Assembly: GCA_029262515.1 (NCBI GenBank)
Contig: JAJCZH010000001.1
Location: forward strand, 1 to 57,608
Direction: 5' to 3'
Source of the DNA: Deltaproteobacteria bacterium
GTDB taxonomy: Bacteria > Desulfobacterota > GWC2-55-46 > JADFVP01
Length of the DNA stretch: 57,608 bases
Shown: positions 1 to 57,608 of the stretch, in pieces
How positions within the stretch are numbered: the first letter of the stretch is position 1
Layout of the letters: the number at the start of each line of letters is the position of its first letter
Notes under the pieces: generated by a model
Databases searched by the model: none
What the model saw: the letters and a program-made list of their open reading frames with translations, nothing else
What the model was told of the DNA's origin: nothing
Position numbers and translations under genes: made by a program

Positions 1-120
1 ATTTTTTTTTTTTATTTTTTAATTTTTTTTTTTCATTTTTTATCATTCGTCGCGCCCCCGGGCCCGGCCCCCCGCCTCTTTTCTATTTTCACGATAGCGT
101 CGTTTATATAGAGTGCTTGA
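1..120. other. Low-complexity window edge
   Basis: The first 42 bases are almost pure T with a few A, followed by about 40 bases that are nearly all C and G (positions 50-80). Nothing here looks like a gene, and the base composition changes abruptly compared with the coding sequence that begins at 125. This is more like an assembly or read-end artefact than a biological element, although a terminator region downstream of the minus-strand hydrolase gene cannot be ruled out. Confidence 0.5.
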
Positions 121-124
121 GTCT

Positions 125-964
125 CTAGAGTTTGATCTCCATATCCTGCCGTACTGCGAAGCACTTCATCTTGGAGCCCTTCTTCCGTATAATATCTCTC
201 GCTTCGAGCGTAATAGCGTCTATCTCTTTGTCGGTCCGGTCTTGATTGTGGTGGAAGAGTCCTAGGGTTTTCACCCCCGCTTCGAGCGCCAGACGGACCG
301 TATCGGTGAAGACCGAGTGCCCCCATCCTTTTGTCTTTCGGTACTCGGAGCGTCTGAACTCCGCATCGTGAAAGAGTATATCGGCCCCGCGTACGAACTC
401 TACGTACTTTGAGTACTCTAGACCTGTTGGGTGCGGGAACTTCAGCTCGTTATCGGTCAGAAAGATGAAGCTGCGTCCGTTCTCTTCTATCCTGTAACCG
501 ACACCTTCATTCGGGTGGCTGATAGGTATGGTGGTTATGCTGAGCGGGCCTATTGTGTAGTTCTTGTTGCCCATGCCGAGAAAAGAGATATCCGCGCTTA
601 TCGCGTCGAGCTCGACAGGGAAGTACGGCGACGCCATGGTCTTTGAGACTATCCGCTTTAAGGAGACCTGGGTCTCCTGCGGACCGTAGACCTTTATGTT
701 GAACTTGGGGTTGTAGATCGGTTTGAAGAAGGGAAAACCGGAAAGGTGGTCCCAGTGCGCGTGCGTCAGAAGCAGGTTGATATTGTAACTGCGCCGCTTT
801 ACAAGTTCGCAGCCGAGTTTGCGTATACCGGTTCCGGCGTCGAGTATAAGCAGGTCGCCGTTTGAGCCGATCACCTCTACGCAGGCAGTGTCTCCGCCGT
901 ACTTGAGGTACTCTTTGCCTGATACGGCTATTGAACCTCTTGAACCCCAACAACGTATTAACAT
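125..964 (-). CDS. MBL-fold metallo-hydrolase (class II phosphodiesterase / RNase Z-like branch)
   Basis: A 279-residue metallo-beta-lactamase-fold hydrolase. The metal-binding motif THAHWDH is at about residues 67-73. It is followed by a later ligand histidine in ISHPNEG (about 149) and an HDAEF segment carrying the bridging aspartate. The N-terminus (CWGSRGSI, then GGDTAC) is the hallmark of the stand-alone family seen in many Deltaproteobacteria, where it is sometimes fused to response regulators. The substrate is unknown; a cyclic nucleotide or another phosphodiester is plausible from the fold. It is the last gene of the minus-strand run that includes larC, larB and the chemosensory genes, with a gap of about 130 bases to larC. 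No signal peptide, so cytoplasmic. Confidence 0.85.
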   Translation of the reverse strand: MLIRCWGSRGSIAVSGKEYLKYGGDTACVEVIGSNGDLLILDAGTGIRKLGCELVKRRSYNINLLLTHAHWDHLSGFPFFKPIYNPKFNIKVYGPQETQVSLKRIVSKTMASPYFPVELDAISADISFLGMGNKNYTIGPLSITTIPISHPNEGVGYRIEENGRSFIFLTDNELKFPHPTGLEYSKYVEFVRGADILFHDAEFRRSEYRKTKGWGHSVFTDTVRLALEAGVKTLGLFHHNQDRTDKEIDAITLEARDIIRKKGSKMKCFAVRQDMEIKL

Positions 965-1092
965 AAAAGACCTTGAAAAAGGGTGCCTGTTCCTTATCGA
1001 CTCTGTGGCTCGGATCTGAAAAAGGAACTGTCCAGATTCCTGTCTGACAAATATTGTGCATATTATAACAGATGGAAAGAGATAATCAAAGC

Positions 1093-2310
1093 TTATCGGT
1101 TCTTTTTACAGACCTCTCTCGCAGCGGTTACGGCTCCGGCCATTACCTCTTTCAGGGCCACGCCTTTTTTTGTAGCAATGGCCCTGCACTCTTCGTACTC
1201 GGGTTGTATGTTTACCCTTTTACCATCCAGGCTCGATACCTTTACGCTCACCCGTCCATAACCGGAGTTCACCTTCAGGCTCTTGCGCTCCAGTGCTTCC
1301 CGTATAACCGGCCAGCCCCTGACCCCTATGGTAGTGGACTCCTTGAAGAGCAGTTCCGAGAGCTTCTTCTTCTTGTCCTCGGTCGTAAGTACGTTTATAA
1401 GCAGGCCGGGTCTCGATTTTTTCATCTGTACCGGCGTATGGTAGACGTCGAGGGCGCCGAACTCTAAGAGGCGCTCCATGAGGTAACCCGCTACCTCGGG
1501 GCTCATGTCGTCTATACCGGCCTCGAGTATCCATAACTTTTCCAGGGCGAGCGAACCGGATGGCTCGCTGGCTCTGTTGGGCATACCTGACCCTGTGCCG
1601 ATAACGAGCCGCAGCACGTTGGCTTCGGCTTTGTAATCTTTCTTTCCTGCGCCGTAACCGACCGACTCTATAGTCATGGCAGGCAGGCTCGAGTACTCGT
1701 CGGTAATCGTTTTTAGTATCGCGGCCCCTGTCGGCGTGGTCAGCTCAAAGGGCGCGCTGGATTTGGCGACAGGAACGTCTTTTAAGATTTCGAGCGTGGC
1801 CGGAGTCGGAACCGGAAGTCTGCCGTGCATGGTGTTCGACCATCCCGAGCCGAGCGGCACGGGGGTCGATACAACTCTGTCGGGTGAGAGCTGAGAAAAG
1901 GCAACTGCCGCGCCGACTATATCGATTATCGAATCTATGGCGCCGACCTCGTGAAAGTGGACGGCCTCCGGGGCGATATTGTGGACCTTGCCCTCGCCGA
2001 TCGCGATCTCTTTGAAGATGGCGACACTTAGCTTTTTCACATTGGATGCGAGTTCGCTTCCCTGTATCATCTTTTTAATGTCAGCGAATGTCCGGTGATG
2101 CTCGCTCTCTTTAATCCGTACCTTGAAGGTAACGGCGGAGATAGAGTGGCGCTCGACCCGCCCGGTCTTTATATCGATCTCTTTTGGATCGACGGGCAGC
2201 TTCTTTATTTCGCGTACGATAGAACTCTTCTTTATACCGAGGTCTATCATTGCGCCGAGGAACATGTCGCCGCTTATGCCCATCGGGCTGTCTATAAAGA
2301 GGGTTTTCAT
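1093..2310 (-). CDS. larC: Nickel-pincer cofactor biosynthesis protein LarC
   Basis: A 405-residue protein beginning with the typical LarC N-terminus (FIDSPMGISGDMFLGA) and carrying the HFHEVGAIDSIID block at about residues 118-131 and a TPTGAAIL segment near 193. LarC is the CTP-dependent nickel insertase that finishes the pincer cofactor of lactate racemase and relatives. In Lactobacillus the protein is made from two frames by programmed frameshifting; here both halves are a single continuous frame. larB lies directly upstream, 63 bases away, on the same strand, so they are probably co-transcribed. The sulfur transferase LarE and the LarA enzyme are not in the window. Confidence 0.93.
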   Translation of the reverse strand: MKTLFIDSPMGISGDMFLGAMIDLGIKKSSIVREIKKLPVDPKEIDIKTGRVERHSISAVTFKVRIKESEHHRTFADIKKMIQGSELASNVKKLSVAIFKEIAIGEGKVHNIAPEAVHFHEVGAIDSIIDIVGAAVAFSQLSPDRVVSTPVPLGSGWSNTMHGRLPVPTPATLEILKDVPVAKSSAPFELTTPTGAAILKTITDEYSSLPAMTIESVGYGAGKKDYKAEANVLRLVIGTGSGMPNRASEPSGSLALEKLWILEAGIDDMSPEVAGYLMERLLEFGALDVYHTPVQMKKSRPGLLINVLTTEDKKKKLSELLFKESTTIGVRGWPVIREALERKSLKVNSGYGRVSVKVSSLDGKRVNIQPEYEECRAIATKKGVALKEVMAGAVTAAREVCKKNR

Positions 2311-2373
2311 TATCAGTATCTCTGATTATTAGAAAAATGTAATATTTTTAGCGGTTTACCACTGTTTGTTCGG

Positions 2374-3123
2374 TTAATCCCTGTTTATCAGGCTCGCGCT
2401 GTAGGCGGCCCCGAAGCCGTTATCTATATTTACCACGCTTACGCCCGAGGCGCACGAGTTTAACATGGCGAGCATTGTGGTTATGCCGCCGAGGTTAGCC
2501 CCGTAACCTACGCTTGTAGGCACAGCGATCACCGGGCGGGAAACGAGCCCGGCCACAACGCTCGGCAGCGCTCCTTCCATGCCCGCGACCACTATCAGCA
2601 CGTTCGCTTCCGTGATCTGCTTCGACTTGGCCAGCAGCCTGTGGAGACCGGCAACACCGACGTCGTAGAGCCTCTCGACCTTGTTTCCGAGACACTCGGC
2701 AGTTACTGCCGCCTCTTCCGCCACGGGAATATCAGAGGTCCCGGCGCAAATAACCAGCAGAGTGCCGCGCCCGCTCTTCTTTACCGGGTGGGACTTTATG
2801 TGGAGTGTACGGGAGGTGGCGTTGTACATCGCCCTGGGGAACTTTTTTTTCAGCTTCGCTGCTTTAAGGCTCTCAAGGCGCGTTACCAGCACGTTCTCTT
2901 TGCGCTTTACCATGCCGGCAATTATGCCCGACATCTGCGCTGCTGTCTTGCCCTCGCCGTAGATGACCTCCGGGAAACCGACCCTAAGCGCCCTGTGCGT
3001 GTCGACCGTGGCAAACCCGAGCTCTTCGTAGGGAAGGCCTTTGAGCCCCTTGAGCGCTTTTTCTACTGTTGTTCTGCCCGAGGCGACGGCGTCGAGCAGG
3101 CTCTTTATTCTCTCTTCGTTCAT
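2374..3123 (-). CDS. larB: Nickel-pincer cofactor biosynthesis protein LarB
   Basis: A 249-residue LarB. The N-terminal part (RIKSLLDAVASG, then VDTHRALRVGFPEVIYGEGKT) is the family signature. The C-terminal half is the PurE-like domain (CAGTSDIPVAEEAAVTAE, then YDVGVAGLHRLL, then VPTSVGYGA). LarB carboxylates and hydrolyses nicotinic acid adenine dinucleotide, the first committed step of the nickel-pincer cofactor. It lies 27 bases downstream of cheA and 63 upstream of larC, all on the minus strand, which suggests a shared transcript, although a functional link to chemosensing is not evident. Confidence 0.93.
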   Translation of the reverse strand: MNEERIKSLLDAVASGRTTVEKALKGLKGLPYEELGFATVDTHRALRVGFPEVIYGEGKTAAQMSGIIAGMVKRKENVLVTRLESLKAAKLKKKFPRAMYNATSRTLHIKSHPVKKSGRGTLLVICAGTSDIPVAEEAAVTAECLGNKVERLYDVGVAGLHRLLAKSKQITEANVLIVVAGMEGALPSVVAGLVSRPVIAVPTSVGYGANLGGITTMLAMLNSCASGVSVVNIDNGFGAAYSASLINRD

Positions 3124-3150
3124 CTGCGTCTTCTGTTTACGCCTCTTTCG

Positions 3151-4866
3151 TTACGGCTTTCTGTCGGTCTTTTCGGTTACTTGAGTTACGTCTACTAGAA
3201 AGACCGGCCTGCCGTCACCGGTTACCGTAATCCCGGAGACTCCCAATAAGTTCGTAATCGGCGGCTGCAGCGGTTTTATATAAGCGTCTATCTCGAGTCC
3301 GAAGTCGTCGACCACGATACCTACAAGTCCGCCCTGCGCAGGGCCTAATTCCAGGCTGCCAAGTTCCGTATGGTCGGTCTCTACAAAAACAATAGCATAC
3401 TGCTCTCTCGTAGTCTTCTTTTCTATTCCGAGCCCCGGAGCGAGATCTACAAGAGGTACCTGTAGCCCACCCTGACTTTCCAGGTTGAAGAGCCCGGATG
3501 AGACCTCTTCTGCCGTAGCCTCTAAGACCTTTGAGACCCTCGACAGAGGTATAAGAAAGAGTTCCTCTTCAACGCTGACGAAGAGCGCCTTTATTATCGA
3601 CGTGGTACGTGGCAGTTCCATGGTTATGGTACTGCCCTTGCCCGAAGCAGAGTCGATAGAGAGCCGTCCGCCGATCGTCTCTATGCCGCTCTTGACGACG
3701 TCCATACCCACCCCGCGCCCTGAAGTATCGGTAATCTCCGTTGTGGTGGAGAGGCCCGGAAGGCAGACGAGCATAAGGAGTTCACCACTGCTCATCGCGT
3801 CGATCTTTTCATACGTATAACCGGCTCCAAGCGCCTTGGCTTTGATCTTCTCTATGTCCATTCCGCGACCGTCGTCTTCTATCTCTACGACTACGCGGTC
3901 TTTTATCGGGTACGCTTTAAGCGTTATCGATGCCCGTGCAGGTTTGTCGGCGGCTCTGCGTTCGTCCGGTGTTTCTATTGCGTGGTCTACGCAGTTTCTT
4001 ATTATGTGGAGCAGGGGGCCTCCGAGGTTTTCGAGTATCGACCTGTCGAGGCTGATATTTCCGGTCTCTATGCTCAGCCCGATCTCCTTTCCGCTCCTCT
4101 TGGAGAGATCGTGCACAACTCGCGGCAGCGTTTCGGTAAGGTTGGCTATTGGCAGCATGCGTGCCGTGATAATAGAGGAGTGGAGAGTGTTGAGCGTTTT
4201 GCCGAGGGCGAAGACCGAGTCTTTATAAGCTATGGTGCCAGGAGTACTTGCTGCTGTCCTGAAGCTTGATAGCTCCATGTAGAGGTCCCCGACCGTGGTG
4301 AGCAGTTCGTCGAATACGCGGCTATTTACCTTCATCGTACTCGATAGCTTCAATCGGGGCGCGCGGGGCTTGCTTATCTCGCTCTGCGGCTTCTCCGTAT
4401 CAACGGGTATGGCGCCGGTTGCTTCAGAAGCGGCTTCGGGTTTCGTTTGGCCTGCCGCCTCGGTCCCGGTGCCTGCCGCCTCGATACTGTTGATCAGCTC
4501 CCGCGTCTCTACTTTACGTTCCGATCCTTCTTCTACTATCGATACCAGTTCTCTAAGCGCATCGAGTCCGCCAAGCAGTACTTCTATAAGCCCGCTTGTT
4601 ATATCGATCTCTTTCGACCTCAGTCTGGAGAGCAGGTCTTCTTGTACGTGGGCAAGCTCCTTTGTCTCTTCGTAACCCATTGAGGCCGACATGCCTTTCA
4701 GCGTGTGGTAGTGCCTGAAGAGGTTGTCGATCGCGGAGTCGAAAGAGACAGAGTCAGGGCTCTCGCTACCGAGGTACTCTTCTAGGCTGAGCAGGCTGTT
4801 CTCAATACCGGAAAGGTGTGTATAGGCCTCTTCGAGATAGATTGTTTTATACTTTGAAGTGTCCAT
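3151..4866 (-). CDS. cheA: CheA-type chemosensory histidine kinase
   Basis: A 571-residue kinase. In order: an Hpt (P1) domain with the phospho-accepting His54 in HTLKG; a proline/alanine/glutamate-rich linker (about 125-175) instead of a clear P2 domain; a P3 dimerisation helix pair (about 180-240); the HATPase P4 domain with N-box HIIRNCVDHAIE and G-boxes EDDGRGMD and TSGRGVGMDVV; and a C-terminal CheW-like P5 domain (about 425-565). It would receive signals from the MCP through CheW and phosphorylate the adjacent CheY. Lack of P2 makes it shorter than enterobacterial CheA. It is 74 bases downstream of cheY in one minus-strand cluster with cheW and an MCP; there is no cheR or cheB. Confidence 0.93.
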   Translation of the reverse strand: MDTSKYKTIYLEEAYTHLSGIENSLLSLEEYLGSESPDSVSFDSAIDNLFRHYHTLKGMSASMGYEETKELAHVQEDLLSRLRSKEIDITSGLIEVLLGGLDALRELVSIVEEGSERKVETRELINSIEAAGTGTEAAGQTKPEAASEATGAIPVDTEKPQSEISKPRAPRLKLSSTMKVNSRVFDELLTTVGDLYMELSSFRTAASTPGTIAYKDSVFALGKTLNTLHSSIITARMLPIANLTETLPRVVHDLSKRSGKEIGLSIETGNISLDRSILENLGGPLLHIIRNCVDHAIETPDERRAADKPARASITLKAYPIKDRVVVEIEDDGRGMDIEKIKAKALGAGYTYEKIDAMSSGELLMLVCLPGLSTTTEITDTSGRGVGMDVVKSGIETIGGRLSIDSASGKGSTITMELPRTTSIIKALFVSVEEELFLIPLSRVSKVLEATAEEVSSGLFNLESQGGLQVPLVDLAPGLGIEKKTTREQYAIVFVETDHTELGSLELGPAQGGLVGIVVDDFGLEIDAYIKPLQPPITNLLGVSGITVTGDGRPVFLVDVTQVTEKTDRKP

Positions 4867-4940
4867 TAGAGTTACACCGATAGAGTTATCATGAGAGTAA
4901 TACCGGGAGTTATGTTGAGAGTCGGTTTCTGTTGAGGGGT

Positions 4941-5312
4941 TTACTCTTTCTCGCCGAAGACCTTCTTGAGCTCGTTAAGAATTATCTCGTCCTCTAGCGG
5001 TTTGCTCAGGTATGCGCTCGCTCCCGCTTCCATGGCTTCATCTACCATCGGTTCGTACGACAGGCTTGAACACATGACGACTTTGGTCTTCAGTCCGAGT
5101 CCTATGATCTCCTTTGCCGCTTCAAGCCCGCTCTGCTTCGGCATAACCACGTCGAGTATTACGAGGTCCGGCTCCAGGTTGCGCACAAGTTCAACGGCCT
5201 CGTTCCCGTCCGCACCTTCCGCGATTATGTCGTACCCGGCACCCTTAAGGATCTCCTTCATGGCTTCTCTGTAGAAGTATGTGTCGTCCACGATGATTAC
5301 GCTCTTAGCCAT
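4941..5312 (-). CDS. cheY: CheY-like single-domain response regulator
   Basis: A 123-residue stand-alone receiver domain. The acidic pair is in VIIVDD, the phospho-acceptor aspartate in LVILDVVMP, and the conserved lysine in YLSKPLEDE. I chose the ATG at 5312 (MAKSVIIVDD) because the longer frame adds 13 residues that precede the first receiver strand and read back into cheW. With this start the gene overlaps the end of cheW by 8 bases, indicating translational coupling. It is the likely phosphorylation target of the neighbouring CheA. There is no output domain, so the effector is a protein partner such as a motor switch or another enzyme. Confidence 0.9.
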   Translation of the reverse strand: MAKSVIIVDDTYFYREAMKEILKGAGYDIIAEGADGNEAVELVRNLEPDLVILDVVMPKQSGLEAAKEIIGLGLKTKVVMCSSLSYEPMVDEAMEAGASAYLSKPLEDEIILNELKKVFGEKE

Positions 5313-5763
5313 TGGCCTGCTCCGTTGATAAAGTTTCTGCTGCAATCTCAAAGTATGAGAGCCAGTCTATGGTCTCAATCTTACGCTCGCCCGGTACTAT
5401 CTGTTTTACTGTTTTACCTTGTATCGCGACCTCGGCCAGTTCTGCTCCGCCCTCTTGAGCTCCCTCTTCGAGCAGAAAAGAGATTTCAATAGAGCCGATG
5501 TCAAAACCGAGCAGTCTGTCGCTCTCTTTAAAGACTATTATCCGGTGGAACTCCGTGTCTCGGCGCTGTTCGGATTTGAGCGAGAGCAGAGCGAAAGTAT
5601 CGAGCACCGTAACCGGTTCTCCGCTCAGTGTAACTATGCCTGTGACTATGCCCGACTGGCCAGGCAGAAAGTAGAGCCTGTCGGTCTCCATTATCTTATG
5701 GACCTCTGCGGTATCAAAACCGATCAGGCGTCCGTCGGCCTCGAAGATTATCTGGTCGCTCAT
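5305..5763 (-). CDS. cheW: CheW-like chemotaxis coupling protein
   Basis: A 152-residue single-domain CheW homologue (FEADGRLIGFDTAEVHKIM, then VTGIVTLSGEPVTVLD). CheW scaffolds the kinase CheA to the signalling tip of methyl-accepting proteins. It starts 10 bases after the MCP stop and its end overlaps the cheY start by 8 bases, so MCP, cheW, cheY and cheA form a tightly packed operon. It is somewhat divergent from E. coli CheW in the middle section but keeps the two sub-barrel pattern. Cytoplasmic. Confidence 0.85.
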   Translation of the reverse strand: MSDQIIFEADGRLIGFDTAEVHKIMETDRLYFLPGQSGIVTGIVTLSGEPVTVLDTFALLSLKSEQRRDTEFHRIIVFKESDRLLGFDIGSIEISFLLEEGAQEGGAELAEVAIQGKTVKQIVPGERKIETIDWLSYFEIAAETLSTEQANG

Positions 5764-5773
5764 AAGCTAACCC

Positions 5774-7057
5774 CTATTCACTCCTGTTGTCCAGCACAAA
5801 GCGCGAGACGACCTTCATTAGCTCTTTGGACCTTACGGCAAGCCTCTCGGAGGCCTCCATGGTGGCCTTTATGGTCTCGCCGTGCCGCTCCACGGCCGAC
5901 TCTACTTTTTCCGTGCTCTGTACGTTCTCTTTGGCAATGCGGGCCACCTCGTTCGTAATCTCCACGGTTCGGCCGGCCTTTTCTTTCTGCTTGTGAGTAA
6001 GACTCAGTATAAGCGTGGCCTTTTCAGCGACCTCGGAAGTATAGTCGGTAATGTCGGAGAGGATTTCGCGTATCTTCCTCAGGTCCTCGCGGCCTCCTTT
6101 TAAGTTACTCGCCCCTTCATTTGCCGCAGCCACGACGCGCTCCACCTCGGACCTGATCTCTTTTACGAGTAGTGAGACGTCCTGGACCGAGTCGTTTGTG
6201 TTGTCCGCGAAGCGGCGTACCTCTTCGGCAACCATGGCGAAACCTCGCCCGTGCTCTCCGGCCTTGGAGGCCTCGATAGTGGCGTTGAGTGCGAGCAGGT
6301 CGGTCTGTCTCGATATATGAGTAATGACGTCGAGTATCTTCGGTATGTCGTTTATCTTCTCCTGAAGCCTAATGCTGGCGCGTTCGTTCTTCTCTATGTC
6401 TATGAAGATCGATTCCATCTTTTCCATTGCCGAGGCAACAGAGGTAGCGCCCTTCTGGACCATTGTGTTGACCTTCTGTGACGAGTTGGCGCCCTCGGTT
6501 ACCTTGGACGCCACTTCGTCCGCAAGCTCCGCCATCGTCTTTACGGTACTTGCCGCCTCACCTATGTGGTTGGCCTGCTCAAGCGCGCCTGTGAAGATAC
6601 TGGAGGTGCCTGTGATGACCTCCTTTGAGGTTTCGTGCCCTTTTGCGACGACCGTGCTGATGCTCTTCTGGGCGTCGCCCAGGTTGCCCACCGTTTTATT
6701 TACTTGCTCGACCAGGCTGCGTAGGCTCTCGTTCATGGATACTATGGCAAGCTCCAGCTCTACCGTCTCGTCGGTAAAGAGCGGCTCCTTTTCGCTGATC
6801 TTGTCGTTTCTCGTGAGATCTCCTATGCTGATCCTTCGCGCAGTTTCTGTTATGTAGTTGAAGTGGCTTGTGAAGCTGCGTGTGAAGATCGAACCGAGTA
6901 TGAGCCCGATCACTATGGCTACAAGGAAGCTTAGCGGCTGTTGCGCCCACTCCACGACACTGCTCTGTTCTATCAATACCGGCACGAAAGCCGCAACTGC
7001 AACAACAGCGATAAAACCGAGTATAAATTTGTTGCCGATCGGTACCTTTATCTGCAT
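5774..7057 (-). CDS. Methyl-accepting chemotaxis protein with no ligand-binding domain
   Basis: A 427-residue chemoreceptor. Two membrane segments lie close together near the N-terminus (about 10-29 and 41-62) with only about a dozen residues between them, so there is no room for a periplasmic sensor domain. A HAMP-like segment (about 62-115) follows, then a coiled-coil signalling region whose tip contains the highly conserved stretch from RQTDLLALNATIEA to GRGFAMVAEEVR (about residues 245-285). The C-terminus ends in RFVLDNRSE and lacks the pentapeptide tether for CheR. It likely senses a membrane or cytoplasmic cue, or a partner protein. It is the first gene of the MCP-cheW-cheY-cheA cluster. 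Confidence 0.92.
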   Translation of the reverse strand: MQIKVPIGNKFILGFIAVVAVAAFVPVLIEQSSVVEWAQQPLSFLVAIVIGLILGSIFTRSFTSHFNYITETARRISIGDLTRNDKISEKEPLFTDETVELELAIVSMNESLRSLVEQVNKTVGNLGDAQKSISTVVAKGHETSKEVITGTSSIFTGALEQANHIGEAASTVKTMAELADEVASKVTEGANSSQKVNTMVQKGATSVASAMEKMESIFIDIEKNERASIRLQEKINDIPKILDVITHISRQTDLLALNATIEASKAGEHGRGFAMVAEEVRRFADNTNDSVQDVSLLVKEIRSEVERVVAAANEGASNLKGGREDLRKIREILSDITDYTSEVAEKATLILSLTHKQKEKAGRTVEITNEVARIAKENVQSTEKVESAVERHGETIKATMEASERLAVRSKELMKVVSRFVLDNRSE

Positions 7058-7263
7058 AAAATTCTTCCGTTTATTTGTGAGGGTGTATTATAAAGCGTCT
7101 ACATTGTTATCGGTCTTTTATTACGTCAGCTTTAGGCAAGAGGCCTCTATTTATATAGAAATCCTGGCGCCTTGCCTTGCCGCCTCAACCGCTTATTAAT
7201 GCTGGTCTTCAATTATTGCAGGATGTCCTGCCCGGGGGGAGAGTAAGGCCAGGGGCAAGAGCC

Positions 7264-8322
7264 TCAGAAGTGTTCGTAACCGCCGCGCTCCAAGGCCATC
7301 TCAACGCCGTCTGCTCCGATAACGCGCACTCCGGAGTTTTTTGAGGTAACAGAACCTATCTTTGTTATGCCGAGTTTCAGTTTCTCGGATATCTTCTCTA
7401 TCAGCGTTTCGTCTTTGAGGTCTGCCGAAAAGAGGAGTTCGTAGTCTTCACCTCCGGCGAGCGCCATCAACAAACCGGCCTCTTTACCGGAGCCGCCGGT
7501 TTCCATATACCTCTTTATTTCTGGCGATAAAGGCAGTAGCGATATCTCTATATCGATACCCACGCCCGACTCTTTTGCAAGCCTCCTGGCATCGAGCACG
7601 ATTCCGTCGCTAACATCGATCATCGAGGCGGCGATCCCTCTTTCTGCGAGCCTTGTGCCGGCTTCGAGTCTCGGAGTCGGTGTCAGGTGCCGTTTTACTG
7701 CCTGCTTGAACTCTTTGAGGCGACTCTCTCCGGTTCCACCCTTTTTAGTCTCAGAGAGTATTCTGAGCCCGAGCGCCGAGTCTCCGGGCGTGCCCGTAAC
7801 GTAGAGCCCTTGCCCTTCTTCGGCGCCGCTTCGGTATACGACCTTTTCGGGTTTAGCCTCTCCGAGCAGCGTAACGGTTACCGTGAGGTCTTTTCCTGCG
7901 GACATATTCCCGCCTGCCATAGTGGCCCCGAAGACGAGTGCGGTTGCGCTCAATCCGGCGTAGAGCTCTTCAACGAAACCGGTGTCGAGAGTCTTAGGCA
8001 GTACCAGAGAGATGAGAAAGAAGGTAGGGCGCCCCCCCATCGCCGCTATGTCTGAAATAGAGACGCCGAGCGCCTTTGCGCCGAGCTGTGCCGGTGTGGT
8101 TGTGTCGAGGGTAAAGTGGGTGGATTCGACAAGGGTATCGGTGGTGGCAAGCAGAACAGTGCCCGGGGTCTGGGCGGTCACGCTCGTATCGTCGCCGATG
8201 CCTTTTATAAGGCCGGGATGGCCGTGTCCGAACTTTTCGGCGATTCTTGCGATCAGGAGGTCTTCACCGGTCAGGCGCTCTTCGCCTGTTTCTCTCGGCG
8301 GTCTGCTCTTTTCTCTTGTCAC
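7264..8322 (-). CDS. thiL: Thiamine-monophosphate kinase
   Basis: A 352-residue ThiL. It shows the N-terminal IGDDTSV metal-binding motif, the TTDTLVESTHF segment, MAGGNMSAG, the SMIDVSDGI motif (about residue 221) and a GGEDYELLFS segment. ThiL phosphorylates thiamine monophosphate to the active cofactor thiamine diphosphate using ATP. thiE, the preceding pathway step, is in the window at 27930, so the thiamine genes are dispersed. It lies 63 bases downstream of lon on the same strand and about 200 bases before the MCP gene. Confidence 0.95.
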   Translation of the reverse strand: MTREKSRPPRETGEERLTGEDLLIARIAEKFGHGHPGLIKGIGDDTSVTAQTPGTVLLATTDTLVESTHFTLDTTTPAQLGAKALGVSISDIAAMGGRPTFFLISLVLPKTLDTGFVEELYAGLSATALVFGATMAGGNMSAGKDLTVTVTLLGEAKPEKVVYRSGAEEGQGLYVTGTPGDSALGLRILSETKKGGTGESRLKEFKQAVKRHLTPTPRLEAGTRLAERGIAASMIDVSDGIVLDARRLAKESGVGIDIEISLLPLSPEIKRYMETGGSGKEAGLLMALAGGEDYELLFSADLKDETLIEKISEKLKLGITKIGSVTSKNSGVRVIGADGVEMALERGGYEHF

Positions 8323-8385
8323 TGGTCTTGACCCCTCACTTCTAGGGGGCGTCTTGCGGATCCTGGTAGCAGAGGAGGGCGCCCT

Positions 8386-10863
8386 TTACGCACGCGGCTG
8401 GTTGCGGCTCTTTTTATTAGCGCCTGTTGCAGTCTTCTTTTTAGATGCCGGTTTAGACTTTGGGCTCTTCATGTTTCCGGTACTTCTCTTTTTGCTCTCC
8501 TTGGCAAAGACTATCTTTACCACCTCATCCATATGCTTTACCGGCCTGAACTTGACTTTCTTGCGCACGTCCGGAGGTATTTCGCTGAGGTCCTTTTCAT
8601 TTCTTTCGGGCATTACCACGGTCTTCATCTTGGCTCTTAGAGCGGCCAGGGATTTCTCCTTGAGCCCGCCTATCGGCAGGACCCGGCCCCGAAGCGTAAT
8701 CTCGCCGGTCATTGCGACGTCACGCCTGACCGGGGTTCTAGTAAGGGCCGAGATTATGGCCGTTGCCATGGTCACCCCTGCGCTCGGTCCATCCTTCGGA
8801 ATCGCGCCGGACGGGACGTGGATATGGATGTCGAGGGTCTTGAAGTCTTCGGTAATCCCGAGTTCCGTTGCGCGGGAGCGCGTGTAGCTGAGCGCCGCCT
8901 GCGCACTCTCCTTCATAACGTCGCCGAGCTGGCCGGTAAGAGAGAGCGAACCGCGCCCTTTCATTATGGTGGCCTCTATGTAGAGGATCTCTCCGCCGAC
9001 AGGGGTCCATGCAAGGCCGGTGGCAACGCCGATTTCGTCCCGCTTCTGCTCGTCGTCGGGTATGAATCTCGGCACGCCGAGGTACTCATGCAGGTTCTTC
9101 TGCGTTATGGAGGTAACGCTCTTGTACCCGCCCGCAACCTTGCGTGCTACCTTGCGGCAGATGGAGGCTATCTCGCGCTCGATATTCCTAAGGCCGGCTT
9201 CTCTAGTGTACTCGCTGATTACCTTTCTCGTAGTCGCATCGGAGATTGAGATAAGCCTCCTTGTAAGGCCGTGTTCGGTAATCTGTCTCGGTACAACGTA
9301 TTTTTTGGCTATCTGGAGCTTCTCTTCCTCTGTGTAACCCGGAAGGTTTATTATCTCCATACGGTCTCTTAACGGCGCTGGAATCGGGTCTGCCGTATTT
9401 GCGGTCATTATAAACATGACGTCGGAGAGGTCGTACGGGACATTGAGGTAGTGGTCGGAGAAGGCGTTGTTCTGCTCAGGGTCCAGTACCTCAAGCAGCG
9501 CGCTCGAAGGGTCTCCGCGAAAGTCCATGCCGATCTTGTCGATCTCGTCCATCATGAAGACCGGGTTGGTGGTGCCTGCCTGCTTGATGCCCTGGATAAT
9601 ACGGCCGGGCAGCGCGCCGACGTAAGTTCTGCGGTGGCCCCGTATCTCTGCCTCGTCCTTTATGCCGCCTAGCGATATACGGACGAACTCGCGGCCCATG
9701 CTCCTGGCAATAGATTTTCCTAAAGAGGTCTTGCCGACTCCGGGAGGGCCTACGAAGCAGAGGATCGGCCCTTTCGTGTCGTTCTTCAGCTTTCTGACCG
9801 CAAGGAATTCGAGTATCCGCTCCTTGATCTTCTCAAGGTCGTAGTGGTCGGTATCGAGTATCTTCTTCGCCTTGACGAGGTCGATGACGTCTTTAGTGTA
9901 CTTGGACCACGGAAGGTCTACAAGCCACTCGAGGTACGTTCTTATGAGGCCGGCCTCGGCTGCGTCGGGGTGCATCATGTCGAGCCTGTCCGCCTGCTTA
10001 ATAGCCTCTTTCTCGACGGCGGGCGGCATCTTCGCCTCGGTTATCTTATTCCTGAGTTCTTCGCTCTCTTCATCCTTATCTTCGATATCTCCGAGTTCGT
10101 TTTTGATGGCGCGCATCTGCTCACGCAGAAAGTACTCCCTCTGCGACTTGTCCATCTCGTCCTTGGCCTGCGACTGTATGTGGGCCTGCATCTGAGAGAC
10201 CTGGAGCTCTTTATTTATATGATCGCTGACCTTGCGGAGCCTTGCAACCGGATCGCGTGTCTCAAGTATCTCTTGCGACTCGTTTATCTTGAGCCCGAGG
10301 TTAGACGCTACCAAGTCGGCCATGCGTCCGGGGTCGGCGATGTTTTCAACGATCATCATCACTTCCTGAAAGACCACCTTGCCGAGAGAGGCGAGCCTGT
10401 CGAGCTGCTCTTTTACGTTGCGCATCAGGGCCTCTATTTCGAGCGTCGGCCCTGTCGGCTCCATTTCAGGTTTCTTCGATATCTCGACGATGTATGACGG
10501 TTTGGTCTGTATGAATTTAGAGATACGCGCGCGGGTCAGCCCCTGCACCAGAATCTTTACGCGTCCGTCAGGAAGCTTGAGCATGCGCATTATCATGCAG
10601 ACGGTCCCGTTTCTGTAGATATCCTTGGAGTTGGGGTCGTCGTCGGTTATATCTTTCTGCGTGGCTGCGAAGATCAGGCGGTCTTTCGTCAGCGCTGAGT
10701 CTACCGCGTTAATAGAGCGGTCTCTGCCGACAAAAAGAGGCACTATCATGAACGGGAATATTACTACGTCCCTTACCGGCAGCAGCGGCAGAGTATCTGG
10801 TATGACTAGCTGTTCCTCGTCTATGTCGAGAGCTTCTCTTATCTCATCATCGTCTTCGATCAT
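8386..10863 (-). CDS. lon: ATP-dependent protease Lon
   Basis: An 825-residue Lon of usual length. It has the N-terminal LON substrate-binding domain (about 20-215), a helical region, an AAA+ module with Walker [10 protein letters not shown] (about 365-375) and Walker B VFMMDEID, and a C-terminal protease domain with the catalytic serine in PKDGPSAG and catalytic lysine in [11 protein letters not shown] lysine- and serine-rich tail of about 35 residues follows the protease domain. Lon degrades damaged and regulatory proteins in the cytoplasm. It directly follows hsp20 on the same strand with a 20-base gap, so the two proteostasis genes are probably expressed together from the promoter at 11382-11411. 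Confidence 0.97.
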
Positions 10864-10883
10864 GACTACCTCTTTTGGAGCGG

Positions 10884-11336
10884 TTATTTCGACTCTATCG
10901 CTACGCGTTTTGTAGCGGCCCGTTTGTCTTTTATCCGTGGAATACTTATCGTCAGTGTTCCGTTTTTATAAAGTGCTTTTATTTTTGCCGTATCGACCGG
11001 GAACGGAAGCTCTACCGAACGGTAGATGCGGCCAAAGACGCGCTCCATGCAGACGTAGTTAACCTTGTCGTCTTCGAGGCAGTCGTACTTCATAGCCTTG
11101 ATGGTTACGGCGCCTCCGTTTACCAGGACTTCGATATCCTCTTTGCGGACTCCCGGCATCTCTATCTCTATAGTCAGCTCGACGTTCGTTGAGTACATAT
11201 CGGCGTTGGGCATGTGGGTGATCGGCTCGTGGCCGGGCCCGAGCAAGTCCTCGGTCTTGTCTCCGATAAGGTTAGAGATATTACTTACCTCAAATGAGGA
11301 TAGGTTAGAGCGTTGTTTCTTTGAGATCTTAGCCAT
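10884..11336 (-). CDS. Hsp20 / alpha-crystallin small heat-shock protein
   Basis: A 150-residue small heat-shock protein. The alpha-crystallin domain spans about residues 45-140, with [19 protein letters not shown] and the terminal [10 protein letters not shown] signature. I use the ATG at 11336 because it has a GAGG ribosome-binding site eight bases upstream and the longer frame would need a TTG start. These ATP-independent holdases keep unfolded proteins soluble. A good sigma-70 promoter lies upstream, and lon follows after 20 bases. Confidence 0.93.
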
Positions 11337-11381
11337 GGTTACTGCCTCGCTCAAGTGTGTGAGTACGACTTCAATATATAA

Positions 11382-11411
11382 ACTATAGTCTCACTCCGTC
11401 AGGATTGTCAA
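11382..11411 (-). promoter_or_regulatory. Sigma-70-type promoter of hsp20-lon
   Basis: On the minus strand a perfect TTGACA (11406-11411 complement) is followed after 18 bases by TATAGT (11382-11387 complement), one mismatch from the -10 consensus. It sits about 45 bases before the hsp20 start codon, between galU and hsp20. No CIRCE element is present here. Confidence 0.65.
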
Positions 11412-11429
11412 ATAAAATGGGCTCGAATA

Positions 11430-12329
11430 CTACAGTTTGAGACTTTTGAGGAATCTTTTCAGATCAGTTGAGATGTCTGAGTGCTTGAGTCCGTATGAGA
11501 TGTTCGCTTTCAAGAAACCGAGTTTGTCTCCGGCATCGTAGCGGTCGCCCTCGAACTCGCAGGCGTATATCTCCTCAGTCTCCAGGAGGGTACGAAGCGC
11601 GTCGGTTAGCTGCAGCTCTCCGCCTCGCCCTTTTTTTGTCTTTTCGAGGGATTTAAAGATGCCGGGCGTTAATATATAGCGCCCGATGATCGCCAGGTTG
11701 CTTGGCGGGTTCTTCTGAGGTTTTTCCACAAGGTCGGTTATCCTATAGGTTCCGGGCCCTACCTTCTCGCCCTGGATCACTCCATAGAGGTGGGTCTGGT
11801 TTTTCGGTACCTTCTGCACCGCGATTACCGAGGCGTTAACCTTGTTGTAGAGCTTCATCATCTGCTTGGTGGCCGGTACCTTTGCGTCTATTATATCGTC
11901 GCCCAAGAGCACAACAAAGGGCTCGTCTGAGACGAGGTTCTTTGTGATCTGCACCGCATGGCCGAGGCCGAGCGGCTGCTTCTGGCGCGTGTACGCATAC
12001 GTTACGCGGTCCGATATCTCGCGTATCATCTTCAAGAGCTGCTTCTTGCCCTTCTCTTTTAAAAGGGATTCGAGCTCGAAAGAGATATCGAAGTGGTCCT
12101 CTATGGCGGTCTTGCCCATGCCCGTTACTATTATTATCTCTTCAATGCCTGAGTCCGCGGCCTCCTCGATCACGTACTGGATGAGGGGCTTGTCTACAAG
12201 CGGCAGCATTTCCTTTGGAATAGCTTTTGTGGCGGGAAGAAAACGGGTGCCGAAGCCTGCCGCCGGAAAGACGGCCTTCTTTATCTTTTTAGGTTTTGAT
12301 TTTGAGGACGGACTCTTTTTGGTAGTCAA
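11430..12329 (-). CDS. galU: UTP-glucose-1-phosphate uridylyltransferase
   Basis: A 299-residue nucleotidyltransferase. The signature AGFGTRFLPATKAIPKEMLP is at about residues 24-43, followed by KPLIQYVIEEA, LGDDII, and VEKP. It makes UDP-glucose from UTP and glucose-1-phosphate, feeding cell-envelope polysaccharides. The glycogen synthase at 15909 belongs to related glucose metabolism. It has a short lysine- and serine-rich N-terminal extension. About 240 non-coding bases separate it from the DUF2971 gene upstream. Confidence 0.96.
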   Translation of the reverse strand: MTTKKSPSSKSKPKKIKKAVFPAAGFGTRFLPATKAIPKEMLPLVDKPLIQYVIEEAADSGIEEIIIVTGMGKTAIEDHFDISFELESLLKEKGKKQLLKMIREISDRVTYAYTRQKQPLGLGHAVQITKNLVSDEPFVVLLGDDIIDAKVPATKQMMKLYNKVNASVIAVQKVPKNQTHLYGVIQGEKVGPGTYRITDLVEKPQKNPPSNLAIIGRYILTPGIFKSLEKTKKGRGGELQLTDALRTLLETEEIYACEFEGDRYDAGDKLGFLKANISYGLKHSDISTDLKRFLKSLKL

Positions 12330-12571
12330 TTTCTATAATCCTGTCTGAAGTTACGGTCTTGGGTTGATATAATATAGTCACGTAAAGAGAGGATGGTAAG
12401 ACAAAAGCAGGGTAAATGATAAGCTATTTAAAGGGTGTAAGTCAAGCGGGAGGGAGCGTGAGAGCGTATATTGGGCGCAGATAGGCTGTTCTATGTTTTT
12501 TCGTACAAGGGAGTATCGCAAGCCGGTTGAATATTTAGTATTGTCCACCCTCCACTACTTAACTTACAAGG

Positions 12572-13204
12572 TTACCTTCTCGATTTTGTTGCTATGTTTA
12601 CCCATCTTATATTTTCAATAAGACCAGTTCTATAAAGTTTTATAGAACTGCAACCGGGCATCTGTTTTATAATTTTAATAACTGTCTTTGCTACGGGCTT
12701 GGGGAGCCAGGGGCTTAATATAATTGACTCAATACATTTAAGTTTTATTGGGAAGCTGATATTTTTTGTTTGCTTATTCGTATTGTGATAGATAACTCGG
12801 AATTCGGCTTCGTCTCTGCATGGCCATCGTTTGATGAATGGAAGCTTATCTAATAATGGGTATTTTTTCTCTAGATCATCTATCTTTTTATAGAGTACTG
12901 GTCCATATTGTATTGCAGGGTTGTTAAAACTTGTGAGGAGTTTATCTTTATTGAATGTAATGAATATACCACTGGAATTACCTGCAAAAACCTTCCAATG
13001 ATGAAATGTTTCATTTTTAGTAGTGAAACAGAGTGCTAATACTGACTCAAGTTTCTTCTGTTTACTATATTGCTTAATATAGTTGGTGTCATTACGGTCT
13101 TCCCATAAATCAGGGTCGAGAAGTGTTATTTGTTTGTTTTTGAGTATATCAAAGAGAATTGGTAAGCTTGTGTATCTGAACAATAGGTTGTTGTTCTTTG
13201 GCAT
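12572..13204 (-). CDS. DUF2971-family protein
   Basis: A 210-residue protein resembling the DUF2971 family. The N-terminal LLFRYTSLPILFDILKNKQ and LLDPDLWEDRNDTN and the central ALCFTTKNETFHHWKVFAG are characteristic. Molecular function is unknown; members occur sporadically in bacterial accessory regions. The ATG at 13204 is chosen for its GTGAGG ribosome-binding site. The codon use is clearly AT-richer (AAT, AAA, ATT, TTT frequent) than the flanking galU and uvrD genes, which points to recent acquisition. No signal peptide or membrane segment is visible. Confidence 0.75.
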   Translation of the reverse strand: MPKNNNLLFRYTSLPILFDILKNKQITLLDPDLWEDRNDTNYIKQYSKQKKLESVLALCFTTKNETFHHWKVFAGNSSGIFITFNKDKLLTSFNNPAIQYGPVLYKKIDDLEKKYPLLDKLPFIKRWPCRDEAEFRVIYHNTNKQTKNISFPIKLKCIESIILSPWLPKPVAKTVIKIIKQMPGCSSIKLYRTGLIENIRWVNIATKSRR

Positions 13205-13269
13205 AACACGCCTCACTTTATTGAGAGGGTATAAAAGCACCATTCTAATATTGCGTAAAGGGGCACCCT

Positions 13270-15576
13270 TTAGGCCAGCATCAGGTTGGCGTACTTGACC
13301 ACCAGTTTCTTCGTTACGCCGTTTCTAAAACTGACGGTAAGCTTGGTATCGTCGCCCGTGCCCTCTTTGGCGCGTATTACTCCGGGGCCGAAGGCCGGGT
13401 GTGTTACCCGCATGCCGGTGCGCCAATTAAAGGAGGAGGCGCCAGCCCGGTGGGTAGAAGGGTCGAGCTGCGATTCGTCGTTGGTGTAGTAGACTTCGTC
13501 ACTAGCTGTGTGAGTATTGTCGGGCGCGGTAAAGATATCGGAAGAGTCCGAAGGGGAGTCGGAGTGTGAATTGTCCGACGCGTAGACGTTACGGTCTAGG
13601 TAGACTCCGTTGTCGCTGTTGTTTCTATTGTACTCCCGGTTTTTTCTCATAAAACCGGAGTCGTCTGTGTGCAGCTCTATGAACTCAGGGGCTATCTCGT
13701 CTATAAAGCGGCTTCTTAAGCGGTAGCTCGATTCACCGTACACAGAGCGCGATCGTGCCGAAAGCAGATGCAACCGCTCCTTGGCGCGCGTCATGCCGAC
13801 GTAACAGAGCCTGCGCTCTTCCTCCAACTCGTCGGGTGAGTCGGCGGAGCGCGAGTGCGGAAATAGCCCCTCTTCCATGCCGGTCATAAAGACGTTTTTG
13901 AACTCAAGGCCCTTTGCAGAGTGCAGCGTCATGAGGGTCAGGCGGTCGGAGTTCTCGACAAAGCTGTCTACGTCGCTTATAAGCGCCACGTGGTCTAAAA
14001 AGTCCGCGAGCCCGGCGTCGGGGTTGGCGCGCTCGTAATCTTTTATCGCGGAGACTAGCTCGAATAAGTTCTCTACTCTCTCTGCGGCCTCGTCCGTGCC
14101 TTCGTCCTGAAGCATCATCATGTAACCGGAGTCTTCAATCAGGCGTAGAGTCAGTTCGCTCAACCGTTCCGTTCCGGCCTCCGAGCGGAAGCTCTCGATC
14201 GCTTCAACAAAACTTGCGGCACGCGTCTTGTTGAGCCTGCCTTCGGCGCATGCGATCTTCATGGCCTCTATAAGGTCTACTCCGCGTTCGGCCCCGAGGT
14301 TTATAATGTTGCCGAGCGTTACCTTGCCGATCTTTCTCGGCGGCGTATTGACCACGCGCTTGAAGCTTATCGAGTCGTTCGGGTTGAGCACGACTCGTAA
14401 GTACGCTATCGCGTCCCTGATCTCTTTTCGATCATAGAATCGGGTGCCGCCGAGGATGACGTACGGTATGCCCTCGCGTATCAACTGCTCCTCAAATACA
14501 CGGCTCTGGGCATTGGTTCTGTAGAAGACGGCTGAGTCGCGGTACGCCGAGTCTGACTTGTCGGCGAGCTTTTTCAGGAGGCGTATCATCAACCGCGCCT
14601 CTTCGTATTCGTTCAACGCCTCTTCATAGTGGGCGGGAGAGCCGTGCGGGTTGTCGGTCCAGAGCGCCTTCTCCATGCGGTTGCTGTTCTTCTCTATTAT
14701 GGAGTTTGCCGCAGAGAGGATCGATTGCGTGGAGCGGTAGTTCTGTTCGAGTTTTAAAATCGCCGCGTCCGGGTAGTCGGACTGAAAGTCGAGTATGTTC
14801 TTTATGCACGCCCCGCGCCATGCGTAGATAGACTGGTCCGGGTCTCCGACGGCAAAGAGGTTTTCTGATTCCTTGGCGAGCAGGTTGGTCAAGAGGTACT
14901 GCGCCTTGTTGGTATCCTGGTACTCGTCTACGAGTATGTAGCGAAAGCGGCTGCGGTACTTCTCTAAAAGTTCCGGCTTCTCGGTAAAGAGTTTTATCGG
15001 CTCGCAGATAAGGTCCCCGAAGTCGAGCACGCCCATCTTTCTGAGCCGCCTCTGGTACTCTGTATAGATCTTTGCCACGCGCTCGCCGAGAAAGTCCGCC
15101 GCGTAATCTGCCGCGAACTCTTCGGGGCCGATGTTCTCGTTCTTGGCGGAATTGATCTTGTTCAGAACGTTACGCGGGTTGAAGGCCTTGTCCGGTATAT
15201 TGAGCGCGGCCATCGACTCCTTTATGAGGGCCTTCTGGTCGTCATCGCCGTAGACCGTAAGGCCGTGCGAGTTTGCCGAGGCCTCTGTTCTCAATATACG
15301 GAGTCCGAGAGAGTGGAAGGTGCCGAGCCATAACGAGTGCGCCTTGTGGCCGATGAGGTCGTGGAGCCGCTCGCTCATCTCGCCTGCGGCCTTGTTAGTA
15401 AAGGTGACCGCAAAGATGGATGAGGGGTCAACGCCCGCGCGCTCTACGAGGTAGGCAATGCGCGAGGTAAGTACGCTCGTTTTTCCGCTTCCTGCCCCGG
15501 CGAGGATCAGGAGCGGGCCGTCGCCGTATGTTACCGCTTCGTGCTGAACTGGGTTGAGTCTTTTTAGGAATGGCAT
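13270..15576 (-). CDS. pcrA: UvrD/PcrA-type superfamily 1 DNA helicase
   Basis: A 768-residue SF1A helicase. It has the Q-motif LNPVQHEAV, Walker A AGAGSGKTS, Walker B LVDEYQDTN, the GDPDQSIYAWRGA motif, EQNYRST, and a late HSAKGLEFKNVFMTG and VGMTRAKERL. The C-terminal Tudor-like segment (VTHPAFGPGVI) that binds RNA polymerase in PcrA/UvrD is present, following a serine/asparagine-rich low-complexity linker. I use the ATG at 15576 rather than a TTG 60 bases upstream. It acts in nucleotide-excision and mismatch repair and in removing stalled polymerases. pcrA versus uvrD naming is uncertain. Confidence 0.93.
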   Translation of the reverse strand: MPFLKRLNPVQHEAVTYGDGPLLILAGAGSGKTSVLTSRIAYLVERAGVDPSSIFAVTFTNKAAGEMSERLHDLIGHKAHSLWLGTFHSLGLRILRTEASANSHGLTVYGDDDQKALIKESMAALNIPDKAFNPRNVLNKINSAKNENIGPEEFAADYAADFLGERVAKIYTEYQRRLRKMGVLDFGDLICEPIKLFTEKPELLEKYRSRFRYILVDEYQDTNKAQYLLTNLLAKESENLFAVGDPDQSIYAWRGACIKNILDFQSDYPDAAILKLEQNYRSTQSILSAANSIIEKNSNRMEKALWTDNPHGSPAHYEEALNEYEEARLMIRLLKKLADKSDSAYRDSAVFYRTNAQSRVFEEQLIREGIPYVILGGTRFYDRKEIRDAIAYLRVVLNPNDSISFKRVVNTPPRKIGKVTLGNIINLGAERGVDLIEAMKIACAEGRLNKTRAASFVEAIESFRSEAGTERLSELTLRLIEDSGYMMMLQDEGTDEAAERVENLFELVSAIKDYERANPDAGLADFLDHVALISDVDSFVENSDRLTLMTLHSAKGLEFKNVFMTGMEEGLFPHSRSADSPDELEEERRLCYVGMTRAKERLHLLSARSRSVYGESSYRLRSRFIDEIAPEFIELHTDDSGFMRKNREYNRNNSDNGVYLDRNVYASDNSHSDSPSDSSDIFTAPDNTHTASDEVYYTNDESQLDPSTHRAGASSFNWRTGMRVTHPAFGPGVIRAKEGTGDDTKLTVSFRNGVTKKLVVKYANLMLA

Positions 15577-15908
15577 TTTATCTTTTTTTCGGGGCCGTCG
15601 ATCTTGACGGGTTTTATTAAATATCGGTCCGGTCAATGAGTGTTTAGTATATCATGAGAGAAAGGGGCGAGCAGCTTTTTTTTGACGAATTTTTGCCCGG
15701 TTTTCTGCTCCGTTTGTCAGTGAAACTCCGTTTCTATTCGTTACTTCGGTCTGGTTATGCGTAATAATTCGCCCGATTTCGTCACCCGTCGTCCTGCTTT
15801 TGACCATTTAATACGGTAGCGGAAAGCCTGTTGATGAGAGGCTGCCTCACCTGAAGAGGTTTTATAAACCCTTGCAAACAGGGCATATTTTTGATAACTT
15901 TTTCTATT
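15577..15908. other. Divergent intergenic region between pcrA and glgA
   Basis: About 330 bases without a convincing gene. It must contain the divergent promoters of the helicase gene (minus) and glgA (plus). I see no confident -35/-10 pair. A TTG at 15891 preceded by AGGG at 15880-15883 could be the true glgA start. Confidence 0.5.
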
Positions 15909-17414
15909 ATGGGAATGCGAGTTATCTATGTAGCCTCGGAGATGAAACCTCTGGCGCAGACCGGTGGCCTTGGCGACGTGGCCCGCGCGTTGCCGCTTGC
16001 GCTCGAAGCCGAAGGCTGTAAGGTCTCGGTTTTCCTGCCTTTTTATTCTTTTATAGAAACCTCCGATATTGAAATTAAAGCTGCCGGCGTTACCGTAAAG
16101 GTACCGATCGGGGCAAGGGAGGTTAGCGCTGTTATCTATAAGGCCGACATAGCCGGTCCTGACGTCTATCTAGTTAAAATTGATGAGTATTTCGACCGTT
16201 CCCACCTCTACGGCACCCCGGAACTCGGCGGTTATTTCGACAACCTGGAACGGTATGCGGCCTTCTCCCGGGCGGTCATAGAGGCCGTTGTTGCACTCGA
16301 TCTCAAGCCCGATATATTCCACTGTAACGACTGGCAGACCGGCCTGTTGCCGATATACCTGAAGGATTCTTATACGCTCGAAGCGATTGAAGCACTTGAT
16401 ATTACTGAAAAAAAGAAGAAGAAGTACCGTGAGGTCAGTGCGGTGCCTACGCTCTTTACCATCCACAATCTCGCCTACCAGGGAACCTTTGAGGACCGGC
16501 TTTTTGAGACTCTCAACCTCTCGGGCCATCACTTTACGCATGAAGGAATAGAGTGTTACGGCCAGATAAACATGCTGAAGGCCGGAGGCGCTTTTGCTGA
16601 TATTATCACAACGGTTTCAGAGACTTACAGCCGCGAGATACAGACCCCGGAGTACGGGCACAGGCTCGACGGTTTCTTGCGTTTCCGCAGGGCCGACCTC
16701 TTTGGCGTGGTCAATGGCGCCGACTACACCGACTGGAACCCCGAGGTGGACGAGCTAATTCCGTCAAAGTACTCACCACAGGACATGAGTGGAAAACTGC
16801 AGTGCAAGAAGGCGTTGATCGAAGAGTTCGGCCTGAGGGTGCGCCTAACAACACCCGTTGTCGGCATGGTGTCGAGGTTGGCCGCGCAGAAGGGTTTCGA
16901 TATTGTCGCAGAGGCGATCGACAAGATCATGAGGCTCGGTGTCGGTATGGTGGTGCTAGGCGAGGGTGAGACCAAGTTTAGAAGGCTTATGGAGGCGCAC
17001 GCCGCAAAGCACCCCGGAAGGCTCTCTGTGAATGTCTCTTTCGATAACAGGCTCGCTCATCTCGTCGAGGCGGGAAGTGATATTTTTCTAATGCCGTCGC
17101 ATTACGAGCCGTGCGGCCTCAATCAGATATATAGCCTCAAGTACGGTACCATTCCGGTCGTAAGGGCCACGGGCGGGTTAGAAGATACGGTTAAAGGATA
17201 CGCCCCAGGGGTAGCCAGTACCGGTTTCAAGTTCAAAGAGTACGCACCTAAGGCCCTTGTAGTAAAGCTTAGACAGGCCGTGGCGCTCTATAAGCAGAAA
17301 GAGGAGTGGGCGGCTATGGTCGAGCGGGCTATGGCCGAAGACTTCTCGTGGTCGCGCTCCGCTAAAAAGTATATAGAGCTTTATTCTGTGGCGATAGGCA
17401 GAAGGTCTATATAG
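15909..17414 (+). CDS. glgA: Glycogen synthase (ADP-glucose type, GT5)
   Basis: About 501 residues. The N-terminus RVIYVASEMKPLAQTGGLGDV is the GT5 signature with the substrate-binding TGGL loop. HCNDWQTGLLP is in the first Rossmann domain, and the C-terminal domain has VSRLAAQKGFD, LMPSHYEPCGLNQ and VRATGGLEDTV. GlgA elongates alpha-1,4-glucan from ADP-glucose. The exact start is uncertain: ATG at 15909 or 15915, or a TTG at 15891 that has the better ribosome-binding site. No other glycogen gene is adjacent; the following GNAT gene is broken. Confidence 0.94.
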   Translation: MGMRVIYVASEMKPLAQTGGLGDVARALPLALEAEGCKVSVFLPFYSFIETSDIEIKAAGVTVKVPIGAREVSAVIYKADIAGPDVYLVKIDEYFDRSHLYGTPELGGYFDNLERYAAFSRAVIEAVVALDLKPDIFHCNDWQTGLLPIYLKDSYTLEAIEALDITEKKKKKYREVSAVPTLFTIHNLAYQGTFEDRLFETLNLSGHHFTHEGIECYGQINMLKAGGAFADIITTVSETYSREIQTPEYGHRLDGFLRFRRADLFGVVNGADYTDWNPEVDELIPSKYSPQDMSGKLQCKKALIEEFGLRVRLTTPVVGMVSRLAAQKGFDIVAEAIDKIMRLGVGMVVLGEGETKFRRLMEAHAAKHPGRLSVNVSFDNRLAHLVEAGSDIFLMPSHYEPCGLNQIYSLKYGTIPVVRATGGLEDTVKGYAPGVASTGFKFKEYAPKALVVKLRQAVALYKQKEEWAAMVERAMAEDFSWSRSAKKYIELYSVAIGRRSI

Positions 17415-17441
17415 GTGCGTTAAGTATCAGAGAATGGAATC

Positions 17442-17847
17442 GTGAAAGTTATCTACGACTTTACTGAGGCTCACATTCAGCAGCTCCACCGTATGTACCA
17501 AAACGAGTGGTGGCAGAAGGCCGCTCGCTGGAAGCTACTGTAAACTGCGTTGCCGGTTCACAGATATGTATCGGTATCGTAGACGACGATCATCAGTTGC
17601 AGGGCTTTGCAAGAGTCATCACGGACTTTACATTCAAAGCATTTATTTTTGACATGATTGTCTCCGAAGAGTACCGTGCCGCTGGCCTGGGAAAGAGCTG
17701 ATTTTATCGATTAAAGAGCACGGCAGTCTTAAGAGTATTTCGCATTTTGAGCTGTACTGCCTTCCTGAGTTGCAGGGCTTCTATGAACAGTCTGGCTTTT
17801 CTGCTGACGTTGGCGGCGTTAGATTGATGAGGCTGACAGATGCATAA
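17442..17847 (+). pseudogene. GNAT-family N-acetyltransferase, broken by two frameshifts
   Basis: Three consecutive pieces in three frames together make one GNAT acetyltransferase of about 135 residues. Piece 1 starts at the GTG at 17442 (VKVIYDFTEAHIQQLHRMYQ, then NEWWQK). Piece 2 (from about 17513 to 17698) reads EGRSLEATVNCVAGSQICIG and ends in the acetyl-CoA loop region EEYRAAGLGK before a TGA. Piece 3 (17698-17847) reads IKEHGSLKSISHFELYCLPE and ends LMRLTDA. Each junction is explained by loss of one base, near 17515 and near 17695. The order and completeness of the family are intact, so this is either a young pseudogene or two sequencing errors. The region after it (17848-18076) is non-coding. 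Confidence 0.8.
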
Positions 17848-17934
17848 TAGAGCATTGTGGCCGGAAAAGAGTACTCAGAACAGTGTATGTATTAGCACCT
17901 CGCGTCAACGTACAATACCTGCTCTGCAATGTTT

Positions 17935-17950
17935 TTCGCCCAGTATTGCA
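17935..17950. repeat. Dyad TGCAAT-N4-ATTGCA-like element upstream of the sigma-54 promoter
   Basis: TGCAAT at 17935-17940 and ATTGCA at 17945-17950 form a perfect six-base inverted repeat separated by the bases that end one printed line and begin the next. It lies roughly 130 bases upstream of the sigma-54 promoter at 18077, the usual distance of an enhancer for an NtrC-type activator. The half-site resembles the TGCAC half of NtrC sites but the match is weak. Confidence 0.25.
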
Positions 17951-18076
17951 CAGTAGGCATTCGCTCCTGAAAGTGCTCAATAAAGGGGCAGACCACTCCA
18001 CGATTGTAACTCAGTTATCCAACCTGTTCCATTCCAATCCGACCTAACTAATTGAATTAATAGAGACTCAAGCCTC

Positions 18077-18092
18077 TGGCATGCTTATTGCT
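18077..18092 (+). promoter_or_regulatory. Sigma-54 promoter of the ANTAR regulator
   Basis: TGGCATG-N4-TTGCT matches the -24/-12 consensus, with exactly ten bases between GG (18078-18079) and GC (18090-18091). The predicted start of transcription is near 18103, only about two bases before the ATG at 18105, so the mRNA would be almost leaderless. An NtrB/NtrC pair that could activate it is encoded at 28565-31112. Confidence 0.75.
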
Positions 18093-18104
18093 TATACTAT
18101 TGCC

Positions 18105-18674
18105 ATGAAGAGAAGAGTCGCAATAGTCGATGATGATGCCGTTACAAGAGAGGTGCTCGGGGCCATGATAGAGGAGTGTGGTTATTCTGTGGTGGCTGAA
18201 GGTGTCAGCGGGTTTGATGCCATCGAGATCTGTGCGGCGAATAAGGTCGATCTTCTTATAATGGATATAGACATGCCAGGTATGAGCGGGCTCGAGGCCT
18301 CCAGGAAAATCAATGACGAAACGCCTACGCCGATACTGCTTGTTACGGGGCTTTACGATCAGTCTGTTATCAGAAGCGCTATTGAGGCCGGAGTGAGCGC
18401 TTATGTCGTAAAACCCGTGCGTCTCGAAGAGATAGAACCTGCTGTAGAGTTTGCTCTTTCACACGCCGGTGAGTGCAGAGGACTCAGAGAGAAGGTGGAT
18501 GAGCTTCAGGGTGTGCTCGCTTCGAGGCAGGTGATCGAGAGGGCCAAAGGGCTATTGATGAAGCACAACGGTATAGACGAAGCCGAGGCATTTGCGCGCA
18601 TAAGGAAGATGAGCATGGACAAGAGGAGACGCATGGTCGATGTTGCAGAGGCCGTTATCTTAACGCTCGAATAG
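18105..18674 (+). CDS. ANTAR-domain response regulator (RNA-binding antiterminator, NasT/AmiR type)
   Basis: A 189-residue two-domain protein. Residues 1-120 are a receiver with the acidic cluster VDDD, the phospho-acceptor Asp54 in LLIMDIDMPG and the lysine in VVKPVRLEE. Residues about 128-186 are an ANTAR domain: VIERAKGLLMKHNGIDEAEAF is the RNA-binding helix signature, followed by RKMSMDKRRRMVDVAEAV. ANTAR proteins bind paired hairpins with six-base loops in leader RNAs and prevent termination, often in nitrogen genes. The ATG at 18105 is used because the earlier ATG at 18081 lies inside the sigma-54 promoter. No partner kinase or NasS-like sensor is adjacent. Its probable RNA target is the glnK leader at 22523-22618. 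Confidence 0.93.
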   Translation: MKRRVAIVDDDAVTREVLGAMIEECGYSVVAEGVSGFDAIEICAANKVDLLIMDIDMPGMSGLEASRKINDETPTPILLVTGLYDQSVIRSAIEAGVSAYVVKPVRLEEIEPAVEFALSHAGECRGLREKVDELQGVLASRQVIERAKGLLMKHNGIDEAEAFARIRKMSMDKRRRMVDVAEAVILTLE

Positions 18675-18738
18675 CTCAGGCGCGAAAACGTACTTTCGGT
18701 TCTCATACTATGTTTTCCGTATTCGGTAACTTTTTAGC

Positions 18739-18760
18739 TGAGCAGGTTGCTCAACTTTTT
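18739..18760 (+). terminator. Intrinsic terminator after the ANTAR gene
   Basis: TGAGCA (18739-18744), loop GGT, and TGCTCA (18748-18753) form a six-pair stem followed by ACTTTTTTG. It should end the ANTAR transcript before the amidotransferase gene. Confidence 0.65.
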
Positions 18761-18836
18761 TGTTTATTCCCGGCACCTAATCTGTTAAGTAGTATGCTAC
18801 CAATTAAACATTTTCATCGTGAAAGGTGGCAGATGC

Positions 18837-19538
18837 ATGCAGAAAGTTCTTGTTATAAAGCAGATACTTAGAGAAGGGCCTGGAATAATAGGCATGGAGC
18901 TTTTAAGGCTCGGTCTCGACATGGTTACAATCGACGCATACGCAGGCGAACACTTACCAAAGAACCTCGACGGGTACGGCGCGCTTATCGTGCTCGGTGG
19001 CCCTATGGGAGCCTTCGAAGAGGATGTCTACCCCTTCATCACTGAAGAGTTGAGGCTGATGCACCTTGCGCTCAAAGAGTCGGTTCCCGTTCTCGGGGTA
19101 TGTCTCGGCGCGCAGCTCCTGGCGAGAGTCGCAGGGGCAAGGATTTATTCCGGGTCTAAAAAAGAGATCGGGTACTACAAGGTCAGTCTGACCGAAGAGG
19201 GCAGGAACGACCCTCTTATGGAGGGGCTGCCAGGAGAGCTCGCTGTCTTTCAGTGGCACGGTGATACCTTCGACCTTCCGGAAGGCGCTGTAAACCTGGC
19301 AAGCTCGGAGTTGTACGAGAACCAGATGTTCAGGCTCGGCTCCTCGGCTTACGGTATTCAGTTCCATCTGGAGGTGACTGCAGAGATGGTTACCGACTGG
19401 GTTAAGTCGCAAAAAGAGGAGATCGAGAATGCAGGGCTCGATACGGAAAAGATTTTACTGGCGAATAACGCTAGGTTGCCGATGGTTCACAAAAGCGGCG
19501 CCGTTATTATAAAGCGGTTTCTGGAATTGATAGGTTGA
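18837..19538 (+). CDS. Class I glutamine amidotransferase-like protein
   Basis: A 233-residue GATase1-domain protein of the GMP-synthase-like stand-alone group. The nucleophile elbow is GVCLGAQLLA and the catalytic His-Glu pair is in QFHLEVT. It would hydrolyse glutamine to ammonia and glutamate, but no synthetase partner is adjacent, so the acceptor is unknown; some relatives act on gamma-glutamyl compounds. The ATG at 18837 follows an AAAGGTGG ribosome-binding site; a GTG at 18819 is less likely. Its position between the ANTAR regulator and the ammonium transporters suggests a nitrogen role. Confidence 0.85.
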   Translation: MQKVLVIKQILREGPGIIGMELLRLGLDMVTIDAYAGEHLPKNLDGYGALIVLGGPMGAFEEDVYPFITEELRLMHLALKESVPVLGVCLGAQLLARVAGARIYSGSKKEIGYYKVSLTEEGRNDPLMEGLPGELAVFQWHGDTFDLPEGAVNLASSELYENQMFRLGSSAYGIQFHLEVTAEMVTDWVKSQKEEIENAGLDTEKILLANNARLPMVHKSGAVIIKRFLELIG

Positions 19539-19698
19539 GATTCTTTTAAACCGAGATCGTAATTTATACTTAAACGTAGTTGGTACTATATAGGCGAAAA
19601 CCTTCTGTGTCGGCTATTGTGGCCGGTTTCAGGCAAGGATTTGTTGTCGCTCAAGTTCTATTCTGTGCGACTTATAGGAAAGACCAGGGGAGGTAGAT

Positions 19699-20748
19699 TT
19701 GAAAAGATTATTGTGTAAGAAAGTGGTTTGTGGTTTTGCAATGGTTCTTATGGGTGCCGCTTTTTCGGTTCCCGCAGCGGACGCGGCGGATATTGCCGGA
19801 GTTAATATAAGTGGCTTTGTTGATGTCAGCTACTCGGATGCGGATGACTCGAATAGCACCTTCAGTCTGGATGAAATCGAGGTCGATGTACAAAAGCAGC
19901 TCAGTGAGAATATCTCCCTAAGGACAGATATAAACTACAGGGCAGTGGACGCGGATACGGCAGGCGACGATCTCTCCTTCGAGGAACTTGTAGAGCAGGG
20001 TTACGTTACCATTAAGCTCGACAACGTAGGCAGTGGGCTCGACCTGACGCTAGGCAAGTTCAACGCCCCTATCGGTTTTGAACTGCTCGATCCGGTCGAT
20101 ATGTACCAGTTCTCCCACGCCCTCGTATTCGATAACGGTCTTCCGACCAATCTCACGGGCGTGATGGGCGCTTACAATCTTAACGATATGATCGATATCG
20201 CAGCTTATGTGGTCAATGGTTGGGATAATAATACGGACAACAATCAGAGCAAGACTGTCGGCGGCAGAATAGGAATAAACGCTATGCCGGGCGTGGCCAT
20301 AGGGCTCTCGGCTATAAGCGGTACCAACGAGACGACAACCGTAAATAAGAGAACGGTTTATGATGTAGATGCGACTATCACAATGGTCGATAACCTGACC
20401 ATAGGTGTGGAACTGAATGCCGGTTCCGAAGAGAATGCCAATAGTCTTGTCGGCGGTTCCGGAGACGGCGACTGGACGGCTTACCTTATTATGGGGCACT
20501 ACGACCTGGATGATACCTACGGCGTTACGCTGAGGTACGACTCTTTCCATGATGAGCACGGCTCAAGGCTAGGTAACTCGCTCGACGAGACTCAGAGCGC
20601 CTTTACCGTTGCCGGCACCATGGTGCTCGGAGACGGAGCTGGACTCCTGGCCGAATGGCGCAGGCTCGATTCAGACCAGAATGTCTTCAATAACTCTACC
20701 GAAGACTCTAGCGATACCTTTGCTGTGGAGTTCACTTACTCCTTTTAG
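19699..20748 (+). CDS. Outer-membrane beta-barrel porin (BBP2-like)
   Basis: A 349-residue precursor starting at TTG with a strong GGGGAGG ribosome-binding site. A signal peptide covers about residues 1-29 (ending AADA-A). The mature part begins VNISGFVDVSYSDAD, alternates amphipathic strands, contains LGKFNAPIGFELLDPVD and ends in EFTYSF with the terminal phenylalanine required for barrel insertion. This pattern fits the putative porin-2 / OmpL-like beta-barrel family. In the nitrogen block it may give nitrate, nitrite or ammonium entry to the periplasm, which is inference. It ends at a strong terminator. Confidence 0.85.
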   Translation: MKRLLCKKVVCGFAMVLMGAAFSVPAADAADIAGVNISGFVDVSYSDADDSNSTFSLDEIEVDVQKQLSENISLRTDINYRAVDADTAGDDLSFEELVEQGYVTIKLDNVGSGLDLTLGKFNAPIGFELLDPVDMYQFSHALVFDNGLPTNLTGVMGAYNLNDMIDIAAYVVNGWDNNTDNNQSKTVGGRIGINAMPGVAIGLSAISGTNETTTVNKRTVYDVDATITMVDNLTIGVELNAGSEENANSLVGGSGDGDWTAYLIMGHYDLDDTYGVTLRYDSFHDEHGSRLGNSLDETQSAFTVAGTMVLGDGAGLLAEWRRLDSDQNVFNNSTEDSSDTFAVEFTYSF

Positions 20749-20790
20749 GCCCTGGCATTAGATAGTAGCTACTGGTGAGCAGCAGGCTAA

Positions 20791-20827
20791 ACCTCTCCCT
20801 TCTTAGTAGAAGGGAGAGGTTTTTTTT
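20791..20827 (+). terminator. Strong intrinsic terminator of the porin gene
   Basis: A perfect 13-base-pair stem (ACCTCTCCCTTCT at 20791-20803 with AGAAGGGAGAGGT at 20808-20820), a TAGT loop and a run of seven T. An outer inverted repeat (GGTGAGCA at 20774-20781 and TGCTCACC at 20858-20865) flanks it and could stack on the same hairpin. Confidence 0.95.
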
Positions 20828-20873
20828 ATCCGTTTCCCCCCTGTGACCAGGGCCCGTTGCTCACCTTTTCTCT

Positions 20874-20901
20874 GCACCGTATTACCTCAAAGTACCGGTG
20901 C
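20874..20901. repeat. Dyad upstream of the amtB1 sigma-54 promoter (possible enhancer)
   Basis: GCACCG (20874-20879) and CGGTGC (20896-20901) are inverted repeats with an inner TA...TA extension. The dyad is centred about 130 bases before the sigma-54 promoter, a typical place for NtrC enhancers, and the half-sites resemble the TGCAC half of NtrC boxes. The spacing is longer than in the canonical site. Confidence 0.35.
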
Positions 20902-21014
20902 GATGCCTACTATTTGTGCAGCATTCTGCTTACTTACTCTACGCTATGAAACAATTATAGATTGCCAGAATAAAAAGACATGTAGTTTTAGATGGTTACG
21001 GCATTCGGTCTAGA

Positions 21015-21031
21015 TGGCATTGAAGTTGCAA
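21015..21031 (+). promoter_or_regulatory. Sigma-54 promoter of amtB1
   Basis: TGGCAT-N5-TTGCAA with ten bases between GG (21016-21017) and GC (21028-21029). The predicted transcript starts near 21041, giving a leader of about 108 bases before the amtB1 start codon at 21149. The remainder of the 400-base gap from 20749 holds the porin terminator, the dyad and this promoter, and no gene. Confidence 0.75.
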
Positions 21032-21044
21032 TACTTATAGGGGT

Positions 21045-21097
21045 GCAGAGAAGTTTACTATTTAATCTCTGCCTCTTTGGGTCGCAATGGTGCGGCC
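21045..21097 (+). promoter_or_regulatory. Tandem hairpins in the amtB1 leader, one with an ANTAR-like loop
   Basis: The first hairpin pairs GCAGAGA (21045-21051) with TCTCTGC (21066-21072) around a 14-base loop. The second pairs GGTCGC (21080-21085) with GCGGCC (21092-21097) around the six-base loop AATGGT, which has A at position 1 and G at position 4 as in ANTAR targets. Only the second hairpin fits the ANTAR rule and no clear terminator follows it, so the assignment is tentative. Confidence 0.35.
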
Positions 21098-21148
21098 GCA
21101 TGCAAGTTACTGCCAAACGGTCAAAGAAGATCAGGAGGTTGGTTAGAG

Positions 21149-22471
21149 ATGTTATTTTTAAGACTGCGTACCGGTTTATCGGTTATACCGGTTAGATTAT
21201 TTTTTGTGCTGGCGCTCTTGTTCGCGACTCTTTTATTAACTTCGGACGCTTTTGCAGGTGATACCGCAGAGGCTGCGATCGACAAGGCCGACACTGCCTG
21301 GCTTCTAATCTCAACTGCCATGGTAATGTTTATGACTCCTGGCCTCGCGCTCTTTTACGCAGGCATGGCCCGCAGAAAGAATGTGCTCGGCACTATGATG
21401 CACAGTTACTTTCTTCTAAGCCTCATAACCCTTCAGTGGGTACTCTGGGGTTATTCATTAAGTTTTGGTACGGATGTGGCGGGCATAGTGGGCGGGGTCA
21501 ACTACTTCGGTCTTTCAGGCGTCGGCATTGAGGCGAACGGCACGATACCTCACCTGCTCTTCATGGCCTTTCAAGGCATGTTCGCGGTAATAACCGTGGC
21601 CCTTATTACCGGCGGAGTTGCCGAGAGGGTAAAGTTTTCAGCCATACTGCTATTCAGTCTTATCTGGGCAACTCTGGTCTACGATCCGCTCTGCCACTGG
21701 GTCTGGGGCGGCGGGTGGATGGCTAAGCTCGGGGTGCTCGATTTTGCGGGAGGCATAGTCGTCCATATAAGCTGCGGCATAGCAGCACTCGTTGCGGCGG
21801 TAGTAGTCGGCAAGAGACGCGGGTGGCCGAAGGAGCTTATGCCGCCTCATAACCTTACGCTCACTCTTATGGGCATGGGCATACTCTGGTTCGGCTGGTT
21901 CGGTTTTAATGCGGGCAGCGCGCTGGCGGCCGACGGTTCAGCAGTTATCGCTTTTATTAATACGAATACCGCAGCGGCAGCCGGAACCATCGCCTGGACT
22001 GCGGTGGAGTGGGCCAAGGGCGGAAAACCGACACTTCTCGGCGCGATGTCCGGCACCGTGGCTGGGCTAGGTTCCATTACTCCGGCGGCTGGTTTCGTAA
22101 CACCTGCGGCTTCTATTATCATCGGCCTCGTAGGAGGCGGGCTCTGTTACTGGACGGTAACCGTACTAAAGATGAAGTTCCGTTATGACGACACCCTCGA
22201 TGTTTTCGGTATTCACGGTGTCGCCGGAACATGGGGCACCATCGCAACCGGTATCTTCGCTTCCGTCGGAGCCAGGGGGCTTCTGCAAGGCAACCCGCGA
22301 CAGCTTCTCGTGCAGGTTATTGCAGCGGTCGCAACTATAATCTTTACGGCGGTTATGACGTACCTGATCCTTAAGGTCGTTGATAAGACAGTAGGCCTGA
22401 GGGTTGACGATGAAGGGGAGTTCGAGGGGCTCGATCTTTCGCAGCACGGCGAGAGCGGTTATATCCTCTAG
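21149..22471 (+). CDS. amtB: Ammonium transporter AmtB (first copy)
   Basis: A 440-residue precursor. The start is the ATG at 21149, preceded by AGGAGG; a longer frame from 21077 lacks a ribosome-binding site and would bury the signal peptide. A cleavable signal peptide (about 1-36, ending DAFA-GD) is followed by eleven predicted membrane helices. Signature elements are TPGLALFYAGM, the paired pore histidines in VVHISCGIAAL and VFGIHGVAGTWG, and FGWFGFNAGSA. AmtB channels ammonium or ammonia inward and is blocked by PII. glnK follows, then a second amtB. Confidence 0.96.
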   Translation: MLFLRLRTGLSVIPVRLFFVLALLFATLLLTSDAFAGDTAEAAIDKADTAWLLISTAMVMFMTPGLALFYAGMARRKNVLGTMMHSYFLLSLITLQWVLWGYSLSFGTDVAGIVGGVNYFGLSGVGIEANGTIPHLLFMAFQGMFAVITVALITGGVAERVKFSAILLFSLIWATLVYDPLCHWVWGGGWMAKLGVLDFAGGIVVHISCGIAALVAAVVVGKRRGWPKELMPPHNLTLTLMGMGILWFGWFGFNAGSALAADGSAVIAFINTNTAAAAGTIAWTAVEWAKGGKPTLLGAMSGTVAGLGSITPAAGFVTPAASIIIGLVGGGLCYWTVTVLKMKFRYDDTLDVFGIHGVAGTWGTIATGIFASVGARGLLQGNPRQLLVQVIAAVATIIFTAVMTYLILKVVDKTVGLRVDDEGEFEGLDLSQHGESGYIL

Positions 22472-22522
22472 GCAGAGTTTGCCCGGAGGTTTTAAATAGA
22501 TGGTTTTATAGCTGAAGTGATC

Positions 22523-22577
22523 TCCGAAACAGCGTTGTTTTGGAAAATATTTAGACAGAGGCAAGGGCGCCTTCTGT
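22523..22577 (+). promoter_or_regulatory. ANTAR RNA-binding motif (paired six-base-loop hairpins) in the glnK leader
   Basis: Hairpin P1: TCCGAAAC (22523-22530), loop AGCGTT, GTTTTGGA (22537-22544), eight pairs including one G-U. A ten-base linker follows. Hairpin P2: ACAGAGGC (22555-22562), loop AAGGGC, GCCTTCTGT (22569-22577), eight pairs with one bulged T. Both loops are six bases with A at position 1 and G at position 4, the published recognition rule for ANTAR proteins. The 3' arm of P2 is reused as the 5' arm of the terminator at 22566-22618, so P2 works as an antiterminator when bound. An ANTAR regulator is encoded at 18105 in the same block. Confidence 0.88.
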
Positions 22578-22618
22578 GGAGACGAGTAGAGGCTCGCGTA
22601 CAGGGGCGTCTTTTTTTT
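22566..22618 (+). terminator. Conditional terminator in the glnK leader
   Basis: The 5' arm (22566-22577) pairs with the 3' arm ACAGGGGCGTC (22600-22610), eleven pairs with one bulged C, followed by eight T (22611-22618). The 22-base loop contains a small CGAG/CTCG hairpin. The 5' arm overlaps the ANTAR hairpin P2, so the two folds cannot coexist. Read-through would extend transcription into glnK, amtB2 and possibly nirB. Confidence 0.85.
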
Positions 22619-22651
22619 GGCAACAATTAAATCGATACGGAGGTAGGTTGA

Positions 22652-22993
<342 letters not shown>

Positions 22994-23084
22994 TATCCGT
23001 TTTCAAGAATCTTGGCGCGGCCCGGGTAAGTAAATGAACGGGTACGCTCAATAGGTTTAAAAAAGTAGAGGAAGGAGAATTAGA

Positions 23085-24362
23085 ATGTTTCGCAGCTTAA
23101 TACTAACGGCAATCTTCTGTCTTGTGACCCCTGCCATTTCTATGGCAGAGGAGGCGCCGGCTACGATAGACTCAGGGGATACGGCGTGGATACTGATCTC
23201 CACTGCCCTTGTAATGTTGATGACACCGGGGCTCGCGCTCTTTTATGCCGGTATGGTTCGGTCAAAAAACGTGCTCGGTACGTTGATGCACAGTTTTATT
23301 ATGCTTCTGCTGATATCCGTCGTATGGGTTCTGTGGGGCTATTCGCTCTCATTTGCGCCCGATGCTTTGGGCGGCATAGTCGGCGGCCTCAATTACTTCG
23401 GGCTTACAGGCGTAGGAGTCGAGCCGAACGGTACGATACCGCATTCGCTCTTTATGCTCTTTCAGGGGACCTTTGCGATAATTACGGTTGCGCTTATAAC
23501 AGGAGCGTTCGCCGAGAGGGTGAAGTTCTCAGCTCTTTTGATCTTTGCCGTTCTCTGGAGCACCATTGTCTACGCTCCGCTCTGCCACTGGGTCTGGGGC
23601 GGCGGCTGGATAGGCGCTATGGGCGCTCTCGACTTTGCCGGAGGCACGGTTGTTCATATCAGCTCGGGCATCTCGGCCCTCGTCTTCTGCATAGTTATAG
23701 GCAAGCGTAAGAACTATCCGAGGGAGCATGCACCGCCGCATAACCTGCCGATGACGCTTTTAGGAACGGCTCTGCTGTGGTTTGGCTGGTTCGGTTTCAA
23801 CGGCGGCAGCGCATTGGCGGCCGACGGTGTTGCGGTTGTCGCAATGGTAGCCACCAACACGGCGGCAGCGGCAGCGGGACTGACATGGCTCTTTGTAGAA
23901 TGGATACACAGGGGTAAACCGACAGTGCTTGGAGCAGCCTCCGGGGCGGTAGCAGGCCTTGTCGGCATAACGCCGGGCGCCGGTTTTGTCGGCCCGATGT
24001 CTGCACTTATAATTGGCGCGGGCGCCGGGTTCCTCTGTTACTTTGCCGTCAGTTACCTGAAGCCGAAACTCGGTTATGACGACACGCTCGACGTCTTCGG
24101 TATCCATGGTATCGGTGGAATATGGGGTGCGCTCGCTACCGGGCTCTTCGCCTCTATAGGGGCCGAAGGCCTTTTCTTCGGCAACCCGGGGCAGATGGTG
24201 CCGCAGATAGTCGGTGTTGTTGCTACTATAATCCTCGCTGTTGTGGCGACCTACATCATCTTAAAGGTGGTCAATGCGATCGTAGGGCTCAGGGTGAGTG
24301 ACGAGAACGAGGTTATGGGACTAGATATCTCGGAGCACGGCGAGAGCGGTTATACGACTTAA
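23085..24362 (+). CDS. amtB: Ammonium transporter AmtB (second copy)
   Basis: A 425-residue paralogue of the transporter at 21149, with a signal peptide (about 1-21, ending SMA-EE) and the same landmarks: TPGLALFYAGMV, the pore histidines in VVHISSGISAL and VFGIHGIGGIWG, and the C-terminal tail SEHGESGYTT that contacts PII. It follows glnK by 91 bases with a good GGAAGGAG ribosome-binding site. The two copies diverge enough to be old duplicates. They may differ in affinity or in PII control. Confidence 0.96.
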   Translation: MFRSLILTAIFCLVTPAISMAEEAPATIDSGDTAWILISTALVMLMTPGLALFYAGMVRSKNVLGTLMHSFIMLLLISVVWVLWGYSLSFAPDALGGIVGGLNYFGLTGVGVEPNGTIPHSLFMLFQGTFAIITVALITGAFAERVKFSALLIFAVLWSTIVYAPLCHWVWGGGWIGAMGALDFAGGTVVHISSGISALVFCIVIGKRKNYPREHAPPHNLPMTLLGTALLWFGWFGFNGGSALAADGVAVVAMVATNTAAAAAGLTWLFVEWIHRGKPTVLGAASGAVAGLVGITPGAGFVGPMSALIIGAGAGFLCYFAVSYLKPKLGYDDTLDVFGIHGIGGIWGALATGLFASIGAEGLFFGNPGQMVPQIVGVVATIILAVVATYIILKVVNAIVGLRVSDENEVMGLDISEHGESGYTT

Positions 24363-24372
24363 GCGTTCTATG

Positions 24373-24409
24373 GTCTTTCCTGATCGATAGCCTGCGGTTA
24401 GAGAAAGAC
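24373..24409 (+). promoter_or_regulatory. Long hairpin in the nirB leader
   Basis: GTCTTTCCTGATCG (24373-24386) pairs with CGGTTAG and GAAAGAC (24395-24409) through 14 pairs with one bulged A, around the eight-base loop ATAGCCTG. The loop begins with A and has G at position 4 but is two bases longer than a canonical ANTAR loop. No T-run follows, so it is not a simple terminator of amtB2. A regulatory role is inferred. Confidence 0.55.
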
Positions 24410-24422
24410 GGTATAAGAGGGG

Positions 24423-24465
24423 CGCCCTGGCCATTACATCCTCCGGCCGGGGCGTTCCTGTTTTT
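24423..24465 (+). terminator. Terminator-like hairpin before nirB
   Basis: CGCCCTGGCC (24423-24432) and GGCCGGGGCG (24445-24454) pair over ten bases around a 12-base loop, followed by TTCCTGTTTTT. It may end amtB2 transcription or act as an attenuator controlling entry into nirB. A third small hairpin (GCCCTA 24475-24480 with TAGGGC 24484-24489) lies just before the nirB ribosome-binding site. Confidence 0.7.
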
Positions 24466-24507
24466 AAGTTTATGGCCCTACTATAGGGCTTGATAAGGAA
24501 GTGAGTT

Positions 24508-26913
24508 ATGAAACTGAATAAAGAGAGGCTCGTAGTTGTCGGCGGCGGAATGGCCGGGGCCGCCTGCATAGATGAGGTCATAGCGCAAGAGCCGGAAAGG
24601 TACGATATAACGTTCCTTTCCGCCGAGGCGCAGGTGAACTACAACAGGGTGCTTCTGGCCCAGGTGCTGCGCGGAGAAAAGGGTGCGGCGGAGATATCGC
24701 TGCAAGAGCCGGACTGGTACGCGAAGAACGAGATAACTCTTCATGCGGGCTGCAGGGTTGAGAGGATAGACAGGCATGCCCGCTCTGTTACCGACGCCGA
24801 GGGCAGGCAGTTTCCGTACGACAAGCTGGTGCTTGCCACTGGTTCAAAGGCCCTTGTGCCTGATATACCGGGAGCCGGACTCGACGGAGTGGTCTGCTTC
24901 CGGGATCTAGACGATACCGGCAAGATAAAAGCCATACTGGAGCGCGGCGAGACGCAGAAGAGGGTCGCCGTCATAGGCGGCGGGCTTCTCGGCCTGGAGG
25001 TTGCTTATAGTCTCAGCAGCTTGGGTGCCGAAGTAACGGTTGTACACCTGATGGACCGGTTGATGGAGCGCCAGGTGGACGGTGTGGCCGCAGAGCTCCT
25101 GACCAATGACCTGATAAATCTCGGTGTGGAGGTAAAGCTCAGCCATGAGAGTATTGAGATAACGGGTAGCGAATCTGTTGATGGCCTTAAGTTCTCCGAC
25201 GGTACAGCCATAGATGTCGATATGGTTGTAATGTCGATAGGCATAAGGCCGAATATAGGACTTGCCGCTGGTTCAGGCATCTATTGCGAGAAGGGCATTG
25301 TCGTAAGCGACGTTATGCAGACTTACGACCCTGCGGTCTTCGCAATTGGCGAGTGCGTGCAGCACAGGGGCCGTACCTTCGGCCTTGTTGCGTCTGTCTT
25401 CGAGCAGGCGCGCGTTCTGGCAAATCATCTTGCCGGCGACTGCAGGCTCTACTTTACCGACAGGCCCAGCCCCACGCGGCTTAAGGTGCCGGGTATAAAT
25501 CTCTACTCCGCCGGTGAGGTCGAGCAGGGCCCCGGAACAGAGAGTATCGAATACTTAGACCGGGGGGCCGGTCTTTATAAAAAGGTTTTGATTAAGGACG
25601 ATACCATTAAGGGGGTTATCCTTTATGGCGACGTAATAGACGGCCCGGAACTCTTCGCTCTTCTGGTCGAAGAGGTCGATATATCACCTAGAAGACACCG
25701 TCTGCTCTTTGGTATGGGTGGAACCGGTGGAACCGGGGCAGTCCTGTCCGTTAAGGACTTGCCGGATGAGACTATAGTTTGCGGCTGTAACGGAGTGACC
25801 AAGGGCACGATAGTTGAGGCGATTGAGCAGAAGGGGCTCTTTACCGCCGAAGAGGTATCGCTTGAGACCAAGGCCTCGGCCTCTTGCGGCGGCTGCTCGG
25901 GTCTTGTGGAGAGGATATTAGAGAGTGTGCTCGGTTCCGGTTTCGATGCCTCTTTGGCCCGCACCGGCATCTGCGCCTGTACTCCGTACTCGAGAGAGGA
26001 AATCGTCAAGTACATTAAAGAGCAGGGGCTCAGGTCGGTCGAGGATGTTATGGAGAGGCTCGGCTGGGAGTCGGTCGGTTGCGAGACATGCCGTCCGGCG
26101 TTGAACTATTACGTCAATATGGTATGGCCCGAGAGCGCGGTTGACGACAGGAGTTCGAGGCTTATAAACGAGCGGGCTCATGCCAATATCCAGAACGATG
26201 GACGTTTTTCGGTTGTGCCCAGGGTTAATGGCGGGGTCATCACCCCGGATGAGCTTAAGAGAATCGCTGATGCGGCAATAAAGTACGACGTCGATCTCGT
26301 AAAGATCACTGGCGGCACCCGAATTGGTCTTTACGGAGTTAACAGGGATGACCTGCCAAAAGTCTGGGGCGATATAGGCATGGAGTCCGGTTATGCTTAC
26401 GCAAAGGCCGTTAGAACCGTCAAAACGTGTGTTGGCGAGCGCTTTTGCAGGTACGGCACTCAGGACTCGACCGGGCTAGGTGTTGAGCTTGAAGGTCTGC
26501 TAGGCGGGCTCTCTACTCCGGCGAAGGTGAAATTCGGAGTGGACGGATGCCCGAGGAACTGCGCAGAGAGCGCTGTTAAGGACATAGGTATTACCGGTGT
26601 GGCAGGCGGTTGGGAGATCTATGTTGGAGGCGGGGCAGGAATAGAGCTTTTTGGAGGTGAGAAGCTGGCTACGGTCGAGAGCAAGGCCGAAGTAGTAGAA
26701 ATAGCAGGCGCCTTCTTGCAGAAGTACAGAGAAGAGGCCGTGTACGGCGAGAGAACGGCCAGGTGGGTTAAGAGGGTTGGTATCGAAGCGCTAAAGAGAA
26801 CGGTTGTGGAGAGTATAGATGAAAGGGGTGAACTTGTCGAGAGGCTTCATACGGCGCTGAAAGGAATGAAAGACCCGTGGGAGCAGGCGCGCAAGTCACA
26901 AGCGCAGGCATAG
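24508..26913 (+). CDS. nirB: Assimilatory nitrite reductase large subunit NirB
   Basis: An 801-residue multidomain enzyme. Residues 1-290 are the FAD/NAD(P)H pyridine-nucleotide oxidoreductase domain (VVVGGGMAGAACIDE, then VIGGGLLGLEVA). A BFD-like [2Fe-2S] region follows at about 420-480 (CGCNGVTKGTI, then SCGGCSGLV). The C-terminal nitrite/sulfite reductase domain (about 555-760) has the siroheme and 4Fe-4S cysteines in CVGERFC and CPRNCAE. It reduces nitrite to ammonium in the cytoplasm. The small subunit NirD and the assimilatory nitrate reductase are not in the window. It ends 20 bases before the convergent PilZ gene. Confidence 0.95.
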   Translation: MKLNKERLVVVGGGMAGAACIDEVIAQEPERYDITFLSAEAQVNYNRVLLAQVLRGEKGAAEISLQEPDWYAKNEITLHAGCRVERIDRHARSVTDAEGRQFPYDKLVLATGSKALVPDIPGAGLDGVVCFRDLDDTGKIKAILERGETQKRVAVIGGGLLGLEVAYSLSSLGAEVTVVHLMDRLMERQVDGVAAELLTNDLINLGVEVKLSHESIEITGSESVDGLKFSDGTAIDVDMVVMSIGIRPNIGLAAGSGIYCEKGIVVSDVMQTYDPAVFAIGECVQHRGRTFGLVASVFEQARVLANHLAGDCRLYFTDRPSPTRLKVPGINLYSAGEVEQGPGTESIEYLDRGAGLYKKVLIKDDTIKGVILYGDVIDGPELFALLVEEVDISPRRHRLLFGMGGTGGTGAVLSVKDLPDETIVCGCNGVTKGTIVEAIEQKGLFTAEEVSLETKASASCGGCSGLVERILESVLGSGFDASLARTGICACTPYSREEIVKYIKEQGLRSVEDVMERLGWESVGCETCRPALNYYVNMVWPESAVDDRSSRLINERAHANIQNDGRFSVVPRVNGGVITPDELKRIADAAIKYDVDLVKITGGTRIGLYGVNRDDLPKVWGDIGMESGYAYAKAVRTVKTCVGERFCRYGTQDSTGLGVELEGLLGGLSTPAKVKFGVDGCPRNCAESAVKDIGITGVAGGWEIYVGGGAGIELFGGEKLATVESKAEVVEIAGAFLQKYREEAVYGERTARWVKRVGIEALKRTVVESIDERGELVERLHTALKGMKDPWEQARKSQAQA

Positions 26914-26932
26914 GGTTCGAAGACCAGGTCTC

Positions 26933-27724
26933 TTACCTGTGGTGTTCGCCTGTGATAGATGCCAGAATATTGATCAGTCTGTCGAACTTCGACTTTTCGT
27001 CCGGCGGTATGTCGTTAAAACTGATGCCGAAGATAATCTCCGTTTCGTCCCTGTTTATGTTGCGGATGGTGCCGTTGACGTTGAAGAACTCTTCGGATGA
27101 CGGTATCGGCACCTTCATGTCGATGGTGGCGTCCATGTTTATCTGTTTCAGCAGTTCACCCTTGTTCTCGATAAGTGTAGTCAATATTATGCACCGGCAT
27201 CCCTTGACGCTGATGTCGGTGATGATAAGTTCGGTTGTCATCTCTCCTGACGTGCACTCGGCCTGCATCACGCAGTCGTAACGCTGTTCGGTGCGCACAT
27301 TATGCTCTTCAATCTTTGTAGGGTACTCAACGAAGATCATGCGTTCGGGTCTATATATCATGTTGAGTACTTTTGTCTTAAAGCCGTAGATGGCGCCGTG
27401 GAACATGTACCTGACCAGGATGATACTTCCGCTGACCTTGTCGCTGCTCAGCATTCCGCAGGGGTCGCAGTGCGTCAGTTTTAGTATAAGGAACTCGCCC
27501 TCTTCGAGCCCGATCAGCTCACTCTTGAGCCTGCAGTTCATCTTAATGAGTTCTATCTGAACCTCGGTGCCGACGGTAATGGGGAGATGAACCGCGTCCT
27601 GGTGCTGGGTTACGGCTTCGGGCTGGGCAGCTTTTTCTGGTTGAGCTGTTTCTTTGGGCTCGTTTACGCTTTCTGGTTGAGTTGTTTCTTCTGACTCTGT
27701 TATATCTTCGGCAGTATCTACCAT
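26933..27724 (-). CDS. PilZ-domain protein (YcgR-like c-di-GMP receptor)
   Basis: A 263-residue cytoplasmic protein. The first 45 residues are low complexity, with repeated glutamine-proline and glutamate. A YcgR-N-like flagellar brake domain (about 50-125) follows, then a PilZ domain with the RxxxR motif (RTEQR) and the DxSxxG motif (DISVKG). Both c-di-GMP binding motifs are intact. Such proteins slow flagellar motors or change surface behaviour when c-di-GMP rises. It is convergent with nirB and 205 bases from thiE, so probably monocistronic. Confidence 0.85.
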   Translation of the reverse strand: MVDTAEDITESEETTQPESVNEPKETAQPEKAAQPEAVTQHQDAVHLPITVGTEVQIELIKMNCRLKSELIGLEEGEFLILKLTHCDPCGMLSSDKVSGSIILVRYMFHGAIYGFKTKVLNMIYRPERMIFVEYPTKIEEHNVRTEQRYDCVMQAECTSGEMTTELIITDISVKGCRCIILTTLIENKGELLKQINMDATIDMKVPIPSSEEFFNVNGTIRNINRDETEIIFGISFNDIPPDEKSKFDRLINILASITGEHHR

Positions 27725-27929
27725 AATCGGTCGTCCTTTTATACTTTATGTTATTTTGTAAGACATTGGTGTTGATTATATACTATATCGGGTTTGGCAT
27801 ATAAGGCTTTAGTAGAAAAAAAGAGCGGTATTTAGCGGTACTTGCCTGTATATCTATCTGTTTTATAGGCACTGTGCGCTGCGATTCTAATAAACTTAAG
27901 TTACTTTGGCGCTTCTGCTCCTGCCATAT

Positions 27930-28568
27930 TTAAGAATCTGTAATTTTTTTTACTATTTTAGTTGTATTGGCGGTTATGTCGTCCGAGAGCAGTATTGCCG
28001 AGATCATTGCCACTGCGCTTACCCCTGTGGCCAGCACACTCGGCAGGTTCGCTTCCGTTATACCCCCTATTGCAACTACCGGAAGGTTCACTTTTTCAAC
28101 TATTTTCCTCAAGTGCTCCAAACCTTTGGGGCTCTCTGCGTCCTGTTTGGTCTGTGTAGAGTAGATTGGACCGACAGCGATATAATCGGCTCCAAGCTTC
28201 TCGGCCTCAAGGGCCTCTTCAATATTATGGGTTGAGAGCCCGACTATTTTTGAGCCCTTCAGCAGATCCCTGACATCGTCGAGCGGCAAGTCCACCTGGC
28301 CGATATGTACGCCGTCGGCGTCTGATAACATGGCTATGTCCACTCTGTCGTTTACTATAAAGGTTGCTCCGTTCTTGGCGCACAGCACCTTCAGAAGTCG
28401 GGCTGCACGGAGTTTGTCTGCGGCTTTGAGCCCCTTGGCTCTTAGCTGTATGGTCTTGCATCCGCCGTCTAAAATCTTTGTAGCAACAGGGCCGATGTCG
28501 GCAACGGCAACATACGTGGTGTCTATTATAGCATAGAGACCTGTGGGTATTGATGTGTCGTTGGTCAC
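27930..28568 (-). CDS. thiE: Thiamine-phosphate synthase
   Basis: A 212-residue TIM-barrel ThiE. Key segments are TIQLRAKGLK, FIVNDRVDIAMLSDADGVHIGQVDLP, VGLSTHNIEEALEAEK, YIAVGPIYSTQTKQD and VAIGGI. It joins the hydroxymethylpyrimidine and thiazole phosphates to give thiamine phosphate. Its ATG overlaps the ntrC stop codon by four bases, so it is translationally coupled to ntrC, an unusual pairing for a vitamin gene. Confidence 0.95.
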   Translation of the reverse strand: MTNDTSIPTGLYAIIDTTYVAVADIGPVATKILDGGCKTIQLRAKGLKAADKLRAARLLKVLCAKNGATFIVNDRVDIAMLSDADGVHIGQVDLPLDDVRDLLKGSKIVGLSTHNIEEALEAEKLGADYIAVGPIYSTQTKQDAESPKGLEHLRKIVEKVNLPVVAIGGITEANLPSVLATGVSAVAMISAILLSDDITANTTKIVKKITDS

Positions 28569-30019
28569 TCGGCCCCCTTGATCTTCTTCATATTAATGTC
28601 CAGCTGTTTTATCTTTTTTCTCAGAGTATTCCTGTTGATCCCTAGTACCTCGGCGGCCTGTACCTGATTGCCCCGCACCTTTTCGAGTACGAGCCGTATG
28701 AGAGGCCCTTCCATATAAGGCATGCAGAGGTCGTATAGGTCGTGCTGCTGCTGGTGGTCGGCACGCTCGATAACCGGCCTCAGTTTCTCGGTAATAATCT
28801 CTTCGAGCGAGGGTTGCCTCTTTTTCGAGTTCGGCAGCTCAAGGTCTTCTTCCGTAATTACTGCGCCGGGCGAGAGAAGGACGGCTCTTCTAAGAACATT
28901 TTCAAGCTCCCTGACATTACCGCTCCACCTGTAAGTTTCGAGCGCCTGATGCGCTTTTGGCGATAGGCGCTTGGCAGAGCACTTGAGTTCGTGCGGAAAG
29001 CGCAACATGAAGTGCTCTACCAGCAGGCCTATATCTTCTTCTCTTTCTCTTAGCGGGGGCAGTTCTATCCGTATGCCGTTGAGCCTGTGATAGAGGTCTT
29101 CACGGAATTTTTTTTCGGTAACGGCCTTGTTCATATCGATATTCGTTGCCGCCACTATCCTTACGTCGACCCTTACCGGCTTTTTTCCCCCGAGCCTGTA
29201 GAACTCACCATCCTGGGTAACCCGCAGCAGGCGGGCCTGAAGGTCTAGGCTCATGTCTCCGACCTCGTCGAGAAAGAGCGTGCCCTTGTTCGCAAGTTCA
29301 AACTTGCCGAATTTCATCTCCGTAGCTCCGGTAAAGGCACCTTTTTCGTGGCCGAAGAGTTCGCTTTCGAGCAGTTCTTTTGGCACTGCTGCAGAGTTTA
29401 CGGCTATAAAGGGTCCTTCGCTGCGGGAGCTGTGCATGTGGATTACACGCGAGAGTTGCTCTTTGCCGGTGCCGGACTCGCCGGTTAGCAGTACTGCGAC
29501 GTCGGTCGGCGCGGCGCGGCCGATGGCCTTGAATACCTGTTCCATCGCTTTTGACTTGCCGATAAAGGCGTTTTCATCCTCTTCTCTGTCGCGGAGCTTT
29601 TGGTTGAGTTTTAAGAGGCGGGCCTGAAGCTCTCTCTTCTCTTTTGCTCGCCCGACTATGATCTCAAGTTCCGCCAGATCGAACGGCTTTGAGACGTAAT
29701 CGAAGGCGCCAAGCTTCATCGCTTCTATTGTATTGCTCATGCTGGTCTCTGCAGTCATTATGATAACCGGTGTTGTCTCCGTCGTCACTTCGGCGCTTAT
29801 TCCGGAAGCGGCCTTCTTTAAAACTTCGAGCCCGTCACGGCCAGGCATATTGATGTCGAGGATGGCGAGTTCCGGTTTAACGGTACCTAGCAGGTCTGAG
29901 GCATCTGTGCCGTTATCGGCCTGTATCACCTCGTAACCGAGGTCGCGGAAGAAGCTTTCGAGTACCCAGCGTATGGACTCGTCATCATCGGCGATCAATA
30001 CCTTCTCTTGTGTTGTCAT
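28565..30019 (-). CDS. ntrC: Sigma-54 response regulator NtrC
   Basis: A 484-residue bacterial enhancer-binding protein. The receiver domain has the phospho-acceptor Asp55 in LAILDINMPG. The AAA+ domain has Walker A GESGTGKEQ, the sigma-54-contacting GAFTGA loop, and an arginine-finger region. A C-terminal Fis-type helix-turn-helix (VRGNQVQAAEVLGINRNTLRKKI) binds enhancers. With NtrB it responds to nitrogen status through PII. It is the natural activator of the sigma-54 promoters at 18077 and 21015. Order is ntrB-ntrC-thiE on the minus strand. Confidence 0.94.
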   Translation of the reverse strand: MTTQEKVLIADDDESIRWVLESFFRDLGYEVIQADNGTDASDLLGTVKPELAILDINMPGRDGLEVLKKAASGISAEVTTETTPVIIMTAETSMSNTIEAMKLGAFDYVSKPFDLAELEIIVGRAKEKRELQARLLKLNQKLRDREEDENAFIGKSKAMEQVFKAIGRAAPTDVAVLLTGESGTGKEQLSRVIHMHSSRSEGPFIAVNSAAVPKELLESELFGHEKGAFTGATEMKFGKFELANKGTLFLDEVGDMSLDLQARLLRVTQDGEFYRLGGKKPVRVDVRIVAATNIDMNKAVTEKKFREDLYHRLNGIRIELPPLREREEDIGLLVEHFMLRFPHELKCSAKRLSPKAHQALETYRWSGNVRELENVLRRAVLLSPGAVITEEDLELPNSKKRQPSLEEIITEKLRPVIERADHQQQHDLYDLCMPYMEGPLIRLVLEKVRGNQVQAAEVLGINRNTLRKKIKQLDINMKKIKGAE

Positions 30020-30050
30020 CTGCTCTCTCTACTCTCAGGTTGTTTATTTC

Positions 30051-31112
30051 TCAGGCCGTCGGCAGGTAGACCGTTATAGTGCTGCCTTTGCCGGGTATTG
30101 AGTCGATTTTTATGAGTCCGTGATGCTCGTGCACTATCTTTAAAGAGAGCGCCATGCCGAGTCCAGAACCTTTCGACTTGGTCGTAAAGAAGGGTGTGAA
30201 GACCTGTTCCATGTCGGTTTTTTCAATACCCGTGCCGTTATCGTGAATCAGTATTTCCGCCATCTTGCCGGGCCGAGCGCCCTCTTCGGCAAGATGAAAG
30301 TCGGTACCCATTCTGGTCTCGATTCTGACCGTACCTTGTCTGCCAGTGTTGGCTGTCGCCTCTACTCCGTTCTTTATCAGGTTAAGAAATACCTGCCTCA
30401 GGGTGCCGGCGTCTCCCGATATAGGGGGCAGGCTGGGGTCGTATGCCCGTATCAGTTCAACTCCCTCGTCTGTTAAGAGCGAGACGGTTGAGTCGAGAAG
30501 CTGGTGGATATTCAACTCTTTGGCTTCCATACGCGCCGGGCGGGAGAAGTCGAGCATATTTTCGACTATCGAATTGAGCCGGTCGGCCTCCCTTATGATG
30601 AGGTCCGCGTAGTCGGTAAGTCTCGTGTCGTCCGTCTTGCGGGTTATGAGCTGGGCGGCGCCTCTAAGTCCTCCGAGCGGGTTCTTGATCTCGTGAGCGA
30701 GGTTGGCGGCAAAGGTTCCGATGTAGGCGAGCCGGTCCTTTCTTAGCGTTGCGCCCTCCATTGCCTTTATGCCGGAGCGGTCCTTTATAGCGGCCAGCGC
30801 CCCTATGACCTCTCCGTTATTATCGAAGATCCTGTTGGTGGTAATGCCAACAGCGACCGGGCCGGCAAACCTTCTCGAAAGGGTTTCAGGGTGGTCGGTA
30901 AGCAGGCGGCCGGTATTTATGGCGGATGAGATTGAGTCAACAAAATCGGTATCTTTAGGAAAGATATACCCTAGTGAACGGCCTATTGCCGTGGTTCTGG
31001 AGACCTCGCACAACGCCTCTGCCTCTTGGTTGAAGCAGCGTATGTAGAGTCTGTTGTCTACCCCTATAATACCGTCGGGCAGGCTCTCTAAAACATCTTC
31101 GTTTGTGATCAA
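30051..31112 (-). CDS. ntrB: Nitrogen sensor histidine kinase NtrB
   Basis: A 353-residue soluble kinase with no membrane segment. It has an N-terminal PAS domain (about 8-110), a HisKA domain with the phospho-acceptor His140 in NLAHEIKNPLGG, and a HATPase domain with NLIKNGVEA, DNGTGIE and GSGLGMALSLKIV. NtrB phosphorylates NtrC under nitrogen limitation and is held in phosphatase mode by PII. It lies 31 bases upstream of ntrC. It is divergent from the Nudix gene. Confidence 0.93.
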   Translation of the reverse strand: MITNEDVLESLPDGIIGVDNRLYIRCFNQEAEALCEVSRTTAIGRSLGYIFPKDTDFVDSISSAINTGRLLTDHPETLSRRFAGPVAVGITTNRIFDNNGEVIGALAAIKDRSGIKAMEGATLRKDRLAYIGTFAANLAHEIKNPLGGLRGAAQLITRKTDDTRLTDYADLIIREADRLNSIVENMLDFSRPARMEAKELNIHQLLDSTVSLLTDEGVELIRAYDPSLPPISGDAGTLRQVFLNLIKNGVEATANTGRQGTVRIETRMGTDFHLAEEGARPGKMAEILIHDNGTGIEKTDMEQVFTPFFTTKSKGSGLGMALSLKIVHEHHGLIKIDSIPGKGSTITVYLPTA

Positions 31113-31285
31113 GTCCGTTCTCTCCGGTCTGGTCTATCCGCTACAATGCCTAAATAGTAGGCATTGTAGCAGGCCTGCAAGAAGAATGCAAATATAAGTG
31201 ATCAAACCTGAAAGGCAATTATGCCACTCTTTTGTGCTTTTGTTCGTTTGATTCTCTTTTCGTCTTGACCGGAGAAGCCATTTTA

Positions 31286-31711
31286 ATGATAATCTGGAGT
31301 ATGGAGACTGAGCTTGTCGCAGGACTTATTATAAGGGGTAGCCGTCTGCTTCTGGTGCATAATGCAAAGTACGCTGCTCTTCGTATAGAACCGCCAGGGG
31401 GCAAGGTGGAGGTCGGCGAGAGCCGCGAGTCCGCACTCGTTCGCGAGGTTGCCGAGGAGACCGGCCTGAGGGTCGTTGAACAGCGTCTCTTCGGCTGTTT
31501 TAAAACAGATACTCCCGAGGGTTTATTCCCGGTCTACACATATATTTGTCAGGTAGCCGATGGAGAGCCGCAGGTGAGAGAGCCTGAAAAGACACCGGGT
31601 TTTGGCTGGTATTCGATTGGGGAGCTTGAAGAGTTGAGGTCAAAAGGCGTGCTGGTACCGAATATGGTTGCGGCGTTCGACGAGCTGAGAGAACTGTTAC
31701 GCTACTTGTAG
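31286..31711 (+). CDS. Nudix hydrolase
   Basis: A 141-residue Nudix protein. The box GGKVEVGESRESALVREVAE, followed by ETGL, matches the Nudix consensus exactly, including the metal-binding REVAEE glutamates. It hydrolyses a nucleoside diphosphate linked to some other moiety; the substrate cannot be read from the sequence. The start is uncertain: ATG at 31286 with GGAG eleven bases upstream is preferred over ATG 31301 or the upstream GTG-like starts. Its end overlaps the convergent rhodanese gene by ten bases. Confidence 0.9.
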   Translation: MIIWSMETELVAGLIIRGSRLLLVHNAKYAALRIEPPGGKVEVGESRESALVREVAEETGLRVVEQRLFGCFKTDTPEGLFPVYTYICQVADGEPQVREPEKTPGFGWYSIGELEELRSKGVLVPNMVAAFDELRELLRYL

Positions 31712-32208
31712 CGCAGCTCTTCTTTTATCTCATAAGTATACGGAAGGTTGTTGACCTTCCAGCCGTCTACTGTCCTGTGCCCTTTTTCGTCTGCCCTGCC
31801 TTCGAAGCTGTCGGTCATGTAGAAGACTCGCTTGAAACCGGCTTTTATCAGGATCTCTGCCGCTATTTCGGCCCTGCCGCCGCTTCTGCAGATCATGATC
31901 AACCTATTGTTCTTTTTGTACCGCTCAGCTACTTTCAGAGCGAAGTCGCTGTTCGGCTCCCACGACGGGAAGAATTTCAAAGGAATATTCGGCACGCCGC
32001 TTGGCAGGTCGGGATGGCCTACGAAGGTGTACTCCGCAACTGTGCGAACGTCTACTATAAAGGTATCCGACGGACTCGTCATTACCATGGAGTAAGCTTC
32101 TTTAGAGTCTATTCCTGTTGGCAGCATGGCATTCGCGGTTGTTGCGGTAGTTAACGAGAAGACCGTCACCAGAAAGGCGAGTGCGACTCCACCGAACTCA
32201 ATCATCAT
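31702..32208 (-). CDS. Exported rhodanese-like protein
   Basis: A 168-residue precursor with an N-terminal signal or anchor segment (about 5-27, ending ANA). The rhodanese domain has DTFIVDVRTVAEY, a GHPDLP loop and the catalytic loop ICRSGGRA with Cys107. The six-residue loop is the persulfide type. Its periplasmic location suggests sulfur transfer or thiol chemistry outside the cytoplasm; the substrate is unknown. It lies 24 bases downstream of mtnA and overlaps the end of the Nudix gene on the other strand. Confidence 0.86.
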   Translation of the reverse strand: MMIEFGGVALAFLVTVFSLTTATTANAMLPTGIDSKEAYSMVMTSPSDTFIVDVRTVAEYTFVGHPDLPSGVPNIPLKFFPSWEPNSDFALKVAERYKKNNRLIMICRSGGRAEIAAEILIKAGFKRVFYMTDSFEGRADEKGHRTVDGWKVNNLPYTYEIKEELRYK

Positions 32209-32232
32209 TATAATAACTCCGTACTGTTTGAC

Positions 32233-33270
32233 CTACTTGGAGAAGAGCTTCTTTATGCCTGCCCTGTACGGGCGCGTTACTACGCCCTTCTCGGTTATTA
32301 TTCCGGATACGTATCTGTTCGGGGTAACGTCGAAGGCCGGGTTGAGTACGTTTATGCCGGTCGGTGCGACCCTCTTGCCGCCGAAGTGCGTAACCTCTTT
32401 TATGTCGCGCTCTTCTATGGGAATCTCGGTTCCGTCTTTTATATTCATGTCGATAGTCGAGAGCGGGGCTGCTACATAGAAGGGTATCTTGTGCTCTTTG
32501 GCGAGTACCGCCACCATGTAGGTCCCTATCTTGTTGGCAATATCGCCATTTGAGGCTATGCGGTCACTTCCTACCACAACGGCGTCTATAAGACCTTTGC
32601 TCATCATGTGGCCCGCCATGTTGTCGGTAATGAGCGTTACGTCTATCTTATCTTTTTTAAGCTCCCACGCTGTCAGACGTGTACCCTGCATAAAAGGGCG
32701 CGTCTCGTCGGCAAAGACACTCACGTTCTTTCCGGCCTCGTTCGCCCCGCGTATAACGCCTAGCGCAGTACCGTAACCGGCCGTTGCAAGGGCGCCTGCG
32801 TTGCAGTGCGTAAGCACGGTCCAGTTTTTCTTTAAGAGCTTACCGCCGTTTTTGCCTATCGAGCGGTTTATCTCTATATCCTCTTTATGGATCGTTTTCG
32901 CCTCCTGAACGAGCCGTTCTTTAAGGGCATCCACAGAGAGATCGGCATTCGCCTCGACAACTCCGTTCATCCGCTCAAGAGCCCAGAAGAGGTTTACAGC
33001 AGTCGGGCGCGTGGCGCCTAAGACCTTCGAGACCTTCTTCAGTTCACGAAGAAAGGCCTTCTTATCTTTCTGCTTGGCCTTAAGCGCTCCGAGCGCAAAA
33101 CCCATTGCCGCCGAGACGCCTATGGCTGGCGCACCGCGTACGACCATATCCTTTATCGCTTTAGCTACGGCGTTGTAATCTTTTAGTACCAGGTAGACCT
33201 CTTTGGCCGGCAGTATCCTCTGGTCTATCATCACTACCGTATTATTCTTCCACTCGACAATCTCGAACAT
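32233..33270 (-). CDS. mtnA: Methylthioribose-1-phosphate isomerase
   Basis: A 345-residue member of the eIF2B-like aldose-ketose isomerases. Key elements are VVRGAPAIGVSAAMG, the catalytic cysteine in THCNAGALATAGYGTALG, ETRPFMQGTRLTAWEL and the catalytic aspartate in GSDRIASNGDIANKIG. It converts methylthioribose-1-phosphate to the ribulose form in methionine salvage. The enzyme that makes its substrate, MTA phosphorylase, is at 52134. Later pathway enzymes are not in the window. Confidence 0.95.
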   Translation of the reverse strand: MFEIVEWKNNTVVMIDQRILPAKEVYLVLKDYNAVAKAIKDMVVRGAPAIGVSAAMGFALGALKAKQKDKKAFLRELKKVSKVLGATRPTAVNLFWALERMNGVVEANADLSVDALKERLVQEAKTIHKEDIEINRSIGKNGGKLLKKNWTVLTHCNAGALATAGYGTALGVIRGANEAGKNVSVFADETRPFMQGTRLTAWELKKDKIDVTLITDNMAGHMMSKGLIDAVVVGSDRIASNGDIANKIGTYMVAVLAKEHKIPFYVAAPLSTIDMNIKDGTEIPIEERDIKEVTHFGGKRVAPTGINVLNPAFDVTPNRYVSGIITEKGVVTRPYRAGIKKLFSK

Positions 33271-33385
33271 ATTTTTTTCCTCTTTATTTATTGCTGTAAT
33301 AATGGAGTTATTAAAATCCGGTTCGCTGATATTCGCCCCGCCGGACTCATCTGTTCTCGTTATCTCTTACCGTGATCGAACCTGC

Positions 33386-34669
33386 TTATTCATCCGTTCG
33401 CGCTGTTGACGGGTAGTCGGTTGTGGTTGACATAAAGACCGAAGAGTCGAACGGCTGGACATGTACCGTTTCATCCGCACCGAAACCGGAAGAGTCGGGC
33501 GGGGCGATGATGTATGCGTTGGCGTTTACCATCGTCGTAATAGCGCCCGAGCTCTGTCCCTTGAGCGGAGTCACGCTGTACTCTTCGCCTTCGGTCTTCA
33601 AGACTGCGCGCAGAAAGTTCATCCTTCCGGGCCGGATGGCGACTCCTTCGGTTATGCGGGCCTTTAGCGTAGTGGAGAAGATAGCCTTTCTGCCGGCCAT
33701 CTTAAGGAGTGCGGGGCGCACGAACTGCTCGAATGCTACCATAGACGAGACCGGGTTGCCGGGAAGCCCGAAGGCCGGACGGCCTGAGATTACGCCGTAG
33801 GCGAGCGGTTTGCCAGGCTTTAGCGCTACCTTCCAGAAACGCATTGTCGAGCCGAGTTCCGAGAGAACGTCCTTTACGAGGTCGTAGTCCCCGACAGAGA
33901 CCCCGCCGGAGGTTATGATGGCGTCCGCCTCCACAGCTTCGGTAAGTTTGTCGGTCAGGCTCTCTCTCGTGTCGCGCGCAATACCTAAAAAGCGCACTTC
34001 GCATCCGGCGCTCTCGGCGAGCGCGGCAAGAGCGTAACCGTTGCTGTTGGTTATCTGTCCCTTGTCGGGGCGGGTCTCTATGTCGACCAGCTCGTCGCCG
34101 GTTGAGAGTACCGCCACAACCGGTCTTTTGTAGACGGTTACCTCGGGCTGTCCGACGGATGCGAGCATTAAGATCTCTGCCGGGCGGATAAGCGTTCCTG
34201 CGGATATAACCCTCTGCCCTATCTTGAAGTCCTCTCCGTTGAAGCGGATATTGGTGCCGGTATCCGGAGCCGCCTTTATGAGCACTTCACCGGAACATTC
34301 TGCTGTCGAGGCCTCAACCTTCTCGGTCCGCTCTACCATGACGACCGCGTCCGCGCCGTCTGGAACAGGCGCGCCGGTCATAATGCGCACGGCCTCGCCT
34401 TCATTGACTGCGGCGTGCGGGAAGGTGCCTGCAGGAAGGTCGTAGATGACCTTTAGCTTTACCGGGTTTTCGGGACTTGCCGCCACGACGTCGGCGGCCC
34501 TTAGAGCGTAGCCGTCCATTGCGGAGTTGTCCCAGGGCGGGTTCGAGCGCCGGGCCTGTATGTCTTCGGCCAAAACCCTTCCAACAGAATCGAGGCATTC
34601 GACTCGCTCTGTACCGAGCGGCTTGACTTCATTAAGTATTATCTCTATAGCCTCTTCTACCGGTAGCAT
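33386..34669 (-). CDS. moeA: Molybdopterin molybdotransferase
   Basis: A 427-residue MoeA. It shows NPPWDNSAMDGYALRA near residue 40, MTGAPVPDGADAVVMVE, VAVLSTGDELV, ITSGGVSVGDYDLVKDVL and GLPGNPVSSMVAFE. MoeA inserts molybdate into adenylylated molybdopterin, needed for nitrate reductase, formate dehydrogenase and related enzymes. No other moa/moe gene is adjacent. A gap of about 115 bases separates it from mtnA, and 231 bases with two inverted repeats lie upstream. Confidence 0.95.
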   Translation of the reverse strand: MLPVEEAIEIILNEVKPLGTERVECLDSVGRVLAEDIQARRSNPPWDNSAMDGYALRAADVVAASPENPVKLKVIYDLPAGTFPHAAVNEGEAVRIMTGAPVPDGADAVVMVERTEKVEASTAECSGEVLIKAAPDTGTNIRFNGEDFKIGQRVISAGTLIRPAEILMLASVGQPEVTVYKRPVVAVLSTGDELVDIETRPDKGQITNSNGYALAALAESAGCEVRFLGIARDTRESLTDKLTEAVEADAIITSGGVSVGDYDLVKDVLSELGSTMRFWKVALKPGKPLAYGVISGRPAFGLPGNPVSSMVAFEQFVRPALLKMAGRKAIFSTTLKARITEGVAIRPGRMNFLRAVLKTEGEEYSVTPLKGQSSGAITTMVNANAYIIAPPDSSGFGADETVHVQPFDSSVFMSTTTDYPSTARTDE

Positions 34670-34775
34670 GGCTCTGTCCTTTTTATAGTTGGAGCGCTCT
34701 AAAGTAAGAGCGGTTCTTTTTTATGCCAATTGTTTAGACTATTTAGGCTACCAGATAAGCATGGGCTTGTAAACG

Positions 34776-34808
34776 GCATAACATCTTCGCTATCGGCAGA
34801 TGTTATGC
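34776..34808. repeat. 11-base perfect inverted repeat
   Basis: GCATAACATCT (34776-34786) and AGATGTTATGC (34798-34808) pair perfectly around an 11-base loop, in the 231-base gap between the lytic transglycosylase stop and the moeA start. No T-run follows on either strand, so it is not an ordinary terminator. It could be an operator or RNA hairpin before moeA. A second small hairpin with CGCTCT/AGAGCG arms is at 34695-34712. Confidence 0.6.
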
Positions 34809-34900
34809 GGCCCGAAAGGTAGTGCGCTTTTACGATACTATTTATTACGCCGTTAAAATCTGGTACGAGAATGATGCGGATGTTGACTTCGCTGAAGGGG

Positions 34901-36211
34901 TCAGGTACGCCCCTTGCCCTTTTTGTTGATTGAACTCGACCTTACAGGCACCATTATAACGGTGCCGGCTCTTATACGGCGAGGGTTTTTTAGGTTGTTG
35001 AGCGACAGGATCGGCTTTACCGGTGTACCGTATCTGTGGGCGAGCGCCGAGACCGTCTCTCCGGGTTTGAGCCTGTGCTCCACGAAGCGAACCCTCTCTG
35101 ACGGCGGTATGCGCGTAAAGTTTTCCCAGAAGCGTGAGGCCGTGCCATGCGGCAGTTTGATTTCGTACTCCGGGTAATTTGGCGGTGTGTACATGCGCAG
35201 CAGTTCGGGGTTCATTTTCTTGATTTTCCAGACGTCCACTCCGGTTGCGCGCGCTATCACCCTTAAGTCCGTCGGGGTTGAAATGCGGGCGGTATCGTAC
35301 TCGACCTTACCCTTATAGTCGAGGTCGATGAAACCGTACTCTTCGGGAGCGTTTACAATGGCTACTGCCGCGAGGTACTTGGGAACGTAGTTTCTGGTTT
35401 CGCGCCTGAGCGCGCCGGAGTTTTTCGAGAGCGCCCAGTAGTCGGCGGTGCCGTACTTCTTGATTGCGCGCCTGATACGTCCTTCCCCGCCGTTGTACCC
35501 GGCCATAGCCATGTACCATGAGCCGTAACGGGTATAGAGTTTTTTGAAGAAGCGGGCCGCGGCGCGGGTGCTCTTTACCGGGTCTCTGCGCTCGTCGATC
35601 CACCAGTCAACTCTTAGGCCGTACCGCTTTGCCGTCGGCTTGATGAATTGCCACATACCGACAGCGTTGGCGTGCGAGCGTGTAGTCGGCGAGAGGCCGC
35701 TCTCTATGAGCGCGATGTAGAAGAGCTCATCCGGTACGCCCTCTTCGCGAAGTGTCTTCTTGATTCTGGCATCGTAACCGCCGGTTCGCTCCAGCCACTT
35801 CTTGAAGTACCACTTTGCATCGGACTGAAAGTAGCGGACAAAGCGCTCTACCTTTGCGTTTGTTGTTATAGGTACCTGCGGCAGCGAATCTATTTTTTTC
35901 GCATTCGTCACATCGTTGAAGTCTGGGGAGAAGCCTTGGGTTGAGCTTGCTGTTGAACCGGTATCTCTTTTTTGTCTGTCGGGATTGGCGTGATGGGTGT
36001 CGATGCAGCCGAAGAGACGGCTTTCGGGGTTAACCGGCCTTGTCGTAAAGGTTCCGCTGCCGGACTCGCCGAGACAGCTTGCCATGGCCGTACGGTACGA
36101 ACTTTTCGAGTAGAGGGCATGCGGTTCGGTTGCGCTCGACTCCGCGCTTAAACTTAAAGAGAAGAGAAGCGCGCAGAGCGGCACAATGAGTCGATAGTGT
36201 GAGTTCGGCAT
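34901..36211 (-). CDS. mltD: Membrane-bound or periplasmic lytic transglycosylase with LysM (MltD-like)
   Basis: A 436-residue precursor. A signal peptide (about 1-27) is followed by a spacer, then an SLT catalytic domain (about 150-270) with the catalytic glutamate in IALIESGLSP and the motifs GMWQFIKPTAKRYGL and MAMAGYNGGEGRI. A single C-terminal LysM domain (LKPGETVSALAHRYGTP) binds peptidoglycan. It cleaves the glycan strand to anhydromuropeptides during growth. Upstream is the radical-SAM gene, 23 bases away. Confidence 0.93.
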   Translation of the reverse strand: MPNSHYRLIVPLCALLFSLSLSAESSATEPHALYSKSSYRTAMASCLGESGSGTFTTRPVNPESRLFGCIDTHHANPDRQKRDTGSTASSTQGFSPDFNDVTNAKKIDSLPQVPITTNAKVERFVRYFQSDAKWYFKKWLERTGGYDARIKKTLREEGVPDELFYIALIESGLSPTTRSHANAVGMWQFIKPTAKRYGLRVDWWIDERRDPVKSTRAAARFFKKLYTRYGSWYMAMAGYNGGEGRIRRAIKKYGTADYWALSKNSGALRRETRNYVPKYLAAVAIVNAPEEYGFIDLDYKGKVEYDTARISTPTDLRVIARATGVDVWKIKKMNPELLRMYTPPNYPEYEIKLPHGTASRFWENFTRIPPSERVRFVEHRLKPGETVSALAHRYGTPVKPILSLNNLKNPRRIRAGTVIMVPVRSSSINKKGKGRT

Positions 36212-36234
36212 AATTGCTAAGGTATCTTTGGCTG

Positions 36235-37743
36235 CTACTGCGTCTTCGGATGCGGGGTGGTTGGGGTGGAGAGCTTCAGTTCGCTGTACTTCTCCTTGAT
36301 GTCTTCGGCGGTCTTTTTTGCCGCAAGCTCTATTGTCTTGCCTGCCGTGGTGATGGCATGCGTATATTCAAAGAAGTACTGGTTCTTCTTTATCCAGGTC
36401 TTTGCAACGCCGCGACCATACGCCTTGAGTCCGCAGTTGAAGAGGTCGAGACGCGCGGCCCTTTTGAGTATCTGCGGTATGGAGTAGAACTGCCTGGTGG
36501 CCTTGAAGGTCTCGTTCTGGAGTTCGTAGTAACTCATCAGTTTAGGCTCGAAGACCACGTGATGGGCGTCGTAGAGCGCCCAGTCCTTGGAGATGATCCT
36601 GCCCTCCTTTTCAAGGTCCTGAAATGTCCTTGTGCCTGGTAGCGGCGTAAGTATCAGGAACTGCACGCTATCAAGATCGTTCTTCTTTGCGAACTTGACG
36701 GTCTGGTGGATAGTATCGACGGTGTCGGTGTCCGAACCGAAGACGAACATGCCGTGAATCCTGACCTTGTGCTTGTGGAGGCGCGCTATGCAGTGCTCTA
36801 TGTCGGCGACCGTCTGCTTCTTGTTGTATAGCTTGAGGGTAGCCGGGTTTACGGACTCGAGTCCGATGTAGACGGTGTGGCAGTTCGACCGCTCAAAGAG
36901 GTCTAGAAGCTCGTCGTCTTTTGCGACCTCAACGCGCACCTGTGCGGTCCAGTTAGGCGTGAGGTCGTTCTCTATCATCGCCTTTAGCAGCTCTTTTGTC
37001 CGCTCCCTGTTGGCAATGAAGTTGTCGTCGTAGAAGAAGACCCACTTTCCGCCGTTCTCTTTGTGTATCCTCAGTTCCTCTATAATCAGTTCGGTAGACC
37101 TGAAGCGGTACTTCTGGCCGAACATGGAGGTTACGGAGCAGAAAGAGCAGTCGTACGGACAGCCGCGCGAAGTCATGATCGGGGTGATGGTAAAGGCCTT
37201 GCCGCCTTCTTTCTCAAAACCCTTAATAAGCTTGAAGTCCGGTATCGGAAGGGTGTTTATGTCTTTGCACAGAGGAACCTTCTGGTTGTGAAAGATCTCT
37301 CCGTTCTTTTTTCTGTATGAAAGGCCCTGGATATCCTCAAAACCGGCGCCGGTTTCGAGCGCCTTTATAAAGTCTACTATATTGTCGTCGGCTTCGCCTC
37401 TCAGAACGTAGTCGCAGTGCTCCAGCGCTTCGTCGGGCACGTACGTAACATGCGGTCCGCCCATAAATACGGTGACTCCGTTTTCGCGAAGCACTTTAGC
37501 TATCTCGTAAGAGCGCTGTGAAGTTGATGTGATTGTCGAAATCCCGACGAGGTCGGCGCTGAGCGCGTCCGCAAGGTCGAGGTCCGAACACTGCTCCACA
37601 TAGGTCATCACATCGTACCCCTCCTTTTTGAGCATTGTAGACAGGAGTACGGTTCCGAGCCTCGGCAGGCGCATTCTTGCGTAAACATGAAGGTCCGGCG
37701 GTTTCGGCTCTATGAATCTGATTTTGGTCAAGGTATATCTCAA
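36235..37743 (-). CDS. B12-binding-domain radical SAM protein
   Basis: A 502-residue protein. An N-terminal cobalamin-binding-like domain (about 1-140, with ADLVGISTITSTSQRSYEIA and VFMGGPHVTYVPDEAL) precedes a radical SAM domain whose 4Fe-4S cysteines are in CPYDCSFC (about residue 200). The C-terminal region is unassigned. Related proteins catalyse methylation or ring-forming reactions in lipid or natural-product pathways; the substrate is not predictable. It lies 23 bases upstream of the lytic transglycosylase on the same strand. Confidence 0.88.
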   Translation of the reverse strand: MRYTLTKIRFIEPKPPDLHVYARMRLPRLGTVLLSTMLKKEGYDVMTYVEQCSDLDLADALSADLVGISTITSTSQRSYEIAKVLRENGVTVFMGGPHVTYVPDEALEHCDYVLRGEADDNIVDFIKALETGAGFEDIQGLSYRKKNGEIFHNQKVPLCKDINTLPIPDFKLIKGFEKEGGKAFTITPIMTSRGCPYDCSFCSVTSMFGQKYRFRSTELIIEELRIHKENGGKWVFFYDDNFIANRERTKELLKAMIENDLTPNWTAQVRVEVAKDDELLDLFERSNCHTVYIGLESVNPATLKLYNKKQTVADIEHCIARLHKHKVRIHGMFVFGSDTDTVDTIHQTVKFAKKNDLDSVQFLILTPLPGTRTFQDLEKEGRIISKDWALYDAHHVVFEPKLMSYYELQNETFKATRQFYSIPQILKRAARLDLFNCGLKAYGRGVAKTWIKKNQYFFEYTHAITTAGKTIELAAKKTAEDIKEKYSELKLSTPTTPHPKTQ

Positions 37744-37798
37744 TATGAAGTATTTTATATGGGGGTAATCCCCGTCTATGTAATTATACTACGCCACG

Positions 37799-37825
37799 TT
37801 TATACTCTAACTTGGAGAGTATAAA
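37799..37825. repeat. 10-base perfect inverted repeat upstream of the radical-SAM gene
   Basis: TTTATACTCT (37799-37808) and AGAGTATAAA (37816-37825) pair perfectly around AACTTGG. It is about 60 bases upstream of the radical-SAM start at 37743. A smaller GGGG/CCCC repeat is at 37762-37773. Likely an operator or a promoter-associated dyad; no T-run follows on the useful strand. Confidence 0.5.
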
Positions 37826-37946
37826 AAACGGATGGCGGAACCGTTGGTAATTGTATGATCTTACCGTTAAGTAATACTACAGCTAAGATTGGTGTAAGTC
37901 AAGTCAATAAGCTGTTTTAAGTATCAAGAGGTTTAGAACGGTATTG

Positions 37947-40787
37947 TTAAGCAATGCTCTCTGTTTGCGGGATTAATCCGCGAAGATATTGTCCCGTTAC
38001 GCTGCTCTCCGTCATGGCGATCTTTTCCGGCGGGCCTGTTGCGATTATCCGGCCGCCGCCTGCTCCTCCCCTGGGACCTATGTCTATTACCCAGTCTGCG
38101 GTTTTAATGCAGTCGAGGTTGTGCTCGATCATCACAACCGTATTGCCGGTATCGACGAGGCGACCGAGTACCGAGAGCAGGCGTTTGACGTCGTTCATAT
38201 GGAGTCCCGTGGTCGGTTCGTCGAAGATGTAGAGCATATCCTGCGCCTTCTTCTCAATAAGCTCGCGGGCAATCTTTAACCTCTGGGCCTCGCCTCCCGA
38301 AAGCGTCGTTGCGCTCTGGCCGAGTTTGAGGTAACCGAGCCCGACCTCCTTTATAACGCTGAACCGTTTCTGGAGGCCGGGTTCGTTTCCAAAGAGCAGG
38401 CTCGCCTCATCGAAAGTCATGTTGAGGCAGTCAAAGATATTTCTGCCCCGGTACTTCGGCCTAAGAACCTTGGAGCGGTATCTCTTGCCGCCGCAGGTAG
38501 GGCACTTAATGTAGACGTCTGGCAGAAAGTACATCTCAAGCTTCTGTGCGCCTTCGCCTTTGCAGGCGTCACACCTTCCGCCGTTTACGTTGAAGGAGAA
38601 GTGTCCCGGTTTGAGCCCCGAAGAGCGGGAGAGCGGCAGGTGTGCAAAGATAGATCTTATCTCATCGAAGCCGCCAATATATGTTATCGGGTTCGACCTG
38701 GGGGTGCGCCCTATAGGGCTCTGGTCGATCAGCCGTATTCCCGAGAGTAAGCCCATGCCAACTATAGAGGAGTACGCAAGAGGCTTTTCGGCGCGGACGT
38801 CGAAGTTGGCAGCGAGTATATTGTAGAGCGTGTCTACGATAAGGCTCGATTTACCAGACCCTGATACTCCGCTTATTGCCGTCATTGTCTTGAGCGGTAT
38901 CTCAATATCTATTGACTTCAGGTTGTTGCCGGACGCTCCGGTTACCTTTATCGCGCTTGTTTTACCTTTGCCCTTGCGCCGCCACCTGGGTATATGGATC
39001 TCTTTTCGTCCGGTGAGGTAGTCGGCGGTTATGGTTGAGGCCGAGGAGATGAATTCGTTTGATGGGCCGGACCATGCAAGCCTGCCTCCGCGTTCTCCGG
39101 CTCCGGGGCCGAGTTCGACTATGTGGTCCGATCTCTCAATAATCGTGGAGTCGTGCTCCACTACGACTATCGTATTGCCGCGGTCGCAGAGTCTTCTGAG
39201 CTGTCTGGCGAGTTTGTCAACGTCAACCGGGTGAAGCCCAATTGAGGGTTCGTCGAGTATGTAGAGTACGCCCGTGAGCGTGGCCGAGAGCTGTGTGGCG
39301 ATAGAGACCCGCTGGGCCTCGCCCCCGGAGAGCGTTCTTGTAGGCCTGTTGATGGTCAGGTATCCGAGGCCCGTCTCTCTCAGAAAATCGAGTTTCTCTA
39401 TAATGCTGGTTATAACCGTGGCCGAGAGTTTCTGCTCCATAGGGTTTAAGTCAAGTCCGTTTAAGAAGTCGTAGGCCGTATCTATATCCATGCTACTGAC
39501 CTCGGAGATATCCAGTCCGCCTATCGTTACGGCGCGCGCCTCACTCTTTAAGCGCGTGCCGTTGCACTCGGTGCAGGTAAATTCGGATTTATACCTGGAG
39601 GTGAAGACCTTTATGTGAAGTTTGTACTTCTTGGTCTCGAGGCAGTCAAAGAACTCGCTAACGCCTTCGAAGTCGTCCGTGCCTTCGAATACAAGCCTCT
39701 GCGCCTCGGGTGAAAGCTCTGCAAAGGGGGTGTCGAGCGGTATGGAGTAAAATTGCGCCTCTTCGGCAAGTCTGTCGTAGCAATACCGGTAGGACGGTTT
39801 GGTCCACGGCTCTATGGCTCCCTCTTCGAGGCTCAGTTCCATATTGGGTACTATCTTCTCCCTGTCGTACGTCTGCACGTTGCCGAAACCCTTGCAGCCC
39901 GGGCATGCGCCGACCGGGTGGTTGAATGAGAGAGAGATTGCAGAAGGGCGCGTTACCGTTACCTCGCATTCGCGGCACTCTGGCTGCTCGGAGAACTTGA
40001 GGTTCGGCCCGTCTGCAACATCGACCCAGGCCTCGCGATTACCTTCACGGTAGCTTGTCTCCAGCGCCTCTGCCAGGCGGGAGAGTTCATCTCTTTTTAT
40101 TGTCAGACGGTCGGTTACGACCTCGATTCTGTCTCTTTGACCTGTCGCCTCCAACCCCTCCGACAGCTTTACGATGCGGCCTTCAATTCGTAGGCGCACA
40201 TAACCTTTTCTCTGCAACTCTTCTGCGACGGAGCTGAAGGGGGCGGAGCCTATGTTGAGGGTAAAGCCGATTACCGCCCTTGAGCCTGTCAGGGTCTGCA
40301 ATAGCTCTTCTGCGGCCTCGCCCGGGCTGTAGATTTTTATAGGCCGGCCGCACTCGGGGCAATGTATGCGCCCTATGCGCGAAAAGAGCAGGCGCAGCAC
40401 GTCGTTCAGCTCGGTCATGGTGCCGAGAGTCGAGCGCGATGTGCGCACCGGGTTGCGCTGCTCTACTGCGATTGCCGGGCGGATGTTCTGAATCGAGTCG
40501 AGGTCCGGGCGGTCCATGCGGTCTAAGAAGAGGCGCGTGTAGGTGGAGAGAGATTCCATGAAACGCCACCGTCCCTCGGCAAAGAGGGTGTCGAAAGCGA
40601 GCGAGGACTTGCCAGATCCGCTTGGGCCGACCACTGCCGTGATCCTGTCGTGCGGGATCTTGAGGCTGAGGTTCTTGAGATTATTCTGGCGCAGCCCTTC
40701 GATTACCAGGTGATCGGTATCGGCAGGAACGGTTGAGGCGAAGTACTCGCGCTTTTTCCGAATATCGGGTCTCTGCTTAAACGCCAT
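37947..40787 (-). CDS. uvrA: UvrA-family excinuclease ATPase, divergent
   Basis: A 946-residue double ABC ATPase. Walker A sites are GPSGSGKSSLAFDTL and GVSGSGKSSLIVDTL; signatures LSGGEAQRVSIATQL and LSGGEAQRLKIAREL; zinc cysteine pairs in CPECG, CPGC/CTEC and CDAC/CPTC. UvrA scans for bulky lesions with UvrB. The N-terminal damage-sensing region (RWRFMESLSTYTRLFLDRMDRPDLDSI) differs from housekeeping UvrA, so it may be a paralogue. Length is normal. Genes for UvrB and UvrC are not in the window. Confidence 0.9.
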   Translation of the reverse strand: MAFKQRPDIRKKREYFASTVPADTDHLVIEGLRQNNLKNLSLKIPHDRITAVVGPSGSGKSSLAFDTLFAEGRWRFMESLSTYTRLFLDRMDRPDLDSIQNIRPAIAVEQRNPVRTSRSTLGTMTELNDVLRLLFSRIGRIHCPECGRPIKIYSPGEAAEELLQTLTGSRAVIGFTLNIGSAPFSSVAEELQRKGYVRLRIEGRIVKLSEGLEATGQRDRIEVVTDRLTIKRDELSRLAEALETSYREGNREAWVDVADGPNLKFSEQPECRECEVTVTRPSAISLSFNHPVGACPGCKGFGNVQTYDREKIVPNMELSLEEGAIEPWTKPSYRYCYDRLAEEAQFYSIPLDTPFAELSPEAQRLVFEGTDDFEGVSEFFDCLETKKYKLHIKVFTSRYKSEFTCTECNGTRLKSEARAVTIGGLDISEVSSMDIDTAYDFLNGLDLNPMEQKLSATVITSIIEKLDFLRETGLGYLTINRPTRTLSGGEAQRVSIATQLSATLTGVLYILDEPSIGLHPVDVDKLARQLRRLCDRGNTIVVVEHDSTIIERSDHIVELGPGAGERGGRLAWSGPSNEFISSASTITADYLTGRKEIHIPRWRRKGKGKTSAIKVTGASGNNLKSIDIEIPLKTMTAISGVSGSGKSSLIVDTLYNILAANFDVRAEKPLAYSSIVGMGLLSGIRLIDQSPIGRTPRSNPITYIGGFDEIRSIFAHLPLSRSSGLKPGHFSFNVNGGRCDACKGEGAQKLEMYFLPDVYIKCPTCGGKRYRSKVLRPKYRGRNIFDCLNMTFDEASLLFGNEPGLQKRFSVIKEVGLGYLKLGQSATTLSGGEAQRLKIARELIEKKAQDMLYIFDEPTTGLHMNDVKRLLSVLGRLVDTGNTVVMIEHNLDCIKTADWVIDIGPRGGAGGGRIIATGPPEKIAMTESSVTGQYLRGLIPQTESIA

Positions 40788-41388
40788 TTTCTTTTAAACC
40801 GGCTCCCTGACTCCATTAAGATAGATAAAAAATAAGATAGATAAAAACCACAGCAACGTTCTATCTCTAAAACGCGGCGTATGGGTCCAACTTTTAATTA
40901 TAAACGATCTATGCAGATTTTTCCAGCAGAGAGTTTTTTATTTGTGGAGTTTTGGTTGAGGTTGCGGGGTGTTGCGATGCAGTTGCTGGTTGGGTAGAGG
41001 GATGAAGAGTTGAGTTGGGTAATGCTGGTTTCGGGTTTCAAGGTACACCTACTACTATGACTATTGAGAGAGAGGCCCGTGACTGTCTGCTCCCGGTAAG
41101 AAACAGCAGTCCTCAATGTTATATTTTTACGTCTAATTGTACCAATAATTGTGTCTACAAAAGCGAGGTAAGTCCAAAATCTTCCACGGCAAACTGAGAG
41201 ATGAACTATTTAACCAACAGATACTGTAAACACATCTTTAAGCAAGAGTATTGACGGAACGCTGTAGGCTGGAGTACTATCAGGCCAGACATTACAGCTC
41301 TTTGAGGTATAAAGACCACCGGCCCCCGTAGGCTACTGTGCCTCTACAGGTTGCGGGATGAAGAGATTCACTTCAGAGGGAGTATCAG
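40788..41388. other. 600-base intergenic region without a recognisable gene
   Basis: No supported coding frame is present. Directly upstream of uvrA there is a near-perfect tandem 16-base repeat (units at 40818-40833 and 40834-40849). The rest is AT-richer than average. A short frame at 41015-41197 has scattered cysteines but no ribosome-binding site or family match I recognise. It should contain the promoters of the two divergent genes. Confidence 0.5.
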
Positions 41389-43092
41389 GTGGGATACAGG
41401 CGCAAAAAACGAGATTGGTCTTGGTATCTTGGTATTGTCTTTGCAGTATTCTTTTTTCTACTCTTCTTTCAGCTTATTGACGATAATTTCTCTTACTTAA
41501 AGGGGGGGGACAACGCGAGTTATATCCTCTTGGGCAAGGCCCTGGCTTCAGGTTTTGGTTTTAGCGATATAAATCTACCCGGCAATCCTCCGCATACGCA
41601 GTACCCGCCGTTATTCTCATTAATACTTAGCCCTGTTATCTATCTGTTCGGTTATAACTTTATGTGGATGAGGCTTCTGGTTATAGGCTCCGCTCTCGCC
41701 GCTCTCTATTTTACATACCGTTATTTTTCTCTGCGACTTTCAAAGGTCATGGCTTTTGTGCTGGTCTTTCTTACAGGTACGAGCTATTTCGTGCTCACTC
41801 TTAGCACAGAGATACTGCCTGAGCTTCCATATATCTTCTTCACCATGCTTGCGCTTTACCTCTATGATAAGTATATGGACAGGGCAATTCAGGGGCGTTG
41901 CACCAGGTATCTACCATTGCTCGCCCCTCTGATCTATTTTACAAAGTTCATAGGCATTACCTTCTGCTTTGCCGTTATATGCGTTCTCTTTTTAAGGATA
42001 AAAAGCGAGGCCGAAGAACGCGCCGTATATGTTAAGAAGCTCGCCGGTTTTCTGGGTTTAGGGGTGCTGCCTTTTGTCGTATGGTTCGCAAGAAATAGCC
42101 TTTACTCTAAAGGGGTCTCAACCTACCAGTCGATAATGTTTCAGGCTGATTACTACGACACCTCCATGGGAAGCGCGGGCCTTGGAGTGATATTTGAGAG
42201 GGCAGTCGATAATATCACAATGTACTTTACCGTACTTCCTAATGTATTTGTTCCCTATCTAAAGCTCAAAAAGTTTATTCCCGCACATGCCTTCAAGGCG
42301 CTGCTTGCGGTTATACTCACCCTCTTTCTAATAGGGCTCATCCGCGACCTGCTCAAAAAGAGGGAAATAAAGGACTTTTATACAGTCTCATTCCTTTCTA
42401 TACTTATGATCTGGCCTACATATAGTCCGGGAGACGCTTTCAGGTATCTTACTCCTCTTGTGCCGCTGCTCTATTACTATTTTTTCAGGGGTTTTGAGCT
42501 TATTATCTCGCCTCGGAGATTCATTAACAGAGGTGAGGCCGGTGGTGTCTCCGAGTCCTCTGCGAAGCAGGGAGGGCGTGCCGGTCTTCTGCTGATATTT
42601 CCGGTAGCTCTATTTATTATCCTCAATTTTGCCCAGATCAGTGACAGGGTCTTTAGTCCCAAAGCCTTAAAAATGATAGCTAGGAGTTCATCACTGTTAT
42701 CTGAAAATTTATTCAGAAGAATCGATACAATAGAGTTGGATATTGCAACAAATGAAGTATTTATTCAGTATATGCCGCATTATCATAATTATCTGGCTGG
42801 TGCAAAGCTCCTTCAATCCGCCACGAAGCCCGATGATATAGTTATGACCCGAAAGCCGGAGGTGGTCTTTTTATTAAGCGGGCGCCGCACCGTGAGGTTT
42901 CCATTTACGTCAAATGAGCGAGCCCTGTTTGCATTTATGGAGAAAAGCGGCGTAACTCATATCCTTACAGAGGATTGCTACAACGAGACAAAGAGGTATG
43001 TGATTCCAGTGACTGAAAAGTATAAAGAGAAATTTGATGTTTGGATAACGGCTGAAGGAAGCCATTCGGGAATTCTGAAGCTCAAAGAATAG
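41389..43092 (+). CDS. Multi-pass membrane protein, GT39/PMT-like glycosyltransferase
   Basis: A 567-residue integral membrane protein starting at GTG with an AGAGGGAG ribosome-binding site. About ten to twelve hydrophobic segments alternate with loops, with a first periplasmic loop holding acidic DDN and GGDNASY (about 30-45), as in GT-C enzymes that use lipid-phosphate sugars. The C-terminal 120 residues form a soluble domain (KPDDIVMTRKPEVVFLLSGR) typical of the family. It would transfer a sugar at the outer face of the membrane; donor and acceptor are unknown. It is AT-richer than its neighbours. Confidence 0.75.
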   Translation: MGYRRKKRDWSWYLGIVFAVFFFLLFFQLIDDNFSYLKGGDNASYILLGKALASGFGFSDINLPGNPPHTQYPPLFSLILSPVIYLFGYNFMWMRLLVIGSALAALYFTYRYFSLRLSKVMAFVLVFLTGTSYFVLTLSTEILPELPYIFFTMLALYLYDKYMDRAIQGRCTRYLPLLAPLIYFTKFIGITFCFAVICVLFLRIKSEAEERAVYVKKLAGFLGLGVLPFVVWFARNSLYSKGVSTYQSIMFQADYYDTSMGSAGLGVIFERAVDNITMYFTVLPNVFVPYLKLKKFIPAHAFKALLAVILTLFLIGLIRDLLKKREIKDFYTVSFLSILMIWPTYSPGDAFRYLTPLVPLLYYYFFRGFELIISPRRFINRGEAGGVSESSAKQGGRAGLLLIFPVALFIILNFAQISDRVFSPKALKMIARSSSLLSENLFRRIDTIELDIATNEVFIQYMPHYHNYLAGAKLLQSATKPDDIVMTRKPEVVFLLSGRRTVRFPFTSNERALFAFMEKSGVTHILTEDCYNETKRYVIPVTEKYKEKFDVWITAEGSHSGILKLKE

Positions 43093-43139
43093 CTTATTGG
43101 CGGGCCGGATAATTTATTGGTATACGAATAGCGAGCTTC

Positions 43140-43176
43140 AAAGCCCACTGGTCTTAATGACTGTTGGGCTTTTTGT
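43140..43176 (+). terminator. Intrinsic terminator of the membrane glycosyltransferase gene
   Basis: AAAGCCCA (43140-43147) pairs with TGGGCTTT (43165-43172), with an inner GGTC/GACT stem, followed by TTT and G. Confidence 0.8.
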
Positions 43177-43323
43177 TTATTTCCGGAAGAACTGTTTCAT
43201 GTGGAGGTAAGGCTCCAAAGTGCGTAATACAGGAAGTGCTCTTGATCTGCATCGTTTAGGAGAGCTGAAGCTGAGCAGAAGTTGAGTCACTTTTGAGGGT
43301 TGTTAAATTAGACAAGGTACGAC

Positions 43324-44832
43324 CTACTTTATATCCGACCTGATCGGTTGTCCGGCCCGTACTTTTCTCTTGAGCCCCTTCGGGTCTTTTGTTATCTGTC
43401 CGTTCACTATTACGTACTCTATACCTGTAGAGTAACGGTTCGGTTTTTCTACGGTCGCCCGGTCTATTATCGTCTCCGGGTTAAAGAGCACTATATCGGC
43501 GTCTCTTCCGACCTGGAGCCGCCCCTTCTGCGCCAGGGCCGGAGAACGGGCCTCTAGCCTCTTAACCGGCATAATCGTCATCTTTTTTAGAGCGTCTATC
43601 AGGCTGATCGTACCCTTCTCTCTTGCATATAGTCCTAACGTGCGCGAGTAGGCCCCTGCGGCGCGGGGGTGGTGGTTGAGGCTGCTCGACAGCATCCCGT
43701 CGCTACCTAGCATAACGAGCGGCGAGGAGAGCGCAGTGGCGACTTCGTTTTCAGGGATGGCATAGGCGACAGCCAGCTTGCCTAGCTGCTGGTACTTCTT
43801 GAAAGAGTCCGGCGTGAGCATCTCTTTAGTTCCGCCGAGCTGTAAATCCGCATACGTTATGCGGAACCTGCTCTGCCATCCTTTAGAGAAACGCGCGCTG
43901 TTCAAGTACGTGGCCCAGAACGGGTACGGGTAGGTGCAGGCCGTTATATCGAGCCCGGCCTCTTTTGCCGTCTCTATAATCGCGAGCGAGTCGTCTATGG
44001 AGAACGTGCCGCCGGTTGAGTTGAGGTGGTCTATGTGTATAGCCGCTCCGGTGTCGAGTCCCATACTAATAACCTCGACCAGCGCGTCGATATTGGTGCC
44101 CGGCACCTCCATGTCCGAGTGGCGAAGGTGAAAGAAGACCGGTACCCCGGCCTCTGCCGCCACGCGCCCCATCGCATGGATCTCTTCGTAACTCATGGCA
44201 GGCGCGTACTCTATGCTTATGCCGATTGCGAGCGCACCGGATGCGAGCCCGGCTTTTGCCTTCTTTATGAGTTTTGTTATCTGTTCGGGTGTCGCTTTAT
44301 TGTACGGGCCTATGCCGAGAGAGAGGCGCGCCGAGTTATAGAAGTAACCCGCGCCGAAGTTGACGGGCGGGCGGTTCTCTTTACGGCTATAACGGGAGTA
44401 CCACGATTTAGGGTAGAGGGCGCCGCCGTGCATTGCGAGGTTGGTTGTTACTCCGTCGGCTATTTTGTACCACGAGCCGTACGAGTTGGGGTTGTAAGAG
44501 AGGATGTCTACAAAACCGGGAGAGGCCACTAGCCCGGTGGCGTCTATAGTTATTGGCGCCGAGATGGCATCAAAGGTGATGCTGCTTATCTTGGAGCCGG
44601 TCAAACCGATATTAGCGCCCGTAAAGTCGAAACCCGACTCCGGGTCGATAATCCGGGCGCCTGTTATTACGATGTCGAAGTTGCTCTGTGCGGTTGCTCT
44701 TCCGGGTGGCTCTGCTGCCTCGATTGAAAGAGGAGCGCTTATGCCGGTCAGCCCGGTCAGAACCAGCAAAAGCAGACCGAGGCAAACAGGAAGTGCTCTT
44801 TTTTTTCTATCTTTATTGTTATTGCGGGCCAT
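43324..44832 (-). CDS. Exported D-aminoacylase / N-acyl-D-amino-acid deacylase-like amidohydrolase
   Basis: A 502-residue precursor with a membrane-spanning signal (about 15-38) and an amidohydrolase fold. FDIVITGARIIDPESG opens the composite beta-sandwich; the barrel has FFHLRHSD, IHIDHLN and the late aspartate in LGSDGMLSSS. The usual HxH motif after the first strand (normally GFIDxHxH) is replaced by GFVDILSYNP, so two metal ligands are missing. It may use one metal, or have lost activity. Relatives release D-amino acids or N-acyl groups. A monocistronic minus-strand gene. Confidence 0.75.
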   Translation of the reverse strand: MARNNNKDRKKRALPVCLGLLLLVLTGLTGISAPLSIEAAEPPGRATAQSNFDIVITGARIIDPESGFDFTGANIGLTGSKISSITFDAISAPITIDATGLVASPGFVDILSYNPNSYGSWYKIADGVTTNLAMHGGALYPKSWYSRYSRKENRPPVNFGAGYFYNSARLSLGIGPYNKATPEQITKLIKKAKAGLASGALAIGISIEYAPAMSYEEIHAMGRVAAEAGVPVFFHLRHSDMEVPGTNIDALVEVISMGLDTGAAIHIDHLNSTGGTFSIDDSLAIIETAKEAGLDITACTYPYPFWATYLNSARFSKGWQSRFRITYADLQLGGTKEMLTPDSFKKYQQLGKLAVAYAIPENEVATALSSPLVMLGSDGMLSSSLNHHPRAAGAYSRTLGLYAREKGTISLIDALKKMTIMPVKRLEARSPALAQKGRLQVGRDADIVLFNPETIIDRATVEKPNRYSTGIEYVIVNGQITKDPKGLKRKVRAGQPIRSDIK

Positions 44833-45050
44833 GCTCTCTTCTTATGTGCTTATAAGCGGTTAAACGTCTGCGGATATGCGGGGTTTAATGCACAGTAGTG
44901 CTTTACGGCAGAAAGTTCAAGGGATAAAAGGGCAGGCAGTGCCGGAACCGGTAGTTAGACTTTGAGTTTTACTACGCAGGTGGTAATTATTCGTGTCGGT
45001 TCTTTTGAAACGAGTCGGTCTGAAGTCTCTTTTATCTACTATCAAACAGA

Positions 45051-45635
45051 TTACTGGAGTAGTTTGAACTCAAACTCTTGCGGTTCTATTCCCTGAGAGC
45101 GCAGAAGAGAAGCCGTGCGCGCGCTCTTGGTTACGAGCCACTGTTCGTAGAGGTGGAGCAGGTCTTTCGACGAAGTGAGCCTGCACCTTTCGCTCACCTC
45201 TGTCAGCACGTTGACGTAGAGTTTGAAACGGGCCGAAAGTTCGTTGAAGAGGCTGCCGAGAGAGTCTTCCGTCTCTGTGTTGCCGGTACCGGAGTGAATA
45301 GTCGCAAGGTGGTTGTACGATCTTTCGCCCATTGCTATGTAGTAATCTATATCGATAATCTTGCCACGGAGGCTCTCCGAGAAGAAGCCTGAGGTGAAGA
45401 GGGAGATGTCGCCGAGTTCCTTGAAGAGCCGACTGCTGAGCTCTCTTTCAGACTCCATTGCCTTTAGATACGTAATTGCAAGAGGCTCGTCCGTCAGTTT
45501 CTTGGGGTCGATAAACTCTGTGAGCAGGCTTGAGAGGTAGAACTGCGTCAGTTCGTCGGTCTCGACTCTCTGGTTCTGAACTACTTCGGTTACGAGGCTT
45601 TTGAAGTGTTCTATTGGGCTTATCTCCATCAGCAT
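45051..45635 (-). CDS. Conserved hypothetical protein
   Basis: A 194-residue soluble, mostly helical protein beginning MLMEISPIEHFKSLVTEVV, preceded by a GGAGG ribosome-binding site eight bases before the ATG. I recognise the general type from Deltaproteobacteria and relatives but no function is known to me. No membrane segment, signal peptide or catalytic motif is evident. It is divergent from groES, with the CIRCE promoter between them, and has 218 non-coding bases downstream. Confidence 0.75.
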   Translation of the reverse strand: MLMEISPIEHFKSLVTEVVQNQRVETDELTQFYLSSLLTEFIDPKKLTDEPLAITYLKAMESERELSSRLFKELGDISLFTSGFFSESLRGKIIDIDYYIAMGERSYNHLATIHSGTGNTETEDSLGSLFNELSARFKLYVNVLTEVSERCRLTSSKDLLHLYEQWLVTKSARTASLLRSQGIEPQEFEFKLLQ

Positions 45636-45768
45636 TGTGCCAACCTCCGGATCTTTTAGTTATTTTGAACGCCACTTTCAACCGTAACGGCTAAAAAAAC
45701 CGGGTAAAAGAGGATTCTGTTGTGAATTTACGGCCCCAATCACCTTAAACTCATTGATTTTACTGGGA

Positions 45769-45795
45769 TTAGCACTCTTTTGGCCTGAGTGCTAA
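45769..45795. promoter_or_regulatory. CIRCE operator of groES-groEL
   Basis: TTAGCACTC-N9-GAGTGCTAA, a perfect match to the CIRCE consensus bound by the repressor HrcA. It lies just upstream of the -35 element. Confidence 0.97.
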
Positions 45796-45802
45796 AAAAA
45801 TC

Positions 45803-45831
45803 TTGACAATGGAGCGACCGGGCCATATATT
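45803..45831 (+). promoter_or_regulatory. Sigma-70 promoter of groES-groEL
   Basis: TTGACA (45803-45808), a 17-base spacer and TATATT (45826-45831). Only seven bases separate the CIRCE arm from the -35 box, so bound HrcA would block polymerase. Confidence 0.9.
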
Positions 45832-45920
45832 TACTGAATTCAAGAGCAAAATTGTTGTTGCTCTCTACCAGTCTATTTCGGAAAATATGGAATATACTTT
45901 AAAAAAGGAGGTAGTAAAAG

Positions 45921-46211
45921 ATGAAGATTACGCCGCTTCATGACAGGATTCTCGTCAAGAGGCTTGAGGAGGAGAGCACGACAGCCGGAGGAATAATAAT
46001 ACCAGACAGCGCAAAAGAGACCCCGGCAGAGGGTAAGGTGGTAGCAGCAGGTCCGGGTAGAGTAGACGACTCAGGCAATACCGTTCCTATGGGCGTTAAG
46101 GCCGGAGACCGCGTTATATTCAGCAAGTATGCCGGTTCCGAGGTGAAGATCGAGGGCATAGAGCATCTTATAATGAAAGAGGACGACGTTCTCGGTGTCG
46201 TAGAGGGCTAA
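45921..46211 (+). CDS. groES: Co-chaperonin GroES
   Basis: A 96-residue Gro[18 protein letters not shown], the mobile loop [19 protein letters not shown] and [16 protein letters not shown] are all present. It caps GroEL in the cytoplasm. A GGAGG ribosome-binding site precedes the ATG. groEL follows after 92 bases in the same transcript under CIRCE control. Confidence 0.98.
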
Positions 46212-46279
46212 GTCGGACTTTTATTGAATAGAGATTGGGCCCGGTTTACTGACAGGCCCGAATAGATTTAATACTTTAG

Positions 46280-47968
<1,689 letters not shown>

Positions 47969-48034
47969 GACCGGCAACCCCGGTGTTATTTCGCTCTCTG
48001 AGTGCCTGAATAAAGTAAAGTAAAGTTAAACGGG

Positions 48035-48069
48035 CGGCCCTCTGTCTTTATTCAGGGGGCCGTTCTTTT
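48035..48069 (+). terminator. Intrinsic terminator of groES-groEL
   Basis: CGGCCCTCTG (48035-48044) pairs with CAGGGGGCCG (48053-48062) over ten bases, followed by TTCTTTT. Confidence 0.9.
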
Positions 48070-48128
48070 ATATAAGCTCTCGAAGATTTGGTAAACTTCT
48101 TTGATGGTAAGAGCATGAAGGCCGGAGT

Positions 48129-48788
48129 ATGAAGATAGGTGAAATAGACGGTGCGGTAAAGATTTTGCGGCAAGCGTACAAGACCTTTCCCGTGCCGTAC
48201 GTAACCGAGGTCGCGGCAGAGGAGCAACGTTCTCCGTTCAAAGTGCTTGTTTCGTGTATACTGAGCCTGAGGACAAAGGACTCGACGACGAGAGAGGCTT
48301 CCGAAAGGCTCTTCAAGATCGCCTCTACACCTGAGGCGCTCTCGGAACTCGAACCCGGTGAAATCGAAAAGGCTATCTATCCTGCAGGTTTTTACCGCGT
48401 AAAGGCCGGCACGCTTAAAGAGATCGGGCGCGTGCTCGTGAGCGAGCACGGCTCGAAAGTGCCTGATACGATCGAGGGGCTGCTTGAGCTAAAAGGCGTC
48501 GGGCGCAAGACAGCAAACCTCGTAGTTACTATGGGTTATAATAAACCCGGTATCTGCGTTGACGTTCATGTCCACAGGATCACGAATCGGTGGGGTTATG
48601 TGAGCACCAAGAGCCCGGACGCGACCGAGATGGCGCTCAGGCGTAAGCTGCCGACAAAATACTGGGCCGAAATAAACGACCTGCTGGTAGCCTACGGGCA
48701 GAACCTCTGCTCTCCCGTCTCTCCTCACTGTTCAAAGTGCAGGCTCTACGCCATGTGCGGCAGGGTCGGAGTGAAAAAGAGAAGATAA
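48129..48788 (+). CDS. nth: Endonuclease III
   Basis: A 219-residue DNA glycosylase/AP lyase. The helix-hairpin-helix with the catalytic lysine is LLELKGVGRKTANLV, the catalytic aspartate is in VDVHVHRITNRWG, and the C-terminal 4Fe-4S cluster has the C-x6-C-x2-C-x5-C spacing (C...C SKC RLYAMC). It removes oxidised pyrimidines. It starts 160 bases after groEL and ends before a terminator at 48921. Confidence 0.95.
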   Translation: MKIGEIDGAVKILRQAYKTFPVPYVTEVAAEEQRSPFKVLVSCILSLRTKDSTTREASERLFKIASTPEALSELEPGEIEKAIYPAGFYRVKAGTLKEIGRVLVSEHGSKVPDTIEGLLELKGVGRKTANLVVTMGYNKPGICVDVHVHRITNRWGYVSTKSPDATEMALRRKLPTKYWAEINDLLVAYGQNLCSPVSPHCSKCRLYAMCGRVGVKKRR

Positions 48789-48859
48789 TCATTGAGTTTG
48801 GGACGGCACGGATGTATGATTTAAACTTGCCGTACTCAGCAGACAGGTCTGTTATGGTG

Positions 48860-48865
48860 TATAAT
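48860..48865 (+). promoter_or_regulatory. Likely -10 element of the selenoprotein gene
   Basis: A perfect TATAAT about 115 bases before the selenoprotein ATG. No good -35 box is visible at the usual spacing, and the nth terminator at 48921 would lie in the resulting leader, so this assignment is weak. Confidence 0.3.
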
Positions 48866-48920
48866 ACGTATACATCAACAGGTTGGTCGGTTTTTTTTCA
48901 GCTTCAGGGCCCGGGCAGCA

Positions 48921-48957
48921 GGGTTCGGACTCTATGTCTGAATCCGCCTATTTTTTT
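48921..48957 (+). terminator. Intrinsic terminator between nth and the selenoprotein gene
   Basis: GGGTTCGGAC (48921-48930) pairs with GTCTGAATCC (48936-48945) over ten pairs including G-U, followed by GCCTA and seven T. It sits only 23 bases before the selenoprotein start, so it could act as a leader attenuator. Confidence 0.75.
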
Positions 48958-48979
48958 CTAACCGGTAACGGAGGTCGAT

Positions 48980-49195
48980 ATGGCGGACAAGGTCTTTATT
49001 TACGGAAAGGATACCTGACCGTACACTACGGCGGCCCGTGAGGATTACGTCAAAAAGGGTTTCGATGTCGAGTATGTGGACGTCAAGGCGTCGGGCGAGG
49101 CTATGGCCCGTATGCTTGAGGTCAGCAGCGGCAAGAGAGATGTTCCGGTAATCGAGTTTGCCGGTAAGGTCACTATCGGTTTCGGAGGCACGTGA
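48980..49195 (+). CDS. Selenocysteine-containing glutaredoxin-like protein (UXX-star family)
   Basis: A 71-residue small redox protein when the TGA at 49016-49018 (codon 13) is read as selenocysteine. The ATG at 48980 has a GGAGG ribosome-binding site five bases upstream. The frame reads MADKVFIYGKDT, then U, then PYTTAAREDYVKKGFDVEY, and ends DVPVIEFAGKVTIGFGGT before a TGA. This matches the glutaredoxin fold, with U-P-Y-T in place of C-P-Y-C, a cis-proline in DVPVI and a glycine-rich end, as in UXX-star selenoproteins. A hairpin with ACGG/CCGT arms begins nine bases after the TGA and could be the insertion element. Substrate unknown; thiol redox. Confidence 0.88.
49028..49042 (+). promoter_or_regulatory. 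Candidate bacterial SECIS hairpin
   Basis: ACGG (49028-49031) and CCGT (49036-49039) form a short stem around the loop CGGC, extendable by two pairs with one bulge. It is located just after the TGA at 49016, where the SelB-binding hairpin is expected. The fold is modest and there is an alternative CCGTA/TACGG stem right after the TGA. Confidence 0.4.
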
Positions 49196-49206
49196 GGGGT
49201 TTAACG

Positions 49207-49237
49207 GATCGGCAGGTTGCCGGTCGTACTGTTTTTT
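49207..49237 (+). terminator. Intrinsic terminator of the selenoprotein gene
   Basis: GATCGGCA (49207-49214) pairs with TGCCGGTC (49218-49225), followed by GTACTG and six T. Confidence 0.8.
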
Positions 49238-49279
49238 ATATTGATATTGCATAATAACTACGGAGGAGTTTTTTTAAAG

Positions 49280-49693
49280 ATGGAAAGAACATTTTCGATT
49301 GTAAAGCCGGACGGAGTAAAGAAGAATGTTATTGGTAAGGTTGTGGAAAGGTACGAGAGCGCAGGGTTCAGGGTGGCGGGAATAAAGATGGCGCACCTTA
49401 CCCGCAGTCAGGCAGAGGGTTTTTATGCGGTTCATGCCGAGCGCCCGTTTTTTGGTGAATTGATCGAGTTTATGATCTCCGGCCCGCTTGTTTTGCTGCT
49501 TATAGAAGGAGACAACGCGATAAAGAGGGTAAGGGAGCTTATGGGCGCAACCAACCCAAAAGAGGCGGAACCCGGAACCATACGCGCGGACTTTGCGGAA
49601 TCGATAGATGCGAACATAGTACACGGCTCCGATGCTCCGGAGACGGCGGCCTTTGAAATAAGCTACTTCTTCAACGCGCTCGAGCAGTTCTGA
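49280..49693 (+). CDS. ndk: Nucleoside diphosphate kinase
   Basis: A 137-residue [22 protein letters not shown], the [14 protein letters not shown] motif, [18 protein letters not shown] and the active-site histidine in [12 protein letters not shown]. It equilibrates nucleoside triphosphate pools. The ATG at 49280 is chosen; a longer upstream frame has no homology. CGGAGGAG lies about twelve bases upstream. Confidence 0.96.
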
Positions 49694-49778
49694 TTAGTCC
49701 TGCTCTTTTGAAGTGACCGGTTGTAGCGGTTAGCCTGTTTCTTTTTAGCTCTTACCTTAAAAAGGACAAGTTCTTTAT

Positions 49779-50663
49779 ATGGATTCTTTTGAAAAGATAA
49801 AGTCGCACTACGGTTTCACAAATGGAGACATCAGGAATCTGGAGCAGTTACGCCCGGTAATGGAGAGGCATGTTCAGGATTTCGTTGTTGAGTTTTACCA
49901 GTTCGCCAAGAACTTGAGCGAAGCGGACAAGTATCTCAAGAACGAGGCTATTATCCGCCGCCACCAGGACGCTCTCAAGGTATGGTTCATGCGCCTCTTC
50001 AAGGGCGAGTACAACAGGCGGTACTTCGATGAGCTCGAGCGGGTCGGTATGGCCCATGTCAAGATCAACCTGCCTGCCCATTACGTCAACGCAGGCATGC
50101 ACTTCGTCAAGAGTTATGTCCATAAGACTATTTTTGAAGAGTTTAAGGACATCGAGGAGTGCGTCTATCTCGAACGTTCAGTTGATAAGATTCTGGACAT
50201 CAACCTCGATATTCTGACGAGTTCGTATATAGAGGAAGAGAAGAAGTTCTTTCTTTCGCAGAGGCTCGAGTCGTACCTTATCCAGTTCGCAAACCGTTTT
50301 ACATACGGCTTGAACCTGCTCCTTGTCGGCGGCCTTGTTATGATGGGCCTCGGTGTAATGTGGCTCTTTACGGTCGACCTTACGCACCTGCTCGATGGTG
50401 ATATTGAGAAGGGGCTGCTGCATACGCTCGGTTCTCTGCTTATGCTCTGGGTCGTTATAGAGCTGATGGAGACGGAGGTAAAGCACCTAAAAGGCGCCAA
50501 GTTCAAGATCAAGGTCTTTATTTCCGTCGCTCTTGTTGCGGTTATCAGGAAGATTTTGGTTACAAGCCTCAAGACCGATGCCGTTGAGGCGCAACTCTCG
50601 TTAGTGGCGGCAGTCGCCGTGCTCGGTGTGGTCTACTGGCTCATCGCCAAGGTCGAAGGTTAG
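49779..50663 (+). CDS. Globin-coupled sensor fused to a PsiE-like membrane domain
   Basis: A 294-residue protein. Residues about 1-165 are a protoglobin-type sensor with the likely proximal haem ligand His93 in GMAHVKINLPAHYVNAG. After a short linker, residues about 175-290 contain four hydrophobic segments resembling the phosphate-starvation-inducible PsiE family (WLFTVDLTHLLDGD, then LLMLWVVIELMETEV). It would sense oxygen or another gas and pass the signal into the membrane; the output of PsiE domains is unknown. It lies 85 bases downstream of ndk and ends before a strong terminator. Confidence 0.8.
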   Translation: MDSFEKIKSHYGFTNGDIRNLEQLRPVMERHVQDFVVEFYQFAKNLSEADKYLKNEAIIRRHQDALKVWFMRLFKGEYNRRYFDELERVGMAHVKINLPAHYVNAGMHFVKSYVHKTIFEEFKDIEECVYLERSVDKILDINLDILTSSYIEEEKKFFLSQRLESYLIQFANRFTYGLNLLLVGGLVMMGLGVMWLFTVDLTHLLDGDIEKGLLHTLGSLLMLWVVIELMETEVKHLKGAKFKIKVFISVALVAVIRKILVTSLKTDAVEAQLSLVAAVAVLGVVYWLIAKVEG

Positions 50664-50714
50664 CCCGTCCGGGCGCCTACGTGCGCGTTTTTCTCTCTCA
50701 TTTTGATTTTTTTT

Positions 50715-50757
50715 CACCTGCCCCGCTTTTACAGCGGGGCAGGTGCTTATTTTATTT
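50715..50757 (+). terminator. Strong intrinsic terminator
   Basis: CACCTGCCCCGC (50715-50726) and GCGGGGCAGGTG (50734-50745) pair perfectly over 12 bases around TTTTACA, followed by CTTATTTTATTT. It ends the globin-PsiE transcript. Confidence 0.92.
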
Positions 50758-50771
50758 GGCGGTAGCGGCAG

Positions 50772-51989
50772 ATGAAGAACTTAAGAGACTTTACATACGA
50801 AGAGCTCAAGGCCGAGGTAGGTGGGCTTGGCGAAAAGCCGTACAGGGCCATGCAGATATACAAATGGGTCTTTGGCAGAGGCGTAACCTCTATCGATTCC
50901 ATGACCGATATCTCGAAGGCCTTTAGAAAGCGGTTAAAGTCTCTTTATGTTATCGAGGTGCCGAATGTAGTCGATGTGGCCTGTTCAGTCGACGGGACCC
51001 GCAAATTCCTGACAGAGTTATTTGACGGCGTCAGGATCGAGACGGTAATAATACCGGGAAAGAAGAGAACCACGCTCTGTGTCTCTACTCAGGCCGGTTG
51101 CGCGCTCGGGTGCCGGTTCTGCATGACCGGTAAAGGCGGGTTCGTGCGCAACCTCTCGCTAGCGGAACTGACGGGCCAGCTCTTGAGCGCTCTCTCTATT
51201 ATAGAGAAGGCGAGAGCCGCAGAGGATGGAGCTGAGGCGGGCCGTAGCAATGACCCCGGCAATGTCCCCGGTAATAGTGAGAGCGAGTGGGAGGTGATCG
51301 GCGGGGATGGAGAGTTCTGGTACGAGGCAGATGAAAAACCGTCTACCGAGCGCCGCCCTCTTACCAATATCGTGCTCATGGGCATGGGTGAGCCGCTCTT
51401 GAATTACGATAATGTTGTGCGCTTTCTCGGGGTTTTAACCGACGGTAACGGTTTTGGCATGTCGCACAACAAAGTAACGCTCTCCACCGCCGGGGTGGTG
51501 CCTGCCCTCAAAAGGTTAGGTACAGAAAGTGATGTCAACATTGCAGTATCGCTCAATGCGACCACCGACGCCGTTCGCGACGATATCATGCCGATCAACA
51601 GAAAGTATCCGCTCGAAGAACTCCTCGGTACGCTTGCAGCCTACCCCCTGATAGGCAAGAAGCATGTAACTTTTGAGTACGTACTTCTCGGCGGCGTAAA
51701 CGATACGGACGAAGATGCTCTCAGGTTGGTAGGGCTTCTAAGACGAATAAAGTCGAAGATCAACCTGATACCCTTCAACCCTTACCCGGGTTCGCGTTTT
51801 ACGGCCCCTGAAAAAGAGAGGTTAAGCTCTTTCTACAAGATACTACAGAACGCCGAGTGTAATGTAGTCATACGGGCCTCTATGGGAGATGATATATCCG
51901 CGGCCTGCGGGCAGTTGAGCGGCGCTTACCAGTGCGGTGCTGATGGTGATACTAATGGCGCTGAGGCTCTTGGCGGCACGGAGCCTTAA
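50772..51989 (+). CDS. rlmN: Dual-specificity RNA methyltransferase RlmN
   Basis: A 405-residue radical SAM enzyme, longer than the usual 350. The 4Fe-4S cysteines Cys110, Cys114 and Cys117 are in CALGCRFCMTG. NIVLMGMGEPLLNY, LSTAGVVPALKRL and the C-terminal catalytic cysteine region (VVIRASMGDDISAACGQL) are present. It methylates A2503 of 23S rRNA and A37 of some tRNAs. A low-complexity acidic insertion of about 50 residues (about 147-195) separates the Cys cluster from the GMGEP motif. Confidence 0.94.
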   Translation: MKNLRDFTYEELKAEVGGLGEKPYRAMQIYKWVFGRGVTSIDSMTDISKAFRKRLKSLYVIEVPNVVDVACSVDGTRKFLTELFDGVRIETVIIPGKKRTTLCVSTQAGCALGCRFCMTGKGGFVRNLSLAELTGQLLSALSIIEKARAAEDGAEAGRSNDPGNVPGNSESEWEVIGGDGEFWYEADEKPSTERRPLTNIVLMGMGEPLLNYDNVVRFLGVLTDGNGFGMSHNKVTLSTAGVVPALKRLGTESDVNIAVSLNATTDAVRDDIMPINRKYPLEELLGTLAAYPLIGKKHVTFEYVLLGGVNDTDEDALRLVGLLRRIKSKINLIPFNPYPGSRFTAPEKERLSSFYKILQNAECNVVIRASMGDDISAACGQLSGAYQCGADGDTNGAEALGGTEP

Positions 51990-52133
51990 GGGGAGAAAAG
52001 AGTTGATTGTTGAAGGCCTTAGTGTTAAGAATTATCGATTGAGGCCGGTTTTCTCTGGTTTTCTCTAAAGAGGCACTGGGTTTTTATTAAACAGGTCAAT
52101 GTATTCAATTTACTTATATATTTTTTTTAATAA

Positions 52134-53018
52134 ATGAAAAGCGGGGTAGGTTGCGAGGTGAGCGATAAGGTTGTAGGAGTAATAGGCGGCAGCGGCCTAT
52201 ACGAGATTGAAGGCATGACGGATGTAAGCAGCGTTTGTATCGAGACGCCTTTTGGTGAGCCGTCTGATGAGTATATAACCGGTACGCTGGACGGCGTGAA
52301 GATGGTTTTCTTGCCGCGTCACGGCCGCGGGCATAAGCTCTTGCCGTCCGAGATAAATTACCGGGCGAACATCTACGGCATGAAGAAGCTCGGTGTTGAC
52401 TCTATTATCTCCGTCTCTGCCGTAGGCAGTATGAAGAAAGAGATAGAGCCCGGCCATATTGTAATAGTAGACCAGTTCTTCGACCGTACCAAGTCGCGTA
52501 TTTCCACCTTCTTCGGAGACGGCATTGTCGGCCATGTCGAGTTCGCTGATCCGGTCTGCCCAAACCTCTCGGACGTTATGTATGGCGCCGCGAAGAAGGC
52601 CGGGGCAACGGTGCACAAGGGCGGGACGTATGTCTGCATAGAGGGGCCTCAGTTCTCCACGCGCGCAGAGAGCAATATCTACAGGACGTGGGGAGTTGAC
52701 GTTATAGGCATGACCAACATACCCGAGGCGAAACTTGCGCGCGAGGCTGAAATCTGTTATTCGACCGTAGCGCTCAGCACCGATTACGACTGCTGGCACA
52801 CTGAAGAGGAAGATGTAACCATAGAGATGATCCTGGAGACTCTGCGCTCCAATGTTGAGATGGCCAAAGAGATTATAAGAAATGCCGCTCCGGCGATTGC
52901 TGCCGAGAGAACGTGTAAGTGTCCGGGGGCCATGCAGTACTCAACCCTTACGGACTCCGCGTCTATTCCGGAGAGCGCGCGTGAAAACCTGTCGATTATA
53001 ATAGGCAAGTACCTTTAA
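52134..53018 (+). CDS. mtaP: S-methyl-5'-thioadenosine phosphorylase
   Basis: About 294 residues. VIGGSGLYEIEGM, FLPRHGRGHKLLPSEINYRANIYG, EPGHIVIVDQFFDRT, and GPQFSTRAESNIYRTWGVDVIGMTN give a clear MTAP rather than purine nucleoside phosphorylase. It splits methylthioadenosine into adenine and methylthioribose-1-phosphate, the substrate of MtnA (32233). A GTG at 52158 has a better ribosome-binding site (GGGGTAGG) than the ATG at 52134, so the first eight residues may be untranslated. Confidence 0.93.
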   Translation: MKSGVGCEVSDKVVGVIGGSGLYEIEGMTDVSSVCIETPFGEPSDEYITGTLDGVKMVFLPRHGRGHKLLPSEINYRANIYGMKKLGVDSIISVSAVGSMKKEIEPGHIVIVDQFFDRTKSRISTFFGDGIVGHVEFADPVCPNLSDVMYGAAKKAGATVHKGGTYVCIEGPQFSTRAESNIYRTWGVDVIGMTNIPEAKLAREAEICYSTVALSTDYDCWHTEEEDVTIEMILETLRSNVEMAKEIIRNAAPAIAAERTCKCPGAMQYSTLTDSASIPESARENLSIIIGKYL

Positions 53019-53039
53019 GAGATTATAGGAGTGATATAG

Positions 53040-53948
53040 ATGAGTATTCTGGTTGTAGGTTCGGTGGCTTTCGATTCGGTCAAGACCCCGTTTGGCGAGG
53101 CGGATGAGGTGCTCGGCGGGTCGGGTACTTATTTCTCTACTTCAGCTAGTTACTTTACCGGCGTCAAGCTGGTGGCTGTCGTGGGTACCGATTTTCCGGA
53201 TGAGCATATAGAGAAGCTTGAGTCTCATGACATAGACTTGGAAGGCCTTACCAAGGTTGAGGGTAAGACCTTCAGGTGGAAGGGCAGGTATGACTTCGAC
53301 CTCAACCAGGCGCATACGCTCGATACCCAGTTGAACGTCTTTAGCGACTTCGACCCTGTTCTGCCCGACAGTTATAAAAAGAGCCCCTTCGTCTTTCTTG
53401 CCAATATAGACCCTGAGTTGCAGCACAAGGTGCTCGACCAGGTGGAAAAGCCGACGCTCGTTGCGTGCGACACGATGAACTTCTGGATAGAGGGCAAGCC
53501 GGATGCCTTGAGGGCGCTTTTGAAACGGGTAGACATCTGCGTAATAAACGAGGGTGAGGCGCGCGAGTTCGCGGGCGAGGCGAGCCTTGTAAAGGCGGCC
53601 AACAAGATTCTGGCAGAAGGTCCAAGGTGCCTTATAGTGAAGAGGGGAGAGTACGGCGCGTTAATGTTCAATGGAGACTCGGTCTTTTCGGCTCCTGCCT
53701 TTCCGCTCGAAGATATCTTTGACCCGACCGGTGCCGGAGACTCTTTTGCCGGCGGGCTCATGGGGTACCTGGCCAATACGGGTGACGTAAGTGACGCGAA
53801 TATAAGAAAGGCAATTATCTTCGGAACGGTTATGGCCTCCTTTAACGTAGAGGCCTTCAGCCTCGACAGGCTAGGGGACTTGACCCTTGAAGTGATCCGC
53901 GACCGTTATGCGGAGGTAAAGCGGCTGACGCATTTTGAAGACCTGTAG
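53040..53948 (+). CDS. PfkB-family carbohydrate/nucleoside kinase
   Basis: A 302-residue ribokinase-fold kinase. The C-terminal anion-hole motif is DPTGAGDSFAGG with the catalytic aspartate, and the N-terminal substrate side has GGSGTYFSTSASYF. The substrate may be adenosine, given the position 21 bases after mtaP, whose product is adenine plus methylthioribose-1-phosphate, but ribose or another sugar cannot be excluded. Co-transcribed with mtaP. Confidence 0.9.
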   Translation: MSILVVGSVAFDSVKTPFGEADEVLGGSGTYFSTSASYFTGVKLVAVVGTDFPDEHIEKLESHDIDLEGLTKVEGKTFRWKGRYDFDLNQAHTLDTQLNVFSDFDPVLPDSYKKSPFVFLANIDPELQHKVLDQVEKPTLVACDTMNFWIEGKPDALRALLKRVDICVINEGEAREFAGEASLVKAANKILAEGPRCLIVKRGEYGALMFNGDSVFSAPAFPLEDIFDPTGAGDSFAGGLMGYLANTGDVSDANIRKAIIFGTVMASFNVEAFSLDRLGDLTLEVIRDRYAEVKRLTHFEDL

Positions 53949-54091
53949 GGCCTGTTCTACTGTTTATTACGATCCGAAACGTAACTGTACTCATACTAAA
54001 AATGTCTCAGATGAGGTAGCCGGTGAGGCCTGAGTTCTTTAGTAAAAAAAACCTGGCATCTATGCCGAGGGTCTCAATATTCAGGGTACCT

Positions 54092-54865
54092 ATGTTTAGA
54101 TATATATCAGCCATGTCCCTGTTAACGCGCGTCTTCGTATTTGCGTCGGCGCTGGCGCTCGTTTCGGCCTGCGGGGCCGGGCTTGAGCAGAGGAAGGTAG
54201 AGAGCAAGACGCACTTTGATCTCGGCGTGGTCTACCTGAACGACCGCAACTCTATTATGGCGCTCGAAGAGCTTACGAAAGCGATAGAGAAGTATCCTAA
54301 AGAGGCCAAATATCATAATGCGCTGGGGCTCGCGTACTTTGCCAGAGAGATGAACGAACAGGCAAAGGTGCATATGAAGGAGGCGATAGCGCTCGATCCC
54401 GACTTTTCCGAGGCGCAACTGAACCTGGGCCGCATCTACCTTGAAGAGAGGAATTGGAAGGCGGGTATAGAAGCATCTGAAGAGGCGTTGAAGAACATCT
54501 TTTATAAGACCCCGGAGTATGCGCACTTCAATATCGCACAGGCGAATTACGAAATGGGTAAATACGATAAAGCTGCCGAGGGTTTTTCCAGGGCCGTCAG
54601 GCTCAACCCCAGGTACGTTCCTGCGTTATATAACCTTGGGCAGACGTATGAGAAACTTTCCAGGGTTGACGATGCGGTCAAGGCTTATGAGAGGGCTGTT
54701 TCAATCTCTCCCGGTTTTGTAGATGCTTACTTTAAGCTCGGTATGGCGCTGGTCAAGTCGAAAGATAAGGTGCGTGCAATAGCTGTCTTTAACAGGGTCA
54801 TAAAACTATCCCCTGGAAGCTCGGATGCCAAGTCGGCTGCCGAGTATATAGAGCTGCTGAAGTAA
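54092..54865 (+). CDS. TPR-repeat lipoprotein
   Basis: About 257 residues. A lipoprotein signal with lipobox LVSAC (cysteine at about residue 27) is followed by five or six tetratricopeptide repeats (AKYHNALGLAYFAREMNEQA, then EAQLNLGRIYLEERNWKAG, and so on). The architecture resembles PilW/PilF assembly factors of type IV pili. The ATG at 54092 with AGGG five bases upstream is chosen; a GTG at 54023 would put an extra basic segment before the signal. A RodZ-like gene follows 86 bases later. Confidence 0.88.
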   Translation: MFRYISAMSLLTRVFVFASALALVSACGAGLEQRKVESKTHFDLGVVYLNDRNSIMALEELTKAIEKYPKEAKYHNALGLAYFAREMNEQAKVHMKEAIALDPDFSEAQLNLGRIYLEERNWKAGIEASEEALKNIFYKTPEYAHFNIAQANYEMGKYDKAAEGFSRAVRLNPRYVPALYNLGQTYEKLSRVDDAVKAYERAVSISPGFVDAYFKLGMALVKSKDKVRAIAVFNRVIKLSPGSSDAKSAAEYIELLK

Positions 54866-54951
54866 ACGGCAGAGTTTGCATGAGTTGTACAACCACTGTA
54901 GAATTAATTCTTAGTAGCCTGAAGCAGTCTGTTTTTCTGAGGTAGTTTTTT

Positions 54952-56019
54952 ATGGAAAGTCCCGGGCAGTACCTGAAAAGAGAGCGCGAGATTCGAGGCG
55001 TGAATCTCGGGTCTGTAGCTGCAGCCACACGCGTTCCGCTAAAACTTCTCGAAGCGATAGAGTCGGATAACTTCGCAGCTCAACACCCCACATTCATAAA
55101 GGGTTTTATCCGTTCGTACTGTAAGCACCTCGGCCTTGATGAAAATGACGCGGTGCTCAGGTACGAGATATTTATGAAGGAGCATCCTGGCAACCTCGAC
55201 ATAACATTGTCCGAAGATATGGGTGAGCCGGGCGATGAAACCCCTGTTGCGATTGCAGACGGGCATGGAGCGAACGGCAAGCGTAATATACTTATACTTG
55301 TCGTGGTGGGTGTTCTTGCGATCATCCTGTTTTATCTCTTTTCGTCCGTCTTTTCGGAGCGCAAGAGCCCTGTGGACGTTGGTTCCGGTAGCGCCATTGA
55401 GACGGTGCCACCGGTAGCCGTCTCTAATGAAGCTACTGATGTCGCTTCCGATACTGTTTCGAAAGAGACAGGAACAGCTTCAACCTCTACACAAGACGCT
55501 ACCCTTAACCAGGCAGAGTCTTTAGTGCCTGGTGATGCGGCAGAGCGCGGTGCAGGAGGGCAAGAGGCAGCGGGCAGGGTTGAGTCAGGTGTTTTGACGG
55601 GACCTCAAGGAGGGGTTTCTATTACAGATAGTATGGTTGGTGAGTTGTCGAACTATATTTTGACGGTGAAGGCTACCGAAGAGGTCTGGGTTGAGACGTG
55701 GGTAGATGGCGCTAAGCCGGTTGATGTTATACTGAAGCCTGGCGAGAGTCTGGAGCGCAGGGCGAGTCAAGGAGTTTTTCTCGTAATTGGCAATGCAGGC
55801 GGAGTTGAGATAAACTTTGACGGAGAGTTGATTGAGCTTTTCGGGCAGTCCGGCAAGGTTGTCAGGTTAAAACTGCCTGCCGGTTACGAGTTCGATGTGC
55901 CTCCGCCGGTAAGGAAACCGGCAATAAAGAGACCGGTTGAGGCTCTTAAACCTCATATCGAACAGCCTGCGACGGCCAGTCCAGCGGCGGTTACGGAAAA
56001 AGTGCCTGCGCCCCTGTAA
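54952..56019 (+). CDS. rodZ: RodZ-like helix-turn-helix membrane protein
   Basis: A 355-residue protein. An N-terminal Cro/C1-type helix-turn-helix domain (YLKREREIRGVNLGSVAAAT, then FIKGFIRSYCKHLGLD) is followed by one membrane helix (about 105-127), a serine/threonine/alanine-rich spacer and a C-terminal beta domain of the DUF4115 type (about 225-305). RodZ links MreB to the cell wall. The gene order TPR lipoprotein then RodZ is common in Deltaproteobacteria. Confidence 0.9.
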   Translation: MESPGQYLKREREIRGVNLGSVAAATRVPLKLLEAIESDNFAAQHPTFIKGFIRSYCKHLGLDENDAVLRYEIFMKEHPGNLDITLSEDMGEPGDETPVAIADGHGANGKRNILILVVVGVLAIILFYLFSSVFSERKSPVDVGSGSAIETVPPVAVSNEATDVASDTVSKETGTASTSTQDATLNQAESLVPGDAAERGAGGQEAAGRVESGVLTGPQGGVSITDSMVGELSNYILTVKATEEVWVETWVDGAKPVDVILKPGESLERRASQGVFLVIGNAGGVEINFDGELIELFGQSGKVVRLKLPAGYEFDVPPPVRKPAIKRPVEALKPHIEQPATASPAAVTEKVPAPL

Positions 56020-56112
56020 TGGCTATCAACGGATAATTCTTTTTTCTTTCTGTCTTTATCGGGACTTTGCCTTAAGGCTTCGTTCCTGAGGACCGATGAG
56101 TAGTTTTTAACT

Positions 56113-56153
56113 CTACAGTGGGCCGTAACCGGCCCTGTAAAAAACCGGTTACG
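56113..56153 (+). promoter_or_regulatory. Two competing hairpins upstream of the GAF gene
   Basis: CGTAACCGG (56124-56132) and CCGGTTACG (56145-56153) form a perfect nine-pair stem. Its 5' arm overlaps an alternative hairpin, GGGCCG (about 56120-56125) with CGGCCC (about 56130-56135). Only one can form at a time. Such an arrangement could be an attenuator or ligand-responsive leader, but no ligand or T-run is evident. Confidence 0.45.
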
Positions 56154-56217
56154 CTTTAAGTTCGTAACGTACGGAATAAGCCTGCTCAGGTAGTAAAAGC
56201 AGCATAGGGGGAAGAGT

Positions 56218-56931
56218 ATGGAGTCGATAACAAGGTGCAGAAAGTGCGGCAAGAAGATGGTCAACCAGCGTGTGGATGACCATAAAATCAAGATATCGTG
56301 CAGTTGCGGTTATATAGAGTATAAGGATGCCTCTGCGGCCTCCAAGTCGATTAACCCGCACTACTCTGCCGATAGTCTTATGCCGCTGGTCATGAATGAA
56401 GAGGGCAAGTTCTTTTTCCAGGCAGAGGTGGTTAACAGGGAGCGTAAGGAGATCATAACACTCGAAGAGATAAGCATGCTCGCGAGTTCCGACTATGATC
56501 TCGAAGAGGTGCTCAAGAAGGTAGCCGAGAAGACGGCACAGAGGCTCGGAGTCGATATCTGCTCAATCTACCTCTGGGACGGCAGCCACCTTGTGATGCG
56601 CGGCACATACGGTCTTTCCCAGCAGGCGGTAGGCAGCGCCAAGCTCGAACTTGGAGAAGGGGTAACCGGTTCGGCACTCAAGGAGCATAAACCGATCTTT
56701 ATTTCCGACATCTCCAATGACAAGCGTTACAAGTTCTTTCCGGAGACCAAAGAGGAGCAGTACAGGATCAAGACCATGTATTCGTATCCCTTCTTTTCAG
56801 GAGACGTTCCGTTCGGTGCGCTCAACGCACAGACCGTCGTTACACGAGAGTTTACCGAAGATGAGCTCGGCTTTGTCTCGGTTGTGGCCAACCTGATACT
56901 CGGAGCCGTCAAGATGAGAAAGCAGAAATAA
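56218..56931 (+). CDS. Zinc-ribbon plus GAF-domain protein
   Basis: A 237-residue soluble protein. The first 35 residues have CRKCG and CSCG, a two-CxxC zinc ribbon. Residues about 75-230 form a GAF domain (DYDLEEVLKKVAEKTAQRLG, then FGALNAQTV), closest to the N-terminal GAF of PtsP-type phosphoenolpyruvate phosphotransferases. No output domain follows, so it may bind a ligand and act through a partner. The ATG follows AGGGGG closely. Upstream are the competing hairpins at 56113-56153. Confidence 0.82.
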   Translation: MESITRCRKCGKKMVNQRVDDHKIKISCSCGYIEYKDASAASKSINPHYSADSLMPLVMNEEGKFFFQAEVVNRERKEIITLEEISMLASSDYDLEEVLKKVAEKTAQRLGVDICSIYLWDGSHLVMRGTYGLSQQAVGSAKLELGEGVTGSALKEHKPIFISDISNDKRYKFFPETKEEQYRIKTMYSYPFFSGDVPFGALNAQTVVTREFTEDELGFVSVVANLILGAVKMRKQK

Positions 56932-57055
56932 AAAGCAGAATGTGTCTTGTTATTCATAAGCTCCGATTATTGAGCGAGATATCTACTTTTTGCTTTATAA
57001 CACCCGGGGTGTATGATATATTTTAAAACCTAACAGAGCAGGAGGTATGGATTAA

Positions 57056-57608
57056 ATGATGGATACTAAAGCATTCTTTCATAGTAACGGCAGCAAATTT
57101 GCACTTGTACTCTCTTTTTTACTGCTTATGGTGATGGTCGGTTGCAGCTCAGGCAGCAAAGATGAGTCAAAAGAGAGCGCTGCGCCGAGCGAGAGCGCGC
57201 CAGTCGAAACAGCTGCGCAGGACGGTGGCGAGAGCATGCCCGCGGACCACCCTGCAATGCCTGCCGGTATGGAAAAGATGGCAGAGACTATTCAGAAGGC
57301 CTCTCATGCCAATATAAAGACGTCCAAAGAGGTTGATATCTCGGATGAGCTTAAGGCGCGCTGGAACGAGGTTCAGATAGCCATTACGGATAACGCCAAC
57401 AAGAGGACCGAGCAGATCACGCTCAAGGTAGGCTCCAGGGTTAAGCTCACCGAAGAGGGCTATTTTCTCAGCATAGACGAGTTTGTGCCTGATTATGCGA
57501 TATCCGAATCGAAGATAGTGTCGAGATCTGATGAAGCGAATAACCCGGCAATGCTGGTCTCTCTCTCTGAGAATGATACGGCGATAACCAAGGGATGGGT
57601 CTTTAAGA
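57056..57608 (+). CDS. DUF2155-type lipoprotein (partial, runs off the window)
   Basis: At least 184 residues, truncated by the window end. The start is ATG 57056 with GGAGG ten bases upstream. A lipoprotein signal with the cysteine in MVGCSS (about residue 30) is followed by a serine/glutamate/alanine-rich linker and then a DUF2155-like domain (RWNEVQIAITDN, FVPDYAISESKIVS, NNPAMLVSLSENDT, GWVF). Function is unknown; the family is exported and common in Proteobacteria. It has no overlap with the GAF gene. Confidence 0.8.
   Translation, partial: MMDTKAFFHSNGSKFALVLSFLLLMVMVGCSSGSKDESKESAAPSESAPVETAAQDGGESMPADHPAMPAGMEKMAETIQKASHANIKTSKEVDISDELKARWNEVQIAITDNANKRTEQITLKVGSRVKLTEEGYFLSIDEFVPDYAISESKIVSRSDEANNPAMLVSLSENDTAITKGWVFK

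Follow-up and report, generated by a model that had tools for sequence, protein, structure and literature searches.

A predicted ANTAR-controlled terminator ahead of the PII gene glnK in a deltaproteobacterial nitrogen cluster

Described ANTAR attenuators and the switch before glnK

The closest described counterparts of the element presented here are the EutV/EutW attenuators of the Enterococcus faecalis eut operon (PMC3369931, PMC8934654). These share with it a response regulator-ANTAR protein, a pair of hexaloops carrying A1 and G4, an overlap between the P2 hairpin and the terminator, a short linker and the occurrence of several attenuators within one cluster. The present locus differs in its target genes for PII and ammonium transport, in its sigma-54-type promoters and in that no HisKA_2-type kinase was found. 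Similarities extend to the NasT/NasS and NasR systems of Paracoccus, Bradyrhizobium, Azotobacter and Klebsiella, which also combine an ANTAR protein with nitrogen genes and A1/G4 loops closed by a C:G pair, and which include nitrite reductase among their targets, as is seen here in relatives. In contrast to these systems, the present one lacks a NIT domain, and neither beside the gene nor elsewhere in the genome is there a convincing NasS. The SELEX consensus of NasR comprises a C:G closing pair, A1 and G4 (PMC7496416), and both loops of the window, i.e. the entire analysed stretch of 57,608 nucleotides, agree with it. Multi-site ANTAR regulons of nitrogen metabolism were predicted for Desulfotomaculum acetoxidans and Pelobacter carbinolicus (PMC3369931); the present case belongs to another lineage, and a single cluster brings together covariation, a syntenic reader gene and sigma-54-type promoters. 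Since the predicted ANTAR targets of Ramesh et al. 2012 (PMC3369931) include P-II and ammonium transporters, the proposal of the preliminary description that PII newly comes under RNA-level control does not stand as a novelty. Mutation of nasT lowers the expression of glnK2 in Bradyrhizobium diazoefficiens and of glnB in Paracoccus denitrificans (PMC6759348). The glnK switch adds a new, well-formed case to a known type of device, the ANTAR-controlled terminator, and introduces no new principle. Its association of sigma-54 promoters with ANTAR antitermination at nitrogen genes also resembles, by description, Geobacter GnfR, reportedly presented by Ueki and Lovley in 2010 as an antiterminator with a sigma-54 activator, which differs in that it acts on nitrogen-fixation genes.

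The following features were assigned in and behind the gap between amtB1 and glnK:

22523 to 22544, plus strand: P1, the putative recruitment hairpin, with hexaloop AGCGUU at 22531-22536 (sequence, fold, covariation in 25 leaders)
22545 to 22554, plus strand: P1-P2 linker of 10 nt (read from sequence)
22555 to 22577, plus strand: P2, the putative antiterminator hairpin, with hexaloop AAGGGC at 22563-22568 (sequence, fold, conserved core)
22566 to 22618, plus strand: intrinsic terminator, with 5' arm 22566-22577, 3' arm 22600-22610 and U8 at 22611-22618 (sequence and fold)
22655 to 22993, plus strand: glnK (PII), the first gene downstream of the switch (PF00543, 2.6e-30)

P1 has the layout UCCGAAAC[AGCGUU]GUUUUGGA with eight pairs, one of which is G-U, and its loop is closed by the pair C22530-G22537. 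P2 is arranged as ACAGAGGC[AAGGGC]GCC(U)UCUGU, where C22562-G22569 closes the loop and eight pairs require one bulged U at 22572/22573. Both hexaloops of the leader contain A1 and G4. The P2 3' arm is shared with the terminator 5' arm (22566-22577), which forms 11 pairs with 22600-22610 and contains the same bulge, and a GGAGG precedes the glnK start at 22655. The sequence bears out the two A1/G4 hexaloop hairpins and the ten-base linker of the preliminary description, and both counts of eight pairs per stem are correct, apart from the bulged U of P2 that had gone unmentioned; sequence and folding also agree with its placement of the P2 3' arm inside a terminator 5' arm, followed by eight T.

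When the growing transcript was folded, an RNA ending at 22577 adopted P1 plus P2 as its minimum-energy fold (-19.5 kcal/mol) and P2 stayed in the best fold until about 22601. From 22610-22613 onward, the terminator fold was best (-35.5), with P2 lost and P1 kept, the terminator stem alone contributing -25.6 kcal/mol. P2 and the terminator are therefore mutually exclusive, as the best fold shifts from one to the other while the transcript grows. Computation strongly supports a real ANTAR switch before glnK, with protein binding and antitermination as its predicted functions.

Conservation and covariation of glnK leaders

The gene glnK is present in 57 of 59 related genomes, many of which are incomplete, and the element is common to about 30-31 glnK leaders, drawn from numerous genera within the order and a few within the class. 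About 31 of these leaders share the P2 core GGC[AANGGC]GCC, and 5' of this core relatives carry a hairpin AC[NNNGNN]GT whose outer stem varies greatly, at a linker length that ranges from none to about 23 nt. The P2 3' arm doubles as a terminator arm in 29 of 31 leaders. An alignment of all leaders using MAFFT broke the P1 stems and was dropped in favor of a subset (A2) and gapless concatenations of P1 and P2 (A3). Similarly, automatic selection of P1 by the longest hexaloop stem was abandoned, as it took unrelated upstream hairpins in several leaders.

Covariation was counted for 13 pairs across 25 distinct leaders, a set picked partly by loop letters and including related sequences, in which 90.2% of positions were paired compared with 77.4% in shuffles. 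The covariation of the whole structure amounted to 0.345 versus 0.116 in shuffled data, a value reached in 0 of 500 shuffles, and sliding the partner by 1-3 columns lowered pairing to 35-47%. At P1, four of seven pairs show double-sided changes, so that the compensatory changes in relatives named as a check in the preliminary description are found in this hairpin; in P2, the outer pairs vary and the inner three are invariant. Because loop letters had contributed to the choice of the 25 leaders, loops were re-counted in hairpins chosen without them, with P1 taken by a rule (AC-N6-GT) blind to the loop and four mispicked sites excluded from the P2 tally. Here, G4 is invariant (27/27 in P1, 31/31 in P2), and A1 occurs in all 31 P2 loops and in 22 of 27 P1 loops, the remaining five having G. 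With regard to the loss of A1 or G4 across relatives, the other check proposed, G4 is never lost, while A1 is not absolute in P1.

Covariance models point in the same direction. Model R2, from whose training all genomes of the window's genus were left out, matches the window site with 35.2 bits (E=1.3e-8), the next best hit in the window scoring 11.3 bits. When the site itself is part of the model, the whole genome yields one clear match, followed by a hit of 13.8 bits. Among 198 sampled genomes of the phylum, seven contain a match at E<=1e-5, six of them in the window's class and one outside. No Rfam 15 family matched above its gathering threshold, and a permissive E-value applied to the leader likewise gave nothing relevant. 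One genome of the same genus (G001, L130:2625-3004) retains P2 in its glnK leader, with P1 not recognisable and a terminator that looks weak; this genome has no amtB1 ahead of glnK.

The likely reader and its gene cluster

Synteny extends through the order: apart from local variations, nearly every cluster read has the gene arrangement ANTAR-GATase-(porin)-amtB-glnK-amtB-nirB. In the window, the cluster comprises the following additional features:

18077 to 18092, plus strand: sigma-54-type element TGGCATgcttaTTGCT at the 5' side of the ANTAR gene (one mismatch; position shared by most relatives)
18081 to 18674, plus strand: response regulator-ANTAR protein (PF00072, 4.1e-26; PF03861, 8.2e-22), real start probably 18105
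21015 to 21030, plus strand: sigma-54-type -24/-12 element TGGCATtgaagTTGCA (exact match; conserved in genus and order)
21077 to 22471, plus strand: amtB1, the gene 5' of the switch (PF00909), real start probably 21148, with the ribosome-binding site AGGAGG ahead of it
21080 to 21097, plus strand: single hexaloop hairpin GGUCGC[AAUGGU]GCGGCC in the amtB1 leader, with an A1/G4 loop and without a terminator
23085 to 24362, plus strand: amtB2, the second gene downstream of the switch (PF00909)
24508 to 26913, plus strand: nirB-like nitrite reductase, the third gene of the run (domain match; leader inspected)

The open reading frame at 18081-18674, 4 kb upstream of the switch, likely encodes its reader. 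Its best PDB match is EutV (6wsh, 2.2e-36), whose sequence and numbering agree with the EutV residues given in PMC8934654. In a comparison restricted to EutV residues and mapped by alignment, the hexaloop-contact and dimer residues R142, E146, K149, E160, R168, M172, R175 and R177 are kept, the aromatic position 164 is retained as F (Y164 in EutV), and N173, K143 and K147 are replaced by D, Q and R, respectively. The receiver aspartate is present. Homologues in the scanned named genomes are distant, with 37-43% for full-length ones. The neighboring gene encodes a GATase and not NasS; the one NMT1_2 protein obtained in a genome search for NasS (NMT1_2) is lipoprotein-like, with the SsuA family as its best NCBIfam match, below cut-off. 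A kinase search directed at the HisKA_2 type (PF07568) gave no match in the genome, whose assembly is 98% complete.

An ANTAR domain was found in all 59 relatives, and two classes can be distinguished: "SMDKR", the class of the cluster, and "SQKEN", with Gln for Met172, which occurs in most relatives sampled (e.g. L143:3066-3716). In six genomes with the SQKEN class alone seen (G003, G014, G017, G021, G033, G049), no model match was obtained below E=0.01. Matches are weak or absent in several genomes that do encode a cluster-class protein (e.g. G006, G058). An exception of the opposite kind is G007, which has a match with the SQKEN class alone seen; this genome reaches 85% completeness, and its contig breaks off at that point. 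According to this tally, which covers part of the ANTAR proteins in genomes with strong motifs, two ANTAR classes exist and the hexaloop element tracks only one of them.

The element at 21015-21030 likely drives amtB1 and the transcript that enters the switch. In relatives, the first element of each cluster lies tens of bases 3' of a sigma-54-type -24/-12 sequence, to which 21015-21030 corresponds in the window, and a second such sequence stands immediately 5' of the ANTAR gene. The window counterpart of the latter stops about 12 bases short of the likely ATG (18077-18105), and comparable spacing in several relatives suggests that the ANTAR mRNA is nearly leaderless. In relatives, the same element is additionally found ahead of the porin gene, amtB2 and nirB. 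One further genome (G054, L134:14890-14966) has a sigma-54-type promoter and an ANTAR-like element immediately 5' of a nifH-like gene. Genes for an NtrC-like activator and an NtrB-like kinase lie close to the nitrogen cluster of the window (28565-31112, minus strand); this pair could provide the sigma-54 activator, and a link between it and the ANTAR protein is speculation, although the NtrB-like protein (30051-31112) is a first candidate for the kinase.

The set is altered in the window's genus, with three states: a full switch at glnK, a single hexaloop without terminator at amtB1 and a terminator without hexaloop at nirB. Conservation of the amtB1 hairpin (21080-21097) extends to three genomes within the genus, where one stem pair is C-G in the window and U-A in the two relatives, and a second hairpin of variable sequence precedes it; the amtB1 hairpin is possibly a vestigial or non-terminator ANTAR site. 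The nirB leader (24408-24465) keeps a terminator with a GGGGCGCC arm and has no hexaloop, at a place where relatives possess one.

Alternative readings and proposed mechanism

A chance likeness to the ANTAR consensus has to be considered for so small a motif. Two A1/G4 dual hexaloops of like quality and spacing arose when 60 sequences as long as the window were drawn from a first-order Markov model and read on one strand, with no terminator demanded; the expectation is thus about 0.03 for each strand of a window. The earlier judgment that chance is very unlikely is in line with this figure and finds much stronger support in the comparative data: a covariance model that is independent of the site refutes a chance origin, as do the synteny, the covariation and the conservation of the element, and its probability is practically negligible. 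A plain, unregulated terminator with incidental hexaloops, lowering glnK and amtB2 relative to amtB1, would account for the strong stem (-25.6 kcal/mol) and its intergenic position. However, P1 lies outside the terminator and has a covarying stem and an invariant loop G4 over many genera, and the element recurs ahead of other genes of the cluster beside an ANTAR gene, which renders such a terminator very improbable.

The site could also be a true ANTAR target whose reader is the other ANTAR protein encoded in the genome (G000:C4), or one that acts through sequestration or translation instead of antitermination. The genome does encode two ANTAR proteins, and non-terminator ANTAR sites were already proposed (PMC3369931). 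Against the second protein as reader stand its residues Q172, K173, N175 and K177, i.e. the absence of equivalents of Met172 and Arg175/Arg177, since the M172A and N173A/R175A/R177A mutants of EutV had lost binding (PMC8934654); against another mode of action stands the overlap of P2 and terminator in nearly all leaders. Taken together, this alternative is very improbable.

The reading preferred here is an intercistronic ANTAR-controlled attenuator, by which the ANTAR protein very probably gates glnK-amtB2(-nirB) through antitermination; we infer binding, antitermination as the direction of control and operon read-through. Transcription from the sigma-54-type promoter ahead of amtB1 would cross this gene, and transcripts would normally end at the terminator preceding glnK. 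Once the response regulator-ANTAR protein encoded upstream becomes active, probably phosphorylated and dimeric, the dimer may engage the P1 hexaloop first and P2 second, by analogy with EutV and NasR. Bound P2 would stay folded, its 3' arm would be kept from the terminator, and RNA polymerase could continue into glnK-amtB2(-nirB). With a terminator between amtB1 and glnK under ANTAR control, PII and the second transporter would be gated apart from amtB1. A more tentative extension, which we regard as rather doubtful, sees the cluster as a sigma-54 nitrogen-assimilation operon with serial gates, each gene being free to gain, lose or rebuild its attenuator. In the window's genus, the first attenuator, at amtB1, would have turned into a single ANTAR hexaloop without terminator, with translation or RNA stability as its possible point of action, and the full switch would be kept at the PII gene only.

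The supply of PII is usually discussed as NtrC-controlled. The locus offers a covariation-backed, order-wide ANTAR attenuator ahead of a PII gene, the likely reader of which is encoded within the cluster itself, and makes the 2012 prediction concrete: an RNA switch acting after initiation would be a further gate on PII supply. If attenuators do turn over gene by gene, PII dosage could be decoupled from transporter dosage.
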